Shown here: positions 1 through 64,000 of the stretch, in pieces
Layout of the letters: each line of letters begins with the position of its first letter
How positions within the stretch are numbered: the first letter of the stretch is position 1
Source of the DNA: an uncultured Prevotellaceae bacterium
GTDB taxonomy: Bacteria > Bacteroidota > Bacteroidia > Bacteroidales > Bacteroidaceae
Reading direction: 5' to 3'
NCBI GenBank assembly: GCA_947303855.1
Contig: CAMYZO010000004.1
Location: 1 to 64,000 of the forward strand
Length of the DNA stretch: 64,000 bases
Program-made: the position numbers and the translations under genes
Notes under the pieces: model-generated
Database searches by the model: none
What the model was told of the DNA's origin: nothing
The model's input: the letters and a program-made list of their open reading frames with translations, nothing else

Positions 1-228
1 ACGGTCATCATGGACTGCACCCACAGCGTGCAGCGACCCGGCGGCAGCGACGGCAAGACGGGTGGCGACCGCCGCTTCGTGCCGCCAATGGCGCTGGCCG
101 CCAAGGCCTTCGGTGCTACCGGCTGGTTCTTTGAGGTACACCCCGACCCCGACCGTGGTAAAAGCGACGCTGCCAACATGCTGCAGCTGGACCACCTGGA
201 GGGGCTTATCAGCGAACTGTTAAAATAA
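1..228 (+). CDS. kdsA: 3-deoxy-8-phosphooctulonate synthase, C-terminal part (truncated by window start)
   Basis: Frame open from base 1; THSVQ.PGG...GDRRFVPPMALAAKAFGATGWFFEVHPDPD..SDAANML motifs match KdsA C-terminus; followed directly by kdsD. Confidence 0.9.
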   Translation, partial: TVIMDCTHSVQRPGGSDGKTGGDRRFVPPMALAAKAFGATGWFFEVHPDPDRGKSDAANMLQLDHLEGLISELLK

Positions 229-1184
229 TGTGTGCCATGACCGACAGAGACTACGGCATCAAATGCATCAGAGACGAGGCAGAGGCCCTGCTGGAGCTTA
301 TTCCCAAGATGGACCAGCAGTTCGACCGCGCCATCGAGATGATGTTCCGCTGTCACGGCAAGATTATCGTGACGGGCGTAGGCAAGAGCGGACATGTGGG
401 AGCCAAGATAGCGGCCACGCTGTCGTCGACAGGCACGCCGTCGTTCTTTATCAACCCGCTGGACGTGTTCCACGGCGACCTGGGGGTGATGACCAGCGAC
501 GATGTGGTGCTGGCCATCTCCAACTCCGGCCAGACAGACGAGCTGCTGCGCTTCATACCGATGGTGCTGCAGATGCACATACCTATCATCGCCATGAGCG
601 GCAATCAGGAATCGCTGCTGGCAAAATATGCCGACTGCCACCTGAACGTCAGCGTGAGCCGCGAGGCCGACCCCATGAACCTGGCCCCGACGAGCAGCGC
701 CACGGCACAGATGGTGATGGGCGATGCGCTGGCCGTAGCGCTGATCAAGAAGCGCAACTTCCAGCCACAGGACTTTGCACAGTTCCACCCCGGAGGCGAG
801 CTGGGCAAGCGACTGCTGACCACCGCCCAGGACGTGATGCGCACCGTCGACCTGCCCGTCATCAGTCCCTCCATGCACCTGGGCGAGGCCATCATCCTGG
901 TGAGCAAGGGCAAGCTGGGGCTGGGCATCGCCGAGACCGACGGCCGTGTGGCCGGTCTGATTACCGACGGCGACATCCGCCGCGCCATGGAGAAATGGCA
1001 GGCGGAGTTCTTCAACCGCACGGTGAGCGACATCATGACCACCGCGCCGAAGACGGTATCGCCGCTGACAAAGATTTCGGCCATTCAGCAAATCATGAAC
1101 AAATACAAGATACACAGCGTTTTGGTGGTAGACCATGACAAGCACCTGTTAGGTGTGGTAGACCACTATTCGTGCATGATATAA
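228..1184 (+). CDS. kdsD: KpsF/GutQ family D-arabinose 5-phosphate isomerase (SIS + CBS domains)
   Basis: VTGVGKSGHVGAKIAATLSSTGTPSFFINPLDVFHGDLG and LAPTSSATAQMVMGDALAVAL motifs; C-terminal CBS pair (GLITDGDIRR, VVDHDKHLLGVVDHY). Confidence 0.93.
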   Translation: MCAMTDRDYGIKCIRDEAEALLELIPKMDQQFDRAIEMMFRCHGKIIVTGVGKSGHVGAKIAATLSSTGTPSFFINPLDVFHGDLGVMTSDDVVLAISNSGQTDELLRFIPMVLQMHIPIIAMSGNQESLLAKYADCHLNVSVSREADPMNLAPTSSATAQMVMGDALAVALIKKRNFQPQDFAQFHPGGELGKRLLTTAQDVMRTVDLPVISPSMHLGEAIILVSKGKLGLGIAETDGRVAGLITDGDIRRAMEKWQAEFFNRTVSDIMTTAPKTVSPLTKISAIQQIMNKYKIHSVLVVDHDKHLLGVVDHYSCMI

Positions 1185-1199
1185 CGAAACAGCTACGAA

Positions 1200-4100
1200 A
1201 TGAAAAAACTGCGCATACTGACACTACTTTTGCTGGCACTGCCCCTGGCCGCTGCCGCCGTCTACCTGTTTAAGACCCTTGACGCCCGCAACGGTCTGAC
1301 GAGCAGCCAGATCAACTGCATCCTGAAAGACCAGCGCGGCTTCGTGTGGTTCGGCACACCCGCCGGCCTATACCGCTTTGACGGCTACACGTTCAAGAAT
1401 TTCCAGTGTGACTCACATGACGGCTCGTCGCTGCCCGACAGTTACATCAACTCCATCCAGGAGGCCCTCGACGGCACACTCTGGATAAGCACGTCGGCAG
1501 GCTACTGCATCTACCACCCCCAGTCGGAATCGTTTGAGCGCGACATGAAGCAGACGTTCGCACGCTTAGGTATAGAGCGCATTCCCAGCGTCATCTATAT
1601 AGACAAGCACAAGAACGTGTGGGGATTCATTCCCAACAAAGGAGTGGTCTGCTACAACATGCAGCAGCAACTGTTGTTTGAATTCCCCTGCACCGACGTG
1701 GCTGTGGGAATACCCCTGGGCAACGTCTGCTCCATCAGCGAGTGCCGCGACGGTGCGCTGATTGTCTACGACGACGGCCGCATCGTCTGCTGCGACGTCA
1801 TGCACCAGCAGCACACCGTCTGGTCGACATTCGAGATAGCCAACCGAGGCCTGAGGCACACCAACACGCTGAAAGCCTTCGCCGACCAGAAAGACAACAT
1901 CTGGCTTTACGGCCAGGGCACACTCTTCGTCTACAACAAGAGCACCAACACATGGAACACCACCATCGGCGACCAGTTCGGACTCACCGGCATAGGCGTT
2001 GACAATACGGTCAACGGCATGGGCGGCGACCGCAACGGCAACATCTGGGTAGGCACCGACCGCGCCGGACTGATACGCATCAACGTTGACACTTACGCCA
2101 CCGAAGTGGCAGAAACCAAGAACATGAGCACGGGCCAGACCAATACCGAGCCCATGAGGGTGCAGAGCCTCTACGTTGACGATACCGACCTGCTATGGGT
2201 GGGCACAGAGAAGTCGGGTGTGGCCTACTACGGCAAGAACATCTACCGGTTCCACTCCAGCCCCATCGGCGATGTAACAGCCATTGCCGAAGATGCCAAT
2301 GGCCGGCTGTGGTACGGCACCAGCAATCATGGCGTCGTAGGCTATGACGGACCGCTGGCCAGCAAAAAGGTGTCGGCCATGCAGTACACGAAAGACGGCA
2401 GCCTCTGGGTAGGCTCCAAGCAGAACGGCCTTACGCGTATTAAAAACGGTGAGGCCACCATCTATTCGGCTGCACGCGACAACAAGAGCACGCTCATTGA
2501 CGACCATATCAATGCGCTCTGCACCGACAGGGTCGGCAACCTGTGGATAGCCACCAATGGCGGCCTGCAGCTGTTCAACCACAAGATGGGAACCTTCTCA
2601 ACCTATACCCGCCAGAACGGCAAGCTGCCTACAAACGGCATCACCGCGCTCTTCTGCACGAAAGACAACAAACTGCTGGTAGGAACAGGCGAAGGCCTCA
2701 TCATCCTCAATATTGCCACGACTGAGACAACCCATCTGACAGGCAACACTACCAACATGAAGAAGTTTACCAACAACTACATCACCCAGGTGTTTGAAGA
2801 CTCACGGGGACTCATCTGGGTGGGCACACGCGAGGGAGCCAACATACTGAACCCGGAAACCGACGACCTGAGCTACATTACAGAGAAGCAGGGACTGAGC
2901 AACAACAACATCTGTGGCATTACCGAGGACAAGCGCCACAACATCTGGCTGACCACCACCGACGGCATCACAAGGGCCGTCATCCAGCGTAATCCCAACG
3001 ACAACTCCATAGGCTACGGACTGTACAAGTACGACATGTCTGACGGTCTGCTCAGCAACGAGTTTAACCAAGGCGCCATACTTGCCCAGGCAGGCGGCGA
3101 CGTGCTCTTCGGAGCTATCTACGGCATCAACCGTACACGCCACGACATAGCCGACAACACCGAGACACTGCCACGCGTTATGCTCACCCAGTTCTTTGTC
3201 GGCGAAGAGGAGATACAGATAGGTCACGCCTATGACGGCAACGTACTGCTGACCCAGGCGCTGAACGAGACAAGCCACATAGAACTGGACAACGGGCAGA
3301 ACACCTTCACCATTAAGTTCTCTGCCGGCAACTACAACCAGAGCGAGCGCCTGCAGTTCATGTACTGGATGGAGGGGCTGGACCAGGACTGGCGCAACGG
3401 CGATGCCATCAAGCACGGCGTGACATTCACCAACCTCTCCAGCGGCAAGTACACCCTGCACGTCAAGGCCGTCAGCGCCGACAGTGCCGTCAGCAACCAG
3501 GAGCGTACGCTGGAAATCGTTATCCGCAACCCCTGGTATCTCTCCTGGTGGATGCTGCTCATCTACGCCACAACCATTATCGTCGCACTGTATATCTGGA
3601 AGATAGGCATCAACCAGGTCCGTGAGATTAAGCGCAAGAAACAAGCCGTCATCAACGAGCTGAAGATGCAGCGCGAGGAAATCAAGGCGGCCAGCGACGA
3701 CCTGCGACAGCCCATGGCCCGCATGACCTCCATCATCGGCAACCTTGCAGAGAAAGAAAGCACCCTTGAAGAGCGCGAACAGCTGAACGCCCTGCACTCA
3801 CAGATGCTGCAAGTCATCACACGCGTCAGCGACATGCAGACAGCCCTTGAGCATCCTGAGGAAAAAGCCAAGCAGAGCGTACACGGACGCTACGAGATGA
3901 ACGCCAAGGGGGAACTGGCACTGCCGGAAACGGGCACCGAGGAGCTGTCGTCGGAAATTGTGCCACAACGCCGGCATGCCGATTCGCCGACAAGCCATCT
4001 CGTCATGTTCTTCATCGACGATAACGAAGAGTTCCTGCGCTTTGCCAAGGCCAGCCTCTACAACGTCTACGACTTCCACGCCTACAACAACACCCGGAAG

Positions 4101-4955
4101 GCCGCCGAAGACCTGCGCACACACCATGCCGACCTGATTGTCTGCAAACACCAAATGCCCGGCATGACGGGTAGCGAACTGTGCAACCACCTGAAGACCA
4201 ATGCCCGCACAGAGCGCATAAAGTTTGTGCTCATGACCGACGAGACCCTGTCGCCTCAGGCCATGAAGAACATGAACATCACGCTCTCTGCCGACGACTA
4301 CCTGGCCAAACCGTTCAACATGCAAGAGGCCATCATGCGTTTCAACAAACTGCTGGGACTGGGGGCTTACACCGTTGACAACCTGATAGAAGGCGCAGAG
4401 ACACGACGCCTGGAAAGCAGGAACACCAGCATGACCACCGCCACAGAGAGCATCGGCATGACCAATACGGGAAAACTCCAACAGGAAACGGCGCAGGACG
4501 ACGAGGAGCTGAACTTGACTGCCCCCCTGCAGACAGGCACGGCAAACCAGCCAATCAGCGAACTGGCGCAGATCATCAACGACGAGAATGATGAGCTGGG
4601 GGCCAACTACACCATGAACGATGCCATGGACCGTCAGCTGCTTCGCAATATCGAACAGTACGTGTTGCAGAACATGAGCCGCGGACAGATAAGTCTTGAA
4701 GAGATGGCCTCTGTCATGGGTATGGGCCGCGTACCTTTCTTCCACAAGATTCGCAACCTTACCGGCAAGACACCGGCAGAGCTTGTACGCGACCTGCGAC
4801 TGAAACATGCCAGCATCCTGCTGAAGCGCACCAATATCAACATGAGCGAGCTGGCCACCAACGTGGGCTTCATCACGGCCGAGAACTTTATCAAGGTCTT
4901 CAAGGAGAAGTTCGGACTGTCGCCTCTGGAATACCGTCTCAAACACCGTCAATGA
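1200..4955 (+). CDS. Hybrid two-component system-like regulator: periplasmic Reg_prop propeller, Y_Y_Y domain, TM helix, degenerate kinase region, receiver-like domain, AraC-type HTH
   Basis: Repeated W(V/I)GT..G(L/V) propeller repeats, TM WYLSWWMLLIYATTIIVALYIW, REC-like VMFFIDDNEEF...MPGMTG...AKPF, and C-terminal HTH_18 (ISLEEMASVMGMGRVPFFHKIRNLTGKTPAELVRDLRLKHA...FGLSPLEYR). No N/G-box HATPase region between TM and REC. Confidence 0.9.
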   Translation: MKKLRILTLLLLALPLAAAAVYLFKTLDARNGLTSSQINCILKDQRGFVWFGTPAGLYRFDGYTFKNFQCDSHDGSSLPDSYINSIQEALDGTLWISTSAGYCIYHPQSESFERDMKQTFARLGIERIPSVIYIDKHKNVWGFIPNKGVVCYNMQQQLLFEFPCTDVAVGIPLGNVCSISECRDGALIVYDDGRIVCCDVMHQQHTVWSTFEIANRGLRHTNTLKAFADQKDNIWLYGQGTLFVYNKSTNTWNTTIGDQFGLTGIGVDNTVNGMGGDRNGNIWVGTDRAGLIRINVDTYATEVAETKNMSTGQTNTEPMRVQSLYVDDTDLLWVGTEKSGVAYYGKNIYRFHSSPIGDVTAIAEDANGRLWYGTSNHGVVGYDGPLASKKVSAMQYTKDGSLWVGSKQNGLTRIKNGEATIYSAARDNKSTLIDDHINALCTDRVGNLWIATNGGLQLFNHKMGTFSTYTRQNGKLPTNGITALFCTKDNKLLVGTGEGLIILNIATTETTHLTGNTTNMKKFTNNYITQVFEDSRGLIWVGTREGANILNPETDDLSYITEKQGLSNNNICGITEDKRHNIWLTTTDGITRAVIQRNPNDNSIGYGLYKYDMSDGLLSNEFNQGAILAQAGGDVLFGAIYGINRTRHDIADNTETLPRVMLTQFFVGEEEIQIGHAYDGNVLLTQALNETSHIELDNGQNTFTIKFSAGNYNQSERLQFMYWMEGLDQDWRNGDAIKHGVTFTNLSSGKYTLHVKAVSADSAVSNQERTLEIVIRNPWYLSWWMLLIYATTIIVALYIWKIGINQVREIKRKKQAVINELKMQREEIKAASDDLRQPMARMTSIIGNLAEKESTLEEREQLNALHSQMLQVITRVSDMQTALEHPEEKAKQSVHGRYEMNAKGELALPETGTEELSSEIVPQRRHADSPTSHLVMFFIDDNEEFLRFAKASLYNVYDFHAYNNTRKAAEDLRTHHADLIVCKHQMPGMTGSELCNHLKTNARTERIKFVLMTDETLSPQAMKNMNITLSADDYLAKPFNMQEAIMRFNKLLGLGAYTVDNLIEGAETRRLESRNTSMTTATESIGMTNTGKLQQETAQDDEELNLTAPLQTGTANQPISELAQIINDENDELGANYTMNDAMDRQLLRNIEQYVLQNMSRGQISLEEMASVMGMGRVPFFHKIRNLTGKTPAELVRDLRLKHASILLKRTNINMSELATNVGFITAENFIKVFKEKFGLSPLEYRLKHRQ

Positions 4956-6202
4956 TGCGATTACTGCTCCTGTTGATTTCACTCCTGCTGCTGCAAAGCA
5001 GTCAGGCACAGACCAGCGACCAGGTATTCCGTCAACAGATGGAGGCATACGGCTGGCAGTTTTCCGAGGGTAATGATGTCCACCTGCTGATGAGCGGACA
5101 GCAGAAGTTCGACGATATGTTCCAGGCCATCAGGCAGGCCAGGAAAAGCATCCATCTGGAGTACTTCAACTTCCGCAACGACTCCATAGCCTTTCTGCTC
5201 TTCGACCTGCTCCGCGAGAAACGCCGCGAGGGCGTTGAGGTAAGGGCACTCTTCGACGGCTTCGGCAACGACTCCAACAACCAGCCGCTGAAACGGCACC
5301 ATCTGGAAGACCTGCGCCGCGACGGCATCGACATTCACGAGTTCGACCCCATCCGCTTTCCCTGGGTGAACCGCATCTGGCCCCGCGACCACCGGAAAAT
5401 CGTGGTCATCGACGGCAGCATAGCCTATACCGGCGGCATGAACGTGGCCGACTACTACATCAAGGGCACCGAGCAGGTAGGCTCCTGGCGCGACATGCAC
5501 TGCCGCATAGAGGGACCTGCCGTCCACCACCTGCAGCACATCTTCTGCCGCATCTGGCAGGAGACGACCGGCGAGAACATTCTCACTAACAGGAACTACT
5601 ACCGGGCCCGTCAGGCAGGTAACAAGACCATTGCCATCGTCAACCGCGAGCCTGGCGCAGCCTATACCACAGACGGCTACACCGTAGGCCGCAACAACGC
5701 CATGCGCCAGCTGTATGTCGCTGCCCTTGATGCGGCCCGCGACTCCGTGAAACTCATCAATCCCTATTTCACGCTCGTCCCGTCAGTCAAGCGTGCGCTG
5801 AAGCGCGCCATCAAGCGTGGCGTCCGTGTTGAAATCATGGTGTCGGCAAAAAGCGATATTCCCCTCACCCCCGACTGCGTGCTGCGCAACGCTTACAAGA
5901 TGCAGAAGCTGGGGGCTCACGTCTGGCTCTACCTGCCCGGCTTCCACCACTCCAAAATCATGATGGTCGACGGCAGCTACTGCACCGTGGGCTCTGCCAA
6001 TCTCGATGCCCGCAGCATGCGCTTCGACTACGAGGAGAATGCCGTCATCATTGACAAGGCCACCACACAGCAGCTCGACGACATGTTCAACCGCGACAAA
6101 CTTGAGAGCGTCGTCCTGAACCGTGACACATGGAACGAGTACCGTACGACGTGGCAGAAGTTCCGCGGCTGGTTTGCCTCGCTGCTACGTCCCTGGCTGT
6201 AA
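4952..6202 (+). CDS. cls: Cardiolipin synthase / phospholipase D family
   Basis: Two HKD motifs (DHRKIVVIDGSIAYTGGMN and HHSKIMMVDGSYCTVGSANLD); ATGA overlap with the upstream regulator. Confidence 0.9.
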   Translation: MMRLLLLLISLLLLQSSQAQTSDQVFRQQMEAYGWQFSEGNDVHLLMSGQQKFDDMFQAIRQARKSIHLEYFNFRNDSIAFLLFDLLREKRREGVEVRALFDGFGNDSNNQPLKRHHLEDLRRDGIDIHEFDPIRFPWVNRIWPRDHRKIVVIDGSIAYTGGMNVADYYIKGTEQVGSWRDMHCRIEGPAVHHLQHIFCRIWQETTGENILTNRNYYRARQAGNKTIAIVNREPGAAYTTDGYTVGRNNAMRQLYVAALDAARDSVKLINPYFTLVPSVKRALKRAIKRGVRVEIMVSAKSDIPLTPDCVLRNAYKMQKLGAHVWLYLPGFHHSKIMMVDGSYCTVGSANLDARSMRFDYEENAVIIDKATTQQLDDMFNRDKLESVVLNRDTWNEYRTTWQKFRGWFASLLRPWL

Positions 6203-6204
6203 TA

Positions 6205-8409
6205 TCAGTATTCCAGAAGATCGACCATCAGACGGATTTCCACATCGCTGACGCCGTGGCGGCAGATGAAGTCGTGTTCCGGGCCGAAGAACTCACCCAT
6301 GGCGCTGAAACTGACGCCGGGCTGGGAAGCATAGCGGCGGAACATGCCGGCGGCAGCCGTGATGGAACGCGAAAACCACAGGCAATAGCCGTAGTTCAGC
6401 AGGTCGTCGCTCAGAACGGTGTCTGAGGATAACAAGGCCTGATAGAATTTGGATGCCGCGTCATATTTGGCATCGCCTACCAGCGTCCAGGCCAGCACAC
6501 GCGTGACATTGGCATCGTCAGGCGCTTCATAGTTCAGACGGTAAAGCAGTTTCAAGGCTTCACCATATTCATTCAGCTTGGTCAGACAGACAGCCTCGTT
6601 CAGCAGATAGTTCCTGCGGTCAGGATGACGTTCCGTCAGCCGGCGGTAGTATGCAAGGGCTGTCTGGTAGTCACCGCTATCGAACATGGCTCGGGCATAG
6701 CCAGCCCAGCCCCGCTCATTCTGAGGGTCCAGCTCCAGCAGACGGGCGTAGCTGCCGGCAACGGTAAGCCCGGCATTCTGCTCTGTATGCGTCCGCGACA
6801 GCACCGTACCGTTGAGCAGGTAGAACTGTGCATCGCGCACCTCCTCACGATAATTCTGCAGCGTCATCATGGCGGCATGATAGGCATGGTTCTTCAAGAG
6901 GAAAGCACTCACCTCGCCCAGTTTCTCCTCGGCACGTGTCTGCTGCAGCAGGCTGTTGGCAAAAAACAGGTAGCGGGGATGGGCCGCTGTGGTGTCGAAG
7001 GGATTGACGAACTCGCTCCGCTGAGGATAGACACGGAAGAAGCGGTAGAGGTTCTGCAGATAGCTACGGCGCAAGAAGGCCGGCGTCTGCAGTTCGGAAG
7101 TGTCGATTTCACTGCCCACCAGCACGGCCTCGCCACGGTCCATCATCTCCAGCAGACTCTCCGGTATACGGCTGACGGCTGCCTGGTAGCCCAACAGGAA
7201 CGAATACTTGTCGCTGTCGCAGAAAGGACCGGTCTTGAGCAGCGAGAGCAGGAACTTACGGCCACGCACACCGTCGGTAATGCCCTCTACGGCAGGGTGC
7301 TCCAGATAGAAGGGTACAAACCAGTTAGCCACAGTCTGAAAGAACGGGAAACGCTTCATCTGCGAGAAGCCGCCGAAGTAGATGTCTGACCCCTGCCGCT
7401 GCATGTCGGCCATACGTTTCATGCTGGCTTCCAGCTTCTCCATACGCTGTTCGGAGAGTTCCGGGTGCAGCACATCTTCCATGGTGTCGTCGTCAACCTC
7501 CTCAATACCATTGCGAGTCACACGTAAGTTGCCTGACTTCATCAGCTCCGGCATAATCTCGCTCTGAATGATTCTATTGTCGTTCTCGGCTTGCAGGCAG
7601 TAGAACACCTGCATCTGAAGTTCAGCCAGCTCGTTCAGACAGAGGTCATCGCTGAGGACATCGCGCACCATGTCGTTCATCTCAGGATAAAGACGGGCCA
7701 CATCGGCATTCAAACAGAAGGCCCAGCCCACCAGCGCACGCTGACGCACTCGCTCATCGGCAGACTGCCGGTAAACATTTATCAGCAGGCGGAACTTGTT
7801 GATTCCAAAGTAATTAAGAAGCGACAAGGTGATAGCGCTGACCATAAGCTGCTGGTCGGCGCTGTCGATGGTAGGCGTAAGCAGCATCTCCTCGAAAGCA
7901 TCTGTCACCCCGTCGGTCCACAGGCGCGATGTCCAGATATAGTCAAAGAGAGCTTCCATCATCTGCTGGTGCTGGGCATAGATGACTTGCCGGTGCTGGC
8001 GCCGCGTATGCTCTGGCTCCAACTCCAGCAGTGCCACGTCAGAGACATAGTCTACCAGGTCGCGCCTGAGGGCTGCCGCCGACCACTCCTTCCGCGACAG
8101 GCGGGCACGGCTATGGATGCCTGTCAGAAAGGCACTCTGGCGGATGCTATAGCGTATGCCGATATTCATCGTAAGCACATACATACGGCGCAGCAACTGG
8201 TCGTACAGCTTCTGACGCTGATCATCGTCGTAGCCTTGCTGCCAGTAACTGCTCATCAGCTGGTAGTCGGTCTTGATGGCATTCAGCTGTTCTGAGGCCT
8301 GCGGCTGTACAAAGGTGAACAAATAACTCTCCAGATGGGCTATCGACGAACCCAGCTGTCGGTCTATGACAGACTTGACAATGGTACTCAATGCTTCGTT
8401 TATCACCAT
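6205..8409 (-). CDS. Tetratricopeptide repeat protein
   Basis: Single long ORF with C-terminal TPR-like repeats (LLELDPQNERGWAGYARAMFDSGDYQTALAYYRRL...). Confidence 0.75.
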   Translation of the reverse strand: MVINEALSTIVKSVIDRQLGSSIAHLESYLFTFVQPQASEQLNAIKTDYQLMSSYWQQGYDDDQRQKLYDQLLRRMYVLTMNIGIRYSIRQSAFLTGIHSRARLSRKEWSAAALRRDLVDYVSDVALLELEPEHTRRQHRQVIYAQHQQMMEALFDYIWTSRLWTDGVTDAFEEMLLTPTIDSADQQLMVSAITLSLLNYFGINKFRLLINVYRQSADERVRQRALVGWAFCLNADVARLYPEMNDMVRDVLSDDLCLNELAELQMQVFYCLQAENDNRIIQSEIMPELMKSGNLRVTRNGIEEVDDDTMEDVLHPELSEQRMEKLEASMKRMADMQRQGSDIYFGGFSQMKRFPFFQTVANWFVPFYLEHPAVEGITDGVRGRKFLLSLLKTGPFCDSDKYSFLLGYQAAVSRIPESLLEMMDRGEAVLVGSEIDTSELQTPAFLRRSYLQNLYRFFRVYPQRSEFVNPFDTTAAHPRYLFFANSLLQQTRAEEKLGEVSAFLLKNHAYHAAMMTLQNYREEVRDAQFYLLNGTVLSRTHTEQNAGLTVAGSYARLLELDPQNERGWAGYARAMFDSGDYQTALAYYRRLTERHPDRRNYLLNEAVCLTKLNEYGEALKLLYRLNYEAPDDANVTRVLAWTLVGDAKYDAASKFYQALLSSDTVLSDDLLNYGYCLWFSRSITAAAGMFRRYASQPGVSFSAMGEFFGPEHDFICRHGVSDVEIRLMVDLLEY

Positions 8410-8412
8410 AGC

Positions 8413-9333
8413 CTATTGCTTGCTAATCCAACTTCTGGCACGTTCGACATCGGCCTCACGGGGCGGTCTCGCAGGCTTGAACTTTGTGGCAAGGAGCAAC
8501 GAATCGGCCTGCTCGTTCTTGATCTTGCAATATTTCAGCAGTAGGTCACGGTAACGCTCCACACCATAACGGTTCAGCGAGTCGCAAGCCTGATTGTAGC
8601 CCTTGGTGAATGCTGCCAGCTGGCGCTGCCGGGTGCTGTCCTGCATGGCGGCATGACGGAAGGCTATAACACCCATCTGAATATCCCATTTGCGTGAGTC
8701 CATCAACCGCTTGTGTCCGGCCTGACGCGCCACTGAGGCCTGAGGCTCTGTCAGCAAAGCGGCTTCTATCTCTCCGCCGAGCAACATGCTCAGTCGTATA
8801 CCCACATCATTCACCTGAATCTTGAACAGACGCTCCTGCTTCAGCTTGGCGCTGTCAACGACGGCATCGGCCAGCATGTCGGTGACAGAGTATCGCGTCA
8901 TGGCTACCATACGGTCGTCAAGCTGGGGCAGCTTGGTGATACGAGCCATACGCCCGGTGTACAACTGCCAGTAGGCATCTGTTGCCGTGACATAGTCTAA
9001 CTGAGTACCCAGCTTCACCATGCGCTCCGTCCGCACCAGGTCGCTCACCACCCCTTCCACGCTACCGCCGACAACAGCCGTATCGCAATCCATCTGTGCG
9101 GTAAACATCTTGAGGCGCACGTCGGCACCGTTCTTGCCAAACAGGTTCTCGGCCTTAGCCACAAACAGGGGCAGGCAGTCCAGCGTAGGCATGACAGCCA
9201 CCTTCAGCGCGGCCGAGTCCTCACGCAGCATCTGCAGGCGCTGCTTGCGTACCTGCCGCTTCTGTTCCTCGTATGACGGTCCGCAGCTGGCAAGCACCAC
9301 CAGCGCCGTCAGAAAATAGCATAATCGTTTCAT
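8413..9333 (-). CDS. ABC transporter substrate-binding lipoprotein (NMT1/THI5-like)
   Basis: Lipobox LVVLASCG; LKVAVMPTLDCLPLFVAKAENLFGKNGADVRL...GGSVEGVVSDLVR pattern; own promoter-like TAATTTTG on minus strand upstream. Confidence 0.75.
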   Translation of the reverse strand: MKRLCYFLTALVVLASCGPSYEEQKRQVRKQRLQMLREDSAALKVAVMPTLDCLPLFVAKAENLFGKNGADVRLKMFTAQMDCDTAVVGGSVEGVVSDLVRTERMVKLGTQLDYVTATDAYWQLYTGRMARITKLPQLDDRMVAMTRYSVTDMLADAVVDSAKLKQERLFKIQVNDVGIRLSMLLGGEIEAALLTEPQASVARQAGHKRLMDSRKWDIQMGVIAFRHAAMQDSTRQRQLAAFTKGYNQACDSLNRYGVERYRDLLLKYCKIKNEQADSLLLATKFKPARPPREADVERARSWISKQ

Positions 9334-9449
9334 TGCGCCGCAAAATTACAAAATAATGCTGACACGGCAAAGCATTTTTGGATGATTAACGCAGATTACG
9401 TCATTATCCCGGGCATTTCACGCCCCCCTGACAACAAGATGAAACAGAG

Positions 9450-9514
9450 AAAATGTGCGTAAACCAGCGGAATCTCAAAAAAAAAGGCAGATTCCGCTGG
9501 TTTACGCACATTTT
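9450..9514. repeat. Perfect 26-bp inverted repeat (palindrome copy 1), 13-nt A-rich loop
   Basis: AAAATGTGCGTAAACCAGCGGAATCT (9450-9475) and AGATTCCGCTGGTTTACGCACATTTT (9489-9514). Confidence 0.97.
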
Positions 9515-9518
9515 TTAT

Positions 9519-9526
9519 TATCTTTG
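9519..9526 (+). promoter_or_regulatory. Bacteroidetes -7 promoter element TATCTTTG
   Basis: Matches TAnnTTTG; 20 nt upstream of the ATPase start codon. Confidence 0.65.
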
Positions 9527-9545
9527 CAGCAAAATTGCCTGAATT

Positions 9546-10985
9546 ATGCTAATAGGTCGAGACAACGAAAAAAGAACCCTTCAGGATGCTCTCACGGATG
9601 AGTATTCACAGTTTATAGCAGTCTATGGACGTCGCCGTGTAGGCAAGACATTCTTAATAAGAGAGTCATACGACTATCACTTCACGTTCCAGTTTACGGG
9701 AGCTGCCAAGACTACAGCCAGAAAACAACTGGCCCGATTCCGTATGGCTCTGAAAGAACATGGGTTGCAGGATATGCCGAGCGTGTTCAGCAATTGGATT
9801 GTTGCCTTTTCTGAGTTGAGACGTTATATATCGCTTCAGCCAGAAGGTAAGAAGGTGATATTCCTTGACGAACTGCCCTGGATGGACGCACCCCGTTCGG
9901 GCTTCCTTTCTGAACTGGAATCGTTTTGGAATGGCTGGGCCTCGGCCAGAAAGGACATTGTCTTTGTGGTCTGCGGCAGTGCCACGTCGTGGATGGTCAA
10001 GAAGATTATCAAGAACAAAGGCGGGTTGCATAACCGGCTTACCCATCGGATAGCTCTCAAGCCCTTCTCTCTTCGGTTATGCGAAGAGCTGATGCAAGCG
10101 CGTGGCATCGAGATGACACGCAAGCAGATACTGAATGGCTACATGGTGTTTGGAGGAGTACCTTACTACTGGAGCTTGTTGCAGAAAGGTGCAAGTCTTA
10201 CGCAGGAGATCGACCGGCTTATCTTCTCGAAAGATGGAGATATGTACGACGAGTTCAGCATGCTCTATGCGTCGCTTTTTAAGAAACCGGAGCCATACAT
10301 TAAGGTAATCAGACTTTTGGCTGATAAGAAAGAGGGAATGACCAGGCTGGAACTGATTGAAAAAGGAAAACTGGAAGATAACGGAGCCTTGACAGACATC
10401 TTGAACGACTTGGAATGGTGTGGTTTTATCCGTGGCTACTCCGCGATAGGCAAACAGGTGAAAGACGAAATCTTCCAACTCATCGACCACTATACGCTGT
10501 TCTATTACGAATACATCAACGGCATACACCATGGCAAGAACTTCTGGCAGGCCACGGAAGGAACACCGCGATACTACAATTGGTGTGGCCGTGCCTTTGA
10601 GCGCGTCTGTCTCTGGCATACAGACCAGATCAAGCACAAACTTGGCATCAGCGGAATTCTGACCGAAGAATACGCTTGGCGGTATAGTCCGAAGAAAAAG
10701 CAAGACAACAATGAGTTGACGAAGGAGAAGGGTAAACAAGTTGATCTGCTGATAGACCGCAGCGATGGTATTATAGACTTGTGCGAGATGAAATACCATG
10801 AAGGTAAGTTTGCCATCTCAGAGTTGTACCAGAAGGACTTAAATGACAGAAAAGATGTCTTTAGGCAGGTAACAAAAACGCAGAAAAGTGTCCATACTGT
10901 GATGGTGACCACTGACGGTCTTCTGAACAACGCCTACACAAAAGACATACAGAACGAGGTCTGTCTGAACGATTTATTCTATTGA
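9546..10985 (+). CDS. AAA/STAND-like ATPase with C-terminal DUF234 (PD-(D/E)XK-like) domain
   Basis: Walker A YGRRRVGKTFLI, Walker B VIFLDELPWMD, sensor FVVCGSATSWM; C-terminal QVDLLIDRSDGIIDLCEMKYHEG (D..ExK) pattern of DUF234 ATPases. Confidence 0.88.
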   Translation: MLIGRDNEKRTLQDALTDEYSQFIAVYGRRRVGKTFLIRESYDYHFTFQFTGAAKTTARKQLARFRMALKEHGLQDMPSVFSNWIVAFSELRRYISLQPEGKKVIFLDELPWMDAPRSGFLSELESFWNGWASARKDIVFVVCGSATSWMVKKIIKNKGGLHNRLTHRIALKPFSLRLCEELMQARGIEMTRKQILNGYMVFGGVPYYWSLLQKGASLTQEIDRLIFSKDGDMYDEFSMLYASLFKKPEPYIKVIRLLADKKEGMTRLELIEKGKLEDNGALTDILNDLEWCGFIRGYSAIGKQVKDEIFQLIDHYTLFYYEYINGIHHGKNFWQATEGTPRYYNWCGRAFERVCLWHTDQIKHKLGISGILTEEYAWRYSPKKKQDNNELTKEKGKQVDLLIDRSDGIIDLCEMKYHEGKFAISELYQKDLNDRKDVFRQVTKTQKSVHTVMVTTDGLLNNAYTKDIQNEVCLNDLFY

Positions 10986-10995
10986 CAGTAAAGGG

Positions 10996-11059
10996 AAATG
11001 TACGTAAACCTGCGGAATCCACTGTTTTTTTACAGATTCCGCGAGTTTACGCACAATTT
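10996..11059. repeat. Imperfect palindrome (copy 2) related to copy 1 and inverted relative to it
   Basis: AAATGTACGTAAACCTGCGGAATC...T-rich loop...GATTCCGCGAGTTTACGCACAATTT; shares the core TGTGCGTAAAC..GCGGAATCT with copy 1; loop is T-rich here but A-rich in copy 1. Confidence 0.92.
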
Positions 11060-11390
11060 AAGAGCAAAAACATATTCCAGACCGAAGGTTGTTACGCCGC
11101 AACCTCAAACGTTTTAGCGACGAACGGGACTAATCCATTTTTTTCAAGATAATTTCACTTTCGTATTTCTCATCTAATCTATTTGACATGGAAATGAAAT
11201 AGGTATTATAGAATGACGGGCGCTAGGCATCATAAACAAATAAACTCATCAATAAGGGCGTGGCAGATAGGCATTGCCGCAGCAACAAACATCTGACTGA
11301 TGAGTTGATTATAGAATTATAAAGATATTCTGATCTGCAACTTTTTCATCTTTTTTTTGTGCAAATCGTTGGAATTTGAGTTTTTTTTCA

Positions 11391-11398
11391 TAAATTTG
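11391..11398 (+). promoter_or_regulatory. Bacteroidetes -7 promoter element TAAATTTG
   Basis: Matches TAnnTTTG; TTG about 19 nt upstream. Confidence 0.55.
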
Positions 11399-11432
11399 CA
11401 CCGTGTTCTCATAAGAGGCACAACATAATTTG

Positions 11433-11608
11433 CTCAAATTCCAGCTCGAATCACCACCTCGGACAGCGAATAACGAGCAAAATACAAAACGTATTTGGAG
11501 TACGCACTTTGAGTGCGTCTTCTCCATAACGTTTTGGGGCTTGTGGTGAGCCTGAGCTGGATATGGCAGGAGCGCACTCTTTTCATATCCAGAAGTTAGT
11601 GCTAACTT
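11433..11608 (+). ncRNA. Putative structured 5' leader (nested and competing hairpins)
   Basis: Stems AAAACGT/ACGTTTT, TGGAG/CTCCA, ACGCACT/AGTGCGT nested inside ATTCCAGCTCGAATCACCAC / GTGGTGAGCCTGAGCTGGATAT; then CTGGATATG/CATATCCAG and AAGTTAG/CTAACTT. Confidence 0.6.
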
Positions 11609-11648
11609 GTTGAAAGGGATATTAGTATTAACTTATAAACATACAATT

Positions 11649-12569
11649 ATGAGCAAACAAAAAAACACAAACCTCTTAGGGTTAGCCATTATCATGTTAG
11701 TTTTCACTTCATGTACGGCACCCCAGTATTTATCAAAGCCAATCGTTCACTATCCTGGTATCAAAAACACAGGTACTTATGGTATCCAAAACATGGACGA
11801 GAAAGGGAAAACACAAAGCACGTTCTGTCACTATGACGGCTTTGACGTGCAATACTTCGTTGATGGGGACTTCAGACCTTATTTCGTTATTACAAACAAC
11901 ACAAACAAAAGTCTAATCATTGACAAATCAAAAAGTTATGTACTGTATAACGGATATGCGACACAGTTATTCAAAGATGTTCGCTCTTCAAGGAGCACAA
12001 CATTCAATAATGTACAAGACGCGATTAATAATGTTCAAACAAATGAGGCTGGTGTTTCAATGACAGTGCCACCATATTCCAAATGGGAACTTCCCCTCCA
12101 AGAAACGAATGTAAGGAAAATGACGATTCCTGCTTTTAATAGGACACCAGGCACTCACACTTTAACATCGTTTGACAATCCTGAGAATGTAGAATTTGTA
12201 CTACCTTATTCTTTCGATTATTCAATGGCAAATTGGGACACAAGTAGAAATCGATTATTTGTGAAAGAGTTGGAGGTAGAAACATTTGAGAAAACGAAGC
12301 CTTTTAGATCAGAGGGACCATCCTCATACGGTATCTTTTATTCAACAACTCGAAAAAATGGTGAGCCAGACTGGTCTAAAACAAAAAGAGTAAACTCTAT
12401 CAATTTAGAACGATACAGAAAACACAAGAGAGCCGTAGATATAAGTCATGGAATATGGGGAACAATATTCTTACCCGTTTTTTTAACTGGATATTTTATT
12501 TACCTTCGAGGATGTGACCATGAACCTCCTGTGTATGATACTGCATGGTGGGATAAAACATACGAGTGA
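11649..12569 (+). CDS. Hypothetical lipoprotein
   Basis: ORF given as 11607; the likely start is internal ATG MSKQKNTNLLGLAIIMLVFTSC with lipobox; C-terminal TM segment GIWGTIFLPVFLTGYFIYL. Confidence 0.65.
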   Translation: MSKQKNTNLLGLAIIMLVFTSCTAPQYLSKPIVHYPGIKNTGTYGIQNMDEKGKTQSTFCHYDGFDVQYFVDGDFRPYFVITNNTNKSLIIDKSKSYVLYNGYATQLFKDVRSSRSTTFNNVQDAINNVQTNEAGVSMTVPPYSKWELPLQETNVRKMTIPAFNRTPGTHTLTSFDNPENVEFVLPYSFDYSMANWDTSRNRLFVKELEVETFEKTKPFRSEGPSSYGIFYSTTRKNGEPDWSKTKRVNSINLERYRKHKRAVDISHGIWGTIFLPVFLTGYFIYLRGCDHEPPVYDTAWWDKTYE

Positions 12570-12678
12570 TTTAGATAAGCTGTTGAATAAATGTTGTAAC
12601 TACTCAGTTCACCACGGCCTCTTCAAACCCTTAAAAAATCAAAAACCGGCCGAAAAGGAAGAAAAACGTGCGGAAAAG

Positions 12679-12710
12679 TTTGTCAAGTTCGGGAAAAGTT
12701 TGTATATTTG
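12679..12710 (+). promoter_or_regulatory. Promoter TTTG-N20-TATATTTG
   Basis: -33 TTTG (12679-12682) and -7 TATATTTG (12703-12710), with duplicated GGAAAAGTTTGT at 12672 and 12692. Confidence 0.65.
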
Positions 12711-12716
12711 CAGCGT

Positions 12717-12815
12717 CAAAACATCTGTTTTGGCTATCCGGTAAGTTTCCGAGTGGGGGCAGGACCATATCGCCACCGTCCCGTTTTAAAGAGTTGTTTA
12801 GGCAACTCTTTATTT
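12717..12815 (+). ncRNA. Putative ~100-nt non-coding RNA ending in an intrinsic terminator-like hairpin
   Basis: Follows a consensus-like promoter; CAAAACATCTGTTTTG hairpin and terminal AAAGAGTTG/CAACTCTTT stem; no convincing ORF inside. Confidence 0.45.
12788..12811. terminator. Hairpin AAAGAGTTG-tttagg-CAACTCTTT, possible bidirectional terminator
   Basis: Perfect 9-bp stem between the + strand putative RNA and the - strand ORF end. Confidence 0.6.
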
Positions 12816-13358
12816 GTTATATCTACGGCTAAACGTGTTGAAAAAGTCTCTGCTTTCCGTTGAACTTCGTTTTAATAGTATTGATTTCTTCCCCTTGAAC
12901 ACCAAAACCTCCATAGCACTAGGGTTGATTTCAAAATATCGTTTGATACAGCTTGCTAATGAAATCGCACGGTAGTCAGTAGCCATGTTCAGTAGCACAT
13001 GGGTAATCTGCCCGACAGATTCAAGCAACCGATTCATGACAGAAGCCTTGCCATGAATGGTTTTTAAGTCATACATCTTATAGACTCCTTTATTTTCAAA
13101 GATGAAGTCAGCTGTCCTTATTCCCTTTGGATTGGGCAAGATGTAAACTTTGTTTCCATGAGCAACAGCCTTGCGTGCTGCATCAAGTAACAAGGGAAAG
13201 TCTTCACGGTGGCTACCAGCTGCTGCAAAGATGTCTTTCTCATTCTCAACAGGTTTGAAGATGTAAAGAGTGGTCAGCATCTTCAACTGACGTATGAAGT
13301 CTGCTCCTGTCAGGATGTGAAGCCGTGCAAGTTCTAATGCTATATCGTATTCTGGCAT
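12810..13358 (-). CDS. Hypothetical protein resembling orphan CdiA-CT/BECR-type nuclease domains
   Basis: 182 aa; VYILPNPKGIRTADFIFENKGVYKMYDLKTIHGKASVMNRLLESVGQITHVLLNM resembles the substrate/active-site strand pattern of tRNA nuclease-like domains; assignment by eye only. Confidence 0.45.
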   Translation of the reverse strand: MPEYDIALELARLHILTGADFIRQLKMLTTLYIFKPVENEKDIFAAAGSHREDFPLLLDAARKAVAHGNKVYILPNPKGIRTADFIFENKGVYKMYDLKTIHGKASVMNRLLESVGQITHVLLNMATDYRAISLASCIKRYFEINPSAMEVLVFKGKKSILLKRSSTESRDFFNTFSRRYNK

Positions 13359-13386
13359 GTCATCTTTTCGTTCACCAACGCGGACG

Positions 13387-13473
13387 CTACAGTTGCATTA
13401 CACCTGTACTTAGATTCAAATTTGCGAGATTTGACTGCACAGACAGTAACGTCCGAAAACGTCCTTTTCCCAT
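13387..13473 (-). CDS. Short upstream ORF (MGKGRFRTLLSVQSNLANLNLSTGVMQL) in the leader of the nuclease-like gene
   Basis: In-frame ATG within the longer ORF 13387-13578; ends 28 nt before the ATG at 13358; lies downstream of TATGTTTG on the minus strand. Confidence 0.4.
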   Translation of the reverse strand: MGKGRFRTLLSVQSNLANLNLSTGVMQL

Positions 13474-13835
13474 TGGCCAAGCCCTACAAACTGCATCGTC
13501 AGCCTCCGGACTCCATCGATGTTTGTTTTGACCCGCCCTGCCATAGAGTGGCTGGCTTAGTCGGGTGCAAACATACAAACTTTATTTGTAAAAACAAAAA
13601 AAATGGAAGGAAATCAAGAAAATAAAATCCGCAAAATAATAAGCCGTACATCAATATACCACACTGCCGCTAATCACCTTATTTATAATAATATTGAAAA
13701 CGCACAAAAAGAAGGAAAGATTTAACGATTCTGCGTAAAATGAAGCCGAAGGAAATTGGTTTTTCAGAAAAAAGCAGTATATTTGCAGCGGTATTGGCAT
13801 GAGACTGTATCACGCATCAACATTATGCATAAAAA

Positions 13836-14831
13836 ATGGAAGAAAACAACAAAATTCTTATTTATACGGACGGTAACGGGCTGACGAAAATAGACGTAAA
13901 GCTTGAAGATAACACGCTGTGGCTCACACAAGCCCAGATGTGCGAGCTGTATCAAACGAGCAAATCGAATGTAAGTGAACACATCAAGCACATATTTGAA
14001 GAAGGCGAATTGCAGGAAGATGCAGTTGTTCGGAAATTCCGAACAACTGCATCAGACGGCAAACTATACCTGACAACTTTTTATAATTTGGACATGATTA
14101 TTGCCTTGGGGTACCGTGTGCGCTCCATCATTGCGACACGGTTCAGGCAATGGGCTACGGAACGACTCAAAGAATATATTGTCAAAGGATTTACACTCGA
14201 CGATGAACGGCTTAAGAAACTTGGCGGTGGCGGTTACTGGAAAGAACTACTTGAACGCATCCGAGACATCCGAGCCACAGAGAAGGTCCTCTATCGGCAA
14301 GTGCTGGAAATTTACGCCACAAGTATCGACTATGACCCACGAGCATCTGTATCTCAGGAGTTTTTCAAGAAAGTACAGAACAAGATTCATTATGCCATCC
14401 ATGGACGCACAGCTGCAGAGTTGATAGTGGAACGTGCAGATGCAGAAAAAGACTTCATGGGGCTTCTCACGTTCAAAGGTAATCAGCCCACATTGGTTGA
14501 AGCTAAAACAGCGAAGAACTACCTGGATGCCAAAGAACTCCGTGCTATGGGGCAACTGGTTTCGGGATATTTGGACTTTGCAGAACGACAGGCAGAACGC
14601 GAACAGCCGATGACAATGAACGACTGGGCCAACTATTTAGACCGCATTCTTACAATGTCTGGCGAACAACTGTTGCAAGGTGCCGGCAGCGTATCGCATG
14701 CCGAAGCAATGGAACACGCGACAAGCGAATATCGCAAATACAAACAACGCACCATCAGCGATGTAGAACAGGACTATCTGGATGCTATCAAACGACTGGG
14801 CAACATAGGAAAGGAAGAAGACGCAAAGTAA
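13836..14831 (+). CDS. RhuM family (virulence RhuM) protein
   Basis: LTQAQMCELYQTSKSNVSEHIKHIFEEGELQEDAVVRKFRTTASDGKLYLTTFYNLDMIIALGYRVRS..ATRFRQWATERLKEYIVKGF motifs; TATATTTG upstream. Confidence 0.92.
   Translation: MEENNKILIYTDGNGLTKIDVKLEDNTLWLTQAQMCELYQTSKSNVSEHIKHIFEEGELQEDAVVRKFRTTASDGKLYLTTFYNLDMIIALGYRVRSIIATRFRQWATERLKEYIVKGFTLDDERLKKLGGGGYWKELLERIRDIRATEKVLYRQVLEIYATSIDYDPRASVSQEFFKKVQNKIHYAIHGRTAAELIVERADAEKDFMGLLTFKGNQPTLVEAKTAKNYLDAKELRAMGQLVSGYLDFAERQAEREQPMTMNDWANYLDRILTMSGEQLLQGAGSVSHAEAMEHATSEYRKYKQRTISDVEQDYLDAIKRLGNIGKEEDAK
14019..14053. repeat. 35-bp perfect palindrome inside rhuM
   Basis: GATGCAGTTGTTCGGAA-A-TTCCGAACAACTGCATC, 17-bp arms. Confidence 0.97.
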
Positions 14832-14949
14832 GTGTAATGTTCCCGAGGCTGAGTGGTTCAGTGGAACACCATCTAATAGAAAGACTTATAGAACTGGATG
14901 CTAACCATGCGAAAGGAACACCGGTCTTTATTGAACCATAATACATAAT

Positions 14950-15075
14950 ATGACCCAACCCGAATTACAGCAATACTTGCTCCGCGAGTACCCACAAGAG
15001 AATGCTCTGTATGGTTCAATTTTGAAGCTAAATTATAGCCAGAATTCGCAAAGACAGCCAAAAGAACATGGTTAA
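14950..15075 (+). pseudogene. N-terminal fragment of an AlbA_2-type putative DNA-binding / ATP-binding protein
   Basis: MTQPELQQYLLREYPQENA matches the N-terminus typical of Bacteroidetes AlbA_2 (PF04326) proteins, then diverges and stops at 41 aa. Confidence 0.45.
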
Positions 15076-15111
15076 CAGACAATAATTATAATACGATAAA
15101 AGAATGGACAA

Positions 15112-15528
15112 ATGGATAAGGAACAACTAAAAGAAAGAGAAACAAGGGTGATAGAACTTGCAGTAGAATTTTGTAATGAGCACTTGGACGAAGAGTGCAC
15201 AGAGCTATGTACAAAACTTGTGCAGAAACTGGGACGCAAGCGTTCCTGCCCACTACAATACGGAAGGATTGAGATATGGGCAGCTGCATCGGTATATACC
15301 ATCTGCAGCATCAACTTCATGTTCAGCAAGAGTTCACGGTTGAGCACATCATCTTTTGAAATTGCTGAGCATTTTGGTGCAAGCGGCTCAACAATAGCGC
15401 AGAAAGTCACCAAAGACTTACTGAAGATAAGCAACGTCTTTGACCCCAATTTCTCTCTGAAGGAGATTGCCGATAACAATCCATTCAATCATCTTGTAAT
15501 GAGAAACGGCTTCATCTTCTTTGAATAG
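15112..15528 (+). CDS. DUF6398-like protein (cyclin/HTH-like)
   Basis: LGRKRSCPLQYGRIEIWAAASVYTICSINFMFSKSS...SFEIAEHFGASGSTIAQKVTKDL pattern. Confidence 0.6.
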   Translation: MDKEQLKERETRVIELAVEFCNEHLDEECTELCTKLVQKLGRKRSCPLQYGRIEIWAAASVYTICSINFMFSKSSRLSTSSFEIAEHFGASGSTIAQKVTKDLLKISNVFDPNFSLKEIADNNPFNHLVMRNGFIFFE

Positions 15529-15546
15529 CTAAAATGCACATATTAT

Positions 15547-16929
15547 ATGGCAAAAGACAAGATAGCATACGTCTGCTCTAACTGCGGACAAGAATCGGCA
15601 AAATGGATTGGTAAGTGTCCGGCTTGCGGCCAGTGGAACACCTATAAGGAGATACGCGTGGCCGACACGCGGCAGCAGGCAGCCACGTCAGCCGCCGCCA
15701 CTGCCGGCCACCAGCTGCGTAAGAACAAGGTGTTGCGGCTGCGCGACATCTCTGCCAAGGACGACCCGCGTATTGACATGCACGACGGCGAACTGAACCG
15801 CGTGCTTGGCGGCGGCCTTGTCCCCGGCAGCATTATCCTGCTGGGCGGCGAGCCGGGCATTGGCAAGTCGACGCTGTCGCTGCAGACCATGCTCCAGCTG
15901 ACAGACAAGCGCGTGCTCTACGTCAGCGGCGAGGAGAGTGCCCACCAGCTGAAGATGCGGGCCGAACGTATTGCCCACACCGTGAACGACAACTTCCTGA
16001 TACTCTGTGAGAACTCGCTGGAAGCCATCTTCGAGCATATCAAGGACGTACAGCCAGAGCTTGTGGTGGTAGACTCCATACAGACCATAGCCACCGAGGA
16101 TGTGGAGTCGAGTGCCGGCTCCATAGCCCAGGTGCGCGAGTGTGCCTCTGCCCTACTCCGCTTTGCCAAGACCAGCGGCGTGCCCGTCATCCTCATCGGC
16201 CACATCACCAAGGAAGGGTCGCTGGCAGGTCCTAAGATTCTGGAGCACATCGTAGATGCCGTCATTCAGTTTGAGGGCGACCAGCACTATATGTACCGTA
16301 TTCTGAGGAGTATCAAGAACCGCTTTGGCAGCACGTCGGAATTAGGTATCTACGAGATGCAGCAGACGGGACTGCGGCAGGTATCGAACCCCTCGGAACT
16401 GCTGCTGACAGAAGACCACGACGGACTGTCGGGAGTGGCCATCTCCAGTGCCATAGAGGGTGTGCGTCCCTTCCTGGTAGAGACCCAGGCCCTGGTGTCG
16501 TCGGCAGCCTACGGCACGCCACAGCGTTCGGCCACGGGCTTTGACCAGCGACGCCTGAACATGCTCTTAGCGGTGCTTGAGAAGCGCGTGGGTTTCAAGC
16601 TGATGCAGAAGGATGTGTTCCTGAACATTGCCGGCGGGTTGCGCGTCACCGACATGGCCATGGACCTCAGCGTCATCGCTGCCGTACTGTCAAGCAATGT
16701 CGACACGCCCATCGAGGAAGGATGGTGCATGGCCGGCGAGGTGGGCTTGAGCGGCGAGGTGCGTCCTGTGGCCCGTATCGAGCAACGCATCAGCGAGGCT
16801 GAGAAGTTGGGATTCCAGCATATCATCATACCGAAATACAACCTCTCAGGACTGGACCGCAAGAAGTTCAAGATTGAGATGGTGCCTGTACGCAAGGTGG
16901 AAGAGGCTCTGCGCGCCCTGTTCGGATGA
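15547..16929 (+). CDS. radA: DNA repair protein RadA
   Basis: Zinc finger CSNCGQESAKWIGKCPACGQWNT, GGEPGIGKSTL, KNRFGSTSELGIYEM, Lon-like C-terminus. Confidence 0.97.
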   Translation: MAKDKIAYVCSNCGQESAKWIGKCPACGQWNTYKEIRVADTRQQAATSAAATAGHQLRKNKVLRLRDISAKDDPRIDMHDGELNRVLGGGLVPGSIILLGGEPGIGKSTLSLQTMLQLTDKRVLYVSGEESAHQLKMRAERIAHTVNDNFLILCENSLEAIFEHIKDVQPELVVVDSIQTIATEDVESSAGSIAQVRECASALLRFAKTSGVPVILIGHITKEGSLAGPKILEHIVDAVIQFEGDQHYMYRILRSIKNRFGSTSELGIYEMQQTGLRQVSNPSELLLTEDHDGLSGVAISSAIEGVRPFLVETQALVSSAAYGTPQRSATGFDQRRLNMLLAVLEKRVGFKLMQKDVFLNIAGGLRVTDMAMDLSVIAAVLSSNVDTPIEEGWCMAGEVGLSGEVRPVARIEQRISEAEKLGFQHIIIPKYNLSGLDRKKFKIEMVPVRKVEEALRALFG

Positions 16930-17011
16930 AGAATTAAGAAGACAACCTAAACAACCAGAACAACCTTAATCGCTTAATAACTAAAGTTGTTTTGGTTGCC
17001 TTTGTCGTCTT

Positions 17012-17671
17012 TTATTCATCATAAACCGTCGGGTCTTCAACGCCCGCTTCGGCCAGTGCCTCGCGGCGCTCCACACAGGTGCCGCACTTGCCGCAATGGT
17101 GCTCGCCACCCTTGTAGCACGACCACGTCTCGCTGTAGTCGATGCCCAGCACCTTGCCGCGACGTGCAATGTCGGCCTTCGTGATGTTGGTATAGGGCGA
17201 TCGCAGGTGTACGTTGACAAACGTGCCGGCAGCAGCGGCCTGGTCAAAGGCATCGACAAACTGCGGGGTACAGTCAGGATAGATGGTGTGGTCGCCACCG
17301 TGGTTAGCCATCATGACGTACTTCAGTCCATTCGACTCAGCAATACCCACCGCTATGGAGAGCATGATACCGTTACGGAAAGGCACCACCGTCGACTTCA
17401 TGTTCTCGTCCTCATAGTGACCCTCGGGAATGTCGTCGCCACCCTTTAGCAGCGAGCTGACGAAATATTTGGTCATGAAGTCCAGGGGTATCACGATATG
17501 CCTGATGCCGAGACGCTCGCAGTGCAGCCGTGCAAAGGGAATCTCACGTGCGTTATGCTTCGAACCGTAGTCGAACGAAATGGCCAGCGCTATCCGTTCC
17601 TGTTCGTCATACAGCAAGGTGACGGAATCGACGCCACCGCTTAATATTATTACAGAATCTTTTTCCATCAT
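17012..17671 (-). CDS. queC: 7-cyano-7-deazaguanine synthase
   Basis: VIILSGGVDSVTLLYD, RNGIMLSIAVGIAE, SCYKGGEHHCGKCGTCVER; start set at MMEKDSV inside the ORF 17012-17737. Confidence 0.95.
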   Translation of the reverse strand: MMEKDSVIILSGGVDSVTLLYDEQERIALAISFDYGSKHNAREIPFARLHCERLGIRHIVIPLDFMTKYFVSSLLKGGDDIPEGHYEDENMKSTVVPFRNGIMLSIAVGIAESNGLKYVMMANHGGDHTIYPDCTPQFVDAFDQAAAAGTFVNVHLRSPYTNITKADIARRGKVLGIDYSETWSCYKGGEHHCGKCGTCVERREALAEAGVEDPTVYDE

Positions 17672-17935
17672 TTTCTTATTATTCCTCTTATACCATCGGG
17701 AAACGGCTGCAAAGTTACACTTTTTTTCTGACACCACACAACCATGACGGCAAAAACCTCACCATGAAAAACTGTATTTATCACACAGTTGCAAACTACG
17801 CCTTACATTATAGACAAAAGAGCGTAAAAAAAACATAAATTCGAGACGCCGCTTAGCGATATAACAATAATTCTTCGTATCTTTGCGGCACGATTGAAGA
17901 GAACGTTTTTACATCATTAATAATAATAGAACATT

Positions 17936-19207
17936 ATGACAATCAACGAAATGAACTTTGCCGGTAAGAAGGCAATCGTACGTGTAGACTTCAACGTACC
18001 CCTGGACGAGAATGGTAAGATTACTGACGACACCCGCATCCGCGGTGCCCTGCCCACGCTGAAGAAGATTCTCGGTGACGGTGGTGCTGTCATCATCATG
18101 TCGCACATGGGCAAGCCCAAGGGTAAGGTTGACATGAAGAAGTCGCTGGGACAGATCCGCGAGGCTGTGGAGAAGGCCCTGGGCGTTCCCGTGGCTTTTG
18201 CCCCCGACTGCGCCAAGGCTCAGGAGGCTGCCGCTGCCCTGAAGATGGGTGAGGCCCTGCTGCTTGAGAACCTGCGCTTCTATCCTGAGGAGGAAGGCAA
18301 GCCCGTAGGTGTTGAGAAGGGTACTCCCGAGTTCGACGAGGCCAAGAAGGCCCTGAAGGTTTCTCAAAAGGAGTTTGCCAAGACGCTGGCTTCATACGCT
18401 GACTGCTACGTGATGGATGCCTTCGGCACCGCTCACCGCAAGCACGCCTCTACGGCTGTCATCGCCGACTACTTCGATGCCGACAACAAGATGCTGGGTC
18501 TGCTGATGGAGAAGGAGGTTCAGGCTGTTGACAACGTGCTGTCGAACATCAAGCGCCCCTTCGTGGCCATCATGGGTGGCTCGAAGGTTTCTTCAAAGAT
18601 TGGTATCATCGAGAACCTGCTGGGTAAGGTTGACAAGCTCATCCTCTGCGGTGGCATGACCTACACCTTCGCTAAGGCTCATGGCGGCGAGATTGGCGAG
18701 TCAATCGTTGAGATGGACAAGCTGGACGTTGCCCTGGGCGTTGAGGAGCTGGCCAAGAAGAACGGCGTGGAGCTGGTTCTGGGCAGCGACTGCACAGCTA
18801 CCAACGGTCTTGACTTCGGTACGATGACCGTTAAGGAGGGTGCTGAGATTATCACCTGCCCCGCCAACAAGGTTCCCGCCGGCTTCGAGGGTGTTGACGC
18901 CGGTCCTGAGAGCCAGAAGGCATTTGCCGCTGCCATCGAGGGTGCCAAGACCATTCTGTGGAACGGACCTGCTGGTGTGTTCGAGTGCGACGCCTTTACT
19001 GCCGGTTCACGTGCCATTGGCGACGCTATCGCCAAGGCTACTGCTGAGGGTGCCTTCTCGCTGATTGGCGGTGGCGACTCTGTGGCTTGTGTCAACAAGT
19101 TCGGTCTGGCCGACCAGGTGAGCTATATCTCTACCGGCGGTGGTGCTCTGCTCGAGGCCATCGAGGGCAAAGTGCTGCCTGGTGTAGCTGCTATCAAAGG
19201 CGAATAA
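17936..19207 (+). CDS. pgk: Phosphoglycerate kinase
   Basis: [49 protein letters not shown] motifs. Confidence 0.98.
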
Positions 19208-19228
19208 ACCTGAACATTCCCCATACAG

Positions 19229-19257
19229 AAAAGGCTCGCTGATATAGCGAGCCTTTT
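19229..19257 (+). terminator. Intrinsic terminator after pgk
   Basis: AAAAGGCTCGCT (19229-19240) / AGCGAGCCTTTT (19246-19257) perfect 12-bp stem. Confidence 0.85.
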
Positions 19258-19281
19258 CTTGTATGCGTTAAGAAGTAATGC

Positions 19282-19713
19282 CTAATCAATCTTCTTGGCG
19301 GCCTTTGCTGCTTTTTCGGCAGCCTTCTCAGCGGCAATCTTTGCCTTGGCGGCCTTCAGTTGCAGTTTGCTGTCGTTGGGATTCTTGGCGTACTCCTCCT
19401 GAGCCTTGGTTGCCTTCTCCTGAGCCTTCTCGGCAGCCTTGCGCGTCTTCTCGGCATTCTTCTGCAGCTTCTCGCGCTTCTTGGCCTCCTTCTCCTTCTT
19501 CTTAGCTTCAGCCTCCTTCTTCTTCTGAGCCTTCTCAGCCTTCTTCTGGGCCTTCTCAGCTTCCTTCTGAGCCTTGGCAGCAGCATCGTCGGCAGCCTTC
19601 TTAGCCTTCATCTCAGCCTGCTGTGCAGGTGTCAGCACCTCCTGTGCCTTTACGGTTTGCGCTCCTATCAGCATGCTGACAGCAAGCGCCATAGTCATCA
19701 TGATTTTCTTCAT
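19282..19713 (-). CDS. Secreted Lys/Ala/Glu-rich coiled-coil protein
   Basis: Signal peptide MKKIMMTMALAVSMLIGAQTVKAQ then low-complexity KAQKEAEKAQKKAEKAQKK repeats. Confidence 0.7.
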   Translation of the reverse strand: MKKIMMTMALAVSMLIGAQTVKAQEVLTPAQQAEMKAKKAADDAAAKAQKEAEKAQKKAEKAQKKKEAEAKKKEKEAKKREKLQKNAEKTRKAAEKAQEKATKAQEEYAKNPNDSKLQLKAAKAKIAAEKAAEKAAKAAKKID

Positions 19714-19834
19714 ATTCTTACGTTGTTAATGGTTTTATCCGGTGCAAAGGTAGGCATTTTTTCCTTCTTTCGCGCAGATTAGTCTGGATTTTATACAATT
19801 TTTTCGTTTTTTAGAACAGCTTTCAGGGGTGAGT

Positions 19835-21895
19835 CTACAGCTTTTGTCCCATGACATTATAGTGCTGACCGTTCTTCCTGATGACGAGACGACCGTCTCT
19901 AAGAAACTTCTGCTGCCCGTCGGCGCTGCCCTTGGAGAGTGCGGTGGGGCTTATGCCGGTGGTGGTGCCGGGACGCTCGTAGGGGCCGAGGTCGCGGGAC
20001 GCGCCTGTAACGCTACGTGCCAGGAAGGGAAAGTCGCTCACCAACTGCTGCCACACGCCGTTGACATTGTCCAGGTCTGCATTGCCGGCATCGGTGAGCA
20101 CATTCTCAGGGTCAGCTGTCAGACGGCCGAACCTACGGGGCATACCGCCGTAGATGTCGCGTGGCAGCAAGGCATCGTCCTCGTCGAGTGTTACATAGTC
20201 ATTGGCAGAAGCCCCTGTCACCAGGTGGTTGCTCCATCCGTTCTTCGACATGGGTGCAGCCAGGGCGTTGTAGTCGTCGTAGCCGACGCAAATTTCCTGC
20301 TTGCCCAGACACACATTATTATAATAACGGTTATTGTCGGAACCGCTGCTCTCAAACATAAAGTCGTAGCTGTTGTCGAAGCCCAAGCAGCCCACCAGCA
20401 CATGACCGCCATGGTGGCTGTTGCAGTCGAAGCCCTTCACCGAACTGCCCTCGTTGCAGCCGAAGGCGATGCAGTTGAAGGCATAGTGAACGCCCAGTGA
20501 GTTGCCACCCTCGCCATTGCCGCCCAGCTTGATGCCGTTGCCATTGCCTGAGAACGATGCCGACGTGTCCAGATAGTCCTTCACCCATTCATGGTCAGTC
20601 TTGTTGCCCGACTCCCAAGCCCAGCACTCGGCGAGGATGACATCGTAGTCGGTCTCGTAGAGGTCCCAGGCATCGTCGCTGTTACGCCATGCGCGGCAGC
20701 GTATGAAGCGGTTGCCTTTGCCGTTGTGCATCTTACATGCAAAACCGTCGGCATCGCTGCCGTAGTTGGCATCGCAGTCGCAGTTGTGGTGCGAGTCGCA
20801 GTCGATGATGTCGTTATACGAACAGTAAGAGCCATCGTTCTTGCTGATGCCGGGATGGGTGTCGCTGAAATGATGGCCAAAGCCTAACTGCAACCCCGTG
20901 TCAAGGTTATACGAGAACTCACAGCGCTCGATGCGGTTGTGTGAGCCCTCCAGCTTAATACCGTTGTCGGCAGCATGCTTGATATGAATGCCGAAAATAA
21001 TGTGGTAGTCACCTGAGAGCAGAATACCTCTGTCGCCAACGTTTTTAGTATTGCGGTTGCAGTCAAGCAGTTGCTGTTCGAAGTCGAAGACGGGCTTCTC
21101 ACCATCGGCACAACGGATGACGATGGGGGCTGTGGCAGTGCCCACCTTGTTCATGCGCACGGTAAGCTTGCCATCGGTGCCGTACTTGCTGATCTTATAG
21201 CTTCCGCCCCTGCAGACAATATGGTCGCCGGGCTGTGCAGCGGCGTATGCCACGGCAATGTTGTACCAGGGTTTGGCTTCAGAACCGTCGCCCGTCGCGT
21301 CGTTACCGTCAGGCGATATGTAATAGGTGTTCACGGCTGCGGGGAATGCCTTCGTGGGCACCCATGTCCCCTCCGTGATATAGGTGGGGTCGTCAGGATC
21401 GGTGGGTACGACGCTGGCCGACTTGATGACCACCTTTGTCACATACGTGTTGCTGGAACTGCCTACAAAGCGGAAGCGCACGTTGGACTGTCCGTCGAGT
21501 CCCGTCTTGCTGCCATACGACTTGGCTCCCGAGCCTCCTGACGAAATCTGGTCAAGCTGCTGCCAGGCCCCTCCATCAACAGAGTAGCTGATGGTCAGCT
21601 TGTTATTGCCGCCAGAGCCCCAGTCAACGGTCATCTTTCCGGGGTCGTCCATGGCCGGTGTGATGAGATAGGAACCCGATCCGCTGGTAAAGGTGAACTG
21701 CCTCGTGCCGCTGTTTACCTTGAGTTCCATCTTCAGCGCCTTCCACTCGCCTGAGGGCAGCGTGACGGTCTGTTCGCTGCCGGTGCCATACTTCCCCTTT
21801 GCCAGCATGCTGAAGTCCTCAGCCACATCGGCTGCCTGCAGGGTGAAGGCACAGCAAAGCAGACTGAATAATAATGTCAGTTTCTTCATAGTCAT
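19835..21895 (-). CDS. PL9-like pectate lyase / right-handed beta-helix protein
   Basis: YYISPDGNDATGDGSEAKPW..IAVAYAAAQPGDHIVCRGGSY; GIKLEGSHNRIERCEFSYNLDTGLQLG; DADGFACKMHNGKGNRFIRCRAWRNSDDAWDLYE. Confidence 0.85.
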   Translation of the reverse strand: MTMKKLTLLFSLLCCAFTLQAADVAEDFSMLAKGKYGTGSEQTVTLPSGEWKALKMELKVNSGTRQFTFTSGSGSYLITPAMDDPGKMTVDWGSGGNNKLTISYSVDGGAWQQLDQISSGGSGAKSYGSKTGLDGQSNVRFRFVGSSSNTYVTKVVIKSASVVPTDPDDPTYITEGTWVPTKAFPAAVNTYYISPDGNDATGDGSEAKPWYNIAVAYAAAQPGDHIVCRGGSYKISKYGTDGKLTVRMNKVGTATAPIVIRCADGEKPVFDFEQQLLDCNRNTKNVGDRGILLSGDYHIIFGIHIKHAADNGIKLEGSHNRIERCEFSYNLDTGLQLGFGHHFSDTHPGISKNDGSYCSYNDIIDCDSHHNCDCDANYGSDADGFACKMHNGKGNRFIRCRAWRNSDDAWDLYETDYDVILAECWAWESGNKTDHEWVKDYLDTSASFSGNGNGIKLGGNGEGGNSLGVHYAFNCIAFGCNEGSSVKGFDCNSHHGGHVLVGCLGFDNSYDFMFESSGSDNNRYYNNVCLGKQEICVGYDDYNALAAPMSKNGWSNHLVTGASANDYVTLDEDDALLPRDIYGGMPRRFGRLTADPENVLTDAGNADLDNVNGVWQQLVSDFPFLARSVTGASRDLGPYERPGTTTGISPTALSKGSADGQQKFLRDGRLVIRKNGQHYNVMGQKL

Positions 21896-21898
21896 AAA

Positions 21899-24346
21899 TT
21901 ACTGAACCGTTTGTCCCTGAAGGTTATAACTCTGGCCGTTCTTCACGACAATGATCCTTCCGTCCTGAAGCCTCTTGTAAGCCACGCCTGCGCCCTGGTC
22001 TCTGAGAGTCTCGATAGCGGTTGCGCCGTTGTCGGGCACACGCACATACATGTCGTAGGCACGGGCACCGCCGTTGGCACCGTTCTGCTGAAACACGATG
22101 CTTCTCACCTTGAGCCTGTCAGCCTCGTCGGTCAGTCCGGCTGCGGTCAGTATGTCATAGCTGCCAAACGATCCCTTCTTGTATTTCTCAGTCGTGACAC
22201 TCTTGGCGGTGCCGTCGGCCAGCGTACAGGTAATCTTAAACGAGCGGCCACCGGTGAAGTACAGGTTCAGCTTCAGCTCCAGCACGCCGTCCTTGAGTGT
22301 CAGCTTCATGCCGCCGTTACTCTGTCCCATGCAGAGCGCACCCTTGCCGAAGCCGGAGCCCGACTCCTCCTTCTCAGGGTCGATAGAGGTCAGGGCTTTG
22401 CCAGCATCGCTGTTGTCGCCTTGCACCAGCTCCAAGACGCCTTGCAGGTCGGCGGGCAGCGCCTCAAAGGTGTCGGTGAAGTGATACCAGTCGCCGGTGA
22501 GCACCTTGAAGGGGGTGACGGTCTTCACGATGCCCGTCGTGCTGACGGCCTTCACGCCCTTGTCGCTGTCGCCCAAAATGGTAACCTTGAACGAGCAGCC
22601 GGTGGCGGGCGTGCCGCTGATGGTCAGTGTGTTGCCGCTGACGCTGTAGGTCAGCCCCTCGGCCAATCCCTCCACGGTGGCGCCGGTGCCTGCCTCGCTC
22701 CACTCATAGACGATGGCCTCAATGGCCTGTCCTGCCACAATCTCCTGCGACGAGTTGGCCGTGCTGCATTTCACCTCAATCTTCTCGGGCACCGTAAAGT
22801 CGAAGGGCACGCCGTCCAGCTCGAAGGCTCCGAAGTCTGGCGCGGCATCGTTGTATGGTATATAGAGGTCGTCGGCGGTGATATATTCCAGTCCGGCAGC
22901 CGTACACTCTGCCTCGGTCATCTTGCGCGTGGGGGTGTAGCCGATGATGGGCGTACCCATGTCCTTGAAGATGCTGCCGGGTTTCAGGCGTGCAAAGTTG
23001 TTGTTGGGCAGCGAACCGTCAGCCTCGCGGGGAGCCATGAAGTCGTCGACGCTCAGCGACAGGAACTCGCCGGAGTGGTCCTTGGTCTCTATCTGCGTCT
23101 TCCCCTCCTTGTAGCCCTCCTTGATGGGGTTGCAGCCGTCTATGGTGGTCCAGGAGTTATACTCGGTATCGGGGTCCTGGTAGCCCTCCTTGTCGGGCGA
23201 CAGGAACTCATGGTTGCCAATATTGACCCCGCTCTTCTGGGCGGTGGCCCCCCACCCTACGCAGTTGCGGATGGTCATCGTGCCATACTTGAAGATGGTG
23301 GGGAAGCGGTAGTTGAACTCATTGCCCCAGGCCGTGCAGTTGATGACGTACATACCCTCGATGGCATTATTCTGGTCGAAGCCCTTGTGCAGGTTTCCGA
23401 AGGCCACACAGTTGGTCACCACATGGGCACCCGTAGACTGGTCGAAGGCAGCACCGCCGGCCGAGCCGCCGCCACCCAGCTTGAAGCCGTTGCCGTTCTT
23501 ACCCTCCTTGCCGTCCTTGGTATAGCCGGCATGGTAAGCCCAGCAATGGTCTATCACCACAGGATGGTAAACCATATAGAGGTCCCAGTTGTCGTCTGAG
23601 TTCGTCCAGGCACGGCAGCCGCGGAATTCCGTTCCGGGGCCTGGGAACAGTTTGCACGCAAAGCCGTCGGCATCACCGCCGTCGTCAGAGCCGCTGTACG
23701 ACTTCAGGTCAGCATTCTCGTAGGCGTCGCAGTTGATCACCTTGTTATACCGGCAGTAGCTGTAGCCGGGATTGTACTCCGGCTGTCCGCTGATGGGGAA
23801 CGACTTGGTCTCCTCAATGCTGAAGTCCTTGAACATACCCAGCTGCAGACCGGTATCGTTGTTCCAGCGGAAGGTACAGCGCTCCACGATGTTGTACGAG
23901 CCCTCCATCTTCATGCCGTTGTCCTTGGCATTCTGCAACACCAGTCCGTAGAAGGTCCAGTAGTTGGCCAGGTGGTTGACATAGATACAACGGGCCTGCT
24001 TAAAGGCTATCTCCGATGCAGGGTTCATGTTCGAGCCGTCTATGATCACCTTGCCTGCAGCCTCCTCCGGCCAGGCACGCATCTCACAGCGCAAATCGGG
24101 GTTCGTCGGCAACTCGGGAATCTTGAGCCGTTCGGCGATGTAGTAGGTTCCTTCGTGAATCAGGATGCGGTCGCCGGCCTTCACCAGCTCCAGCGCCTTG
24201 TGGATAGTCAGCAGCGGTGCTGCCTCCGTGCCGGCATTGTCGTCACTACCCGTAGTGGCCACATGTATGTCGGCTGCCCCGGCTGTCATGACGGCACAGG
24301 CCATCATGCAGGCAATACTTAGTTTCTCAAGTAAATAGTTCTTCAT
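21899..24346 (-). CDS. PL9-like pectate lyase / right-handed beta-helix protein (paralogue of neighbour)
   Basis: HVATTGSDDNAGTEAAPLLTIHKALELVKAGDRILIHEGTY; NDTGLQLG; DADGFACKLFPGPGTEFRGCRAWTNSDDNWDLY; start set at MKNYLLEK signal peptide. Confidence 0.85.
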   Translation of the reverse strand: MKNYLLEKLSIACMMACAVMTAGAADIHVATTGSDDNAGTEAAPLLTIHKALELVKAGDRILIHEGTYYIAERLKIPELPTNPDLRCEMRAWPEEAAGKVIIDGSNMNPASEIAFKQARCIYVNHLANYWTFYGLVLQNAKDNGMKMEGSYNIVERCTFRWNNDTGLQLGMFKDFSIEETKSFPISGQPEYNPGYSYCRYNKVINCDAYENADLKSYSGSDDGGDADGFACKLFPGPGTEFRGCRAWTNSDDNWDLYMVYHPVVIDHCWAYHAGYTKDGKEGKNGNGFKLGGGGSAGGAAFDQSTGAHVVTNCVAFGNLHKGFDQNNAIEGMYVINCTAWGNEFNYRFPTIFKYGTMTIRNCVGWGATAQKSGVNIGNHEFLSPDKEGYQDPDTEYNSWTTIDGCNPIKEGYKEGKTQIETKDHSGEFLSLSVDDFMAPREADGSLPNNNFARLKPGSIFKDMGTPIIGYTPTRKMTEAECTAAGLEYITADDLYIPYNDAAPDFGAFELDGVPFDFTVPEKIEVKCSTANSSQEIVAGQAIEAIVYEWSEAGTGATVEGLAEGLTYSVSGNTLTISGTPATGCSFKVTILGDSDKGVKAVSTTGIVKTVTPFKVLTGDWYHFTDTFEALPADLQGVLELVQGDNSDAGKALTSIDPEKEESGSGFGKGALCMGQSNGGMKLTLKDGVLELKLNLYFTGGRSFKITCTLADGTAKSVTTEKYKKGSFGSYDILTAAGLTDEADRLKVRSIVFQQNGANGGARAYDMYVRVPDNGATAIETLRDQGAGVAYKRLQDGRIIVVKNGQSYNLQGQTVQ

Positions 24347-24377
24347 GTTTATAGTTGTTAGTATGTTAAGTTTTTGT

Positions 24378-25376
24378 TTATTCGTTAAGAGCACCGCAAT
24401 GCTGGCAGGTACCCTTCCGGTAAAGTGGTGCACCGCAGCGCCCGCACTGGTAACGGGGCCGTGGCTGGCGGAAATAGCGGTACAGGGCAAACACGGCGTA
24501 TGCCAGAAACAGCGGATAGCCTATATAGTATAAGGTGGATACGCTGAACACGACATAGTCCACGGCGCAGGTGGCTCCCAATCCTAACAGATAGAGCACC
24601 GCCTCGCCAAAGGGCAGCTGGCGGCGCACATCGTCGAGCACCGCCACACCCACAATCACAATGGCCCACACCGACACCAGGAACAGCCCCAGCGTGAAGG
24701 GCACGGCATAGGGGTTGAGCGTAGGGTGATAGTAGAAGTGGCGCCATTTTTCCGGGTCAAACACCTGTATGCTGGAATAGAGGGTGGCTGAGGCTGCCAC
24801 CAGCAGGCAGAGCAGGGTGGGATAGAACGAGGCGATGTCGTTGAAGTGTACGAGCTTGGCCTGTCGCCTCATCAGCTTGCGGTTCACGTAGACGGCCACC
24901 ACCACCACCACCAATGCCAGAGAGATGAGCAGGTGGGCGTCGGAGAAGAAGTCGATGAACTCCGAGATGGGGTCGTCGGGCGACACGGCCACCAGCATGT
25001 CGTGCTCATGTGTCCAGCCGAAGGTCTCCTGATCACGTGCCACCTTCACCCATACGGAGTCAATGGTGTCGGCGGGCACCGTGGTGATGTCAGCCACCAC
25101 CAGGTGGTTGCCCTTGTAGACCATCAGCGTGTCTACGGGCATGTCGCTGAGAGCCTCGGCGGGCAGCTGCTTGATGATGGGCATCGAGTCGGCCCTCACC
25201 AGGAAGTTATAGTTCTGCGTATAGTGGTGAGTGGTGTAGAACGAGATGCTGTCTAACTGCTGCTGTGTCAGGTCCCAGGCATCGGGCGACAGCTGGCCAC
25301 GATTGTAACAAGAGCACAGCAAAGCCACCAATGCAAAAGCAAAGAAAAAAAATCCTAATCTTACCGACTTTCTCAT
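24378..25376 (-). CDS. Membrane lipoprotein with C-terminal zinc ribbon
   Basis: Lipobox ALLCSC, several TM segments, C-terminal CGRCGAPLYRKGTCQHCGA. Confidence 0.65.
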   Translation of the reverse strand: MRKSVRLGFFFFAFALVALLCSCYNRGQLSPDAWDLTQQQLDSISFYTTHHYTQNYNFLVRADSMPIIKQLPAEALSDMPVDTLMVYKGNHLVVADITTVPADTIDSVWVKVARDQETFGWTHEHDMLVAVSPDDPISEFIDFFSDAHLLISLALVVVVVAVYVNRKLMRRQAKLVHFNDIASFYPTLLCLLVAASATLYSSIQVFDPEKWRHFYYHPTLNPYAVPFTLGLFLVSVWAIVIVGVAVLDDVRRQLPFGEAVLYLLGLGATCAVDYVVFSVSTLYYIGYPLFLAYAVFALYRYFRQPRPRYQCGRCGAPLYRKGTCQHCGALNE

Positions 25377-25597
25377 TCTGCCGCAAAGTTACGCTTTAAT
25401 TTTGAACCGACAAACTTTTAAACCCTTTTTCTTTATCATATCTCAAAAAAACATAGACAGGCCATCTGCTAAAGTTGAATTCTGTTAAATTTTTGTATTA
25501 TCTTGAGGTTATGTCGTTTTTTTTATGTAACTTTGAGCCGTAAATTTCCATAATAGGCGGTTTTCACCAAAGCGACATAAACAAAAATAAAATATAA

Positions 25598-27322
25598 ATG
25601 CATTTCAAATGGAATTACGAACCACCTACACCCGACAGAACCGCGGCGGCTAAGGAGCTGGCAGAGAAGATTGGCATGAGTCCAATCCTTGCCGACTTGC
25701 TCATCCAGCGCGGCATCAAGACGGAATCGGCGGCCAAGCGTTTCTTCCGTCCCATGCTAAACGAGCTGATAGACCCCTTCCTGATGAACGACATGGATGT
25801 GGCGGTCGACAGACTGAACGATGCTATGGGCCGCAAAGAGCGTATCATGGTCTACGGCGACTATGACGTTGACGGCTGTACGGCGGTTGCTTTGGTGTAC
25901 AAGTTCCTGCAGCAGTTCTATTCTAACATTGAATACTATATCCCCGACCGCTATGAGGAAGGCTATGGTATCAGCAAGAAAGGAATGGACTATGCAGCGG
26001 AACAAGGTGTGAAACTTATTATCGTGCTCGATTGCGGTATCAAGGCCATCGACGAGATTGCCTATGCCAAGTCGCTTGGCATAGACTTCATCATCTGTGA
26101 CCATCACGTGCCCGACGAGGAGCTGCCACCCGCTGTGGCCATTCTGAATCCCAAACGCGAGGACTCTACCTACCCCTTTAAGCACTTGTGTGGCTGTGGC
26201 GTGGGCTTCAAGTTCATGCAGGCCTTTGCCAAGAACAACGGCATTCCCTTCTCACGGCTGATTCCTCTGCTGGACTTCTGTGCCGTGTCTATTGCCGCGG
26301 ATATTGTGTCGATGACAGGCGAGAACCGCATTCTGGCTTTCCACGGACTGAAGCAGCTGAACCAGGGTCCATCCATCGGCTTGAAAGCCATTATCGAGAT
26401 ATGCGGACTGACGGGGCGTGAGCTGACCATGAGCGACATCGTGTTCAAGATAGGACCGCGCATCAATGCCTCAGGGCGTATGCAGAGCGGCATCGAAGCC
26501 GTCGACCTGCTGGTGGAGCGCGACTTCAACCGCGCACTAGCCATGGCTACACACATCAACGAGTATAACGAACAGCGCAAGGATGTTGACAAGCAGATGA
26601 CCGAGGAGGCCAACCAGATTATTGAGAAACTGGAGAGCCAGAAGCACCATAACAGCATTGTGCTCTACGACGAGAACTGGAAGAAGGGCGTGGTAGGAAT
26701 CGTGGCCTCGCGCATGACGGAAATGTACTTCCGCCCCACGGTGGTGCTGACGCGCAGCGGCGACTTGGCCACCGGTTCGGCACGCTCGGTAGCCGGCTAC
26801 GACATCTACGACGCCGTGAAATCATGCCGCGACATACTGGAGAACTTTGGTGGCCACACCTATGCTGTAGGCCTGTCGCTGAAGATTGAGAATATTCCAG
26901 AGTTCCGGCGCCGCTTCCAGCAATATGTCAACGACCATATCCTGCCTGAACAGACAGAGGCCACGCTGGATATCGAGGAGGAGGTGGATTTCCGTGAAAT
27001 CACCAAGAAACTGCACAACGACCTCAAGAAATTTGCGCCCCACGGCCCCGATAATCCCAAACCGCTGTTCTGTACCCGCAATGTCTATGACTACGGAACA
27101 AGCAAGGTGGTGGGACGCCAGCAGGAGCACATCAAGCTGGAACTGGTTGACTCAAAGTCGAGCAACGTGATGAACGGCATTGCCTTCGGCCAGAGTCAGG
27201 CGGCGCGCTACATCAAGTCGAAACGCTCGTTTGATATTGTCTACACGATTGAGGAGAACGTCTATAAGCGCAGCGAGGTGCAACTACAGATAGAGGACAT
27301 CAAGCCGAGCGAGACAGAATAA
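25598..27322 (+). CDS. recJ: Single-stranded-DNA-specific exonuclease RecJ
   Basis: VYGDYDVDGCTAVALVYKFL, DCGIKA, DHHVPDEELPPAVAILNPK, GPRINASGRM motifs. Confidence 0.96.
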   Translation: MHFKWNYEPPTPDRTAAAKELAEKIGMSPILADLLIQRGIKTESAAKRFFRPMLNELIDPFLMNDMDVAVDRLNDAMGRKERIMVYGDYDVDGCTAVALVYKFLQQFYSNIEYYIPDRYEEGYGISKKGMDYAAEQGVKLIIVLDCGIKAIDEIAYAKSLGIDFIICDHHVPDEELPPAVAILNPKREDSTYPFKHLCGCGVGFKFMQAFAKNNGIPFSRLIPLLDFCAVSIAADIVSMTGENRILAFHGLKQLNQGPSIGLKAIIEICGLTGRELTMSDIVFKIGPRINASGRMQSGIEAVDLLVERDFNRALAMATHINEYNEQRKDVDKQMTEEANQIIEKLESQKHHNSIVLYDENWKKGVVGIVASRMTEMYFRPTVVLTRSGDLATGSARSVAGYDIYDAVKSCRDILENFGGHTYAVGLSLKIENIPEFRRRFQQYVNDHILPEQTEATLDIEEEVDFREITKKLHNDLKKFAPHGPDNPKPLFCTRNVYDYGTSKVVGRQQEHIKLELVDSKSSNVMNGIAFGQSQAARYIKSKRSFDIVYTIEENVYKRSEVQLQIEDIKPSETE

Positions 27323-27350
27323 ACGATAAAGGCATCATAAACCAGTTTGT

Positions 27351-29246
27351 ATGTCTTATCAGGAAATACTGAAGAAGTACTGGGGCTACGATGATTTCCG
27401 CGGCATTCAGCGAGAAATCATCGAGTCTATCGGTGCCGGTCATGACACGCTGGGCCTGATGCCGACGGGTGGCGGCAAATCTGTCACCTTCCAGGTGCCG
27501 GCACTGGCTGCTGAGGGCGTTTGCATTGTCATCACTCCGCTTATAGCCCTGATGAAAGATCAGGTGCAGAACCTGCGACGACGGGGCATACGGGCAGCAG
27601 CCATCTACAGCGGCATGGAGCATGACCGCGTTCTGACTACCCTTGAAAATGCCGTCTTCGGTGCCGTGAAGCTGCTCTACGTCTCGCCTGAGAGGCTGTC
27701 GTCAGAACTCTTCCGTACGAAGCTGCGCCACATGAAGGTCAGTTTCATTACCGTCGACGAAGCCCACTGCATCTCACAATGGGGCTATGACTTCCGCCCC
27801 TCCTACCTGCAGATAGCCGACATACGACACGAACTGCCAGATACGCCCGTGCTGGCGCTGACGGCCACGGCCACCCCTGCCGTCGTCGACGACATACAAG
27901 AACGGCTGGCTTTCAGCGAGAAGCGCGTCTTCCGCATGTCGTTTGAACGCAGTAACCTGGCCTATGTCGTACGCCATGCCACCGACAAGCGCGACGAACT
28001 GATACACATACTGAAGAACACGCCTGGCGCAGCCATCGTCTATGTACGCAGCCGGCGACGCACCAAGGAGGTGGCCGACCTGCTGAACGATCAGAGCATC
28101 ACTGCCACCCACTACCATGCCGGACTTGACTCCGCCCAGAAAGACGAACGGCAACAGCAGTGGCAGCACGACAAGATACGCGTAATGGTGGCAACCAACG
28201 CCTTCGGTATGGGCATTGACAAGCCCGATGTCAGGCTAGTAGTCCATATCGACACTCCGGACTCCATAGAGGCCTACTTCCAGGAGGCTGGACGTGCCGG
28301 GCGAGACGGCAAGAAAGCATACGCCGTGCTGCTCTATAACGGCAGCGACCAGCGCAAACTGCTGAAGCGTATTGCCGACACCTTCCCTGAGAAAGACTAC
28401 GTCAGGCTGGTCTACGACCACCTGTCCTACTATTATCAGGTGGCCACAGGCTCAGGCTACAATGCCATCTTCGAGTTTAACATCGATGACTTCTGCCACA
28501 AGTTCCGACACTTCCCCGTTCAGGTACACTCAGCCCTGAAAATCCTGAACCGTGCAGGCTACATAGACTATATTGAGGAGCAGGAGGCACAGGCACGCGT
28601 CATGTTCTGTCTGAGCCGCGACCAGTTATATCGCCTGGACCAGCAGGAGCCTGACATGGAGCGCGTCATCACGGTACTGCTACGCAACTACGGAGGTCTG
28701 TTCACAGACTATGCTTACATAGACGAATCTTTTATAGCCCAGGAATGCGGCTCCACGAAGCCTCAGGTGTACATGATTCTGAAGACGCTGGCAGCCAGGA
28801 ACATCATACGCTTCATACCGCAGAAGCACACTCCCTACGTACGCTACATGCAGCGTCGCGAGGACTCAGAGCATCTGATCTTTCCACCTGCCGTCTACGA
28901 TGACCTGCGCCGACGCTACGAGGAACGTATCCATGCCATGCTACAGTACATAGAGACCGACAACGTATGCCGCAGCCGTCAGCTGCTGTACTACTTTGGA
29001 GAATCCAGTAGCCACGACTGCGGCCAGTGTGACGTCTGTCTGAGAGCCAGCCAGGCGCTGACCAACGACAAGAAACGGGAGGAGGCCGGACAGATGATAC
29101 TCACCCTACTGGCCGACCACAAGCCTCATCATATTACCCAACTAAAGCAGATTCCACTTCCATACGAGCAGGTAGATGCCGCCCTACAGTACCTGATGCT
29201 TGAGGAATATCTATATTTAGACGGAGCCTATCTAACATTAGCTTAA
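27351..29246 (+). CDS. recQ: ATP-dependent DNA helicase RecQ
   Basis: GLMPTGGGKSVTFQVPAL, DEAHCISQWGYDFRPSY, ATNAFGMGIDKPDVR, EAGRAGRDG; zinc-binding C..CGQCDVC. Confidence 0.95.
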   Translation: MSYQEILKKYWGYDDFRGIQREIIESIGAGHDTLGLMPTGGGKSVTFQVPALAAEGVCIVITPLIALMKDQVQNLRRRGIRAAAIYSGMEHDRVLTTLENAVFGAVKLLYVSPERLSSELFRTKLRHMKVSFITVDEAHCISQWGYDFRPSYLQIADIRHELPDTPVLALTATATPAVVDDIQERLAFSEKRVFRMSFERSNLAYVVRHATDKRDELIHILKNTPGAAIVYVRSRRRTKEVADLLNDQSITATHYHAGLDSAQKDERQQQWQHDKIRVMVATNAFGMGIDKPDVRLVVHIDTPDSIEAYFQEAGRAGRDGKKAYAVLLYNGSDQRKLLKRIADTFPEKDYVRLVYDHLSYYYQVATGSGYNAIFEFNIDDFCHKFRHFPVQVHSALKILNRAGYIDYIEEQEAQARVMFCLSRDQLYRLDQQEPDMERVITVLLRNYGGLFTDYAYIDESFIAQECGSTKPQVYMILKTLAARNIIRFIPQKHTPYVRYMQRREDSEHLIFPPAVYDDLRRRYEERIHAMLQYIETDNVCRSRQLLYYFGESSSHDCGQCDVCLRASQALTNDKKREEAGQMILTLLADHKPHHITQLKQIPLPYEQVDAALQYLMLEEYLYLDGAYLTLA

Positions 29247-29260
29247 GAATAACAGTAACT

Positions 29261-30094
29261 ATGATAACATTTCCTATAGCAAAAATCAATCTGGGGCTGA
29301 ACGTCGTAGAGCGGCGGGCAGACGGTTATCACAACCTGGAGACGGTGTTCTATCCCGTCAACATCAAGGATGCCCTGGAACTGACGACGATGGCCGATGG
29401 CTTCCCCTCAGCAGCCGACTGCGACATCAAGGTGACGAACATGGCGGTGGAGGGCGACGAGCAGCGCAATCTGGTGGTGCGTGCCTACCAGCTGCTGAAA
29501 CAGGACTTCCCCACCCTGCCACGCATTCATGCTCATCTGTACAAGGGCATACCCACACAAGCTGGAATGGGCGGCGGTTCGAGCGACTGTGCCTACACCA
29601 TTCTGGCGCTGAACAAGATGTTTGCCTTAGGACTGTCTGAACAACAGATGACAGACTATGCCGCCAGGCTGGGTGCCGACTGTGCCTTCTTCATCCTGAG
29701 CCGTCCGGCCTACGCTGAAGGTATCGGTGAACGGCTGCAGCCTGTGAGTCTCGACCTGTCAGACTATCACATCGCCGTGGTACGCCCCGACATCCCTGTG
29801 TCTACACGTGAGGCCTTCTCGCTGATAAAGCCCGCCAAGCCCCTGAAGAACTGTCGTGACGTGGTCATGCAGCCCATAGAGACCTGGCGCGACGACCTTC
29901 GGAACGACTTCGAACAGAGTGTCTTCACCCTGCATCCTGAGATTGGCGCCATCAAGCAACGGCTCTACGAACTTGGTGCTGTCTATGCCGCCATGTCAGG
30001 TTCGGGCAGCTCGGTCTTCGGACTGTTCCGCGAGGCCATAAAAATAGGTGAGCACTTTCCTGACGTGTTCACCTACTGCGGACGCTTATCGTAG
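29261..30094 (+). CDS. ispE: 4-diphosphocytidyl-2-C-methyl-D-erythritol kinase
   Basis: PIAKINLGLNVVERRADGYHNLETVFYPV; GIPTQAGMGGGSSDCA; AAMSGSGSSVFG. Confidence 0.96.
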   Translation: MITFPIAKINLGLNVVERRADGYHNLETVFYPVNIKDALELTTMADGFPSAADCDIKVTNMAVEGDEQRNLVVRAYQLLKQDFPTLPRIHAHLYKGIPTQAGMGGGSSDCAYTILALNKMFALGLSEQQMTDYAARLGADCAFFILSRPAYAEGIGERLQPVSLDLSDYHIAVVRPDIPVSTREAFSLIKPAKPLKNCRDVVMQPIETWRDDLRNDFEQSVFTLHPEIGAIKQRLYELGAVYAAMSGSGSSVFGLFREAIKIGEHFPDVFTYCGRLS

Positions 30095-30997
30095 CCTGAG
30101 TCCCTGTCCCACCATGATGTCATCATCGGGACCCAGGTGGTTCATCTTGTAGAGCGACTTCAGCCGGATGCCGTACTTCTGGGCAATGAAGTACATCGAC
30201 TCGCCACGCTTGACATAGTGCAGGTGTCCCTTGTAGTCCTTGGGTGCGCGCTTCTGTTTTTTCTTCAGCCACACGACCTCGCCCTCCTCCAGAGGGTCAT
30301 GTCGGTCACGTTCGTTATAACGGGCTATCTTCTTGTACGAAATACCTATCTCCTCGCCAATGCTGCGGAAGGTGTCCCCCCGGCGGGCATAGATGAAATA
30401 GTTCTTGTTGTACATCTTAATGGGGTGCAGCGGCTGTCCGTTCACACCGTGGTCCCTGGCATGGCTGCTCATGAACTTATCGTAGCCCCTGGCCGTATCG
30501 AGCTCATAGAGTCTGTATAGCTGAATAATGTCTATCAGCTTGTTGGCATACTGCGGGTTGGTGGCATAGCCGGCAGCTTTCAGGCCGCGTGCCCATCCCT
30601 TGTAGTCGGTGGTCTTCAGCGAGAACAGGCTTCTGTAGCGCTGTCCTGAAGCCAGGAAGCGGGAGTGGTCTTCAAAGGAGTCGAAGGCAGAGTCGTAGGC
30701 GCGGAAGCACTCGTTGCGGGCATCATCGTCCTTATAGACCGAGCGGCCCGTCCATCCGTGACACTTGATGCCGAAATGGTTGTTAGACTGGAGCGTGAGC
30801 CAGCTCTGCCCCGCCCCACTCTCGAAGATGCCCTGTGCCAGTGTGATGGAGGCCGGAATCTTCCAGCGCTTCATCTGCTCAATGGCTATGTCCTTATACT
30901 GGTCGATATACTGCTGATAGCGGGCATTCCACTTCGTCTGCGCCGTGGCAGAGAGTGATAATAGAAAGAAACATGAAAACAATCCTTGACGTAACAT
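30086..30997 (-). CDS. Glucosaminidase + LysM domain protein
   Basis: IPASITLAQGIFESGAGQSWLTLQSNNHFGIKCH; C-terminal LysM HYVKRGESMYFIAQKYGIRLKSLYKMN; start set at MLRQGLFSCFF signal peptide. Confidence 0.88.
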   Translation of the reverse strand: MLRQGLFSCFFLLSLSATAQTKWNARYQQYIDQYKDIAIEQMKRWKIPASITLAQGIFESGAGQSWLTLQSNNHFGIKCHGWTGRSVYKDDDARNECFRAYDSAFDSFEDHSRFLASGQRYRSLFSLKTTDYKGWARGLKAAGYATNPQYANKLIDIIQLYRLYELDTARGYDKFMSSHARDHGVNGQPLHPIKMYNKNYFIYARRGDTFRSIGEEIGISYKKIARYNERDRHDPLEEGEVVWLKKKQKRAPKDYKGHLHYVKRGESMYFIAQKYGIRLKSLYKMNHLGPDDDIMVGQGLRLR

Positions 30998-31013
30998 ATC
31001 TAACAAAAAAGGT

Positions 31014-31598
31014 CTATTCAAATGATAACTTCGCCAGACGCTGGCGTAACTGCGGAGCCTCCGACTGGCGGATGGCCAGCTTGATGTCGCAAGTGTTGTC
31101 GTAGGTCTGGCTGACAATACGCGGCCCCATGTCTTTGACGATGCGCATCACGTCGTTCATCATGGGATAGGCAAAGCTGTAGCTGACGACCTCCTCCACC
31201 TGGCGTGTCTCCACCTGACAATGGGCAATAGCATCGGCAGCCGCCTCTCGGTAGGCCACAATCAGTCCGCTGGTGCCCAGGTTGACGCCGCCGTAATAGC
31301 GCACGACGACAATGAGTATGTCGGTCAGCTCGGCAGAGTAGATCTGTCCCAAAATGGGTTTTCCTGCCGTGGATGAGGGTTCGCCGTCGTCGTTGGCCCG
31401 GAACTCGGTGCGCTCAGCCCCCAGCATATAGGCGTAGCAGACGTGGCGGGCATCGTAGTATTTCTTCCGATAGCCGTCAATAAGTTGCTTCACCTCGTCG
31501 ACGGTCTCAACGTGGTGGGCAAAGGCGAGGAACTTGCTACGCTTCTCAGTGTAGTAGCCCTCGCCTGCATTTTTGATAGTTTTGAACTCGTCGGTCAT
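31014..31598 (-). CDS. YigZ/IMPACT family protein
   Basis: KRSKFLAFAH...ARHVCYAYMLG...NDDGEPSSTAGKPILGQI...VVRYYGGVNLGTSGL. Confidence 0.95.
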   Translation of the reverse strand: MTDEFKTIKNAGEGYYTEKRSKFLAFAHHVETVDEVKQLIDGYRKKYYDARHVCYAYMLGAERTEFRANDDGEPSSTAGKPILGQIYSAELTDILIVVVRYYGGVNLGTSGLIVAYREAAADAIAHCQVETRQVEEVVSYSFAYPMMNDVMRIVKDMGPRIVSQTYDNTCDIKLAIRQSEAPQLRQRLAKLSFE

Positions 31599-31626
31599 CC
31601 CTTCGTTATGACGGCGTTATGCATTA

Positions 31627-32871
31627 TCATGACAGTTTGTGAATCACCAGTCCTGAGCGCAGTTTCGGCTCAAACCACGTGGCCTTTGGCGGCATGATTT
31701 TGCCGCTGTCGGCAATGTCCATAATCTGCTGCATCGACACAGGATAGAGGGCCAGGGCGGCACGCATCTCGCCGCTGTCCACACGGCGCTTCAGTTCGCC
31801 AAGTCCCCGAAGACCGCCAACGAAGTCGATACGCTGTGAGGAGCGGAGGTCGCCGATGTTCAGTATCTCATCCAGAATGAGACGACTGGAGATGTCAACG
31901 TCGAGCACACCGATGGGGTCGCTGTTGTCGTAGGTGCCTTCCTTGGCCTTGAGGCTGTACCAATGCTCGTCGAGATAGAGCGAGAATTCGTGCAGCTGCT
32001 GGGGCTTGTAGAGATCAGTACCTTTGTCTTCAACGATAAAGTTCTGCTGCAGTTTTTCTATGAAATGTGCTGAGCTTAAGCCGTTTAAATCCTTAACCAC
32101 GCGGTTGTAGTCGAGGATGGTCAGTTGCGATGCCTGGAAGCATACGGCCATGAAAAAGTTGTACTCCTCGTTGCCCTGATGGTTGGGATTCTGCTGCTGT
32201 TTCTCGGCACCTACCAGGGCTGCAGCGGCCGAGCGGTGATGGCCGTCGGCAATATACATCGACGGCATTTTCTGGAACTCGTCGGTAATGGTCTGCATGT
32301 CCTGCGGGTTGCTGATGACCCAGAACTGATGGTGGAAACCGTCTATCGGTGCAATGAAGTCATACTCCGGCTCTGTCTGTGCATAGCGCATGATGAGGGC
32401 GTTGAGCGTAGCGTTGTCAGGATAGGCAAAGAACACCGGCTCGATGTTGGCATTGTTCACGCGGACGTGCTTCATACGGTCTTCCTCCTTGTCGCGGCGC
32501 GTCAGCTCGTGCTTCTTGATGCGGCCCTGCATATAGTCGTCGGTGTGGGCGCAGAGCACCAGGCCATACTGTGTCTTGCCCTGCATGGTCTGGGCATAGA
32601 TATAGTAATGCTCGTCATCATCCTGTAGCAGCCAGCCCTTGTCCTGGAACTTCTGGAAGTTCTCGGCAGCTTTCTCATAGACTTGTGGAGCATATTCGCT
32701 GGTGCCTGCGGGAAAGTCAATCTCAGGCTTAATGATATGGTAGAGGCTCTTCTCGTTGTCACCGGCTTCGGCGCGTGCCTCCTCGCTGTCGAGCACATCG
32801 TAGGGGCGGCTCTCCACCTGCTCCACCAGTTCCTTCGGCGGGCGTATGCCCTTAAACGGTTTGACTATCAT
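31627..32871 (-). CDS. DUF1015 family protein
   Basis: KPFKGIRPPKELVEQVESRPYDVLDSEEAR; MYIADGHHRSAAA; typical serC/serA neighbour. Confidence 0.93.
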   Translation of the reverse strand: MIVKPFKGIRPPKELVEQVESRPYDVLDSEEARAEAGDNEKSLYHIIKPEIDFPAGTSEYAPQVYEKAAENFQKFQDKGWLLQDDDEHYYIYAQTMQGKTQYGLVLCAHTDDYMQGRIKKHELTRRDKEEDRMKHVRVNNANIEPVFFAYPDNATLNALIMRYAQTEPEYDFIAPIDGFHHQFWVISNPQDMQTITDEFQKMPSMYIADGHHRSAAAALVGAEKQQQNPNHQGNEEYNFFMAVCFQASQLTILDYNRVVKDLNGLSSAHFIEKLQQNFIVEDKGTDLYKPQQLHEFSLYLDEHWYSLKAKEGTYDNSDPIGVLDVDISSRLILDEILNIGDLRSSQRIDFVGGLRGLGELKRRVDSGEMRAALALYPVSMQQIMDIADSGKIMPPKATWFEPKLRSGLVIHKLS

Positions 32872-33293
32872 AGGTTCGCCTTAATTTGGTCTATCAACTC
32901 CTGGTACTCGGCATCGGTCAGATAGACCTTGCCGGGATTCATCTGGAACGTGCCGCCGTAGTCGGGGCCGTCAACGTATTTGGGTGCCAGATGGAAGTGC
33001 AGGTGCGACAGTTTGTCGCTGTAGGCACCGTAATTGATTTTCTCAGGATTGAAAGCCTTCTGCATGGCTCTTGTCACCTGTGCAACATCGGCCATGAAGG
33101 CGTTGCGATCGTCGTCCGTCAGTTCGTTCAGGTCGTTGACATGGTCCTTGTAGGCCACGAGGCAACGGCCACGATAGGTCTGCTCCTTAAAAAGGAAGGC
33201 ACGCGATACGCGCAGCTGTGCGAACTCGATCATCAGGTCGTGCTGCGTCTGGTTGTTGGTGCAGTAAAGGCACTGCTTGGGGTCACTCTGCAT
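32868..33293 (-). CDS. HIT family protein
   Basis: CLYCTNN...RCLVAYKDHVNDLNELTDDD...LSHLHFHLAPK; start set at MQSDPKQC. Confidence 0.87.
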   Translation of the reverse strand: MQSDPKQCLYCTNNQTQHDLMIEFAQLRVSRAFLFKEQTYRGRCLVAYKDHVNDLNELTDDDRNAFMADVAQVTRAMQKAFNPEKINYGAYSDKLSHLHFHLAPKYVDGPDYGGTFQMNPGKVYLTDAEYQELIDQIKANL

Positions 33294-33392
33294 AATTCTT
33301 TCTGTTTTTAAGTTAAACAATTGTGGCACAAAGGTACAACAAAAATCGGGAACCGCCAAGCGATTCCCGAATTAAATATGTTATTAGCACGT

Positions 33393-34310
33393 TTATTTGT
33401 TAACCTGGAAGCGCGTGTCGCCGTCCTTAAAGAAAGCATTTATCTGCTTGGCGGCAGCAATGCCGGCATTGATATTGGCCTCAGCAGTCTGAGCACCCAT
33501 CTTCTTCGGGGTAGAGAAGTAACGACCCTCGAACTTCAGGAACTCGTCGTTGGCATCGGGCATGATGTCGGTGACAAACTTCAGGTCTTCGCGCTCCTGC
33601 ATCAGTTTGATGAGTTCAGGCTCGTTGATAACCTCCTTGCGGGCAGTGTTAACCAGCACGCCACCCTTCTTCATCTTACCTACCAGAGCATAGTTAATGC
33701 TCTGCTTGGTCTCTGCCGTGGCAGGGATGTGCAGGGAGACGACGTCACAGGTCTCGAACAAGGCATCCTGATTGGCAACAGCGTGTACGCCAGCCTGCTC
33801 AATAACCTCAGCGGGACAGAAGGCATCATAGGCATAGACATCCATACCGAAGCCCTTTGCAATACGGGCTACGTTACGTCCAACGTTGCCGAAAGCCAGA
33901 ATACCGAGCTTCTTACCCAGCAGCTCTGAGCCACTCTTGCCGTTGTAGAAACCGCGGACAGCCATCACCAGCAGACCGAATACGAGTTCGGCTACAGCAT
34001 TGGCATTCTGACCGGGTGTATTCTCAGCCACCACGTTATGGGCTGTAGCGGCAGCCAGGTCGATGTTATCGTAACCAGCACCGGCACGCACTACAATCTT
34101 CAACTGTCCGGCAGCGTCAAGCACCTCTGCGTCAACCTTGTCAGAACGGATAATCATAGCGTCAGCATCCTTCACTGCGTCGAGCAGCTGTGCCTTCTCA
34201 GTATATTTCTCCAGCAGCACAAGCTCGTTGCCGGCTGCCTCTACTTCTGCTTTAATACCATTGACAGCGGCTGCTGCAAACGGTTTTTCTGTTGCTACTA
34301 ATACTTTCAT
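33393..34310 (-). CDS. serA: D-3-phosphoglycerate dehydrogenase family
   Basis: D-2-hydroxyacid dehydrogenase motifs VVRAGAGYDNIDLAAA, GKKLGILAFGNVGRNVARIAKGFGM; adjacent to serC. Confidence 0.92.
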   Translation of the reverse strand: MKVLVATEKPFAAAAVNGIKAEVEAAGNELVLLEKYTEKAQLLDAVKDADAMIIRSDKVDAEVLDAAGQLKIVVRAGAGYDNIDLAAATAHNVVAENTPGQNANAVAELVFGLLVMAVRGFYNGKSGSELLGKKLGILAFGNVGRNVARIAKGFGMDVYAYDAFCPAEVIEQAGVHAVANQDALFETCDVVSLHIPATAETKQSINYALVGKMKKGGVLVNTARKEVINEPELIKLMQEREDLKFVTDIMPDANDEFLKFEGRYFSTPKKMGAQTAEANINAGIAAAKQINAFFKDGDTRFQVNK

Positions 34311-34322
34311 GCGATAGCCTCT

Positions 34323-35390
<1,068 letters not shown>

Positions 35391-35538
35391 GTTTAAAAAA
35401 TTTCTTATTCAATTGGTTTAATTCTTCTTGTTTTTGAAAAACGCTGCGAAATTACACTTTTTTCTTGAATTGGACAAATATTTGAGCAGAAATTCGGCTA
35501 AACACCGCCATTTCCTTTCATTTTGTCAAGTGGGGTTG

Positions 35539-36846
35539 TCATTTCACCTGCTCAATCACAGTTTTTATTCCCTTAATCTTCTCACCGGTCGTCAGTTGCA
35601 GCACCTGCTGCAGTTTCTGACGGCTGACAGCGGCATAGGCATAGCGGTCCATCACATCGACGCGTCCTATCTCCGATGGACTGAGTCCACCCTTCTTACA
35701 GAGGAATCCGACGATGTCGCCTTTAGAAAGCTTGTCCTTCTTGCCCTTGCCTATATAGACGGTGGCCATGCGGGGTGCAGCAGGTTGCTCACTGGAGGCA
35801 GTTGGTTCAAAGCGTTCCACGCTGCCCTCAACGAAGTCGGGCATTTGCTCTTGAGGGCCGACGATAAAGTAGGTACGACCAAGCTTATCCCAGCGGGCAG
35901 TGCGGCCCACACGGTGAATCATCTCCTGTTCGTTCTGGGGCAGATGGTAGTGAATGATGTTCTCAATACCAGGAATGTCGAGTCCACGACTGGCCAGATC
36001 GGTGCTGACGAATATGTTTGCAGAGCCATTGGAGAACTTGTAGAGCGCATCCTCGCGCTGTTTCTGCTCCATTCCGCCGTGAAAGGCGCTGGTTGCAAAA
36101 CCCTGACTGCACAGGTAGGCATCAACACGTTCCACGGCATCGCGGAAGCCAAGAAAAACGATGCTCTGCTGACTGCCGTGCTGGAGCAGCAGGTGTTTCA
36201 GCGTCTCCAACTTGTCCTTAGCCGGACTTTTCACCTCATACAAAGTGACACGCTCCGACACCTGCTGTTCTTTCTCAAGGAAGTCGAGTCGTTGCACACG
36301 TCCCATCCGCACAAAGTCGGGAATCTGTTCGGCATCGGTAGCCGACAACAGTATATGACGACGAATGCCAGGCAACTTTTTGAGCAGCCTGGCCATTTCG
36401 TCGTGGAATCCCATTTCAAGACATTTGTCAAACTCGTCGATGACGAGGTATTGTATGCCGTAAGGACTGATGTTGCCCTTGTCAAGATGGTCGTTTAGCC
36501 GTCCTGGCGTACCAAAGACTATCTGAGGCTGGATCTCCCGTAACTTGCGGTGCTCTTCCATAGCCGTACGCCCGCCATAGCATGCCGCCGAGTGTAGTCC
36601 GCTACCCAGGTCGTGTAGCACACGGTCGGTCTGAAGTGCCAGTTCACGTCCCGGCACAATGACAAGAGCCTGCAACTGATGCGACTGTCTGTCAATCAGT
36701 TGAAGGAGCGGCAGCAGGTAGGCCAGTGTCTTGCCTGACCCCGTAGGCGAGAGCAGTACGACGTCTTGCGTTCCATGCAGTATGGCACGCTCTGCCTGGC
36801 GCTGCATCTCATTAAGTTCGGTAATGCCCAGTCTCTCCAACTGCAT
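35539..36846 (-). CDS. DEAD/DEAH-box RNA helicase (DbpA-like C-terminus)
   Basis: LLSPTGSGKTLAYLLPLL, VIDEFDKCLEMGF, SAT, HRVGRTAR; C-terminal VYIGKGKKDKLSKGDIVGFL RNA-binding domain. Confidence 0.92.
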   Translation of the reverse strand: MQLERLGITELNEMQRQAERAILHGTQDVVLLSPTGSGKTLAYLLPLLQLIDRQSHQLQALVIVPGRELALQTDRVLHDLGSGLHSAACYGGRTAMEEHRKLREIQPQIVFGTPGRLNDHLDKGNISPYGIQYLVIDEFDKCLEMGFHDEMARLLKKLPGIRRHILLSATDAEQIPDFVRMGRVQRLDFLEKEQQVSERVTLYEVKSPAKDKLETLKHLLLQHGSQQSIVFLGFRDAVERVDAYLCSQGFATSAFHGGMEQKQREDALYKFSNGSANIFVSTDLASRGLDIPGIENIIHYHLPQNEQEMIHRVGRTARWDKLGRTYFIVGPQEQMPDFVEGSVERFEPTASSEQPAAPRMATVYIGKGKKDKLSKGDIVGFLCKKGGLSPSEIGRVDVMDRYAYAAVSRQKLQQVLQLTTGEKIKGIKTVIEQVK

Positions 36847-36855
36847 AGCCTCGGA

Positions 36856-37467
36856 TTATTTCTTTTCTGCCTTCTTCTCCTCTTTCTTGGCAGATGGCTT
36901 GTAGCGTTTGTTCAGACCGTTGATGATATCGGTAGTGATGTCATACTTACGGTTGGCAAACAGGATGTTGTCGCCTGCCTTTGAAAGAATCAGGTCGTAT
37001 TTCTTGTCTTTGTTGTACGAAGTCAGGAAGTTGTTCAGTGAGTCACGCAGAGCCTCATTGAACTTCTGAGTCTCGCTGGCCAACTCACCCTCTAAGCGTG
37101 CCTGCAACTCCTGGAGGTCACGCTGCTGGCGCTCGATGGCTGCCTGCACGCCCTGGGCCTGTTCCCGGCTCTGGAAACCGTTGTTCTGCAGTTTCTGCTG
37201 GAAGTTGTTGACAGCAGCCTGCAACTGGTTGCCCTTCTGAGTCAGTGTGTTACGGGCGTTGTTGCTCTTTTTCTGCAGCGTTACGCTGTAGTCCTTAGCA
37301 AAGTTATACTGCGTCATCAGCGAGTCTACCTCTACGTATGCAATTTTCATACCTACAGTATTCTCAGCACCTGCAGCCTGTGGTTTCTCGTCCATCTTCG
37401 GACTTGCATTGTTGCACGAAGCCATCACGGCAGCAAAGGCCAGTGCACCAAAAACGTACTTTTTCAT
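36856..37467 (-). CDS. OmpH/Skp family periplasmic chaperone-like lipoprotein
   Basis: Lipobox AVMASC; MKIAYVEVDSLMTQYNFAKDY...coiled coil...YDLILSKAGDNILFANRKYDIT. Confidence 0.85.
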   Translation of the reverse strand: MKKYVFGALAFAAVMASCNNASPKMDEKPQAAGAENTVGMKIAYVEVDSLMTQYNFAKDYSVTLQKKSNNARNTLTQKGNQLQAAVNNFQQKLQNNGFQSREQAQGVQAAIERQQRDLQELQARLEGELASETQKFNEALRDSLNNFLTSYNKDKKYDLILSKAGDNILFANRKYDITTDIINGLNKRYKPSAKKEEKKAEKK

Positions 37468-37522
37468 ACCTTTAATAATATATTAATATAAATTTTCGAT
37501 TTACGATTTTCGATTTACAACT

Positions 37523-37738
37523 CTATTCTTCAATCTTCAGCATTTTCCTTGCCCTCAATTCGCGATCCTGATCCATCACGCAGTGGATGCCACGCTCACG
37601 CATAGCCTTACTATCATGAATGTGCTGTGACGAGAAGCGTCCATTCTTCTGTCCCAGCACCTTTACAAGCAGCAAAGCCATTCCGGCAGCCAGCAATAGT
37701 CCACTTATCAGCAAGGTTGCTATCATTTCCGCCTGCAA
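37523..37738 (-). CDS. Small single-TM membrane protein
   Basis: 71 aa, TM TLLISGLLLAAGMALLLVKVLG and basic soluble tail. Confidence 0.6.
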   Translation of the reverse strand: MQAEMIATLLISGLLLAAGMALLLVKVLGQKNGRFSSQHIHDSKAMRERGIHCVMDQDRELRARKMLKIEE

Positions 37739-37840
37739 AGGTAAGCAAAATTATTGAGAAACAAGAATGACGGGCAAAATTTTGCAGTTATCAGCATTTT
37801 TTAGTAATTTTGCAGCCAAATTTTCAAAAAGAAAAGAATC

Positions 37841-38866
37841 ATGACAATGAACAAAGCCAAATATCTGCTGGCAGCAGCTGCTGTGTGTGTGTTGGCCATT
37901 GTGGCACTGGGCTACTATTTTTTCCTGACACCATTCTCAGACCAAGAAGAGACACAGTACGTATATATAGATAATGATGACACGATAGACTCCGTTCTGA
38001 CAAAACTGCGTCCCGTGGCAACCGAGCACGGACTGACGGGCTTCGGCACCATCATACGTCACACGGGCTATGCCAAGCGACCCCGCACAGGCCGGTATGC
38101 CATAGTACCCGGCAAGAGCACGCTTGAGACGGTCAGGAAGATGCGCAACGGACAGCAGGAGGCCATTATGCTCACCATCCCAGAAAGCCGGACGATGACA
38201 AAGCTGGCAGGGGTACTTGGTCGGAAACTGATGCTGGACTCAGTGCAGATAGCCGCTGCACTCATTGATGAGCCCTTCTGCAAGCGCTGGGGATATGACA
38301 CGGCTACCATTGCTGCCCTCTTCGTGCCTAACACATACGAGGTGTACTGGAACGTGACGCTGGACCGTCTGATGGAACGGATGGTGAAGGAGCACGACAA
38401 CTTCTGGAACGAGGAGCGCAGAGCCAAGGCTGAGGCTGCCGGACTGACTCCCAACGAGGTGGCCACACTGGCAAGCATCATTGATGAGGAGACCGCCAAT
38501 GTTGGGGAGAAACCGATGATAGCAGGCATGTACCTGAACCGCCTGCACAAGGGCATGCCCCTGCAGGCCGACCCTACGGTGAAGTTTGCCCTGCAGCAGT
38601 TTGAACTGCGCCGTATCTACCACGACATGCTGTTCTTTGACAGTCCCTATAACACGTACCGCAACACGGGACTGCCCCCAGGACCTATCAAGATAGCCTC
38701 CATCAAAGGCATGGAAGCCGTGCTGAACTATGTCAAGCACGACTTCCTGTACATGTGCGCCAAGGAGGACTTCTCCGGCACACATAATTTTGCTGTTTCC
38801 TACAACGAGCACCTACGCAATGCCGCCCGCTACGCTCGGGCCCTGAACGACAGGGGCATCAAGTAG
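37841..38866 (+). CDS. mltG: Endolytic transglycosylase MltG
   Basis: EVATLASIIDEETANVGEKPMIAGMYLNRLHKGMPLQADPTV...YNTYRNTGLPPGPIKIAS...KEDFSGTHNFAVSYNEH. Confidence 0.95.
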   Translation: MTMNKAKYLLAAAAVCVLAIVALGYYFFLTPFSDQEETQYVYIDNDDTIDSVLTKLRPVATEHGLTGFGTIIRHTGYAKRPRTGRYAIVPGKSTLETVRKMRNGQQEAIMLTIPESRTMTKLAGVLGRKLMLDSVQIAAALIDEPFCKRWGYDTATIAALFVPNTYEVYWNVTLDRLMERMVKEHDNFWNEERRAKAEAAGLTPNEVATLASIIDEETANVGEKPMIAGMYLNRLHKGMPLQADPTVKFALQQFELRRIYHDMLFFDSPYNTYRNTGLPPGPIKIASIKGMEAVLNYVKHDFLYMCAKEDFSGTHNFAVSYNEHLRNAARYARALNDRGIK

Positions 38867-38894
38867 CGGGCGGCAAAAGATTGCTAATTACTAT

Positions 38895-39887
38895 TTATTC
38901 ATTCGACTGCAGAACCAGTTTCAGTGAGGCATCCCACTTCTTCTTGCTGTCATCGTCGAAGTTAATCTTCATCGTCAGGTCGCAGCCTTTGTTCTTGAAG
39001 ACCAGTGATATCTTGGTATCGTTGTTGATAAACTTGTTACCAGTGCTGCCTGCCTTCATCGTAATCTTGATAGAGGTCTTGTTGGTGTCGGCCCAGGTCC
39101 AGGTAGCCACATCCTCGGCACCACCCACGTAAGCCAGAATGAACAGGCCGTTCTTGGTAGCGGTCAGACTCTTTATCTGCTTGTTAAGGTCTTCCTTCTC
39201 ACTGACAGTGAAGTTCACGCCACGGGAAGCAGCCTCGTCAAGCACGTCCTTCAGGAAGAACACGCCATTGTGACTGTAAATATCCTTATAGGCCTCCACG
39301 TCGGTACTCTTCAGTTCGAGCGTAGCACCCTGAATGTTCCATGTACGTGCAAAATTGTTCATGGCTTGCTCAGGTGTTATGGGCGAAATAGCCTCCTCGG
39401 CATCAACGCTGGAGCCGTCGCCACCGGTGCTATAGGCGAATGTATTGCCCTCAAGCAAAACGGTAATACTGATTTCGAGTTTGGTGCTGTTGCCGGCACG
39501 TGTCCCGCTTGGAACAATTCTCACAATACCTTTGATTTTGGTGCCATTCATTCTGAATTCGTTGCCATTACGGGCAGCGCTCTCCATGACATATTTCGAC
39601 TCGCCGGTCGATGGGTCTATAATCTCCAGAAGAATCTGACTGCTCTCAGTGATGTCGATAGTCTTCAGTTGTTTGAGTTGATCCTCTCCAGTAACAGACG
39701 CTGCTGGCAGCGGGGTGTTCAGTTTAAACTCCACGGCATTGTCGGCTGTGGCTGGCTTAGACAGGTTCACTGCCGTGTTCGTGTTGGTATTGCTACCGCT
39801 GTTGTCATCGTCGCTACTACTGCTGCAGGCCGTGAAGGTGAGGGCTGCAAAGGCAGAGAAAGCAACAAGAAATAGATTCTTTTTCAT
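38895..39887 (-). CDS. Hypothetical lipoprotein
   Basis: Lipobox LTFTACSSSSDDD; full-length ORF. Confidence 0.65.
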   Translation of the reverse strand: MKKNLFLVAFSAFAALTFTACSSSSDDDNSGSNTNTNTAVNLSKPATADNAVEFKLNTPLPAASVTGEDQLKQLKTIDITESSQILLEIIDPSTGESKYVMESAARNGNEFRMNGTKIKGIVRIVPSGTRAGNSTKLEISITVLLEGNTFAYSTGGDGSSVDAEEAISPITPEQAMNNFARTWNIQGATLELKSTDVEAYKDIYSHNGVFFLKDVLDEAASRGVNFTVSEKEDLNKQIKSLTATKNGLFILAYVGGAEDVATWTWADTNKTSIKITMKAGSTGNKFINNDTKISLVFKNKGCDLTMKINFDDDSKKKWDASLKLVLQSNE

Positions 39888-39919
39888 AATCGTAAATGTT
39901 TGTAAAGTTATAGTTTGAA

Positions 39920-40735
39920 TTAGAATATGCGACCTGTCAGACGGACATTGAGTACCGGATATACAATAATCTTGTTGGCAATCTCCAGGGCATCTCTCAC
40001 GTCTTTCATGTAATCAGCCTCGCCGGTACGCGGGGTTTTCACCTCGTCGTAGGTGAACTTGTGGTACGACAGATTGTCGCGACCGAAAGTACCCCAAGGC
40101 TTCGTTGTCTCGACGCCTACACCCGGTGTTCCCCAGAACTTGACACCGAAGTCGAACGACACGCTCACGCGGTTCTTCTTGGGAATGGCACGACCGAAGC
40201 CTATACCAATATAGGGTTTGAAACTGTTCACCTTCACGTCGGCATGTACGTCACCATTGTCATCGCAGGTAATAGCGTAGTCGCCAACTCTGATACCAGT
40301 ATCCTTATCCTTGAAGAACGGTCCTGCATTTTCGGCCTTCACCGCCGTACTGCTGCCAATAAAAGCACCAGCGGTAACATGGAACGAACTGGTCTGGAAA
40401 GGATAGAAGTCGGCCAAAATCTTAAAGTCGAAAATATTCAACTTACCATCAATATCAACCTTTGGGTACACTGCGGGATCGTCAATCTCCACGTCTTTCT
40501 TAGTGTACTTAATAGCCGGCATAAAGGATATACCTGCTCTGACTGCTCCCCAGTCTGTTAATGGGGCTGCAACATCGATACCTATACCGTCGGTACCCAG
40601 GGATACGCCTGCGCCCACATGGTCGAAGAATCCGAATTCCCCATCAAAGCTCTGTGCTCTTGAGGGAGTAGTAAAAAAAGTCATAGCCAAAGCTATGATT
40701 CCGCCCGAAATGAGTAGTGATTTGCTTCTTTTCAT
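39920..40735 (-). CDS. Putative outer-membrane beta-barrel protein
   Basis: Signal peptide, alternating amphipathic strands, aromatic C-terminus (VLNVRLTGRIF). Confidence 0.6.
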   Translation of the reverse strand: MKRSKSLLISGGIIALAMTFFTTPSRAQSFDGEFGFFDHVGAGVSLGTDGIGIDVAAPLTDWGAVRAGISFMPAIKYTKKDVEIDDPAVYPKVDIDGKLNIFDFKILADFYPFQTSSFHVTAGAFIGSSTAVKAENAGPFFKDKDTGIRVGDYAITCDDNGDVHADVKVNSFKPYIGIGFGRAIPKKNRVSVSFDFGVKFWGTPGVGVETTKPWGTFGRDNLSYHKFTYDEVKTPRTGEADYMKDVRDALEIANKIIVYPVLNVRLTGRIF

Positions 40736-40923
40736 AATAAGAGTTTGTTAAAATTAGACAATAAATGTTTCATTTGGGTACAAAGGTAAGAAAAAATTTA
40801 TAATATCCGACATTTGGGACGTAAATAATTTGATACATCGTAAAAAAAATAATGACGGCTGAACTTTTGGCCGTTTCAGAAATAATGTGTAACTTTGCAC
40901 CCCATAATAATTATATAAGGTAT

Positions 40924-42699
40924 ATGGCAGAGAAAATTGCATTAGAAACAGAAGAGAAGAAAACCTCAGGTACGTCTTCTCAGTCCGTGAGTTTTGTGGA
41001 GCAGAAAGTGATTGACGACCTGGCCGCCGGCAAGAACGGAGGCCGTTTTCAGACCCGCTTTCCACCCGAGCCCAACGGATATTTGCACATTGGCCACGCC
41101 AAGGCTATAGCCATCGATTTCGGTCTGGCCAAGAAGTATGGTGGTGAGTGCAACCTGCGTTTCGACGACACGAACCCCGTCAAAGAAGATACAGAATATA
41201 TTGAGAATATCGAGAGCGACATTAAGTGGCTGGGCTTTGAGTGGGCACACGTCTACTATGCCAGCGACTATTTCCAGCAGTTGTGGGACTTTGCCGTATG
41301 GCTCATTCAGCAGGGCCGTGCATACGTCGACGAGCAGTCGGCAGAGGTCATAGCCCAGCAGAAGGGCACAACGACCAGCCCTGGTACCAACTCGCCTTTC
41401 CGCGACCGTCCCGTTGAGGAGAACCTCAAACTGTTTGAATACATGAACAGCGGCAAATGTGAGCCTGGCACACTTGTCCTGCGTGCCAAGATTGACATGG
41501 CCCACCCGAACATGCTGTTCCGCGACCCGCTTATCTACCGTGTGCTGAACATTCCCCATGTGAAGACCGGCTCAAAGTGGAACGCCTATCCGATGTATGA
41601 CTTCACCCACGGTCAGTGCGACTATCTGGAGGGGGTTACCCACTCATGGTGTACACTGGAGTTTGTGGAGCACCGTCCCCTCTACGATCTGTTTGTGACG
41701 TGGATGAAGGAATGGCGCGGCGAGACCGCCAACATTGAGGACAACCGTCCGCGCCAGACGGAGTTCAACAAACTGAACCTGAACTACACGCTCATGTCGA
41801 AGCGCAACCTGCTGGCGATGGTCAACGAGGGTATGGTCAGCGGATGGGACGACCCCCGCATGCCTACCATCTGCGGTCTGCGACGCCGCGGCTATTCCCC
41901 TGAGAGCATCATCAAGTTCATCGACAAGATTGGCTACACCAAACTGGATGCCCTGAACGATATGGCGCTGCTCGAGAGCGTCGTGCGCGACGACCTGAAC
42001 AGCCGTGCCCAGCGTGTGGCTGCTGTTCTTGACCCCGTGAAGGTGGTCATCACCAACTATCCTGATGGGCAGACCGAGATGCTCACCGCCGTCAACAATC
42101 CTGAGAACGAAGCCGACGGCACCCACGAGGTGGAGTTCAGCCGCGAACTGTGGATTGAGCGCGACGACTTCCAGAAGATTGCCGAGAAGAAGTTCATGCG
42201 TCTGGCTCCCGGCAAGGAGGTGCGCCTGAAGAATGCCTATATTATTAAATGTAATGAAGAGCACCCCTGCGACGAGGATGCTGACGGACGCGTGACCACC
42301 ATCTACTGCACCTACGACCCAGAGACGCGCAGCGGCCTGCCTGGTGCCGACCGCAAGATCAAGGGCAAGACCCTGCACTGGGTAAGCTGCCACAACGCCG
42401 TACGTGCCGAGGTCAGGCTGTACGACCGTCTGTGGCGTGTTGAGAATCCGCGCGACGAGATGGCTGCCATACGCGAAGCACAGCAGTGCGATGCCGTAAC
42501 GGCCATGAAGCAGATTATCAACCCTGACTCTCTGACGATACTTGACAACTGCTATATTGAGCCCTTTGCCACGCAGATGAAGCCGCTGAGTTATCTGCAG
42601 TTCCAGCGCTTAGGATACTTCAACGTAGACCCCGACTCAACCCCCGACAAGCCTGTCTTCAACAAGACCGTCGGCTTGAAGGACACATGGAAAAAGTAA
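40924..42699 (+). CDS. glnS: Glutaminyl-tRNA synthetase
   Basis: RFPPEPNGYLHIGHAKAIAIDFGLA, MSKRNLL; start set at MAEKIALET downstream of TAACTTTG. Confidence 0.97.
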   Translation: MAEKIALETEEKKTSGTSSQSVSFVEQKVIDDLAAGKNGGRFQTRFPPEPNGYLHIGHAKAIAIDFGLAKKYGGECNLRFDDTNPVKEDTEYIENIESDIKWLGFEWAHVYYASDYFQQLWDFAVWLIQQGRAYVDEQSAEVIAQQKGTTTSPGTNSPFRDRPVEENLKLFEYMNSGKCEPGTLVLRAKIDMAHPNMLFRDPLIYRVLNIPHVKTGSKWNAYPMYDFTHGQCDYLEGVTHSWCTLEFVEHRPLYDLFVTWMKEWRGETANIEDNRPRQTEFNKLNLNYTLMSKRNLLAMVNEGMVSGWDDPRMPTICGLRRRGYSPESIIKFIDKIGYTKLDALNDMALLESVVRDDLNSRAQRVAAVLDPVKVVITNYPDGQTEMLTAVNNPENEADGTHEVEFSRELWIERDDFQKIAEKKFMRLAPGKEVRLKNAYIIKCNEEHPCDEDADGRVTTIYCTYDPETRSGLPGADRKIKGKTLHWVSCHNAVRAEVRLYDRLWRVENPRDEMAAIREAQQCDAVTAMKQIINPDSLTILDNCYIEPFATQMKPLSYLQFQRLGYFNVDPDSTPDKPVFNKTVGLKDTWKK

Positions 42700-42711
42700 C
42701 AGCAGAGAGAG

Positions 42712-44127
42712 ATGACCGACGAGGAGTATTTCAATGACGAGGAGTTCCGCGAGATGCTGGACGACTATGAGCGCACAGTGGCCGACGGCCAGCTGGTGTT
42801 CATGGACGTTGACGATCTTGCCGACATTGCCGAATACTACCAGCTGCACGAACGCTATGACGACGCGCAGCGGGCAATAGACCGTGCCATTGAACTGCAG
42901 CCCGACTCCATCATCGCCCTGAACTACAAAGCCCATGAAGCCATTGGCAACGGCGACTATCAGGCTGCCAAAGACTATCTGGAAAGGATGGACGACAAGC
43001 AGGCTCCTGAATACATCTACAGCCGCGCCGAAATCATGATGGCACAAGGCATGACCGACGAAGCCGACCAATATCTGCTTGACTGCGTGAAAGACCTGCC
43101 CCGTGACGAATATCAGGACTATGTGATCGACATCGCCAACCTGTGGACAGAATACGGTAACAGCGAGAAGGGCATGGAGTGGATGTTGCGCGCCCATCCG
43201 GAAGAGACCGAGGATTTCAAGGAGCTGATGGCACGCACCTACTTCGGCATAGGAGCCTACGATGACTCGGAGCGTCTCTTCAATGAACTGTTAGACAAGA
43301 ACCCGTTCCAGAAACGCTATTGGAACGCCCTGGCCAGCACACAGTACATGAAGGAGGACTATAGCGGCGCTATCACCAGCAGCGAATACGCCATAGCTAT
43401 CGACCCCGACGACCCTGACGCCCTGCTGGCAAAAGCCAATGCCTTGAACAGCCTGAGCAACAATGAAGAGGCTATCAAGTACTATGATCGCTACCTGGCG
43501 AAAATACCCGATGACGAGTTTGCACTGCTCAACGCCGGCAGCTGCCTGGTAAATGTGGGCAAATACGAAGAGGCCATTGTGAAACTACAGAAGGCGGAGG
43601 AGCTGGCCGCAACTGACTCCCAGTACCTGGCAGACATCTACCAGGAACTGGCCTTCGCCTACAGCGAGCTGCATAAGCCTGAGACAGCCCTTTTCTACAT
43701 AGACAAGACGCTGTCAATGGACTGCAATCAGAATGAGATGCTGGTCATTCGCGGACATATCCTGCTGTCGAACAACTTTAATGACGAGGCAGAGCAGTCC
43801 TATAAGCAGGCCATCAGCCAGTCGGGCTACGACCCTCACATCATCCTGCGTGCAGCCATTTCCATCTACGACAACCAGTATGTCACCACAGCCTATAGCA
43901 TGCTGACACAGCTGCTTGACACCGTCAGCGACGACTGGAACAGAGGTTACTCCTATATGGCCCTCTGCTGTCACGACCTTGGCCGCCACAAGGAATACCT
44001 GCACTATCTTGAAGAGGCCTGCCGCCGTAATCCCGAAGAAGCCAAGGGCGCTCTGGGCTTTCTGTTTCCTGAGGGTATGGCTCCCAGTGACTATTATCAG
44101 TACGAACTAAACAGACTGAATACATGA
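42712..44127 (+). CDS. Tetratricopeptide repeat protein
   Basis: Multiple TPR-like repeats across 471 aa. Confidence 0.88.
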   Translation: MTDEEYFNDEEFREMLDDYERTVADGQLVFMDVDDLADIAEYYQLHERYDDAQRAIDRAIELQPDSIIALNYKAHEAIGNGDYQAAKDYLERMDDKQAPEYIYSRAEIMMAQGMTDEADQYLLDCVKDLPRDEYQDYVIDIANLWTEYGNSEKGMEWMLRAHPEETEDFKELMARTYFGIGAYDDSERLFNELLDKNPFQKRYWNALASTQYMKEDYSGAITSSEYAIAIDPDDPDALLAKANALNSLSNNEEAIKYYDRYLAKIPDDEFALLNAGSCLVNVGKYEEAIVKLQKAEELAATDSQYLADIYQELAFAYSELHKPETALFYIDKTLSMDCNQNEMLVIRGHILLSNNFNDEAEQSYKQAISQSGYDPHIILRAAISIYDNQYVTTAYSMLTQLLDTVSDDWNRGYSYMALCCHDLGRHKEYLHYLEEACRRNPEEAKGALGFLFPEGMAPSDYYQYELNRLNT

Positions 44128-44750
44128 ACCTGATAAGCACCCTGCTCAACAACCTGAACTACCCCACCATCTTCCTGCTGATGCTGCTGGAGAGCACCGT
44201 CGTGCCCGTACCTTCCGAGCTGGTAGTGGCACCTGCTGCCTATCATGCTGCCGGCGGCCACCTCAACGTGCTCCTGGTAGTGCTCTTTGCCACTATCGGA
44301 GCCGACGTGGGAGCATCCATCAACTATTTTGTAGCCCTCTATGTAGGCCGCCCCATCATCTACCGTTTTGCCAACAGCCGCTGGGGAAAGATGTGCCTGC
44401 TTAATCAGGAGAAAATTGAGAAGAGCGAGCGTTACTTTGACCAGCACGGCATCGTGGCAACGCTCACCGGCCGACTCATACCCGGCATCCGCCACCTCAT
44501 CTCGCTGCCTGCCGGACTGGCTCGCATGAACTACTGGAAATTCCTGCTCTACACCACTATAGGTGCAGGCTGCTGGCATGCCATCCTGGCGGCTATGGGC
44601 TGGTATCTGCATGCCGTCGTCCCCGAGGAGCAGCTTGAGGAAACCATCAAGCAGTACAACCACTACATCGTGGCCGCCATCCTCGTCCTCGTCGTGCTGG
44701 CCGCAGCCTATTTCATCATCAAGCACAAGTTAAATAAAAAAAGACTATAG
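44124..44750 (+). CDS. DedA family membrane protein
   Basis: LLESTVVPVPSELVVAPAAYHAAGG; FDQHGIVATLTGRLIPGIRHLISLPAGLARM; ATGA overlap with upstream gene. Confidence 0.92.
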   Translation: MNLISTLLNNLNYPTIFLLMLLESTVVPVPSELVVAPAAYHAAGGHLNVLLVVLFATIGADVGASINYFVALYVGRPIIYRFANSRWGKMCLLNQEKIEKSERYFDQHGIVATLTGRLIPGIRHLISLPAGLARMNYWKFLLYTTIGAGCWHAILAAMGWYLHAVVPEEQLEETIKQYNHYIVAAILVLVVLAAAYFIIKHKLNKKRL

Positions 44751-44753
44751 ATT

Positions 44754-45815
44754 ATGGCAAAAATCAACAACCACCTCGTCATCATGGCCGGCGGCGTAGG
44801 CAGCCGCTTCTGGCCTATGAGCACCAGCGAACGCCCTAAGCAGTTCATCGACGTACTGGGAACGGGCCGCACACTGCTCCAGCTTACCGTCGAGCGCTTC
44901 GGCTCACTGGTGAAGCCCGAAAACATCTGGGTAGTGACCAATGCCAGCTATGCCGACATCGTTGCCGAGCAGCTGCCCGACATGCCTAAGAGCAATATCC
45001 TCTGCGAACCCTGCCGCCGCAACACGGCACCCTGCATAGCCTATATCTCCTGGCGCATCAAGGCCAGCGACCCCAAGGCCAACATCGTCGTCACGCCCTC
45101 CGACCATATCGTCACCAACGTGCAGGAGTTCCAGCGCGTCATCGGCGACTGCATGAAGTTCACCGCCGACACCGACGCCATCGTCACCCTCGGCATGAAG
45201 CCCAACCGCCCAGAGACCGGCTACGGCTATATACAGGCCAACCTGGCCGCCAACTCCCTGCGCAACAAGGGTATCTTCCGCGTCGACTCCTTCCGTGAGA
45301 AGCCCGACCTGCAGACGGCCCTGAAGTATATCCAGCAAAGCAACTACTACTGGAATGCCGGCATCTTCATCTGGAACGTCAACACCATCGTCAATGCCTT
45401 CCGCATGTACCAGCCCACGCTGGCCAAGATTTTCGAGTCGATGAACAGCGTCTACGGCACGCCGCGCGAACAGGAAATCATCAACGAGCGCTTCCCCGAA
45501 TGCGAGAGTATCAGCGTCGACTACGCTATCATGGAGAAGGCTGAGGAAATCTTCGTCTGCCCTGCTGACTTCGGCTGGAGCGACCTGGGCACATGGGGTT
45601 CCCTACACCTTCAGAGTCATAAAGACCTCTACGGCAATGCCTGCATAGGTCAGGACATCAGGATGTTCGAGAGCCACAACTGCATCATTCACACGGCCCA
45701 GGAAAAGCGTGTCATCATCCAGGGCCTCGACGGCTATATCGTGGCCGAGAACAACGATACCTTATTAATATGCAAGCTGTCAGAAGAACAGCGTATCAAA
45801 CAATTCAGCGAATAG
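44754..45815 (+). CDS. Mannose-1-phosphate guanylyltransferase
   Basis: [57 protein letters not shown]. Confidence 0.94.
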
Positions 45816-45820
45816 AAAAC

Positions 45821-46909
45821 ATGGAAAGCAAGAACATTGCACTTATCACTGGCATCACCGGTCAGGACGGCAGTTATCTGGCCGAGTTCCTTATTGAGAA
45901 AGGCTATGAGGTACACGGCCTCATGCGCCGCTCGTCATCATTCAACACCGCCCGCATTGAGCATCTATACCTGGACGAATGGGTGCGCGACATGAAGAAA
46001 GCCCGACTGGTAAACCTGCACTGGGCCGACATGACCGACTCCTCGTCGCTCGTGCGCGTCATCTCCAAGGTACGCCCTACGGAAATCTACAACCTCGCTG
46101 CACAGAGCCACGTCAAGGTGAGCTTTGACGTGCCCGAATACACCGCCGACACCGATGCCAACGGCGTGCTGCGACTGCTGGAGGCCGTTCGCATCTGCGG
46201 ACTGGCTGACACCTGCCGCATCTACCAGGCCTCAACCTCCGAGCTCTACGGCAAGGTGCAGGAGGTGCCGCAGTCTGAGACCACACCCTTCTACCCCCGC
46301 TCTCCCTATGCCGTAGCCAAGCTCTACGGTTTCTGGATTATGAAGAACTACCGCGAGTCGTACGGCATGTACTGCTGCAACGGCATACTCTTCAATCACG
46401 AGTCGGAGCGACGCGGCGAGACCTTCGTCACCCGCAAGATAACACTGGCCGCCGCCCGCATAGCACAGGGCTATCAGGACAAGCTCTATCTGGGTAACCT
46501 CAACTCGCTGCGCGACTGGGGCTACGCCAAGGACTACATCGAGTGCATGTGGCTCATCCTGCAGCAGCCCGAGCCTGACGACTTTGTCATTGCCACCGGT
46601 GAGTACCACACCGTGCGCGAGTTCTGCACGCTGGCCTTCCGCGAGGTGGGCATCGAGCTGGAGTGGCGTGGCGACGGTGTCGACGAGAAAGGCTACGACA
46701 AGGCCACCGGCAAGTCGCTGGTAGAGGTTGACCCCAAGTACTTCCGTCCCGCCGAGGTAGACCAGTTGCTGGGCAACCCCGCCAAGGCCAAGGCCAAACT
46801 GGGCTGGAACCCGCAGAAGACATCGTTCGAGAATCTGGTCAAGATTATGGTTCAGCACGACATGAAGTTCGTCAAAAAGCTGTTCCTCAAGGCCCACATG
46901 GACGAATAA
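45821..46909 (+). CDS. gmd: GDP-mannose 4,6-dehydratase
   Basis: [37 protein letters not shown]; start set at MESKNIAL after the ManC stop. Confidence 0.97.
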
Positions 46910-46912
46910 GCT

Positions 46913-48085
46913 ATGCTAAGCAAAGACTGTAAGATTTACGTTGCCGGGCACCGCGGACTGGTGGGCTCGGCCATTTGGAACAACCTGCTGAAGCGGGGCT
47001 ATACGAATCTGGTGGGGCGCACCCATCAGGAACTCGACCTGACAGACCAGACAGCCGTGCGCCGGTTCTTCGATGAGGAGCGCCCCGATGCCGTAGTGCT
47101 GGCTGCCGCCTTCGTTGGCGGCATCATGGCCAACTCGCTCTACCGTGCCGACTTCATCATGCAGAACATGAAGATGCAGTGTAATGTCATCTCCGAGTCT
47201 TACGCCCACGGTGTCAGGAAGCTGCTGTTCCTCGGGTCAACGTGCATCTATCCCAAGAATGCACCACAGCCCATGAAGGAGGACTGTCTGCTGACGTCGC
47301 CGCTGGAGTACACCAACGAGGAGTATGCCATTGCCAAGATAGCAGGACTGAAGATGTGCGAGTCGTACAACCTGCAGTACGGCACCAACTATATTGCCGT
47401 GATGCCCACCAACCTCTACGGTCCCAACGACAACTTCCATCTGGAGAACTCACACGTCATGCCGGCCATGATGCGCAAGGTCTATCTGGCTCACCTGCTG
47501 TATAAGGGCGACTGGGAGGCCATCCGCCGCGATATGGACTGCCGCCCGGTGGAGGGCATCGGCGGGTCGTCTAACGAAACCGACATCGTAAACGTGCTGG
47601 CCAAGTATGGCATCTATAATAACAAGGTGGTGCTGTGGGGCACGGGCACACCGCTGCGCGAGTTCCTGTGGAGCGAGGATATGGCCGACGCCTCAGTACA
47701 CGTGCTGCTCCATGTTGACTTCAGCGACATCATTGGCATCGAGAAATACAGCAGCGTACACTACGGTGCGGCTATCGACGGTGCCGTAGACCGCAACCAC
47801 TCTGCCGGACGCGGCGGGGCACTGCCCCGTCTGGGCGAAATACGCAACTGCCACATCAACGTGGGCACGGGCAAGGAACTGACCATCCGCCAACTGTCGG
47901 AACTGGTAGCCAAGGCCGTAGGCTTTGAGGGCACCATCACGTTCGATGCGTCGAAACCCGACGGTACTATGCGTAAGCTGATAGACGTCAGCAAGCTGCA
48001 CTCCCTGGGCTGGACGCACCAGGTGGAGATTGAGGATGGCGTGAACCGTCTTTTCCAGTGGTACCGCAGTACCCTGGAAAAGTAG
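46913..48085 (+). CDS. fcl: GDP-L-fucose synthase
   Basis: KIYVAGHRGLVGSAIWNNLLKRGYTNLVGRTHQELDLTDQ; LLFLGSTCIYPK. Confidence 0.97.
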   Translation: MLSKDCKIYVAGHRGLVGSAIWNNLLKRGYTNLVGRTHQELDLTDQTAVRRFFDEERPDAVVLAAAFVGGIMANSLYRADFIMQNMKMQCNVISESYAHGVRKLLFLGSTCIYPKNAPQPMKEDCLLTSPLEYTNEEYAIAKIAGLKMCESYNLQYGTNYIAVMPTNLYGPNDNFHLENSHVMPAMMRKVYLAHLLYKGDWEAIRRDMDCRPVEGIGGSSNETDIVNVLAKYGIYNNKVVLWGTGTPLREFLWSEDMADASVHVLLHVDFSDIIGIEKYSSVHYGAAIDGAVDRNHSAGRGGALPRLGEIRNCHINVGTGKELTIRQLSELVAKAVGFEGTITFDASKPDGTMRKLIDVSKLHSLGWTHQVEIEDGVNRLFQWYRSTLEK

Positions 48086-48107
48086 TCCTCGCCATCGCTG
48101 CTTTTTT

Positions 48108-48854
48108 TTATAACAATGCTGCGGGCATGAGTTCCTGGGCACGCTGGAAATCCTCCGGCGTGTCCAGTTCGTATGAGAAGTAGTTGGTGGTGTCTACCAC
48201 GCGGAACGTGTGTCCCTGCGGAATGAGCCGTTCGAAGGCACGCTCGTAGAAGATGTCGATGAGTCCCTCCTCAAGAATCATCTGCTGCAGTTCCTGGTAG
48301 AGTGCCTCGCTGTAGGCAGCCGTTATGCGCTCTATGCCCACCGACTCACCCATAGCCTCAGCCGGACTGCAGGTCTTGCTAATCTCGGTAATGCGTCCAT
48401 GGGCGTCAACGACGACCTTCATCTCCTCCTCACCCAGTTCGTGGCGGTTGACGGCCAGCGCCGCCTCCTCCTCGCTTGCAATGCTCACCACGGCCGCGGG
48501 GTCGCAGAGTATGTCGCTGTCCATCAGCAGGAAGTCACGTCCCCGCACCACGTCCATCGCCATCCAGAGCGAGAAGATGTTGTTGTTATGCTCGTAGTCG
48601 GTATTGTCGAGGAAGCGGATGCTCAGCTGCGGGTATTGGGCTGTGAGGAAGTCGCGAATCATCTCTGCCTTATAGCCCGTCACCACCACCAGTTCGCTGA
48701 CGCCAGCCAGCAGCATAGCATCGACGGTACGCTGCAGCAGCGTGCGGTTGCCCACGGTAAGCAGGCACTTCGGTTTCGTATCGGTCAGCGGACGCAGGCG
48801 GCGTGCCATGCCCGCCGCCAGTATCACACCTGTCAGTTTGTTTGTATTCATCAT
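48108..48854 (-). CDS. NTP-transferase (LicC-like sugar/choline-phosphate nucleotidyltransferase)
   Basis: GVILAAGMARRLRPLTDTKPKCLLTVGNRTLLQRT; DNTDYEHNNNIFSLWMA; DSDI. Confidence 0.85.
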   Translation of the reverse strand: MMNTNKLTGVILAAGMARRLRPLTDTKPKCLLTVGNRTLLQRTVDAMLLAGVSELVVVTGYKAEMIRDFLTAQYPQLSIRFLDNTDYEHNNNIFSLWMAMDVVRGRDFLLMDSDILCDPAAVVSIASEEEAALAVNRHELGEEEMKVVVDAHGRITEISKTCSPAEAMGESVGIERITAAYSEALYQELQQMILEEGLIDIFYERAFERLIPQGHTFRVVDTTNYFSYELDTPEDFQRAQELMPAALL

Positions 48855-48856
48855 TT

Positions 48857-49051
48857 TTATTTCAAGTCTTGTATTAACTGGTTTGAGAATGGCAAGTCAA
48901 AGAAATCATCGCGTGAGTCCTGATTGCTGATTGGCTCGGGGGGGCCGACAATTTCAATACTGGCGGAATCTGCCAGAAGTGCCGGACCATTGTCGACAGC
49001 AACTACTTCAACGGCCGGTCTGATATAGGTATTTTTCGTCATTATCATCAT
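48857..49051 (-). CDS. Small Bacteroidales peptide (YxxPxxEVV...LLADS type)
   Basis: 64 aa MMIMTKNTYIRPAVEVVAVDNGPALLADSASIEIVGPPEP...; pattern seen in many short Bacteroidales ORFs. Confidence 0.55.
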   Translation of the reverse strand: MMIMTKNTYIRPAVEVVAVDNGPALLADSASIEIVGPPEPISNQDSRDDFFDLPFSNQLIQDLK

Positions 49052-49063
49052 ACTACTCCTTTC

Positions 49064-52000
49064 TCACTTCAAGAACGTTTTCTTTCCGTCAACAATATAG
49101 ACGCCCTTACCGGTGCGCGTCTTCTTTTGCTGTCCGCCAAGGGTATAGACACAAGAAGCAGGCGCTGCCACAGAAAGGCCAGAAACAGCCGTGACACCGT
49201 CGAAATACAGAGTCAGTTCGCGTGCGCCATTAGGAACCGCGCTGACAGGCAGATAGGCCTTGCCGGCGGGCATGGTGCCGGCCTCGTTGGGATGCAACTT
49301 GCCGCCCACAAGGATATACGCCTCGTTGGCCGCCAGTACCTTGCTGGCTGTGGCCGACCCTTCCAGCAGGTTGTTGCCGGGTAAAGCCGCCGGGGCATTG
49401 GTAGTGCCGACGGAATATGTATGGCTGGCCTCACCCTTCAGGATAAGGGGTGTGGCAGCCGGTGCCGACTGTACCTCGGTGAGCCTCACCACGTCTCCTC
49501 CCACCTCCGTTGCGATGTAGGCTTTCAGACCGTTGGCGGTGCTGAAGTCGAGTGCTGCAGCACATACCAGTGTTGTGTAGCCGCTTGCAGCCGTTGTCAC
49601 GTCAACCGTTTCTGTCTGGCTGCCGTAGACCAGTTCGATATAGTAGACGTATGCCTTGTCTGCCTTGGTGATGGTGTACTGCTTACCACCCGTCACTGCC
49701 GACTCCACCACGTTGTTGGCATCACCCGTCAGTTTGGTACCGTTCAGTTTCAAGTTATTATTAGCAGAACCGCTAAGGGCAATCCTCACAATACCGTCGT
49801 GTGACGGTATGAAGGTGACAGAAGTCTTCGACTCCATCTTCAGAGTGAATGAGCATTGGTAGGTCTCACCGTTGCGAGTGTATGTCGTACTGCCATACTG
49901 ATCGGAAGTGTTGCCGCTCACGGTGAAGAAGGCATTATAGGTCTTGCTGCCCTCCGGGAAATAGAGGAACTCACCGGTGGTCTGCGGCAGTGTGGCGGGG
50001 TCGATGCCCTTAACGATGCTGATAGTATAGGTACGCGTGTCTGTCTGGTTCTCGGCCAGTATTCTGAATGTGGCCGTTGCTGTCTGTCCTGCGGCGGGTG
50101 CTGCTATCGTGTAGTTCCCGTCGCTGCCCGCAGCGCCTGTTGTACTGGCAACCGTAGCACCCTCAGCAGGTGTCACCGCCACGTTGTAGCCATTAGCGTC
50201 GGCAGCGTCGAAGTCCACATGGAGCGTATAGGCATTGCCCGACATGGCTATCTCCTCGCCACTGAGTGCGAATTCTGCAGAAGCATCGCTGTTCCGTACC
50301 GGTTCGTCGTCAGCAGGGTCTTTATCGTCTGAGCCATTGCCGGGCTTGGCCACCTTGACACCCTGAACGTCACGGTTTCCGTCGTTAGTGTTAGTGATAC
50401 GGGCATACTTGACACCTGTCGTACCTTTGATGGCACACGTAGGGTGTTCCGCTGACTTGCCAGTTACGGGGTCCTCAGCTTTCCAGTTACTTCCATCCTC
50501 TGATGACTCCAGCTTCCAATTCTGAGTACCTGTGGAAGACACATAGAAACTTACTACGTTGATGCCATCGGCACAATAAACCGTGAACGACTGATTCTTA
50601 GACAGCCGGACTGAACCAATATAATCTGAACACTTCGTGCCGTCACTCTTGGCTACCACCTGTGCGGGCGTGTAGCTGCCATCAGTCACGAACGTCTGAT
50701 TAGCAATATACGCCTTGTAAGCAGCATCGTTATCAGCATTAAACCAGAAATAGTCGCTTGACGAGCCAATAACGTACTCCCCGGCAGTGCCCGCCTGGCC
50801 ACCGCCGCTACCGCCTCCCCATGACGGCTCATAGTTATCGTTATCGTCGTCACTGATACCCTGACCGTCGCCGCCGCTGACAGGCTGCGAGTTGCCGCCA
50901 TTGCTGACGCCACCGCCGCCGACGAAGCCGACGAGCGTTGACCGGTAGTCCTTCAGGGCCTGCTTCAGTGCGCTGATGACGCCATAGTTCGTGTCCTGCA
51001 CCTTGTTGTCAAAAGCCCAGTGGAAGTCACCATGCTGCATACGCCCCGCACCGTACTGACCTTTCACAATGTCTTTAACTTGAGCAGGATTGTCAATATT
51101 GTTTTCAATATAACTGGTACGTGCGGCCTGGTCGGCGGCCGTGTTATAGCCAGTGCCGCCTGCAAGGGCCGTGGCCGTCACGGCAGCGTCGCGGCTATTC
51201 ACCAGCACGGCGTCCCAGGCACCCGTAGCCTGCACCTCAGCACTCCAGTACTGCACCTTACGTGCATTGTCTATATTGTTGTTGTAGGCTTTGATGACGC
51301 CGCCGTTCTCTCCCGAGAAGGTGCCGTCGCCCTCAGCATCGGTTCCCTGCTTGGAGATGAGCATCGGGTATTTCGTGTTACGGAAGTAGTTGTTCTCTAC
51401 AAACGCCGAACCGCCCATGGTCACACCAACGCCGTATTTTGACACGCCGTCAAAGTAGTTGTTGTACACATGATAGAAGGCTGTGCGAATACGCGGATGG
51501 CGCGAGTCGCTGTGGTCAAACCAGTTATGATGGAAGGTCATCCAGCAGTCGGTCGTCTCGCTCTTCATGCCGCCCAGACTGGTCTTGCCACAGTCAACGA
51601 AATGGTTGTAAGAGACGGTGACGTGTGTCGACTTGCCCTTGATGTCCACCGTGCCGTCGCCCTTAGCCTGGTCGGCATCGCCGCCGGTATTGCCATAGAA
51701 GAAGTCCATGTTGTGAACCCAGATATTGCGGTTGTTGGTATCCAGCGACAGGCAGTCGTCCATGCAGAGCATGATGGCGAAGTTACGGAACTCCACGTTA
51801 CTGCAGTTACGGCACAGAATGCCAAAGCCCCAGATGGCAGCATCGTTGCCCACGCCCTCCAGGGTGATGGGCATGTTGGCAAAGGCACTCTTGCCCTTCA
51901 ACTGCAGTCCCTCTGCCGACGAGTCGAAGCGGTCCATATCGGCAGCCTTGATGGTACCGATGATGCGGATGGCCAACGGGGTGGTGTCGTAGCCTTTCTG

Positions 52001-52537
52001 ATAGAGGTAGACAATGTCTTGCAGCCCCTTGCCCGTGGTAACGCCTCCCTTATTGTTGGTAACCACGTCGTGGGTGATGGTCTTGGCATTGTCTGCCCAG
52101 ACGTAGATAACCTTCGCTCCGTCCTTCAGCGTACCGTCGTTCTTATAGGCGCCAATGCCGCCAGCCATGCCTACATGGGCAAAGCCTGAACGGTCGTGAG
52201 CCTTCACCACAACCGCATCGCTTTCGCTGGCCTCGCCGGTCATTTCCTGTCCGTCGCTGACGGGCACCACACGGAATCTGTAGGTGCCGGCCTTCAGTCC
52301 TATGGCGTCGGCCCTGTAATAGGTGCCGTATGAGCGCAGCAGCTCGTCGTCCAGTTGGGTCCAAGTCTCTTGCTGAGCCTCACTGACGTAGACGTTATAT
52401 TCAAGTCCGTCGCCGGGTGTCCATGTGACGCAGGCGCTCTCAAACCAGCCCTCTTGCCCGGTGATGTTAACAGCGGCGCGTGACGACACGAGGCCCAGCA
52501 GCGTCATCACGCATAATAGTAGATAGTTTTTCTTCAT
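49064..52537 (-). CDS. PL1-like pectate lyase with C-terminal beta-sandwich modules
   Basis: NITGQEGWFESA; VTVSYNHFVDCGKTSLGG...HHNWFDHSDSRHPRIRTAFYHVYNNYFDG; C-terminal VYTLGGQQKKTRTGKGVYIVDGKKTFLK. Confidence 0.85.
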   Translation of the reverse strand: MKKNYLLLCVMTLLGLVSSRAAVNITGQEGWFESACVTWTPGDGLEYNVYVSEAQQETWTQLDDELLRSYGTYYRADAIGLKAGTYRFRVVPVSDGQEMTGEASESDAVVVKAHDRSGFAHVGMAGGIGAYKNDGTLKDGAKVIYVWADNAKTITHDVVTNNKGGVTTGKGLQDIVYLYQKGYDTTPLAIRIIGTIKAADMDRFDSSAEGLQLKGKSAFANMPITLEGVGNDAAIWGFGILCRNCSNVEFRNFAIMLCMDDCLSLDTNNRNIWVHNMDFFYGNTGGDADQAKGDGTVDIKGKSTHVTVSYNHFVDCGKTSLGGMKSETTDCWMTFHHNWFDHSDSRHPRIRTAFYHVYNNYFDGVSKYGVGVTMGGSAFVENNYFRNTKYPMLISKQGTDAEGDGTFSGENGGVIKAYNNNIDNARKVQYWSAEVQATGAWDAVLVNSRDAAVTATALAGGTGYNTAADQAARTSYIENNIDNPAQVKDIVKGQYGAGRMQHGDFHWAFDNKVQDTNYGVISALKQALKDYRSTLVGFVGGGGVSNGGNSQPVSGGDGQGISDDDNDNYEPSWGGGSGGGQAGTAGEYVIGSSSDYFWFNADNDAAYKAYIANQTFVTDGSYTPAQVVAKSDGTKCSDYIGSVRLSKNQSFTVYCADGINVVSFYVSSTGTQNWKLESSEDGSNWKAEDPVTGKSAEHPTCAIKGTTGVKYARITNTNDGNRDVQGVKVAKPGNGSDDKDPADDEPVRNSDASAEFALSGEEIAMSGNAYTLHVDFDAADANGYNVAVTPAEGATVASTTGAAGSDGNYTIAAPAAGQTATATFRILAENQTDTRTYTISIVKGIDPATLPQTTGEFLYFPEGSKTYNAFFTVSGNTSDQYGSTTYTRNGETYQCSFTLKMESKTSVTFIPSHDGIVRIALSGSANNNLKLNGTKLTGDANNVVESAVTGGKQYTITKADKAYVYYIELVYGSQTETVDVTTAASGYTTLVCAAALDFSTANGLKAYIATEVGGDVVRLTEVQSAPAATPLILKGEASHTYSVGTTNAPAALPGNNLLEGSATASKVLAANEAYILVGGKLHPNEAGTMPAGKAYLPVSAVPNGARELTLYFDGVTAVSGLSVAAPASCVYTLGGQQKKTRTGKGVYIVDGKKTFLK

Positions 52538-52566
52538 CGTAGTAATAGTTTTGTCCCTCTTGGTTA

Positions 52567-54777
52567 TTATTTTGCCAGCAACTCACTGTCGAAGAAGTTC
52601 AGGCACTGGCGGAACAGGTGGTTGCGGGTGTTACCACCGAAGATGCTGTGGTTGCGGTTGGTGTAGACCAGCTGCCGGAAGTCCTTGTCGGCCTGTACGA
52701 GTGCCTCCACGTATTCGGCCGTGTTCTGGTAGTGTACGTTGTCGTCGGCCAGTCCGTGACAGATGAGCAGGGCGCCGCTGAGCTGCGAAGCCCGTGCTAT
52801 GGGGTTCACCTGGTCGTAGCCTGCCTGGTTCTCCTTCGGTGTGCGCATGTAGCGCTCGGTGTAGACGGTGTCGTAGTAGCGCCAGCAGGTAGGCGGTGCT
52901 ATGGCTATGCCGCAGCGGAAGACGGGGCGTCCCTCCGACATGGCCATCAGCGTGTTCCAGCCGCCGTACGACCAGCCCCAGATGCCTATGCGTTCCTTGT
53001 CGGCCCACGTCTGTCGTCCCAGCCAGAGTGCTGCCTCTACCTGATCGCGGGCTTCCAGCTCGCCCAGTCTGAGGTAGGTACACTTCTCGAAGTCGGCACC
53101 GCGTCCGCCCGTTCCCCGTCCGTCAACGCAGCAGACGACATAGCCGCGCTGTGCCATCAGCTGTTCCAGCACGGCACCGCTGCCACACATGCCCACGCCC
53201 CAGCGGTTGAGCACCTGCTGCGAGCCTGGTCCGCCATACTGGTACATCACGACGGGGTATTTTCTGTTGGGGTCGAAGTCACGGGGCTTCACCAGCCAGC
53301 CGTTCAGGGTGACGTTCTCCGAGGTTGTCAGCTGGAACAGTTCCACGCTGCCCAGGCTGAACTGCACGAGTTTCTGCTGCAGCGCCTTGTTGTCGACAAG
53401 TGTGGCCAGCAGCCGTCCGCGGTTGTCGTTCAGCGTGGTCACGGGCGGCGTTTTCACGTCGCTCCAGGTGTTGACAAAGTACTTGTAGCCGCGACTGAAG
53501 ATAGCGCTGTTGACGCCGCCCTTCTGTGTCAGCTGCTCGGTCTTGCCGTTGGCATGGGCCACGAACACCTGCTGTTCGGTAGGCGTGGTGGTATAGGCGG
53601 CATAGTAGATGTCGCCCGTAGGCTCGTCGTAGCCATAGACATCGGTGACGACGGTCTGTCCGCTGCCCACCTGCCGTTTCTGCTGTCCGTTCAGGGCGTA
53701 GAGGTACAGGTGGTTGTAGCCGTCGCGCTCGCTGGGCAGCAGTATGTGCTGACTGGTGATGCGCAATGCGCCGAGCACCTCTTCCTTGATATACTTGTCG
53801 GCCTTGTCCTCTACCACCAGCTGACATACGGTCGACAGCGGGTTGGCCATATAGATGCACAGGTGGTCCTGATGGCGGTTCATCGTGACGACGGCCACCT
53901 TCGTAGCGTCCTCCGTAGGCAGCAGGCGGGGAATGTAGCCGTCGGCCTCCAGCGGCAGGTCCATGGTGCGCGTCTGGTGGCTCTTGATGTCGTAGCTCAT
54001 CACCTTCACCTGCGAGTTCTTGCCGCCGGGAACGGGGTATTTGTAGGTATAGGCACCGGGATAGGCGGCAAACTCCGTGCGTTCGGGCTGCAGGCCCTTG
54101 AAGAGCTGCATGGTGTACTGCTCTACGTCGCGCTCGTCGTAGCGTATCCACACCACCTGCTTGGAGTCGGCCGTGAACACCAGCGACGCATTGGTAGAGA
54201 ACTCCTCCTCATACACCCAGTCGGGCACGCCGTTGATGACCTCGCCGCGCTTGCCGTCGGTGGTCACCTGACTCTCGGCATTGTCGTAGAGCAGCTTCAC
54301 TAAGTGGATGTTCCCGTCGCGCACGAAGGCGATGACATTGCCGTCGGGCGAGAAGACGGGAGCCTGCTGCGGCCCGCCGTCTGAGAGGGGCTCCAGCTTG
54401 TTGTTCTGCAGGCTGTATATATAATAGGTGGCGGTGAACGAGCGGCGGTAGATGCGCTTGGTCTGCGTCTGTATGAGCAGCCGCTTGCCGTCGGGACTCA
54501 CCACATAGCCGTCCACACGCCCCACCTTCGGGCCGCGGGCAGTGGCGGCATCAAAGAGCACGGCTGTCTGCTTGCCCGTACGGAAGGAGTAGGCCACAAT
54601 GCGCTGGCCGTCATCGCTGATCTGGGCGTAGGTCTCACCGTCGGCCAGTGCCGTCACCTCGTTCAGACTCTCGGCACGGAACTCCCCGGCCGTAATATCC
54701 TTTAAACTCAATTCCCCTACGGCATGAGCCAGCAGGGGAACGATGAGTGTCATACAAAAAAGGGCTATTCTATTCAT
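52567..54777 (-). CDS. Dipeptidyl peptidase IV-like S9 prolyl oligopeptidase
   Basis: VDGRGTGGRGADFEK; nucleophile GIWGWSYGGWNTLM; LADDNVHYQN; NRNHSIFGG. Confidence 0.93.
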   Translation of the reverse strand: MNRIALFCMTLIVPLLAHAVGELSLKDITAGEFRAESLNEVTALADGETYAQISDDGQRIVAYSFRTGKQTAVLFDAATARGPKVGRVDGYVVSPDGKRLLIQTQTKRIYRRSFTATYYIYSLQNNKLEPLSDGGPQQAPVFSPDGNVIAFVRDGNIHLVKLLYDNAESQVTTDGKRGEVINGVPDWVYEEEFSTNASLVFTADSKQVVWIRYDERDVEQYTMQLFKGLQPERTEFAAYPGAYTYKYPVPGGKNSQVKVMSYDIKSHQTRTMDLPLEADGYIPRLLPTEDATKVAVVTMNRHQDHLCIYMANPLSTVCQLVVEDKADKYIKEEVLGALRITSQHILLPSERDGYNHLYLYALNGQQKRQVGSGQTVVTDVYGYDEPTGDIYYAAYTTTPTEQQVFVAHANGKTEQLTQKGGVNSAIFSRGYKYFVNTWSDVKTPPVTTLNDNRGRLLATLVDNKALQQKLVQFSLGSVELFQLTTSENVTLNGWLVKPRDFDPNRKYPVVMYQYGGPGSQQVLNRWGVGMCGSGAVLEQLMAQRGYVVCCVDGRGTGGRGADFEKCTYLRLGELEARDQVEAALWLGRQTWADKERIGIWGWSYGGWNTLMAMSEGRPVFRCGIAIAPPTCWRYYDTVYTERYMRTPKENQAGYDQVNPIARASQLSGALLICHGLADDNVHYQNTAEYVEALVQADKDFRQLVYTNRNHSIFGGNTRNHLFRQCLNFFDSELLAK

Positions 54778-54793
54778 ATAGTCTCATATTGTT

Positions 54794-55132
54794 TTATCTG
54801 ATTCTGTCGGCCGACCTCACCAGTTTCTCGTCGTCGAGAATGCCCTTCCGGGCCAGGAAGATGAGGATGGCGTTCACCATAGGCAGCGCCTCGACGGTGC
54901 CCACGCCTTGCTCAAGCACGGCCACGCCGATGTACCAGGCAAAGACCACGAACAGGCCTGCCAGACAGAGGCGGGCCTGCAGCGGACGGCGGTGATACTG
55001 GAAGATGGTGTAGGCCGACAAGGCTGCCAGGGCTGCCAGCAGCACGTCTATCCACTGGAGGCGCAGCACGCAGCACACCAGCGACAAGATGGCAGCCAGC
55101 AACAGGAACACGGTCTGTTTACGTTGTATCAT
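54794..55132 (-). CDS. DUF4293-like membrane protein
   Basis: MIQRKQTVFLLLAAIL start and multiple TM segments; downstream of rpoZ as is usual in Bacteroidetes. Confidence 0.75.
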   Translation of the reverse strand: MIQRKQTVFLLLAAILSLVCCVLRLQWIDVLLAALAALSAYTIFQYHRRPLQARLCLAGLFVVFAWYIGVAVLEQGVGTVEALPMVNAILIFLARKGILDDEKLVRSADRIR

Positions 55133-55148
55133 ACAGTTCGTAAGGTGC

Positions 55149-55499
55149 TTACAGTTCCGACAGTTCCACCTCTTTCTGCTGCTCCTTCTGCGGGTCGCGC
55201 CAGTACACCTGGTTCTCCACAAACTCCTGGGTGGCCAGCAGCGTGGGCTTGGGCAGTTTTTCGTAGTAGCGTGAAATCTCTATCTGCTCGCGGTTCTCAA
55301 ACACCTCTTCCAGCGAGTCGTTATAACTGGCAAACTCGGCCAGTTTCTTGCTGAGGTCTTCCTTAATCTGTACGGAGATCTGATTGGCGCGCTTGGCGAT
55401 AATTGCCACACTCTCGTAGATGTTCCCTGTCTCGTCGCAGAGGTCCATCACGTTACGGGTCACGGTATTTACCGGAGCCTTTGACTTCTTGTAATCCAT
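55149..55499 (-). CDS. rpoZ: RNA polymerase omega subunit (Bacteroidetes type)
   Basis: MDYKKSKAPVNTVTRNVMDLCDETGNIYESVAIIAKRANQI. Confidence 0.88.
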   Translation of the reverse strand: MDYKKSKAPVNTVTRNVMDLCDETGNIYESVAIIAKRANQISVQIKEDLSKKLAEFASYNDSLEEVFENREQIEISRYYEKLPKPTLLATQEFVENQVYWRDPQKEQQKEVELSEL

Positions 55500-55510
55500 A
55501 AATCTATGCT

Positions 55511-56338
55511 TTAATCTTTTGTTACTTTCTTACATTTCACGATGTAGCGCTGGGCCAGCTCCGTCTCCTTGGAGTCAGGAAACTCGTTGATGAAGCCGTA
55601 GCACTCGTCCTCGGCATCGCGGTAGCGCTCCAGCCGCTTCTCGTCGCTGCTGTTCTCGGCCAGCTGGAACTTGCTCTTCATGATCAGCAGCGAGAAGTCC
55701 TCGCGCAGCTTCGTAAACGGATAGGTCTTCAGCGCATTCTCGGCGGTGATGATGCAGGCCGAGTAGTTGCTCTCGTTGTTGGAATTGATATTGCCAAAGT
55801 AGCCGCCAAGGTTATAGTAGAGCTTGGCCGACAGGTACTCTTTCATGATGAGCTTGTCCTGCAGTTCAAAGAGCCGGCTCTGGGCTTCCTGGCGCATGGG
55901 CGAGTCGGGATAGAGGTCAAGAAACGCCTGGTAGGCATTGATGGCACCTATCGTGGGGCTCTGGTCCAGACGCGGCTCGGGCGAGCTTTCGAAGAGCGAC
56001 TGTCCCACATAGAACGAGGCCTTCTCAGCGTAGACGCCCTTGGGGAATGATGAGCCGTATTTCTTGAACGTCTGTGCTGCACTCTCGTAGTCGCCCGTCA
56101 TATACTGGGCCATACCCAGCATGTAGAGACTCTCCTGGGCATTGTCGCCACCCTTCATCACGGCCACCAGGTCTAACAGCAGGGTGACGGCACGCTGGTA
56201 CTTGCCCTCGGCAAAGCATTGCTTGGCATACTCATACCTGAAATCGCTGTCAGGCGACTTCAGCACTCGGTTATATTCGCCCGCACAACTGCAGAACAGA
56301 AGCACCGCGCAGGCTATAAAAAACATTGGTTTCTTCAT
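55511..56338 (-). CDS. bamD: Outer membrane assembly lipoprotein BamD
   Basis: Lipobox LLFCSCAGEYNRVLKSPDSDFRYEYAKQCFAEGKYQRAVTLL; TPR; start set at MKKPMFF. Confidence 0.92.
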   Translation of the reverse strand: MKKPMFFIACAVLLFCSCAGEYNRVLKSPDSDFRYEYAKQCFAEGKYQRAVTLLLDLVAVMKGGDNAQESLYMLGMAQYMTGDYESAAQTFKKYGSSFPKGVYAEKASFYVGQSLFESSPEPRLDQSPTIGAINAYQAFLDLYPDSPMRQEAQSRLFELQDKLIMKEYLSAKLYYNLGGYFGNINSNNESNYSACIITAENALKTYPFTKLREDFSLLIMKSKFQLAENSSDEKRLERYRDAEDECYGFINEFPDSKETELAQRYIVKCKKVTKD

Positions 56339-56457
56339 TTCGAGGTGCAAAGATACGCAATTTTTAGGATGCAGTACGCGTAGGGCGCGCTTTTTTTTAA
56401 AAAATTAATAATAAACTGCCGTTTAGCGGCAAAAATTACGTATCTTTGCAGCTCGTT

Positions 56458-58488
56458 ATGAATCATTTCAGACTTTCATCACAGTATCAGCCCACCGGTG
56501 ACCAGCCTGAGGCCATCCGCCAGCTGACGGAAGGACTGCAGCGCGGCGACCGCGCCCAGGTGCTGCTGGGCGTCACCGGCTCGGGCAAGACGTTCACCGT
56601 TGCCAACGTCATTGCCAACAGCGGCAAGCCGACGCTCATCCTGAGTCACAACAAGACGCTGGCCGCACAGCTGTACGAGGAGATGAGGGGCTTCTTCCCC
56701 GACAATGCCGTGGAGTACTACGTCAGCTACTACGACTACTACCAGCCCGAGGCTTACCTGCCCTCCAGCGACACCTATATCGAGAAAGACCTGGCCATCA
56801 ACGAGGAGATTGACCGCCTGCGCCTCTCAGCGGTGTCGAGCCTGCTCTCCGGCCGTCAGGATGTCATCGTCGTCTCCAGCGTCAGCTGTATCTACGGCAT
56901 GGGCAGCCCCGTGGCCCTTCAGGAGAACGTCATCGAGCTGCACCGCGGACAGATCCTGGACCGTAACGCCCTGCTCCGCCGTCTGGTGTCGGCCCTCTAT
57001 ACCCGTAACGACATGGACCTGCAGCGCGGCAACTTCCGCGTCAAGGGCGACACCGTCGACATTGCCATAGCCTATAGCGAGGTGGTGCTGCGCGTCACCT
57101 TCTGGGACGACGAGATTGACCAGTTGGAGGAACTGGATGCCGTCACGCTTCAGCGGATGGCTACCTTCGACGAATACAAGCTCTACCCTGCCAACCTCTT
57201 CACCACCAGTCAGGAACAGACCAACATCGCCATCCGCCAGATTCAGGACGACCTGGTGAAGCAGGTGGAATACTTTAACGATATTGGCGACCCCATTAAG
57301 GCTCAGCGTATTAAGGAGCGTGTGGAATACGACATGGAGATGATAAAAGAACTGGGCCACTGCTCGGGCATCGAGAACTACTCACGCTACTTCGACGGGC
57401 GGCAGGCGGGCGAGCGCCCCTACTGTCTGCTCGACTTCTTCCCCGACGATTTCCTGCTGGTGATCGACGAGAGCCACGTCTCGGTGCCGCAGATCAGTGC
57501 CATGTACGGCGGCGACCGCTCACGCAAGAAGAACCTCGTGGAGTACGGCTTCCGCCTGCCTGCCGCCTTCGACAACCGTCCCCTGACGTTCGACGAGTTC
57601 CAGGAGATGACTCACCAGGTCATCTACGTCAGCGCCACCCCCGCCGACTACGAGCTGGCTGAGGCCGAAGGGGTGGTCGTGGAACAGGTCATACGCCCCA
57701 CAGGACTCTTGGACCCGGAGATTGAGGTACGCCCCACCGAGAACCAGATTGACGACCTGATGGAGGAGATACAGCAGCGCGCCGAGCGCAAGGAGCGCGT
57801 GCTGGTGACGACGCTCACCAAGCGCATGGCTGAGGAACTGACGGAGTATCTCATGGACCACCAGGTGCAGACGGCCTACATCCACAGCGACGTGGCCACC
57901 CTGGACCGTGTGAAGATTCTGGAAGACCTGCGCAGCGGCGTCTACGACGTGCTGGTGGGTGTCAACCTGCTGCGCGAGGGCCTCGACCTGCCTGAGGTGT
58001 CGCTGGTGGCCATCCTCGATGCCGACAAGGAGGGGTTCCTGCGCTCCCACCGCTCGCTGACGCAGACTGCCGGGCGCGCCGCCCGCAACGTCAACGGCAA
58101 GGTCATCATGTATGCCGACACCATCACGCAGTCCATGCAGCTCACCATCGACGAGACCAGCCGCCGGCGTGCCAAGCAGCTGCACTACAACGAGGAGCAC
58201 GGCATAACGCCCACACAGATTGTCAGGACACTCAAGCAGACGGCCCTGCACCGCGACGACCGCCCGGACATCAAGGAACTGAAACGTACGACGCTGAGTC
58301 CGGATGCCGCTGTTACGGGTATGGCCGCCGACCCCATCGTGGAGCGCATGACGCGCCAGCAGCTGCAGAAGAGCATCGAGAACACGACGAAGCTCATGAA
58401 GGAGGCTGCCCGCCAGCTGGACTTCCTCCAGGCTGCCCAGTACCGCGACGAAATCCTGCGCCTGCAACAGGAACTGGAACTGAAGTAA
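56458..58488 (+). CDS. uvrB: Excinuclease ABC subunit UvrB
   Basis: QYQPTGDQPEAIRQLTEGL, LLGVTGSGKTFT, VEYYVSYYDYYQPEAYLPSSDTYIEKD, UVR domain near C-terminus. Confidence 0.98.
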   Translation: MNHFRLSSQYQPTGDQPEAIRQLTEGLQRGDRAQVLLGVTGSGKTFTVANVIANSGKPTLILSHNKTLAAQLYEEMRGFFPDNAVEYYVSYYDYYQPEAYLPSSDTYIEKDLAINEEIDRLRLSAVSSLLSGRQDVIVVSSVSCIYGMGSPVALQENVIELHRGQILDRNALLRRLVSALYTRNDMDLQRGNFRVKGDTVDIAIAYSEVVLRVTFWDDEIDQLEELDAVTLQRMATFDEYKLYPANLFTTSQEQTNIAIRQIQDDLVKQVEYFNDIGDPIKAQRIKERVEYDMEMIKELGHCSGIENYSRYFDGRQAGERPYCLLDFFPDDFLLVIDESHVSVPQISAMYGGDRSRKKNLVEYGFRLPAAFDNRPLTFDEFQEMTHQVIYVSATPADYELAEAEGVVVEQVIRPTGLLDPEIEVRPTENQIDDLMEEIQQRAERKERVLVTTLTKRMAEELTEYLMDHQVQTAYIHSDVATLDRVKILEDLRSGVYDVLVGVNLLREGLDLPEVSLVAILDADKEGFLRSHRSLTQTAGRAARNVNGKVIMYADTITQSMQLTIDETSRRRAKQLHYNEEHGITPTQIVRTLKQTALHRDDRPDIKELKRTTLSPDAAVTGMAADPIVERMTRQQLQKSIENTTKLMKEAARQLDFLQAAQYRDEILRLQQELELK

Positions 58489-58593
58489 AATTAAAAAAAC
58501 AAAAAATTAGGCGATTAAAGGTTAAGCCGTGCTCGGTTACAGATTATTATTTGTAATTTTGCCCGGTTAAAACAACAAAACATACACGCGAAC

Positions 58594-59196
58594 ATGAAAA
58601 AAATGCTTTTTGCCATACTCCTGTGCCTGCCTGTGGCCATGACCGCACAGAACACATGGGAAATGCCCGAAGAGGCAGAGACAACCGTCAATCCCGACCA
58701 GAAATACCTGGCGGGAGCAGTACCCGAGGTAGACGGCAAGGTGCTGTTCCACACCGTCGTCGACGCCCCGGGCAAGAGCGCCCAGCAGGTCTATGCCATC
58801 GTCAAGGGCTACCTGCAGAAGATGACCCGCGAGAAGAACCAGTTCGAGCAGAGCCGCATCATCCTCGACGACAGTCTGAACTACGAGGTGGCCGGCACCT
58901 ACCAGGAGTGGCTCGTCTTCAAGTCTACGGCACTGGTGCTCGACCGCACACGCCTGTTCTACAACCTCATCGTGAAATGCGACGACGGCAAGGCCGACAT
59001 CACCATGACCCGCATACACTACCTCTACGAGGAGGAGCGCAACCCGCAGACCCTGCGCGCCGAGGAATGGATTACCGACAAGGAGGGTCTGAACAAGAAA
59101 CAGACCAAGCTGTCGCGCGTCTCGGGCAAGTTCCGCCGCAAGACCATCGACCGCAAGGACTTCCTGTTCAATAAGTTTGCCGACCTGCTGAAATGA
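58594..59196 (+). CDS. DUF4468 domain protein
   Basis: Signal peptide; YLAGAVPEVDGKVLFHTVVDAPGKSAQQVYAIVKGYLQKM. Confidence 0.8.
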   Translation: MKKMLFAILLCLPVAMTAQNTWEMPEEAETTVNPDQKYLAGAVPEVDGKVLFHTVVDAPGKSAQQVYAIVKGYLQKMTREKNQFEQSRIILDDSLNYEVAGTYQEWLVFKSTALVLDRTRLFYNLIVKCDDGKADITMTRIHYLYEEERNPQTLRAEEWITDKEGLNKKQTKLSRVSGKFRRKTIDRKDFLFNKFADLLK

Positions 59197-59399
59197 ACAG
59201 ACACCACCACCTGCAGCCCTTTGAGGACACGGGACGGCTACGCTGGCTGCGCCAGTGGCTGAACCTCATCTTCATCATCGGTGCCATCGTTGGCATGATA
59301 TGGTATGTGAAGGCCGACCACAACACGGCCATCTATATCATGATAGGCGCCGTCGTTTTCAAGTTTATCGAGTTGACACTAAGAATAGCAAAGCTTTAG
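59193..59399 (+). CDS. Small membrane protein
   Basis: 68 aa with two hydrophobic segments; ATGA overlap with upstream gene. Confidence 0.65.
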   Translation: MNRHHHLQPFEDTGRLRWLRQWLNLIFIIGAIVGMIWYVKADHNTAIYIMIGAVVFKFIELTLRIAKL

Positions 59400-59400
59400 A

Positions 59401-61713
59401 ATGAGGAAATACGTATTCGCCCTGCTCATGGCGGCACTCCAGACGGCTGTCTGTGCCCAGACCTACAACCAGATAGACCAGATGGGCAACGTCACGCAGC
59501 GCGACGAGAGGAACAACGGCAACTTCAACCCACACAACAACGATACCACCAAGAACAACAAGGAGATTCCCCGGGGCATCCATGTGTGGACCATCGACCG
59601 CAAGTTCGGCGACGTCAGGCCCGTAGCCGTCGATACCATGCCCCACCTCTTTATGAACACCACGCTCAACACCGGCGTCTACGGCGAATACAACACCACG
59701 GGCAACAACTACACCGCCCGCCTCAACCGCATCGTTATAGACCGCCCGGAACCCCAGCAGTTCATGTTCACCGAGGCCTACAGCTACGTCAACAAAGCAC
59801 CCGACCAGCTGCACTTCACCAACACGCTGTCGCCCATCACCAACCTGTCGTACGACAACTGCGGCGACAAGCAGTACGGCGAAGACCACCTGCAGGCCAA
59901 GTTCGCCGTCAACGCCGGCAAGCGCATCGGCCTGGGCTTCGACCTCAACTATGCCTACGCCCGCGGCTATTTCGCCAACCAGGCGGCATCTCATTTTGCC
60001 GGCACCTTCTATGGCTCCTACCTGGGCGACAAGTACAACATGCACCTCATGTTCTCGACCTATCACCAGAAAGCGGCTGAGAACGGCGGCATCACTAACG
60101 ACGAATACATATCGCACCCGGAAGCCCAGGAGACCACCTACAGCGAGAACGAGATTCCCACGGTGCTCAGCAGCAACTGGAACCGCAACGACAACCTCCA
60201 CGCCTTCCTCTCCCACCGCTACAACCTGGGCTTCTACCGCATGGAGAAGATGACCGAGGAGGAAATGAAGGCCCGCCAGTTTGCCAAGGAGTCGAAGAAG
60301 GAGAACCAGGAGAAGAAAGACCTGAAGGAGGGCAAGAAGCCCGAGGAGACCTTCAAGGGACGCCCCAAGGATGCCGCCGTCGCCGGCAAGGAGCCGCCAC
60401 GCCAGAAGCCCGACGCCCCCGACACCACCCGCATCCAGGTGGACACACCCGAGAAGATGGACAGCCTGCTGGCCCTCAGCCGGAAGGACAGCCTGGAGAA
60501 CGACTCCACGATGAAGCGTGTCTTCGTCCCCGTCACCAGCTTCATCCATACCGCCGAGATGGACAGCTACGACCGCACCTACCTGGCCTACGGCTCGCCC
60601 ACCGACTACTACGCCAACACCTATTTCTATAAAGAGAATACCGGCACCCGCGACTCCCTCGACGACAAGACCCGCCACTTCAGGATTAAGAACACCGTGG
60701 CGCTGGCCCTGCTCGAAGGGTTCAACAAATGGGCAAAGTCGGGACTGAAGCTCTTTGCTACCCACGAGCTGCGATCGTTCAGCATGTATGAGCTGCAAGA
60801 CGCGCTCCCCGTCATGCAGCGGGTGAGCGAGAGCAACATCAGCATCGGCGGACAGCTTATCAAGAGCCAGGGGAAGACCTTCCACTACAACGCCCTGGGC
60901 GAACTGTGGATGGTGGGCGAGGATGCCGGACAGCTGAAGGCCAGCTTCAATACCGACCTGAACTTCCCCCTCTTCGGCGACACCCTCACGCTGGCTGCCC
61001 ATGCCCACTTCTACCGCCTTCACCCCACCTACTACCAGCGCCACTACCACTCCAAGCACCTGTGGTGGGACAACGACGACCTGAGCAAGGAGACGCACAC
61101 CCGCATAGAGGGCGTCTTCAGCTACCGCAAGACGAAGACCAGCCTGCGCGTGGCCGTCGAGGAGATACAGAACTACACCTACCTGGGCATGAGCTATGTC
61201 TACTCCACCACAGCCCGCAAGTCAATGACTGCCGGCATCTACCAGCAGGGCAGCAACATCAACGTGCTCACCGCACAGCTCATGCAGAACTTCAAGCTGG
61301 GACCCCTCCACTGGGAGAACGTGGTGACCTACCAGAACAGCAGCAGCCCCTCGGTGCTGCCCGTCCCCACGCTGAACGTCTTTACAAACCTCTACTTAGG
61401 ATTCAAGATTGCCAAGGTGCTGAGCGTCGAGCTGGGTGCCGACGCCACCTACTTCACCGAGTACGAGGCCCCCGACTTCTGTCCGCAGCTGAACCAGTTT
61501 GCCATCCAGCAGAACGACGACAGCCGCATCAAGCTGGGCAACTACCCCTTCATCGACGTCTATGCCAACATGCACCTGAAGCGCGCCCGCTTCTTCGTCA
61601 TGATGACCAATGCCGCCAACGGCTCGTTCAACCGCATGGCCTTCCTCGCCCCCCACTACCCCACCGACGGCTCTGTGCTGCGCATGGGCGTGTCGTGGAA
61701 CTTCTTCAACTAA
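59401..61713 (+). CDS. Putative porin (outer-membrane beta-barrel)
   Basis: Signal peptide; 770 aa beta-rich ORF; C-terminal LRMGVSWNFFN aromatic terminus. Confidence 0.8.
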   Translation: MRKYVFALLMAALQTAVCAQTYNQIDQMGNVTQRDERNNGNFNPHNNDTTKNNKEIPRGIHVWTIDRKFGDVRPVAVDTMPHLFMNTTLNTGVYGEYNTTGNNYTARLNRIVIDRPEPQQFMFTEAYSYVNKAPDQLHFTNTLSPITNLSYDNCGDKQYGEDHLQAKFAVNAGKRIGLGFDLNYAYARGYFANQAASHFAGTFYGSYLGDKYNMHLMFSTYHQKAAENGGITNDEYISHPEAQETTYSENEIPTVLSSNWNRNDNLHAFLSHRYNLGFYRMEKMTEEEMKARQFAKESKKENQEKKDLKEGKKPEETFKGRPKDAAVAGKEPPRQKPDAPDTTRIQVDTPEKMDSLLALSRKDSLENDSTMKRVFVPVTSFIHTAEMDSYDRTYLAYGSPTDYYANTYFYKENTGTRDSLDDKTRHFRIKNTVALALLEGFNKWAKSGLKLFATHELRSFSMYELQDALPVMQRVSESNISIGGQLIKSQGKTFHYNALGELWMVGEDAGQLKASFNTDLNFPLFGDTLTLAAHAHFYRLHPTYYQRHYHSKHLWWDNDDLSKETHTRIEGVFSYRKTKTSLRVAVEEIQNYTYLGMSYVYSTTARKSMTAGIYQQGSNINVLTAQLMQNFKLGPLHWENVVTYQNSSSPSVLPVPTLNVFTNLYLGFKIAKVLSVELGADATYFTEYEAPDFCPQLNQFAIQQNDDSRIKLGNYPFIDVYANMHLKRARFFVMMTNAANGSFNRMAFLAPHYPTDGSVLRMGVSWNFFN

Positions 61714-62621
61714 AGCAGCAGGCCGGCGGTCACCGCCAGACCGTAGACGAAGATATTGCGCGCTGTCTCTCCCAAACAGAGATTCAGCGCCTTTCCTTTG
61801 TTCAGGCGCTTCATCTTCAGGTAGGTAAACACGTGCAGCACCAGATAGATGAGCGGCAGGACAAAGGCCAGCACATGACCGTTCAGCCAGAACACGAGCC
61901 CCGTCAGGCAGGCAACGATGCCCACACCCAGGTATAGCGCCAGACTGGCAGCATCGCCGATGCGCACCACCAGCGTCATCTTGCCCGCCGCCCGGTCGTT
62001 GTCGCGGTCGCGGAAGTTGTTCACCAGCAGCAGACCGTCAATCACCAGTCCGCAGGCCAGCGAGGCCAGCAGCACCTGCCATGTACAGGTGTGCAGCTGA
62101 ACGTAATACGTAATGCACACGGGCACAAGGCCGAAAAACACTATCACCAGCACGTCGCCAAGTCCCATGTATGAGAAGTGGGTGGTGTAGAGGAAGCAGA
62201 ACACCACGCACAGCGCGCCGATAAGTATCATCTCCAGACCGCCATAAAAAACCAGGGGCAGCCCCACGACGCAGGCCAGACAGGTGGTCAGGGCTATGGC
62301 ACGCTTCATGGAGTCGAGCTTTACCCACCCCTGGGCACAGGCCCTGCGGGGCCCAAGACGCGTCTCCACGTCGTCGTTGCCGTTGGCAAAGTCAAAGAAA
62401 TCGTTGATGAAGTTGGCGTCTATCTGCATCAGGAAGGCAAAAAGCAGACACAGGACGGCGGCCGTCCACTTGAAGGTTCCTGCCACATAGTCCTGCGCAT
62501 CACGCCATGCCAGCGCCACGCCAATCATGACGGGCACGGCAGCCCCCGTCAGCGTCTTCGGACGCGCTGCCAGCAGCCACGCCTTCGCGCTGTCAGTCCG
62601 TACTTTTTCGCTATCACTCAT
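61710..62621 (-). CDS. menA: 1,4-dihydroxy-2-naphthoate polyprenyltransferase
   Basis: AWLLAARPKTLTGAAVPVMIG; NFINDFFDFANGNDD; LVNNFRDRDNDRAAGKMTLVVRIG. Confidence 0.94.
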   Translation of the reverse strand: MSDSEKVRTDSAKAWLLAARPKTLTGAAVPVMIGVALAWRDAQDYVAGTFKWTAAVLCLLFAFLMQIDANFINDFFDFANGNDDVETRLGPRRACAQGWVKLDSMKRAIALTTCLACVVGLPLVFYGGLEMILIGALCVVFCFLYTTHFSYMGLGDVLVIVFFGLVPVCITYYVQLHTCTWQVLLASLACGLVIDGLLLVNNFRDRDNDRAAGKMTLVVRIGDAASLALYLGVGIVACLTGLVFWLNGHVLAFVLPLIYLVLHVFTYLKMKRLNKGKALNLCLGETARNIFVYGLAVTAGLLL

Positions 62622-62778
62622 GTCTCTCTCCGTTTTTCATTTGCAAAAGTAAGCAGAATTTTGCATATCAGCAAGAATATTGCCGTGAAAATTATCAAAT
62701 TCACCGCAAGCCTTGCGAAGATTTGCAGGTTACATAAATCTTTGCTATCTTTGCACAAAAATTAAGTTAGAGCAACAC

Positions 62779-63201
62779 ATGATAAACAACGAAGCATTGC
62801 TGGACTTTGGCCAGATAGAAGACAGGTCGAAAGGTATCATTAAGGTGATAGGCGTTGGCGGTGGCGGCTGTAATGCGGTGCGCAACATGTACAACGAGGA
62901 CATACAGGGGGTGACGCTGGCCGTCTGCAACACAGATAGCAAGTCGCTGGCACCGTCGCCAGTGCCCCGCAAGATCATGCTGGGCGAGGGCCTCGGAGCT
63001 GGTGGCGACCCCGCAGTGGGACGCTCCGAGGCCGAGAAGAACATCGACGACATCAGACAACTGCTGAGCGACGGCACGAAGATGGTGTTCGTCACCGCCA
63101 GCATGGGCGGTGGCACCGGCACGGCCATGGGACGTGCCAGGGCGCACCCGGATTTTTCCGTGGAACTCTGCTGCCATGACACACGGCAGCAGAGCTTATG
63201 A
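62779..63201 (+). pseudogene. ftsZ: FtsZ-like protein, truncated after the tubulin signature
   Basis: IIKVIGVGGGGCNAVRNMY, CNTDSKSLAPSPVP, DGTKMVFVTASMGGGTGT, then unrelated MGRARAHPDFSVELCCHDTRQQSL and stop. Confidence 0.82.
63166..63194. repeat. 10-bp perfect stem hairpin at the ftsZ homology break
   Basis: CTCTGCTGCC-atgacacac-GGCAGCAGAG. Confidence 0.9.
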
Positions 63202-63297
63202 GTGTTAACATCGGCAAGGTACTCTGGTGACTCATCCGCGTCAATGAGTATCTGGCACTCGGAGAATCAGAAACGCTGTATAGGATTTTTCGTGAAA

Positions 63298-63381
63298 AAG
63301 GGTGACAGGGTGACAGAACGCCCAGCCACAAAGGGTTTGCACCCTTTTTAGAGGGTGTCAGGGGTGACAGAAGGGTGACAG
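63298..63381. repeat. Left ~85-bp inverted repeat built of GGGTGACAG-like units
   Basis: AAAGGGTGACAGGGTGACAGAACGCC...GTTTGCACCCTTTTTAGAGGGTGTCAGGGGTGACAGAAGGGTGACAG. Confidence 0.93.
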
Positions 63382-63755
63382 TGACCTCCCCTGACCCCTC
63401 CTGTAGGAGGGGGATGATTACAAAGCAAGCCCTTCGGTACTATCTGTCCTCCCCCCTATAGGGGGAGTTCTCCGCGAGCGAAGCGACCGGAGGTCGAGCG
63501 AGAGGGGGTCATAGGTGGTGGCGGTAATCAAAAACAAGGAGTGGGATCATGCGAACGGAAGGACGGCAACGCCATGACACGAGCCTCCACGCTGCTGAAT
63601 TCTCGAGAGAATTTGAGCGTTAGAAGCCGTCACAGATGTGAGAGGCGGCACTTGGCGGATGAATTCTCTCGAGAATTCACGGGAAATAGCGCCCTTTGGA
63701 ACTGCAACATGAGGAACGACAATCCCGTGAGGCTGTCTTTCTATGGTATTACAGC

Positions 63756-63840
63756 CTGTCACCCTTCTGTCACCCCTGACACCCTCCGAAAAGGGTGCAA
63801 ACGCCCTGTACATCGGCGTTTTGTCACCCTGTCACCCTTT
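63756..63840. repeat. Right ~85-bp inverted repeat (reverse complement of left copy, diverged in middle)
   Basis: Reverse complement AAAGGGTGACAGGGTGACAAAACGCC...GTTTGCACCCTTTTCGGAGGGTGTCAGGGGTGACAGAAGGGTGACAG. Confidence 0.93.
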
Positions 63841-64000
63841 AAATACTTTTTTCCTATATACGCATGCGCAAAAGTATGGTCCACACTGCTTTCGGACACA
63901 TTTCACCACCATTTCGCCTGTCTGTCCGACATTCCCGTCATTGTCCGAACAAGGTAGCCACTATTCAGCCCAATTATTTGGATTGGGGCATGAAATCGTA

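Follow-up and report, generated by a model that had tools for sequence, protein, structure and literature searches.

Positions 11403–11583 of the window (the whole 64,000-nt stretch of DNA analysed here, from an uncultured Prevotellaceae bacterium; all window features described are on its plus strand) are a structured 5′ leader, with a promoter on one side and an orphan lipoprotein gene on the other, and comparison with its homologues indicates that it probably represents an uncatalogued family of cis-acting leader RNAs working as transcription attenuators. Sequence statistics bear out the folds, their covariation and mutual exclusion, the arrangement of promoter and ORF, and the spread of the family. 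This agrees with the proposal, made in an earlier note on the same DNA, of a switch-like cis-regulatory RNA outside the known classes: there is no Rfam match, homologues number in the hundreds, both competing folds are compensated, and the order promoter, RNA, ORF is fixed. The tests named in that note, an Rfam scan and a look for compensatory changes in the stems of homologues, returned no match to a known class and stems that do carry such changes.

Family spread and genomic setting

At the DNA level, 48 of the 200 species searched in the genus had matches, diverged full-length copies among them, and RNAalifold on 25 aligned homologues found two-sided compensation at 17/22 pairs. The covariance model built from 25 homologues (R1, subclass 1) matches 193/399 genomes of the genus, in up to 9 copies each. 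It also finds two sites in the genome of the window itself, and matches 25/294 genomes of the order, where the hits fall into a strong tier (93–126 bits) and a weak tier (35–47 bits). The weak tier is a distinct, divergent second subclass, and the model made from it (R2, subclass 2) matches 142/200 genomes of the genus (up to 12 copies per genome), 83/338 of the class, and 26/247 of the phylum, five of the last outside the class; copy numbers are lower bounds, because the search filters lose weak matches, and E-values are rough. A search of Rfam 15, at both gathering and relaxed thresholds, gave nothing for the element in the window, and neither subclass matched in the homologues scanned; sub-threshold matches (bxd_4, snoRNAs and the like) were dismissed as chance, and no description of the element was found in the main texts of the open-access literature searched. 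Among the structured RNAs of the phylum, the models of Bacteroidales-1 RNA (RF01693), Bacteroides-1 (RF01694), and Flavo-1 (RF01705) (PMC2864571) do not match the element in any scanned locus; one Flavo-1 match in locus L127 lies away from it.

The other subclass-1 copy in this genome (L064:3877–4041, contig C24) scores 104 bits, against 125 in the window, and differs in most strand sequences of the stems P3, P4, and P5 described below. The inverted repeats, and the presence of several copies in one genome, could point to a structured DNA or mobile element (a recombination site, retron- or IS-like), and the earlier note had kept a mobile or free-standing element as its alternative. Such an origin is highly improbable: the copies are diverged and carry compensatory changes, the own-genome pair being far from near-identical dispersed copies, and the arrangement of promoter and next ORF is fixed, orientation included. 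No match to the element was obtained by blastn in phage and plasmid collections, and a retron or DGR RNA was discarded, with no reverse transcriptase (RVT_1) above cut-off in the own genome (82% complete).

No ORF follows the L064 copy at the usual spacing, and this copy may have lost its gene; on the opposite strand, at 4528–6647, this locus carries a transposase-like ORF (resembling the IS91 type) and a tyrosine recombinase. Three weak subclass-2-like copies in the same genome (G000:C22:12325–12559, C81:16196–16387, and C73:2651–2828; 46–53 bits) are provisional, and a signal-peptide ORF stands behind the first of them.

The Bacteroidota-type promoter of the leader is recognizable in the sequence at 11368–11398 (TTG at 11368–11370, N20, and the −7 box TAAATTTG at 11391–11398, as previously claimed), and transcription would start just 3′ of this box. 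In subclass 1, the TAnnTTTG −7 motif occurs within 110 nt upstream in 72/79 homologues (7 expected), mostly 36–50 nt from the RNA core, and 65/76 are followed on the same strand, at no more than 120 nt, by the start of an ORF of 60 codons or longer (mirrored control 7/77); for subclass 2, the promoter motif is found in 31/44 (2.9 expected) and a downstream ORF start in 36/42 (control 4/40). These counts place the RNA between a promoter and a gene, the position of an attenuator, and across the sequences compared the spacing of promoter, RNA, and start codon is constant. The DNA inverted repeat TGGAATTTGAG/CTCAAATTCCA reported to flank the −7 box does occur in the sequence, but looks like chance, since cognate homologues pair no better than swapped ones (−5.45 vs −5.51 kcal/mol); not being conserved, it was rejected as a functional feature bracketing the promoter.

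The lipoprotein gene behind the leader (11649–12569, ATG at 11649; 306 aa) encodes a protein with no match in a Pfam search, and its sole full-length homologue among 300 species of the genus (53% identity, locus L072) is also preceded by the leader. Blastn aligns parts of both genes at 75% and nothing in the leader DNA; the homologue thus keeps the leader though only the genes align, and the structure outlives the sequence. The neighbours of the locus are an AAA ATPase of the ATPase_2 family (9546–10985) and a RhuM-family protein (13836–14831).

Fold of the leader and its competing pairings

Folding of 11398–11640 gives −82 kcal/mol (z = −5.7), and 0/200 dinucleotide shuffles are as good. The main fold (P2, P3, P4, and P5) is 97.1% paired in the 79 subclass-1 members, with two-sided changes at 33/39 pairs, against 32–45% in slid controls. 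An unguided scan of the 79 sequences for co-varying helices recovers P2, P3a, P3b, P4, P5b, P6, and P8, plus a few other short helices that carry little weight, and cognate-versus-swapped duplex energies over 66 combinations put P3, P4, P5, and P6+P8 at the top, with P2 above its controls; shuffles ignore relatedness, for which slid controls and swap tests correct in part. The stems named in the earlier note are all in the sequence, at most 1–2 nt from where they had been placed. Its outer arms are the strands of the outer stem P3 (P3a and P3b 5′ strands at 11440–11457, P3b and P3a 3′ strands at 11543–11561; 16 pairs, 15 with two-sided compensation); its AAAACGT/ACGTTTT stem is P4, the base of the central hairpin (CAAAACGT 11485–11492 / ACGTTTTG 11529–11536; 9/9 alignment pairs compensated, 96.4% paired); and its two inner stems make up P5 (11496–11526), as P5a (TGGAG 11496–11500 / CTCCA 11522–11526) and P5b (ACGCACT 11502–11508 / AGTGCGT 11512–11518).

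The 5′ end of the leader folds as the hairpin P1 (11403–11421; cognate halves −8.6 vs swapped −5.6 kcal/mol), followed by P2, in which TTGCTC (11430–11435, segment 1) pairs with GAGCAA (11475–11480) in 97.7% of cells, with T-A, A-T, and G-C at one pair. P2 crosses P3, and is therefore either a pseudoknot or an alternative pairing; an HDV-like ribozyme topology was considered because of this crossing, but no hairpin of the P3 type lies consistently between the strands of P3b and P2, and no Rfam family matches, so the idea was set aside. In both subclasses the P3b 3′ strand lies within a small hairpin GGY...RCC, in the window the loop of the candidate hairpin K2 (GGCT 11538–11541 / AGCC 11549–11552), which also appears in the subclass-2 helix scan; in subclass 2 the P3b 5′ strand is likewise in a hairpin (GAAAA...TTTTC), and a putative hairpin in the window, K1 (CGA 11447–11449 / TCG 11459–11461), overlaps the P3a and P3b 5′ strands. 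This suggests two hairpins, K1 and K2, whose loops may kiss.

The alternative to P5, the candidate antiterminator, is P6+P8, the candidate terminator, formed by the strand 11512–11528 with the 3′ arm 11562–11578. The GAGTGCGtC/GcGCACTC pairing pointed out previously is its end, AGTGCG (11512–11517) facing CGCACT (11573–11578), although the conserved version is longer. P6+P8 played no part in the alignment model, and yields 94.7% paired, with 12/14 pairs compensated and slid controls at 21–54%; 0/500 shuffles reach this level, relatedness being ignored in them. It is in the MFE structure of the isolated segment in 79/79 homologues, and in the swap test P5 and P6+P8 each pair better as cognate than as swapped strands. 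P5 and P6+P8 are mutually exclusive, because both use the strand 11512–11528, as the 3′ arm of the former and the 5′ arm of the latter; two exclusive helices with a shared strand, both conserved, are what is expected of an attenuator. The other expected feature, a helix followed by a U-rich tract, is also found, with a mean of 5.9 U in the eight alignment columns after P6, the window's own tract directly 3′ of P6 (UCUUUU, 11578–11583) being weak and short. A simple terminator scan gave no match, because the loops allowed were 3–8 nt and the loop here is of ~33 nt.

Downstream of the candidate terminator, the hairpin P9 (CTGGATATG 11557–11565 / CATATCCAG 11584–11592; cognate −11.9 vs swapped −10.5 kcal/mol) competes with P3a and P8, and had been proposed as the competing fold; the hairpin exists, but P9 is only moderately conserved, and the conserved competitor is the pairing that captures the 3′ arm of P5, the apical hairpin (11512–11528 with 11562–11578). 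One or more hairpins, P10, follow between terminator and start codon (11593–11632; GTTAGTGCT 11595–11603 / AGTATTAAC 11624–11632); AAGTTAG/CTAACTT also pair there. Conservation is weaker in P9 and P10; the TTAGTGC motif of P10 is nevertheless found in 23/67 homologues (0.2 expected), with cognate pairing better than swapped, and this hairpin before the start codon could have an effect on translation or stability. The promoter and the terminator-like end would also suit a mainly free-standing small RNA, with P6 as its own terminator and the next gene regulated otherwise. This is a rather improbable reading, considering that a same-strand start codon lies close downstream in 86% of subclass 1, that the window has no TAnnTTTG box between the tract and the ATG, that P9 and P10 link the RNA to the 5′ UTR, and that the several diverged copies of a genome each have their own gene.

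The attenuator logic is most complete in subclass 2, where the main fold has two-sided changes at 33/34 pairs and only adjacent segments prefer their cognate partner (cognate/swapped, in kcal/mol: 1:2, −17.7/−12.4; 2:3, −19.2/−15.8; 3:4, −22.5/−16.9), the non-adjacent 1:3, 2:4, and 1:4 being no different from swapped; judged by these energies, such adjacent-only pairing is the logic of an attenuator. The full 1:2/2:3/3:4 scheme is seen in subclass 2 only, because P2 of subclass 1 does not overlap P4 or P5. In the attenuator proposed here, the outer stem P3 and P4 would be the scaffold that holds the central hairpin. With P5 formed, the polymerase would read through into the gene; when the downstream strand captures the 3′ arm of P5, P6+P8 would form, giving a ~14-bp stem and the U-rich tract, and transcription would stop. 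The 5′ segment (P2, or a ~20-nt strand in subclass 2) could base-pair with the 5′ half of the central hairpin; for subclass 2, this would release the 3′ arm to form the terminator, setting 1:2 and 3:4 against 2:3. The balance would depend on whatever binds segment 1 or stabilizes the P3 junction; we infer that P6+P8 terminates transcription, which way the switch turns, and that some trigger exists, be it a metabolite, a protein, or an RNA. Energies calculated without pseudoknots favor the P5 state in 79/79 homologues (mean −58.6 vs −44.8 kcal/mol, a gap of ~14 kcal/mol), and the stop state would therefore need kinetics or co-transcriptional timing, the pseudoknot (segment 1:2) pairing, or a factor.

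The competition of adjacent segments 1:2, 2:3, and 3:4 is shared with the trp-type amino-acid operon attenuators, represented in the phylum by Bacteroid-trp (RF01692), in which the last pair is likewise a stem followed by a U-rich tract; in contrast to them, this leader has no biosynthetic gene downstream and no Rfam match, and a long P3 bridges both halves. No conserved leader peptide or ORF was seen in several 5′ ends inspected by eye. In transcriptional riboswitches such as ZTP and fluoride, a strand of a pseudoknotted domain is taken over by the downstream terminator strand. Strand takeover from such a domain is common to them and this leader, whereas the switching strand here is the tip of the central hairpin, not the 3′-most aptamer helix, and the gene set is heterogeneous.

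Downstream genes and candidate signals

The majority of the 104 downstream proteins have no shared family, and many are orphans; the families found include BspA-type LRR proteins (7), outer-membrane barrels (4), adenine DNA methylases (3), a C10 peptidase, and a response regulator. By a crude hydrophobicity measure, about three quarters (72/95 loci, an approximate share) seem to carry a signal or membrane segment at the N terminus, and no one pathway accounts for the set. Similar signal peptides with different mature proteins stand behind the leader in L079, L080, L083, L084, L091, and L094, and in a second set formed by L057, L082, L085, and L090, as if leader and signal peptide had been reused together. 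In L140, L142, L145, and L149, subclass-2 leaders end 12–14 nt before ORFs, apparently DNA methylase-like proteins among them, and the tract is followed by GTGG, a CACAAAAA-like sequence, and the ATG.

Two special cases of the attenuator differ in what would set the balance. The P3a/P3b junction has near-invariant bases outside the modelled pairs (AA 11449–11450, CUC 11458–11460, G 11539, and CC 11551–11552), so that a conserved folded core with invariant nucleotides, as in a riboswitch, is found, and by its sequence the junction is a candidate binding site. An orphan riboswitch in which this aptamer-like junction binds a small molecule, with P5/P6 as the expression platform, is a doubtful though possible form of the switch, consistent with the covariation of the platform and with multiple copies per genome in front of different genes. 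In most metabolite riboswitches, however, the downstream genes share a pathway, and here they do not, although those of second-messenger riboswitches can differ; a second way to read the conserved bases of the junction is as the short stems K1 and K2. Alternatively, an RNA-binding protein, a NusG-like antiterminator, or an sRNA on the 5′ segment might hold the read-through state, a suggestion to be taken with similar reserve: the P5 state leaves segment 1 free, the other state pairs it with segment 2, and the targets are varied accessory genes. Processive antitermination leaders of the UpxY/LoaP type sit ahead of surface-related genes, as does this leader, for which no connection with capsule operons or with a neighbouring NusG-like gene was seen.

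Beyond the attenuator itself, a broader reading may be ventured, with less confidence, in which the leaders are a phylum-wide uncatalogued class of riboswitch or factor-dependent attenuator, one common signal controls a changing repertoire of accessory genes for surface and defence functions, and each copy keeps its own base-paired scaffold around a common switching core. The two-state fold is explicit enough for testing by point mutations. If the reading is true, these leaders, present in about half of the sampled species of the genus as subclass 1 and in 70% as subclass 2, with up to a dozen copies per genome, would rank among the more frequent cis-regulatory RNAs of a phylum dominant in the gut, and they are not in Rfam. 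Their targets are for the most part secreted or surface orphans, proteins with BspA-type repeats, and some DNA methylases; to find the trigger would be to expose a signal shared by genes for which protein homology gives no explanation.
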